Shown here: positions 1 to 11,033 of the stretch, in pieces
Numbering within the stretch: position 1 is the first letter of the stretch
Layout: each line of letters opens with the position of its first letter
Source of the DNA: Atribacteria bacterium SCGC AAA255-N14
GTDB lineage: Bacteria; Atribacterota; JS1; SB-45; 34-128
Reading direction: 5' to 3'
Assembly: GCA_000405345.1 (NCBI GenBank)
Contig: ASPC01000011.1
Location: forward strand, 1-11,033
DNA: 11,033 nt
Notes under the pieces: generated by a model
Seen by the model: only the letters and a program-made list of their open reading frames with translations
Told to the model about the DNA's origin: nothing
Database searches by the model: none
Position numbers and translations under genes: made by a program

Positions 1-11
1 TATGAAGGTAA

Positions 12-58
12 CAGGAGAGACCAAAAGTGCCCAAGCTTTCAGGCAAAAAAACAGACAA
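12..58 (+). promoter_or_regulatory. Glycine riboswitch-like 3' part (possible reduced or 'ghost' aptamer)
   Basis: The stretch at 36-56 reads ctttcaggc followed by an A-run and acagac, very close to the conserved 3' strand of glycine riboswitch aptamers (CTCTCAGGCAAAAGGACAGAG). The matching 5' element GGAGAG is at 14-19 and can pair with CTTTC at 36-40 through one G-T wobble. Only about 16 nt separate the two arms, so the large P3 domain of a full aptamer is missing here. That suits a reduced second aptamer following a full one that would lie before base 1, or a decayed copy. Glycine riboswitches control glycine cleavage or amino-acid transport genes; here the next gene is an MFS transporter. 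The assignment rests on motif similarity only. Confidence 0.45.
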
Positions 59-94
59 GAGAGCAATATTATTATTTTCTTACTCTGTCTTTTT
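53..94 (+). terminator. Terminator-like hairpin in the leader of the MFS gene
   Basis: The arm agacaagag at 53-61 pairs with ctctgtct at 83-90 with one bulged A, and a run of five T (90-94) follows. The loop is long (about 21 nt) and AT-rich. The 5' arm overlaps the acagac end of the riboswitch-like element, which is the usual layout when ligand binding switches between terminator and read-through forms. Confidence 0.4.
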
Positions 95-122
95 GGTTTA
101 TTATCGGATAGTATTTTATAAA
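93..122 (+). promoter_or_regulatory. Possible sigma-70 promoter for the MFS gene
   Basis: TTGGTT at 93-98 and TATAAA at 117-122 are separated by 18 bp. The -35 match is mediocre and AT-rich DNA yields such pairs by chance, so this is only a candidate for transcription independent of the riboswitch-like leader. Confidence 0.2.
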
Positions 123-206
123 GATAATATGTTACCTATTGCATATATCGTATCAAACTTAATAGATTTAGAGGTACAAGGTACAAAAAAATGAAGAGGA
201 TTAATA

Positions 207-1397
207 ATGAAAAAATCTTTTAATAATATAGCTCCAATAGTAAGCATTCTTGCAATTGGCATGCTGTCGATGAGCATACTAGAGCCTGTTCTACCACTTT
301 ACCTGATCCATGTCGGTTTTTCCTCTAAAGCGACGGGTGTAATGATTTCGGTCTTATGGCTTGGTATGATTATTGGTGAGAGTTCATGGGGATGGATAGC
401 TGACAAGATAGGAATTAGAATCCCAATGATTTGGGGAACTTTAGTTAGCGGTATAATATTGCTTGGAATTTTATTATCCAAAGGGACATATATTGTTTTT
501 GTTGCAATATTATGCTTGGGATTATTTCGGTCTGCAGTCTTTGGCCCAGCCCGGGGGCATGTAGGAAAGCATGCTCCTGCATTTAAAAAAGCCGCATTTA
601 TGGGAATAATTACAGTTGTAATTGGTGGTTCTAAAAGTCTTGGGGCTCTGTTGAGTGGACTTCTTGCCAGTAGTTTGGGGTACAGCTGGGTATTTTATAT
701 CACTATTGGTATTTATATTTTAGGTGGCTTAATAACAATTGTTATCCTTAGGGATTTAAAATATAATGCCCCCAAGCTTTTACCCGTAAATAAGCATTTA
801 TTTGTTAAAGATTCAAAAAATTATCGCTGCATGTTTTCTTTATGCGCAGTAACCAGCTGTGAATATTTTGGATTAGGTTTATTTACAACTTTTCTACCGC
901 TTCTCATTACTCAGGTTGCGGGCTTTAGCGTTACTTCCGTTGGTGTTCTTTTTACTGTGAGAGGAATAATTACTATGATATTTGGAGTTCCTATGGGAAC
1001 GTTGGCTGACCGCAAAGGAAAAAAATTGTTTATGATAATTGCTCTTGCGACGTCAGCAATTAGCATGATAGGAATCTCTGTGGCTAACAGCTTCCTATGC
1101 TTTTTAGTATCTGTCGTTTTATTTGAAATAGGTTTGGCTACGTATGGCCCCGCGGCATTAGCCCTACTGTCGGATTCCGTACCTTCTGAACACCAGGGGT
1201 CAGCGATGGGTATATACGGGGGTATATGCGAAAATACAGGAATTATGGCTGGGGCATTTTCGGGGGGATTTGTCTGGAATATTTTTGGACCACGAGCAAC
1301 CTTTTGGCTGGGGAGCCTGGTATGCATAATAGGAATGATTATGTGTTTGATTTTAAATATCGAAGAAATGGAACGTGTCAATAAACTTACGAATTAA
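207..1397 (+). CDS. MFS transporter, 12-TM drug/metabolite exporter type
   Basis: This is a 396-residue inner-membrane protein with about twelve hydrophobic segments, the usual length for the DHA1-like major facilitator family (proton-coupled efflux of drugs or small metabolites). The family-specific motif A appears twice, as expected from the internal duplication: GWIADKIGIR at about 62-71 after TM2, and GTLADRKGKK at about 264-273 in the second half. A Pro/Gly-rich segment at 113-120 and GPAALALLSD at 314-323 are also typical. The start ATG follows aagagg at 193-198 with 8 nt spacing. It stands alone, with a riboswitch/terminator-like leader upstream and about 215 bp of non-coding DNA downstream. 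The substrate cannot be read from sequence; if the glycine riboswitch call is right, an amino-acid-related substrate is possible. Confidence 0.92.
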   Translation: MKKSFNNIAPIVSILAIGMLSMSILEPVLPLYLIHVGFSSKATGVMISVLWLGMIIGESSWGWIADKIGIRIPMIWGTLVSGIILLGILLSKGTYIVFVAILCLGLFRSAVFGPARGHVGKHAPAFKKAAFMGIITVVIGGSKSLGALLSGLLASSLGYSWVFYITIGIYILGGLITIVILRDLKYNAPKLLPVNKHLFVKDSKNYRCMFSLCAVTSCEYFGLGLFTTFLPLLITQVAGFSVTSVGVLFTVRGIITMIFGVPMGTLADRKGKKLFMIIALATSAISMIGISVANSFLCFLVSVVLFEIGLATYGPAALALLSDSVPSEHQGSAMGIYGGICENTGIMAGAFSGGFVWNIFGPRATFWLGSLVCIIGMIMCLILNIEEMERVNKLTN

Positions 1398-1463
1398 ACG
1401 AACGGGAATAAAATAATGTATTTAGGATTAGGGAATTATATTTGTTGTTTGTATTTTCTTTAC

Positions 1464-1580
1464 AAAAAAGAAGGATTTTTTACATCTTTTGTCGTATTAA
1501 TATTAAGGTGTAGAAAAATTAGAAAAACTAATTCTTTTAACCGCTGGTGACGATTCAATAAGATAAATATATATTCTTGA
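1464..1580. repeat. Direct repeat, left copy (about 117 bp)
   Basis: It matches 2993-3110 in the same orientation, with about 80-85 percent identity by eye and a single 1-base indel. Shared blocks include AAAAAAGAAGGATTTT at the start, TCTTTTGTCG, the 10-bp palindrome TTAATATTAA (1497-1506) followed by GGTG, and CGCTGGTGACGATT near the end. It lies between the stop of the MFS gene and the stop of the reverse-strand initiator-like gene and encodes no evident protein. Together with the other copy it brackets the 1614-2444 gene and its repeat block. Confidence 0.85.
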
Positions 1581-1610
1581 AGTGTGAAAAAGAACCGTTC
1601 CCTGATACAT
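1581..1610 (-). repeat. REP/transposon-end-like motif (gaaccgttccc type)
   Basis: This 30-bp stretch has the form tgtgaaaaagaaccgttccc followed by tgatacat. Its reverse complement resembles the element at 7771-7803 (tgtga..ggggacggtt..gtcaca). Both match a motif recalled as common near REP-associated Y1 transposases in anaerobic Firmicutes. It directly abuts the left direct repeat and ends just before the stop codon of the reverse-strand gene. Confidence 0.5.
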
Positions 1611-1613
1611 ATA

Positions 1614-2444
1614 TTACATTTCAAATCTCTGAACTAGATTCTGTTCGATCCATTTTAGGTCTTCGTCCATGTATAATCTGTCCTTTTCTTCTTTTTCTTT
1701 CTTTTTAAGAGCTAATTTATTTAGTTTTACTATTTTACTTTCCGATTCCATTTCTTCTGTTTCCATTATTTTTTCTTCCTCATCATTTTCTTCTTTAGAT
1801 GATTCAGGATTAAGATAATTAGCTTTTAAGGCAGCAATCAGCCAGCCGGCAGGATTTATTACATTCCTCTTTATCCGGAGGAGGTCTAATTTTTCCTCAA
1901 TATCCTCCAAGGAATAATTTAAGATTGTTTTATAAATTGATTTTTTATTCAGATTTAATTTTTCCAATTCTTCTTTTATCCTTTCTGTCTTTAGAGATTT
2001 TTTATTATCAGGAACTATTTTATTGGGATTATTCTGATTGGAATAAGGAAATTCTTCTGATGTTCCAGAGATAATCTCTTCGTTTTCTCCCGGTAGTTTT
2101 TCTTTCGGGGGATAAAGAATATTTTCTTTATCTAAAAGGACTATTTGATAAAGATTATGGTCATATCCTCCGGAGGAAGATATTTGTTTTACTATTTTTT
2201 TGATTAGACCATATTCTAATAGAGTATTGCGGTATTTAATTAAGGTCTTGGTGGTAGTCCCCATCCTTTTATTTAGAGTTTGAATGGAAGGCCAGGCAAT
2301 GTCTTTTCCTTTATGACAGTAACTTAAGAGCTGAAGATAGAGCATGGCTGGGCCAAGGCCGATTATATTTACCCAGTGAGCCAAGAAGTAGTCCTGGATA
2401 GTTGTGTAAGGATTAGTTTTATTAACTGGTATTTTTGTTTCCAT
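1614..2444 (-). CDS. Winged-helix protein, plasmid replication-initiator-like
   Basis: A 276-residue cytoplasmic DNA-binding protein is encoded on the reverse strand. Residues about 30-90 form a helix-turn-helix/winged-helix domain: WPSIQTLNKRMGTTTKTLIK is the core, and LLEYGLIKKIVKQ leads into the wing. This is the pattern of HTH_36/RepA-N-like initiators and phage replication proteins. A basic and acidic linker follows, then NPAGWLIAALKANY at 197-210, a motif often found near the end of plasmid initiator-like and DnaD-like proteins, and a highly charged coiled tail (212-265). The start is supported by aaggaagg about 8 nt upstream (forward 2453-2460). The gene points away from a 500-bp block of palindromes and tandem repeats and is bracketed by direct repeats, so it may bind those repeats as initiator or autorepressor. 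A phage-type regulator is the main alternative. Confidence 0.82.
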   Translation of the reverse strand: METKIPVNKTNPYTTIQDYFLAHWVNIIGLGPAMLYLQLLSYCHKGKDIAWPSIQTLNKRMGTTTKTLIKYRNTLLEYGLIKKIVKQISSSGGYDHNLYQIVLLDKENILYPPKEKLPGENEEIISGTSEEFPYSNQNNPNKIVPDNKKSLKTERIKEELEKLNLNKKSIYKTILNYSLEDIEEKLDLLRIKRNVINPAGWLIAALKANYLNPESSKEENDEEEKIMETEEMESESKIVKLNKLALKKKEKEEKDRLYMDEDLKWIEQNLVQRFEM

Positions 2445-2496
2445 AGTTTTTACCTTCCTTTGAGTAGTTTTTTAATTACAGGTTTCGGGTTACAAG

Positions 2497-2518
2497 ATTA
2501 TATCTAGCGTATAGCGTA
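2497..2518 (-). promoter_or_regulatory. Candidate -10 box and 7-bp tandem repeat upstream of the initiator-like gene
   Basis: On the reverse strand a perfect TATAAT lies at 2502-2497, about 52 nt before the start codon. No good -35 hexamer is visible 17 bp further upstream. Just beyond it the forward strand holds two copies of tagcgta (2505-2518), which could be a small operator. Weak evidence. Confidence 0.3.
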
Positions 2519-2523
2519 TTCCC

Positions 2524-2565
2524 CCTCACCCCAACTCTCTCCCTCCGAGGAGAGAGGGAGTGAGG
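2524..2565. repeat. Long GC-rich hairpin
   Basis: Arms at 2534-2546 (actctctccctcc) and 2549-2561 pair over 13 bp with one mismatch and one wobble around a 2-base turn. The alternative outer pair cctcac (2524-2529) with gtgagg (2560-2565) can extend it. The region is strikingly pyrimidine-rich then purine-rich within AT-rich surroundings. No T-run follows on either strand, so it is not a standard terminator. It may be a REP-like palindrome or part of the replication/control region. Confidence 0.6.
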
Positions 2566-2578
2566 AGGAAAATATTCA

Positions 2579-2796
2579 CCCCTCTACTTATATAGATACA
2601 AAAAAGAGGTAATTTTACAGGGTAGTTGGTAAAATAATTTAAAATAATTTTCTCCCTCTACTTAGTAAGAGCAAAAAAGAGGCTAAAAAGCAACACCCTG
2701 ATGAAAAAAATATGAAATATTTTCCCCCTCTATTTACTACATTGCAAAAAAGAGGTCATTTTACAACGCTCTAATAAAAAAAATTTGAAAAATTTT
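2579..2796. repeat. Three tandem imperfect repeats of about 73 bp
   Basis: Three units each begin with CCTCTA(C/T)TTA, then about 8 variable bases, then CAAAAAAGAGG. Their cctct arms start at 2581, 2655 and 2727 (steps of 74 and 72 bp). In each unit cctct pairs with agagg (2605-2609, 2678-2682, 2751-2755) to form a 5-bp stem with an 18-19 nt loop. The rest of each unit is AT-rich and ends in an aaatnnaaaatttt-like tract; units two and three are clearly related across their full length (c.ctgat/ctaat plus A-run). The 73-bp period is about seven helical turns. No coding potential was seen. Confidence 0.75.
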
Positions 2797-2880
2797 AACA
2801 GCAACAGCAACAGCAGGGTAAAAATTCCACCCTAATGTTGTTGCTGTTCTATTTGTTACTGTTCTTACTTGTTGCTGTTA
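2797..2880. repeat. CAACAG/CTGTTG inverted repeats
   Basis: Three and a half tandem copies of aacagc at 2797-2816 are followed by gttgttgctgtt (2837-2848), a diverged gttactgtt and ttgttgctgtta (2869-2880). The 12-base arm at 2797-2808 can pair with 2837-2848, giving a long cruciform or hairpin. Its inner part holds a second small stem, gggt (2816-2819) with accc (2829-2832). It is a microsatellite-like trinucleotide tract embedded in the repeat block. Confidence 0.65.
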
Positions 2881-2942
2881 GTGTGGAAAAATTCCACTAG
2901 GGGGTGTGGAGAATTTCCACTAGGGTAGTGGAGAATTTCCAC
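2816..2942. repeat. Iteron-like palindromes GTGGA..TCCAC
   Basis: Three 15-bp palindromes lie at 2883-2897 (GTGGAAAAATTCCAC, perfect), 2906-2920 and 2928-2942 (both GTGGAGAATTTCCAC). A half-decayed fourth is at 2816-2830. The three intact ones begin 23 and 22 bp apart, about two helical turns, so they face the same side of DNA, and each is joined by a tagggg-like linker. This is the arrangement of iterons bound by plasmid initiators or of a cooperative operator array. The likely ligand is the winged-helix protein encoded at 1614-2444; that link is inference. Confidence 0.75.
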
Positions 2943-2992
2943 CTCATTATACGGAGGTTGACAAAGAATTAGAGGAAAATAATTTTATTTTA

Positions 2993-3110
2993 AAAAAAGA
3001 AGGATTTTATCAATCTTTTGTCGTATTAATATTAAGGTGAAGGAAAATTGAAAAAGTATAATTTTTTTGATCGCTGGTGACGATTAAATAAGGCAAATAT
3101 ATATTTTAGA
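2993..3110. repeat. Direct repeat, right copy (about 118 bp)
   Basis: This is the partner of 1464-1580. It keeps the AAAAAAGAAGGATTTT opening, the TTAATATTAA palindrome (3026-3035) and the CGCTGGTGACGATT block (3074-3087). A shorter related stretch may occur at 6353-6370 (cgctgacaattaaataa). It ends 87 bp before the restriction-modification start codon, so it could also carry promoter elements for that gene. Confidence 0.85.
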
Positions 3111-3120
3111 AATAGGTCTT

Positions 3121-3145
3121 TCAAGTATGAAGACCAGACCCCAAG
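3121..3145 (+). repeat. Transposon-end-like motif (gaagaccagacccc)
   Basis: The sequence tcaagtatgaagaccagacccc followed by aag is one of three related (g)aag.c..acccc motifs in the window; the others are at 6479-6497 and 9929-9956. The 6479 copy directly follows a transposase remnant. The relation to REP-associated transposase elements is from recollection of such ends, not from a search. Confidence 0.45.
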
Positions 3146-3157
3146 AAATTATTGACC

Positions 3158-3179
3158 CGAGAATTTATTTAAAATCTCG
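3158..3179 (+). promoter_or_regulatory. Small hairpin just before the restriction-modification gene
   Basis: cgaga (3158-3162) pairs with tctcg (3175-3179), extended by AT pairs. The hairpin ends only a few bases before the aagga ribosome binding site at 3185-3189 of a TTG-initiated gene. It could moderate translation; alternatively it is a remnant of transposon-end DNA. Confidence 0.3.
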
Positions 3180-3197
3180 TAAAAAAGGAAATAAACT

Positions 3198-6100
3198 TTG
3201 TTAAAACAATTATTAGAACAATATCTTAAGAATCTTACCAATACTTTTCAACGCGGTGATGCCCGTGAAGAAAGCTATTATGCTAACCTGGATGAATTAA
3301 TCAAAAAAATAGCCGCTTTTCTGAAAGTAAAGAATATCGATGTTACCATACTTCCCAAAAAAACGGAAGCGGGGAATCCTGATTTTCGCGTTTGGGATGG
3401 AAAAAACCATATTACCGGTTATATTGAAGCCAAAGATCCTTCTACTGCTAATTTGGATTACATTGAAGGAACCGAACAGTTGAAACGTTATTGCGATACC
3501 TTTCCCAATGTTATCCTTACTAATTTTTATGAATTTCGACTATATCGTGGAGGTCAGCGAATCGCTCAAGCAATGATTGGAAGGTCTACCATTGCCAGGC
3601 AATTACATACCCCGCCACCGGTCGAAAATTGTGATCAGTTTAAAGATTTATTCGAGACTTTCTTTTCCTTTTCTCTGCCCAAAATAAAATCAGCTCGCTC
3701 CCTGGCTATTGAATTAGCCAAACGTACCCGCTTTTTATGTGATGAAGTAATTGCTGTGGAAATAGAAGAAGATGGGACCAAAGGGCAAAAGCAAATCATT
3801 GGTGTTTTTGAGGCTTTTAAAAAATATCTGATTGGAACATTAACCGAAAGACAATTTGCCGATCTTTATGCCCAGACGATTACCTACGGTCTTTTTGCTG
3901 CTCGTACCAGGGCAAATGGTGAATTTAATCGCCGACTGGCTTTTGATTATATTCCGAATACTATCGGTATTCTGCGCGATGTCTTTCGTTTTATTTCTCT
4001 GGAAGAGCCGCCCAAGTCCCTGCAAATTATCGTTGAAGATATTGCCGAACTATTGCACGTCACCGATGTGAAAAAGATACTGCACGAATATTACAGTACC
4101 GGCAAGGGTAAAGATCCAATTATCCACTTTTACGAAACATTTTTATCTACCTATGATCCCGAAATCAGAGAACGTCGTGGTGTCTATTATACCCCGGAAT
4201 CCGTAGTGGGTTATATCGTCCGTTCCATTCATTCTGTTCTAAAAACCCATTTCGACTTATCCGATGGCCTGGCCAGTCCAGAAGTCAAACTACTTGATCC
4301 GGCAGGTGGGACACTGACTTTTCCCGCAGCAGCGATTCACCTGGCAGCAAAAGAATTTACCACAAAATACGGCGAAGGTGGTTTACATCACTGGATCAAA
4401 AACCACATCCTACCAGACTTTTATGCCTTTGAACTGATGATGGCCCCTTATGCAATTGGTCATTTAAAAATAGGGTTTATTCTGGATGAACTTAGTTATA
4501 ATCTTGCAGATGATGAGCGTTTTAAACTCTATTTGACTAATACTCTGGAGATGGAAGAGATTAAACAAATTTCCATTCCCGGAGTGAGTTCGTTAAGCGA
4601 AGAAAGCCACCTGGCGGGCGAAGTGAAAAAAGAACAGCCCATCCTGGTGATTCTCGGCAATCCACCCTACAGTGGTATTTCTTCCAATGTGAACGAATGG
4701 ACGGAAAAGTTATTAAAGGAAGATATCGATGGCTGCCAGAGTTATTACAAGGTAGACGACGCGCCGTTGGGAGAGAAAAAGCTCTGGCTCCAGGACGATT
4801 ATGTCAAATTTTTACGTTTTGCCCAATGGAAAATTCAGAAGTCCGGTTTCGGTATTGTAGGTATGGTCACCAATCATAGCTATCTGGACAATCCCACCTT
4901 TCGCGGGATGCGCCAGAGCTTGATGAAAACTTTTGATGAGATTTATATTCTTGATTTGCACGGCAATAGTTTAAAAAAAGAAACTACCCCTGAGGGAGGT
5001 AAAGACGAAAATGTCTTTGATATTAGGCAGGGCGTTGCCATTGCTTTATTTATTAAAAATAAAGAGAAAAAAGAATCATTAATCTATCAAGCTGATTTAT
5101 ATGGTTTGCGACAGGAAAAATATGATTGGCTCGATAACAATGAGTTTAATGAAAATAATTATCATGAAATTAAACCTGCTTCGCCCTGGTATTTTTTCAT
5201 TCCCCGAAATACTTCACATATTCAACGATATTTAAAGTGGGAAAGGATCAATGAAATATTTCCGATAAATGTAACCGGAATTGTAACTGCGCGAGATAAT
5301 TTTGTAATTGCTTTTGATAAATCTGAAATAAAGAGTAGACTGCTACAATTTAAAAATCTTACTTTGCCAGATGAAATTGTTAAAGACACATATAAACTTA
5401 AGGATACGAGGAGTTGGAAATTATCATTAGCCCGAAATAAATTATCTGAAGACAAAAATTGGGATACATATTATCAAAAAATACTCTACCGCCCCTTCGA
5501 TACAAGATATATCTATTATACTGAAATTATGGTTGATTGGGGAAGACCAAAATATATGCGCCACATGTTGGAAGATAATATTGCAATATGTTTCGTAAGG
5601 CAGTATTCTGGCAATGTTACGTATTCTCATTTTATTGTTTCAGAATGCATGGTTGATAATCGTACATTTTTCAGTAGTAAAGGCATAATTCAACTAGCAC
5701 CTTTGTATCTATATCCTGATGAAAAAAATAAAAACCTTTTCAATCATACTCAAAACGAAAAAGAACCAAATATTTCGCCGTTTGTATTTGGAAAACTAAG
5801 TAAAAGTTTTAACAGGAAACCCACTCCCGAAGAAATCCTCTATTATATCTATGGTATTTTTTACAGTAAGATCTACCGTGAAACTTACGCAGAGTTTCTT
5901 AAAATAGATTTTCCGCGGGTGCCGTTTACATCGGATTATGATCTATTCATAGAAATGGGAAAATTAGGCAAAGAATTAGCTGCTCTGCATTTACTCAAAA
6001 GCTCGGAGCTTGATTCGCCTATTGCCAAATATCAGGGTTCCGGAGATAATGACCGGATTGAAAAAGTAATCTATAAAGAAGATGAGCAGCGCATCTATAT

Positions 6101-6323
6101 CAATGAAGAAAAATATTTTGAAGGTGTTTCACCCGAGGTCTGGAATTATCAGATTGGCGGTTACCAAATCTTACACAAATACCTGAAAGATAGAAAAAAT
6201 AGAATAATGGACGATGCCCCACGATATTGCCGCATTGTTACAGCATTATATAAAACTATTGAAATTCAAAAACAAATCGATAATATTTACCCCGAAATAG
6301 AAAAAAATCTTGTTATATTTTAA
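3198..6323 (+). CDS. Type IIG-like restriction-modification enzyme (nuclease + N6-adenine methylase + specificity)
   Basis: A 1041-residue single-chain enzyme that would methylate adenine at a specific site and cut unmethylated DNA. Residues about 1-125 carry a PD-(D/E)XK nuclease: PDF at 61-63, EAK at 77-79 and QLKRY at 94-98. A helical connector follows. The methylase contains motif X at 328-334 (GVYYTPE), motif I as DPAGGT at 367-372 (a variant of DPACGSG) and catalytic NPPY at 488-491. The C-terminal region has DENVFDIRQGVAI at 603-615, YRPFDTR at 764-770 and FPRVPF at 905-910, marks of the type ISP/LlaBIII-like specificity region. No Walker A helicase is visible, and the length fits type IIG rather than type ISP. 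The start is TTG, with aagga about 8 nt upstream; no upstream in-frame ATG is offered. No separate methylase or specificity subunit is nearby, consistent with a stand-alone defence gene. Confidence 0.9.
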   Translation: MLKQLLEQYLKNLTNTFQRGDAREESYYANLDELIKKIAAFLKVKNIDVTILPKKTEAGNPDFRVWDGKNHITGYIEAKDPSTANLDYIEGTEQLKRYCDTFPNVILTNFYEFRLYRGGQRIAQAMIGRSTIARQLHTPPPVENCDQFKDLFETFFSFSLPKIKSARSLAIELAKRTRFLCDEVIAVEIEEDGTKGQKQIIGVFEAFKKYLIGTLTERQFADLYAQTITYGLFAARTRANGEFNRRLAFDYIPNTIGILRDVFRFISLEEPPKSLQIIVEDIAELLHVTDVKKILHEYYSTGKGKDPIIHFYETFLSTYDPEIRERRGVYYTPESVVGYIVRSIHSVLKTHFDLSDGLASPEVKLLDPAGGTLTFPAAAIHLAAKEFTTKYGEGGLHHWIKNHILPDFYAFELMMAPYAIGHLKIGFILDELSYNLADDERFKLYLTNTLEMEEIKQISIPGVSSLSEESHLAGEVKKEQPILVILGNPPYSGISSNVNEWTEKLLKEDIDGCQSYYKVDDAPLGEKKLWLQDDYVKFLRFAQWKIQKSGFGIVGMVTNHSYLDNPTFRGMRQSLMKTFDEIYILDLHGNSLKKETTPEGGKDENVFDIRQGVAIALFIKNKEKKESLIYQADLYGLRQEKYDWLDNNEFNENNYHEIKPASPWYFFIPRNTSHIQRYLKWERINEIFPINVTGIVTARDNFVIAFDKSEIKSRLLQFKNLTLPDEIVKDTYKLKDTRSWKLSLARNKLSEDKNWDTYYQKILYRPFDTRYIYYTEIMVDWGRPKYMRHMLEDNIAICFVRQYSGNVTYSHFIVSECMVDNRTFFSSKGIIQLAPLYLYPDEKNKNLFNHTQNEKEPNISPFVFGKLSKSFNRKPTPEEILYYIYGIFYSKIYRETYAEFLKIDFPRVPFTSDYDLFIEMGKLGKELAALHLLKSSELDSPIAKYQGSGDNDRIEKVIYKEDEQRIYINEEKYFEGVSPEVWNYQIGGYQILHKYLKDRKNRIMDDAPRYCRIVTALYKTIEIQKQIDNIYPEIEKNLVIF

Positions 6324-6359
6324 AATATAAAGAAATTCATGGGCAAATCTTACCGCTGA

Positions 6360-6476
6360 CAATTAAATAAATCTAATTTGTCAATAATAAAAATTTCACC
6401 CCAAGAATTTTTTGGCGTGCATTATACTACAGTGAGCAGAGCTATTAAAAAAATCGAGGGAGAGGATGAAAAGTGA
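6360..6476 (+). pseudogene. C-terminal remnant of a REP-associated Y1 (IS200-like) transposase
   Basis: An open stretch ending at TGA 6474-6476 translates near its end to FFGVHYTTVSRAIKKIEGED (from 6408). This is the helix-turn-helix that closes REP-associated tyrosine transposases (typical form: a Phe-Gly-Val-x-Tyr-Ser/Thr-Thr-Val-Ser-Arg run). A stop at 6357-6359 bounds it upstream, and no catalytic HUH or tyrosine domain precedes it, so only the tail of the gene survives. It sits about 40 bp after the restriction-modification gene and is followed immediately by an end-like motif (6479-6497), as expected for the element's 3' boundary. Confidence 0.6.
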
Positions 6477-6478
6477 TA

Positions 6479-6497
6479 TTTCAAGACTTAACCCCTT
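6479..6497 (+). repeat. Transposon-end-like motif next to the transposase remnant
   Basis: tttcaagacttaacccctt lies 2 bp after the stop of the transposase scrap and resembles 3119-3140 (tttcaagtatgaagaccagacccc) and 9937-9950. Its position strengthens the view that this motif family marks the ends of one transposon type. Confidence 0.45.
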
Positions 6498-6553
6498 AAT
6501 ATTTTGTAAAAAAAGTTTAGGAGTTATTAGGATATAAAGAGGCTAAAACAACT

Positions 6554-7378
6554 ATGACATTACTTGTTTCATGGACAGGAGTTGACACTCACGGTACTGC
6601 ATCTGCTTACATTGCTGCAGATAGTCGTGTAAGTTGGGGCGATACTGCTGTTTTTGACCATGGAAGAAAGGTTTTCGCATTTCGGCACTCACCAGATATT
6701 CTTGGGTATTGTGGTGATGTGCTTTTTCCTACAATGGCCCTTTCTCAATTAACAGAAATGGCTGACCGAGGTTTGCTATTCTCGCCCCAATCGTCCTGCA
6801 AAGAAAGGTTTGAATCGATTAAAGAAAAACTTGTGCATCAGTTTCACAAGTACCCGAGGATGGTAGAAGGGATTACGGCAGATATATTGCGGGTAATACA
6901 CATTTCCAGAGATCCAACTAATAATTTGAAATTCGAATGCCGACTTATTGAATGGACACGCGGTAAAGGCTGGTCTGGGAAAGATATGGCCATGCCACAA
7001 GAGTCAGATATACTTTTTGTACTCGGGTCAGGTACAAAGGAATTCAATACTAATTTTGAGCGTTATAGAAAGGGTCCTGATCATGGTACAAGTCGCGGTG
7101 TATTTCACTGCTTTTGTGACACTCTATTAAACATTAAAGATAAGAAGTGCGGTGGTGCACCACAATTAGTCGGCATTTACAGAAAGCCTGATTCCTCTGC
7201 CATAACATATGGAATAATAAAGGAGAAACAGAGATATTTTCTTGGTGCAAGGATAGATGACAATGTTGATTTCACTCGTGTTGAATGGCGAAATGATTTA
7301 TTTGAGCTTTGTGACGGGAAGTCAATGAAGAGATTTGCACAAGCTCAATCTCAACCCGATCATTTAAGAAGGAGTTAA
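6554..7378 (+). CDS. Proteasome-like Ntn-hydrolase family protein, function unknown
   Basis: A 274-residue soluble protein. Its N-terminus reads MTLLVSW, and removal of Met would expose Thr as the first residue, the nucleophile position of proteasome beta subunits and HslV. Further hallmarks follow in order: AADSRVSWG at 21-29 (like the AADSRAT segment holding the proteasome Asp17) and GRKVF at 37-41 (like Lys33). The Asp23-to-Lys39 spacing of 16 equals that of the proteasome. GYCGD at 51-55 corresponds to the proteasome AGxxAD loop. The C-terminal part has GGAPQLVGIYRK at about 197-208 and a YFLGARID strand near 228-235. At 274 residues it is longer than HslV (about 175). No ATPase partner is adjacent. 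The ribosome site aaagagg is about 12 nt before the ATG. It lies alone after the restriction-modification gene; a role in protein quality control or defence is inference. Confidence 0.65.
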   Translation: MTLLVSWTGVDTHGTASAYIAADSRVSWGDTAVFDHGRKVFAFRHSPDILGYCGDVLFPTMALSQLTEMADRGLLFSPQSSCKERFESIKEKLVHQFHKYPRMVEGITADILRVIHISRDPTNNLKFECRLIEWTRGKGWSGKDMAMPQESDILFVLGSGTKEFNTNFERYRKGPDHGTSRGVFHCFCDTLLNIKDKKCGGAPQLVGIYRKPDSSAITYGIIKEKQRYFLGARIDDNVDFTRVEWRNDLFELCDGKSMKRFAQAQSQPDHLRRS

Positions 7379-7437
7379 CACAGGCAACTCCCTGGACCCC
7401 CACCACTTTCAAATTAAAAATTTTAACGATTTTTTAT

Positions 7438-7448
7438 GGGGGGGGGGG
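7438..7448 (+). repeat. Homopolymer run of 11 G
   Basis: Eleven consecutive G follow an AT-rich tract, 60 bp after the stop of the Ntn-hydrolase-like gene. Such runs are prone to slippage and are rare in AT-rich genomes. A C-rich patch upstream (ggaccccc at 7393-7401) could pair with it. Confidence 0.9.
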
Positions 7449-7460
7449 CGAGGTGCTGTC

Positions 7461-7491
7461 GGAGGTCTCGGCGCTTTTGCGTCGAGCCTCC
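7461..7491 (+). terminator. GC-rich hairpin, possible terminator-like structure
   Basis: ggagg at the left and cctcc at the right close a long stem. The inner arms tcggcgc (7468-7474) and gcgtcga (7479-7485) pair around a TTTT loop, with one bulge and one wobble. It is by far the strongest GC hairpin after the 6554-7378 gene, but no T-run follows, so intrinsic termination is uncertain. It may belong to a mobile or recombination site. Confidence 0.45.
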
Positions 7492-7545
7492 TACTCAGGG
7501 TTTAATGTAACCAGAACTCTGAATAAGCACTCCAGGTTAATATAG

Positions 7546-7617
7546 TCAGAACAAGGGCATGCACTCTAATCCCAAAAGCCTTGCGGTTTTTGGTCCAGGT
7601 GATGCCCGGCGTTAACC
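7546..7617 (+). other. attC-like integron cassette recombination site
   Basis: The site has attC architecture. The left half is AAC (7550-7552), spacer AA, then gggcatgcac (7555-7564). The right half is gtgatgccc (7599-7607), spacer ggc, then GTT (7611-7613). The halves pair as gggcat/atgccc and cac/gtg, leaving one unpaired G on the left arm, the extrahelical base characteristic of attC. The interior 7572-7592 forms a second stem, ccaaaagcc against ggtttttgg. Total length of about 70 bp is normal for attC. The outer core heptamers (tcagaac and gttaacc) fit the RYYYAAC/GTTRRRY consensus only partly. No integrase gene is in the window. Confidence 0.55.
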
Positions 7618-7659
7618 GTATAATTAAAGAATAATAGACACGAAAGATGGCATACTACT

Positions 7660-7815
7660 ATGAACAACAAAGGTGGTTATTATGCAATAAAAGGATTTCT
7701 CTATCAATTTGATAAAGCTTTAATAGAGATATTAAGAAATCCTAGCAAAAAAGTTGGAATTGAAAAAAGTAATGTGATAGGGGACGGTTTTTTGTCACAT
7801 TTTATGGGGTTTTAA
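7660..7815 (+). pseudogene. Truncated gene with GGYYAIKGFLYQ N-terminus
   Basis: A 51-codon frame starts with MNNKGGYYAIKGFLYQF and continues through LIEILRNPSKKVGIE. It looks like the true N-terminus of a longer protein: a GG..A..GF.YQ opening is common at the front of some large defence-associated nuclease and sensor proteins. From about codon 38 the frame runs into the REP-like terminus at 7771-7803 and stops at TAA 7813-7815. The likely event is insertion or deletion at that element, leaving only a stub. It begins 43 bp after the attC-like site and ends 6 bp before the next start, so it may still provide translational coupling. The family name is not recognised with certainty. Confidence 0.5.
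7771..7803 (+). repeat. REP/transposon-end-like palindrome (ggggacggtt..gtcacatt)
   Basis: aatgtgat at 7771-7778 pairs imperfectly with gtcacatt at 7794-7801, enclosing ggggacggttttt. This closely matches a motif recalled as widespread beside REP-associated Y1 transposases. An inverted-orientation relative is at 1581-1610. It forms the 3' part of the truncated frame at 7660-7815. Confidence 0.6.
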
Positions 7816-7821
7816 ATAATT

Positions 7822-8556
7822 ATGGAAACATATAAATTATTTACAAAAAATCCAATAGAAAAGATAGAGGAAATTATTCTCCGCAAAGCTATTCCTTTTG
7901 CCTTGAAAGAAATTGCTAATGATTTAAGTAGAAATAACTTATACATTCAACAACAGCAAAAACTGTTTCATGTACTTCCATTATTAGCTTCTAAGGGGTT
8001 ACAAATAATGAGGAGAAAAGGGCGAGAAAACAAACAAATTTATGAATTATTTCATGGTTGTATTTTAACTGCTTTTTGGAATGGAATAGAACCAGATTTT
8101 GAACACGATTTATTTTATCCCGAAGACGAGAGCTACGACTTTTTAGTACTGAAATATCCTAGAGGAAAGAAGCCAGATTTTAAACCATTACCCAATAAAG
8201 AAATATCTAAAAACGCAGATGTATTTAAAATAGAGCTTGCAGAACTTACTAAACCAGAAAATTTAGAAAAAATTATCACTGACAAATCTAAATATAAAAA
8301 AAGAATTCCGCTGATCAGTATTGCATTTAATGGCCAGATTAATTTTCAAGAAATATTTAATAAATCATCAGAGGTTAATAAGAGTAATTTTGAAACTATT
8401 TGGTTAATGGGGCAAGTTAGTCATCCTAAAGACAAAAACAGATTATGCTACTTCATAGCCGAGATGGTAAAACATAAGGAAATATTCCCTTTGTTTGAAT
8501 TATTGATTGACTGGTCTAAAATTCAAAACGAAGTAAATAAGGTATTTTCAATATAA
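7822..8556 (+). CDS. Uncharacterised protein, 244 aa
   Basis: A soluble, Lys- and Glu-rich protein without signal peptide or membrane segment. The first 75 residues look mainly helical. After them comes a region with YDFLVL at about 109-114, KPDFKPLP at 120-127 and VFKIELAELT at 138-147; this D...E.A pattern is faintly reminiscent of restriction-like nuclease cores but lacks the usual E-x-K, so no nuclease claim is made. A hydrophobic strand LISIAFNG (163-170) and an aromatic C-terminal part (WLMGQVSH) follow. The ribosome site is weak: only gggg at 7806-7809, inside the end of the truncated upstream frame, which suggests coupling to it. It is visibly more AT-rich than the restriction-modification gene. 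No family recognised. Confidence 0.75.
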   Translation: METYKLFTKNPIEKIEEIILRKAIPFALKEIANDLSRNNLYIQQQQKLFHVLPLLASKGLQIMRRKGRENKQIYELFHGCILTAFWNGIEPDFEHDLFYPEDESYDFLVLKYPRGKKPDFKPLPNKEISKNADVFKIELAELTKPENLEKIITDKSKYKKRIPLISIAFNGQINFQEIFNKSSEVNKSNFETIWLMGQVSHPKDKNRLCYFIAEMVKHKEIFPLFELLIDWSKIQNEVNKVFSI

Positions 8557-8640
8557 TTACATTATAAGAGAGATAGCAAGGTTAGGCTTCGTAAGTTCCC
8601 AAATTAGTGAAAAAATTACAAAGAGACAGTTGTGTTAGCG

Positions 8641-8653
8641 CAATAATTCGGTA
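8641..8653 (+). repeat. 13-bp direct repeat caataattcggta, first copy
   Basis: Identical to 9847-9859, 1206 bp away, same orientation. The two copies bracket the 8902-9747 gene, and both lie just downstream of GTT-type cassette core candidates (8634 and 9835). Confidence 0.7.
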
Positions 8654-8776
8654 TCTTTTTCTAACTTTTCTTAAGGGGGCCTAGTAAGTCCAGTTTCCTA
8701 ATTTCTTCTCAAATGATTGAATATAACAGGAGAAAGTCATTTATTACGTTTTCATTATATTTTAAGAAATTACAGT

Positions 8777-8830
8777 ATGTCAAATGTTGAGAACTGCCCC
8801 CAATGCAATATTGAGATTGGCATGGTATAA
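8777..8830 (+). pseudogene. Tiny frame with a CxxC zinc-knuckle start (possible gene fragment)
   Basis: The frame encodes MSNVENCPQCNIEIGMV and then stops. CPQC is half of a zinc-ribbon motif of the sort that begins many small regulatory or nucleic-acid-binding proteins. No ribosome binding site is evident and the second cysteine pair is absent, so this is at most the front end of a lost gene, and may be chance. Confidence 0.2.
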
Positions 8831-8901
8831 TCAAAAAAATAAATACAGAAGACCATAAAAGCCGAATTAGTACATCAATTGTTATGTATGGAGATTAAAA
8901 A

Positions 8902-9747
8902 ATGATTGAATGGATTACAAATAATATTGCATTTCTTACGTTATTTGCAACACTCCTTCTTGTTCTTATTACATTGTATTATACGATGTTAAACAGAAGA
9001 ATGCTGGAAATTTCATCTAGACCAACCGTCTTAATTGAGCCAAAAGAAATTTATCTGACTCCCGACCTTAATAGCAAATGCAATATCGAAGCTCTAAATG
9101 AATTCATAGAAGGGAAAAGGCTTTGGTTTCATATTAAACTTGAAATCGCCAACCTTGGTATTTCACCCGCACAAGATGTATTTCTGGACGCAAAGGTTCA
9201 TTTTGTAGTCAGAAAACCATTTAGAAATTCATGGCTTCCAATCGATAAACCAAAGCACCTAAGTTTTATATCTTCGCAAGGTGTCAAAGGAGCAAGTAAT
9301 AAAAAAACTATCGATATCTGTTTCGATAATTTTGTTGTAGGTGAAATGTTGAAAGATTTTTGTGAAGGGCGAAAGCACCTGGAAGGACATGCGGTGCTTG
9401 CCTCGCAAAAGGAAATTCAAAATAAAAACTTATGGCCCTCACCTCGAATTATTTTGACATGCTATTATAAGGATATCCAATCTATTAACTATTGCTCTGA
9501 ATACCAGTTTTTCTTTCACCTTTACTTTGATGAATCCGAGTCTAAAATAAAATGTTACATTTTGAATATGGAAGATTTAGGCTTTTTAGGCGTAAAGAAA
9601 ATACGTGCCAGAACGAGATATAGGTATTTAAAGCAGACCAGACATCTTAGATACGTTTCTTTTTGGGGGAAAAAGTTTTCCAAAGACGAGCTTGTTCTGC
9701 TTAGACGTGCTAAGGCAGACGAAAAAACAGAAAAAACCAATAGCTAA
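8902..9747 (+). CDS. Uncharacterised single-pass membrane-anchored protein, 281 aa
   Basis: The N-terminus has one strong membrane segment (about residues 8-29, IAFLTLFATLLLVLITLYYTM) followed by basic NRR, predicting a short outside end and a cytoplasmic body. The body begins LEISSRPTVLIEPKEIYL, an arrangement common in small membrane-anchored proteins of accessory islands. It then has several strands with IKLEIANLGISPAQDV at about 78-93, an immunoglobulin-like beta pattern (N-G-x-x-P/A-A). The tail is Arg/Lys-rich (ARTRYRYLKQTRHLRYV), suggesting contact with nucleic acid or lipid headgroups. Start chosen from gtatggag upstream (ggag 8890-8893, 8 nt spacing). It lies alone between two candidate cassette core sites. 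No known family or activity recognised. Confidence 0.75.
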   Translation: MIEWITNNIAFLTLFATLLLVLITLYYTMLNRRMLEISSRPTVLIEPKEIYLTPDLNSKCNIEALNEFIEGKRLWFHIKLEIANLGISPAQDVFLDAKVHFVVRKPFRNSWLPIDKPKHLSFISSQGVKGASNKKTIDICFDNFVVGEMLKDFCEGRKHLEGHAVLASQKEIQNKNLWPSPRIILTCYYKDIQSINYCSEYQFFFHLYFDESESKIKCYILNMEDLGFLGVKKIRARTRYRYLKQTRHLRYVSFWGKKFSKDELVLLRRAKADEKTEKTNS

Positions 9748-9772
9748 TCTACCTGGATATGGCCATAGTAAC

Positions 9773-9841
9773 AGCTAACAAGTGGCTGCACAAAGAATTG
9801 CTCATACGCCGCGGCTTTTGGGTGTCACGGGGACGTTGTAC
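9773..9841 (+). other. Weak or decayed attC-like site
   Basis: The left half AACAAGTGGCTGCAC (9777-9791) matches the left half of the stronger site at 7550-7564 at 12 of 15 positions and is typical of attC. The right side gtgtcacggggacgtt (9822-9837) has the expected gtg...GTT order, but its bases do not complement the left arm well. The interior contains gccgcggc. At 69 bp it has normal attC size, and it lies 26 bp after the stop of the 8902-9747 gene, the expected place for a cassette site. Confidence 0.4.
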
Positions 9842-9846
9842 CAGCT

Positions 9847-9859
9847 CAATAATTCGGTA
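9847..9859 (+). repeat. 13-bp direct repeat caataattcggta, second copy
   Basis: Second copy of 8641-8653. It directly follows the 3' end of the attC-like site at 9773-9841, which supports a repeated boundary rather than chance. Confidence 0.7.
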
Positions 9860-9928
9860 ACTTTACAAGTTCACAAAATATAAAAGAAAATGGTTTTATA
9901 ATCAGATTGAGTATAGAAATTTAAAAAT

Positions 9929-9956
9929 GTGAAGTTGTGAAGCCTGACCCCAAAAG
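9929..9956 (+). repeat. Transposon-end-like motif (gaagcctgacccc)
   Basis: gtgaagttgtgaagcctgacccc followed by aaaag is the best preserved member of the motif family also seen at 3121-3145 and 6479-6497. No transposase is nearby. Confidence 0.5.
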
Positions 9957-10204
9957 ATTTCACACGAATAATATTTGGGATGATACTTTATGCAAAAAAA
10001 TTAACAGGCATAGATTTCATTCCTTCTTAATATATGTTTTATCTTAAAAGAATAGTTATAACTATGTAATATATGGTTAGAATAAGAGTAGGGATGTATT
10101 TAAATAGGGAATAATAATGAGATATTAAATAGAGGCCATAATGCTTGTAGTAATGTTAATTAAACCCTTTTGCTTGTAAAGGTTATAAAGGTGGAAAAAT
10201 ATTA
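9957..10204. other. AT-rich spacer without recognisable gene
   Basis: Very AT-rich, with short imperfect repeats (taaatagggaataat, attaaatagagg). Only the ribosome site for the next gene (aaggtgg, 10188-10194) is recognisable; no good promoter pair or gene was found. Confidence 0.5.
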
Positions 10205-10615
10205 ATGGATAAAATAAAAAATATTGAAGAGAAAATAACAAATTATAAAAATGAATTATTTGCATTGAGACTCTTTTATGAACAGGCGATAATTTTATGG
10301 CCATCTTCTATGTTAGGTTCACTAAATTTTGAGGAACATTATAATAATATTATAAATCGTGGAAATGAAATCATTAAAAAAGCTGAAAATATTTTAAAAT
10401 ATGCCAAAGGTAAGCATAATGTAAATCTACTTGATGAAATAGAATTTCCTCCCTTAGAAGAAGATATGATGCCTTTAGTAAATCCTGATGGAATAGAGAG
10501 ATTAAAATTATTGTTAAAAACATATTACGAGTTATTTCCTGGAAGGGATAAAGATATACCATTAACAGAAGAGGAACATCGATTAATTATGAATAGGATT
10601 ATAGAAAAATATTGA
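10205..10615 (+). CDS. Small uncharacterised helical protein, 136 aa
   Basis: A small, acidic, Leu/Ile-rich soluble protein. Residues 1-25 (MDKIKNIEEKITNYKNELFALR) and about 46-68 (NNIINRGNEIIKKAENILKYA) have heptad-like spacing and probably form coiled coils. The middle is acidic (LDEIEFPPLEEDMMP) and the C-terminus is again helical (LTEEEHRLIMNRIIEKY). A good ribosome site aaggtgg lies 10 nt before the ATG. Base composition is strikingly AT-rich compared with the restriction-modification gene. It is followed after 46 bp by another gene in the same direction, so the two could be co-transcribed. No family recognised. Confidence 0.75.
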   Translation: MDKIKNIEEKITNYKNELFALRLFYEQAIILWPSSMLGSLNFEEHYNNIINRGNEIIKKAENILKYAKGKHNVNLLDEIEFPPLEEDMMPLVNPDGIERLKLLLKTYYELFPGRDKDIPLTEEEHRLIMNRIIEKY

Positions 10616-10616
10616 T

Positions 10617-10645
10617 AAATAGGTGTCTGTCGATATTATCTATTT
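10617..10645 (+). repeat. REP-like motif (aaataggtgtctgtc..ctattt)
   Basis: aaatag at 10617-10622 pairs with ctattt at 10640-10645 around gtgtctgtcgatatt. The aggtgtctgtc core is another sequence recalled as common beside Y1 transposases. It lies directly between two closely spaced genes and overlaps the approach to the next ribosome site. Confidence 0.4.
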
Positions 10646-10661
10646 AGAGGAGGGAATCAAA

Positions 10662-11033
10662 ATGAAACCCAAAGGACAATTAAATTTTAAAGGAGGTGTA
10701 TCTTTAAGATTGAAACATCGCTTTTCGAAGCAACATCATTGGACAGCCAGAAATTTTTCTGAGGAAGCTGCACATATAGAAAATTTTAGTACGAATCTGT
10801 CCAAGGTGGATGGAAGAAGGCACCGCGCATATGTAACTGGCGCAATTCTATTTGCTGTAGCAGCTTTAGAAGCTTCTATTAACGAATTCTATCTAGAGGC
10901 TCAGGATAGAGATAAAAACACTTTATCAGGTTTAAATGATTCTCAATTATCTGTTTTGGCAAATCAATGGGTGAATTTTAAATCTTTTTTTCCTGTCCTT
11001 GAAAAATATCAGGAAGCTTTAAAATCTGTTGGT
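10662..11033 (+). CDS. Uncharacterised protein, N-terminal 124 residues (runs off the window)
   Basis: An open frame from ATG 10662 continues to the last base without a stop. A strong ribosome site, gaggaggg, is at 10647-10654, 7 nt before the start. The protein begins MKPKGQLNFKGGVSLRLKHR, basic at first, then has a predicted hydrophobic helix around residues 57-75 (YVTGAILFAVAALEASINEF) that is amphipathic rather than a clear membrane span. The A-LEA-INEF pattern resembles helices of HEPN-like or other all-helical accessory proteins, but this is too weak to name a family. It may share an operon with the 10205-10615 gene. The true length is unknown. Confidence 0.7.
   Translation, partial: MKPKGQLNFKGGVSLRLKHRFSKQHHWTARNFSEEAAHIENFSTNLSKVDGRRHRAYVTGAILFAVAALEASINEFYLEAQDRDKNTLSGLNDSQLSVLANQWVNFKSFFPVLEKYQEALKSVG

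Follow-up and report, generated by a model that had tools for sequence, protein, structure and literature searches.

An orphan initiator-like gene and its iteron-like array beside members of a promoter-like repeat family in a JS1 Atribacterota genome

The window studied here, the whole 11,033-nucleotide stretch at the start of contig ASPC01000011.1 from the deep-sediment organism Atribacteria bacterium SCGC AAA255-N14, contains a winged-helix gene lying between two direct repeats. We think it fairly probable that this is a place where a clade-wide family of promoter-like repeats (R) meets an orphan initiator-iteron module, and that exchange between R copies, rather than R copies acting as the ends of a unit, gives the locus its bracketed look. 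The module (approximately 1610-2942) would be a domesticated or stranded initiator-origin pair of plasmid or phage type that recurs in unrelated JS1 contexts, with its iteron end near where a divergent gene begins (a restriction-modification or AbiE gene, among others). Neighboring cassettes would occasionally be swapped via homologous recombination between R copies that face the same way, and such exchange would leave the initiator gene bracketed. The initial annotation had interpreted the locus as an integrated mini-replicon or excisable unit; its pairing of an initiator with an iteron-like array stands, and its use of the repeats as unit ends does not.

Layout of the window

The initially annotated arrangement, direct repeats that enclose one reverse-strand winged-helix gene and its repeat-rich upstream region, was recovered, with repeat copies that exceed the 117 bp first given. 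The features are as follows:

1453 to 1609, plus strand: R1, the left copy of the promoter-like repeat, convergent with the 3' end of the initiator gene (repeat search and family profile)
1614 to 2444, minus strand: orphan replication-initiator-like gene, 276 aa, with an HTH_36 winged helix, PF13730 (Pfam, PHROG, pBS72 relation, dN/dS)
2521 to 2568, no strand: REP-like hairpin (CCCCCTCACCCC...GAGGAGG), found at some loci and missing from others
2578 to 2757, no strand: three copies of the CCTCTACTTA...AAAAAGAGG repeat, about 73 bp apart, differing in number and place between loci
2838 to 2881, no strand: three direct repeats TTGTTGCTGTTCT, 15-16 bp apart, kept beside the gene in other loci
2883 to 2942, no strand: iteron-like array of three palindromes GTGGA(N)5TCCAC, 22-23 bp apart, conserved in relatives
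2979 to 3140, plus strand: R2, the right repeat copy, codirectional with the restriction-modification gene and 58 bp upstream of it
3198 to 6323, plus strand: type IIG / type ISP restriction-modification gene, 1041 aa, faced by R2 (protein domain search)

The initiator-like gene is the single ORF of at least 60 aa between the two repeat copies, and its stop codon lies 4 bp from the end of R1. No plasmid or mobility genes were recognized among seven proteins of the window; of these, three are without a Pfam match and one more matches only below the cut-off. Neither a recombinase nor a transposase was recognized within the window.

The repeat search aligned the two copies in two segments (1453-1526 with 2982-3055 at 86% identity, and 1513-1581 with 3043-3111 at 80%), and the family profile extended both, on the plus strand, to the limits listed above; as R1 and R2 were both seeds of this profile, their own profile E-values follow by construction. 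Over the full copy they are 70% identical, and their 3' tails differ. These are the two copies of R counted in the source genome, a count that covers the window. R2 faces the type IIG gene, and R1 is a stranded copy without a gene of its own.

A family of promoter-like repeats in relatives

With the R1 sequence (1453-1609) as query, 14 of 41 related genomes gave matches at E ≤ 1e-8, the best at 3.5e-54, which puts the repeat well outside chance. A single genome holds as many as 11 matches, from at most 20 candidates scored in each. From the loci fetched we took 41 long R copies, defined as profile matches of at least 60 bits over more than 95 model positions; shorter or weaker matches, mostly of the promoter part alone, were left out of this set. 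A downstream gene of at least 100 aa follows 38 of the long copies (the stretch ends before such a gene for the other three), and R is codirectional with that gene in 35 of the 38, lying within 300 bp of it in 27. The exceptions number three: R1 itself and two copies in the relative G001. One of these two is the counterpart of R1; the copy next to it faces HicAB and was scored against the initiator gene beyond, since genes shorter than 100 aa were ignored. All 14 pairs of neighboring long copies are head-to-tail; a close pair of short R pieces at locus L185 faces in opposite directions and falls outside the 14 by the length limit. It is well supported by these comparisons that the repeats bracketing the initiator gene belong to a clade-wide R family and are not tied to the initiator. 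The initial annotation had said that its own reading would fail if the repeats turned out to be a generic promoter or a REP family with copies across the genome, and in relatives R has this appearance, with a promoter-like motif and, often, a REP tail.

R is AT-rich and some 155 bp long. It consists of a promoter-like motif (AAAAAAGAAGGATTTT..TTTTGTCGTAT), a conserved leader of about 65 bp and, in many copies, a REP tail (GAACCGTCCCC), and we regard the 5' part, with its TTGTCGTAT motif, as a putative promoter motif of the clade. The first approximately 45 bp are also found without the rest, with a codirectional ORF behind them at 19 of 22 places looked at, a figure obtained with a loose rule and no control and including a few longer R copies among the 22. 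Counting those within R copies, there are 43 occurrences of a strict form of the promoter-like motif, spread over 10 of 41 genomes, and its reversed control does not occur at all. A scan of positions 1300-3300 for the sigma-70 consensus gave seven promoter-like sites compared with a shuffle mean of 7.6, i.e., no excess.

Two further identities for R were rejected. As a structured RNA it yielded 0 pairs when RNAalifold was run over 38 copies. There is no gathering match to Rfam in the window, and the nine matches from a permissive Rfam search of positions 1400-3250 all lie far below gathering scores and were taken as chance. As an attC site or single-strand promoter, R showed no common fold, and single-strand z-scores ranged from -2.6 to 0.1 (12 strands).

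Restriction- or toxin-antitoxin-type genes are served by 11 of the 35 codirectional R copies, in a plain count that allows genes beyond the first behind R and takes in the HARE-HTH gene. They comprise the type IIG enzyme (three copies), N6/N4 methylases (two), an EcoEI-type restriction subunit, a PLD-helicase, a RadC-D12 methylase protein, AbiE, and the HARE-HTH gene (two). A second EcoEI-type gene lies behind a weaker R copy (L187, 51 bits). Also found behind R are genes for LexA and rubrerythrin, katG/Fur (named by eye), and metabolic genes encoding a Dus enzyme, a DegT aminotransferase, and a TonB receptor. To our knowledge, gene acquisition has been little studied in JS1, an uncultured sediment lineage. 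Since R stands in rows before genes for restriction, toxin-antitoxin, and stress functions, it would offer a way into the defense islands of the lineage and would help in recognizing recently exchanged JS1 genes.

It is conceivable, although we doubt it, that R belongs among the REP/MITE-type elements and owes its spread to RAYT transposases, in which case the promoter would be incidental and the arrays would be insertion hot spots. R and RAYT-flanking REPs have the REP tail in common, but the strict tail is present in only 19 of the 41 R copies, where it matches REPs that flank four RAYT genes as inverted pairs, and a second, inverted REP was not seen at the R 5' end. Each of five genomes has four to six RAYT-family matches; the RAYT loci L091-L113, however, were without an R match in the profile scan, and the strong orientation bias of R, both with genes and between neighbors, also argues against this origin. 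Set beside the published REP/REPIN systems and their RAYTs (PMC8049555), R likewise often ends in a RAYT-flanking REP, but it has one REP, not two inverted ones, carries a promoter-like part and a leader in addition, and is strongly oriented.

A likeness in gene arrangement comes from the EGeRS of pLS20-family conjugative plasmids, in which one conserved sequence recurs upstream of several operons whose accessory genes vary (PMC8708921). R too is a repeated, conserved sequence before several operons. As reported there, EGeRS1 is 420-750 bp long, GC-rich, and strongly structured, resides on conjugative plasmids and has been reported on pBS72 as well (PMC8708921). R, at about 155 bp, is shorter, AT-rich, and without common structure; in G001 it lies on a chromosomal-looking contig, and no conjugation gene was noticed at the loci fetched.

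The initiator-like gene and its upstream array

The 276-aa protein appears, with good support, to be related to plasmid and phage replication initiators, and the initiator-like character first assigned to it is upheld. It matches PF13730 (HTH_36) at 34.4 bits, above the curated cut-off of 25, and its PHROG matches include families of replication initiation proteins (270 at 1.6e-9 and 26369 at 3e-9). Its ten PHROG matches comprise replication proteins (initiation, O-like, primosomal, and DnaD-like helicase loader) and one function-unknown family. A plasmid collection returned two records only, pBS72 and a vector carrying the same protein, with 29% identity over 52% (tblastn, E 2e-7); profile comparison confirmed the relation (hhalign, 96.8% over 76 columns). 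The plasmid records annotate this relative as a helix-turn-helix protein, which we take to be the pBS72 initiator RepA.

The likeness to the Bacillus subtilis plasmid protein lies in the winged-helix N-terminal half, which aligns, and in the PHROG initiator families, which are the same for both. The 276-aa protein is shorter, however, and its C-terminal half does not align. In a further difference from pBS72, the G001 contig carries chromosomal-looking genes (judged by eye), and no partition or relaxase gene was recognized among the genes named. Searches of phages gave no protein match to the initiator, and IMG/VR contained neither a relative of it nor the exact repeat core. The unit as DNA had no match in plasmids, and the 276-aa protein had none among solved structures; its structure model is too poor for a fold search (mean pLDDT 58). 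Among the matches listed in literature searches on pBS72 RepA, theta/iteron initiators, promoter mobility, and Atribacteria mobile elements or replication, none concerned this element.

A protein search found 476 relatives at E ≤ 0.001, and the 120 listed are 82-95% identical. The gene is matched in 12 of 61 related genomes, with a close form (at least 70%) in G001, G002, G004, G005 (where it is broken), and G011, as well as on a G003 contig; G001 holds a second, broken copy. Given dN/dS values of 0.21-0.38 (ten pairs of five loci), the gene is under purifying selection. Of ten loci that carry close relatives in genomes with a name, eight belong to bins called Atribacteria or Atribacterota, presumably of the JS1 lineage. 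Relatives binned as Deltaproteobacteria, Lokiarchaeia, and Thermoplasmata are probably misbinned contigs.

The upstream region of the gene spans approximately 535 bp and is rich in repeats. The palindromes GTGGA(N)5TCCAC lie at 2883-2897, 2906-2920, and 2928-2942 and are accompanied by the direct repeats TTGTTGCTGTT at 2838-2881. The region also holds REP-like hairpins that look like inserted REPs. The CCTCTACTTA...AAAAAGAGG repeats are probably not iterons, because their number and place vary between loci. When the upstream regions of seven loci were aligned (five close relatives, the window, and the G003 contig, which starts inside the array), the palindrome array and its companion repeats were kept, and the stretch to the start codon varied by insertions. 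The proposed pairing of an initiator with spaced palindromes is thus borne out, the iteron-like array being kept beside the gene at several loci. The protein is predicted to bind the GTGGA palindromes, and we consider the initiator-iteron module a candidate origin, with a putative role in replication that rests on these sequence comparisons. Such an orphan initiator with a conserved array might also supply the origin if a first vector for JS1 were to be built.

A strict iteron pattern matched in 2 of 61 genomes and was dropped as too narrow; a DNA query used in its place located the iteron block in 6 of 61. Five of these six genomes have the close gene. The sixth, G018, is an exception, as it has an iteron block and no match to the initiator gene; there the block precedes R and an AAA_14/DUF4143 gene. 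Two more short iteron blocks, one in G001 and one in G005, are no more than a few hundred bases away from contig ends, and a gene may lie past the end.

It is rather unlikely, in our judgment, that the HTH protein acts chiefly in transcription, as a regulator that binds the palindromes and controls itself and a divergent restriction or toxin-antitoxin gene in the manner of a controller protein. The palindromes do lie between the initiator gene and the divergent gene, and upstream palindromes also accompany 8 of 12 distant paralogues. Five of nine iteron blocks face a suitable partner, namely restriction-modification (the window, G001, and G002, which are one arrangement), AbiE (G011), or a toxin-antitoxin-like small pair (G005:C68, by eye), but the other four face an ABC exporter (G004, by eye), a phasin-like gene (G005:C66, by eye), the AAA_14 ATPase gene (G018), or no close gene (G001:C90). 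The function-bearing PHROG matches, moreover, are all replication proteins, and the spacing of the palindromes, together with the companion TTGTTGCTGTT repeats, resembles an origin.

Module neighbors and cassette exchange

The two sides of the module have different neighbors at different loci. The iteron side adjoins R in the window, G001, G002, and G011, the promoter motif alone in G004, and unrelated sequence in G005 (C66). The stop-codon side adjoins R in the window, G001, and G011 (where R is cut short); in G002 and G003, katG lies directly behind the initiator gene and R is further on. Because the contexts differ side by side among loci, the left and right neighbors of the module vary independently, and because the module lacks R directly on one side in G002, G003, G004, and G005, the R copies are not its ends. 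The initial proposal that R1 and R2 delimit a unit does not agree with these neighbors on either side of the module, nor with R preceding many unrelated genes. The initiator module itself may have been mobile in the past.

Recombination between R copies may have shaped these loci. Homology between the window and G001 stops at the outer edge of R1, and no alignment was found beyond. A 245-aa HARE-HTH cassette common to G001 and G011 is 94% identical from R to R, and the sequence outside is unrelated; a shared cassette with R at each end makes R-mediated swapping plausible. Within this cassette R is slightly more diverged than the other intergenic DNA, a difference so small, and in a single case, that crossovers in R are unproven.

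Integron arrays similarly consist of head-to-tail repeats of approximately 130-160 bp between accessory genes, including toxin-antitoxin genes. R differs from them in lacking attC-like folding and in preceding its gene. Phage_integrase matches were present in all five genomes searched (G016 and G018 were outside this search), and none was on the R array contigs C172 (G001), C7 (G002), and C79 (G011), which are fragments. As a speculation to which we attach little weight, the JS1 accessory genome might consist partly of head-to-tail cassette arrays punctuated by R as both promoter and recombination seam, integron-like without attC or integrase, and the initiator-iteron cassette could then let excised R circles replicate.

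The same R exchange that we favor as the source of the bracketed look has to be weighed against an integrated mini-replicon or excisable unit ending in R1 and R2, from which recombination would free a circle of approximately 1.53 kb that carries a single R together with the iterons and the initiator gene. We hold this to be quite improbable, even though R1 and R2 are direct and enclose an initiator-like gene with an iteron-like array, and the unit model explains the window, G001, and G011 (initiator directly between two R copies) just as simply. R in the same orientation occurs on each side in all four loci with both sides visible (the window, G001, G002, and G011), with no other gene intervening on either side in three of them, but R is far commoner elsewhere without the initiator gene, and the katG gene of G002 and G003 and the R-free iteron side of G004 and G005 (C66) do not suit such a unit. 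Nor do the 70% overall identity of R1 and R2, a window in which no recombinase or transposase was recognized, and a search of relatives that found no empty site. A functioning mini-replicon, or excision by way of R1 and R2, is possible but unsupported.

In the related genomes searched, we found neither a circle nor an empty site with a single R. Searching 61 relatives with the MFS gene gave nothing at E ≤ 1e-60, a result that is uninformative for an empty site. Type IIG relatives in G022 and G008 have neither R nor the initiator at that locus, and they count as weak empty sites because the type IIG proteins are only 74-75% identical. The G014 type IIG gene, which is 84% identical, starts 92 bp into its contig, and those 92 bp contain no R. 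For 8 of the 120 listed homologues of the initiator the longest contig is 1.4-1.6 kb, a length that circles and repeat-broken assemblies would both fit.

Paralogues of the initiator gene and their upstream palindromes

Paralogues of the replication-initiator-like HTH_36 gene of the window lie in a conserved cluster in L007, one of the loci from relatives:

L007, 2560-9466: helicase-like protein, HTH_36 gene, sigma-factor-like proteins, small proteins, holin and endolysin

The small proteins are presumably DUF2922 and DUF1659. Either the whole cluster or part of it is present in L075, L080, L081, L082, L083, L085 and L086, and it has the appearance of a domesticated cluster from a phage or plasmid.

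Upstream of the paralogous HTH genes in six loci (L075, L076, L081, L082, L083 and L084), we identified palindromes of about 20 bp, for example GGGCACAATTCATTGTGCCC, numbering from one to four per locus. The two solitary paralogues of the related genome G006 (L078 and L079) have a common TTACCTGAGGTAA in place of these palindromes. No palindrome was seen upstream of the HTH paralogue in L077, L080, L085 or L086, and the upstream sequence of L085 comprises only 140 bp.

REPs and promoter-part copies in related genomes

In L092, L094, L095 and L101, which come from three genomes (G002, G004 and G011), inverted REPs whose core is GAACCGTCCCCT lie on either side of RAYT transposase genes; in L094, one REP copy overlaps the end of the RAYT gene.

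Five short copies of the promoter part (the first ~45 bp of the repeat R) occur on contig C145 of genome G001 (L174), all in one orientation. Three of the five terminate a stretch of 370-440 bp that also precedes a copy of R in L173, and these three precede an AlbA_2 gene (Pfam), a gene that appears similar by eye, and another gene.

Minor features of the window

The sequence TGAAGGTAACAGGAGAGACC at 1-60 resembles part of a glycine riboswitch truncated by the window start; an Rfam search of the window returned no match at the gathering score. An imperfect hairpin at 7530-7622, which by eye resembles an integron attC site, has a folding z-score of only -1.7, and two further candidates (8556-8664 and 9755-9848) fold no better than shuffled sequences. 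A 30-bp direct repeat (83%; 8629-8658 and 9835-9864) flanks the 281-aa gene at 8902-9747.
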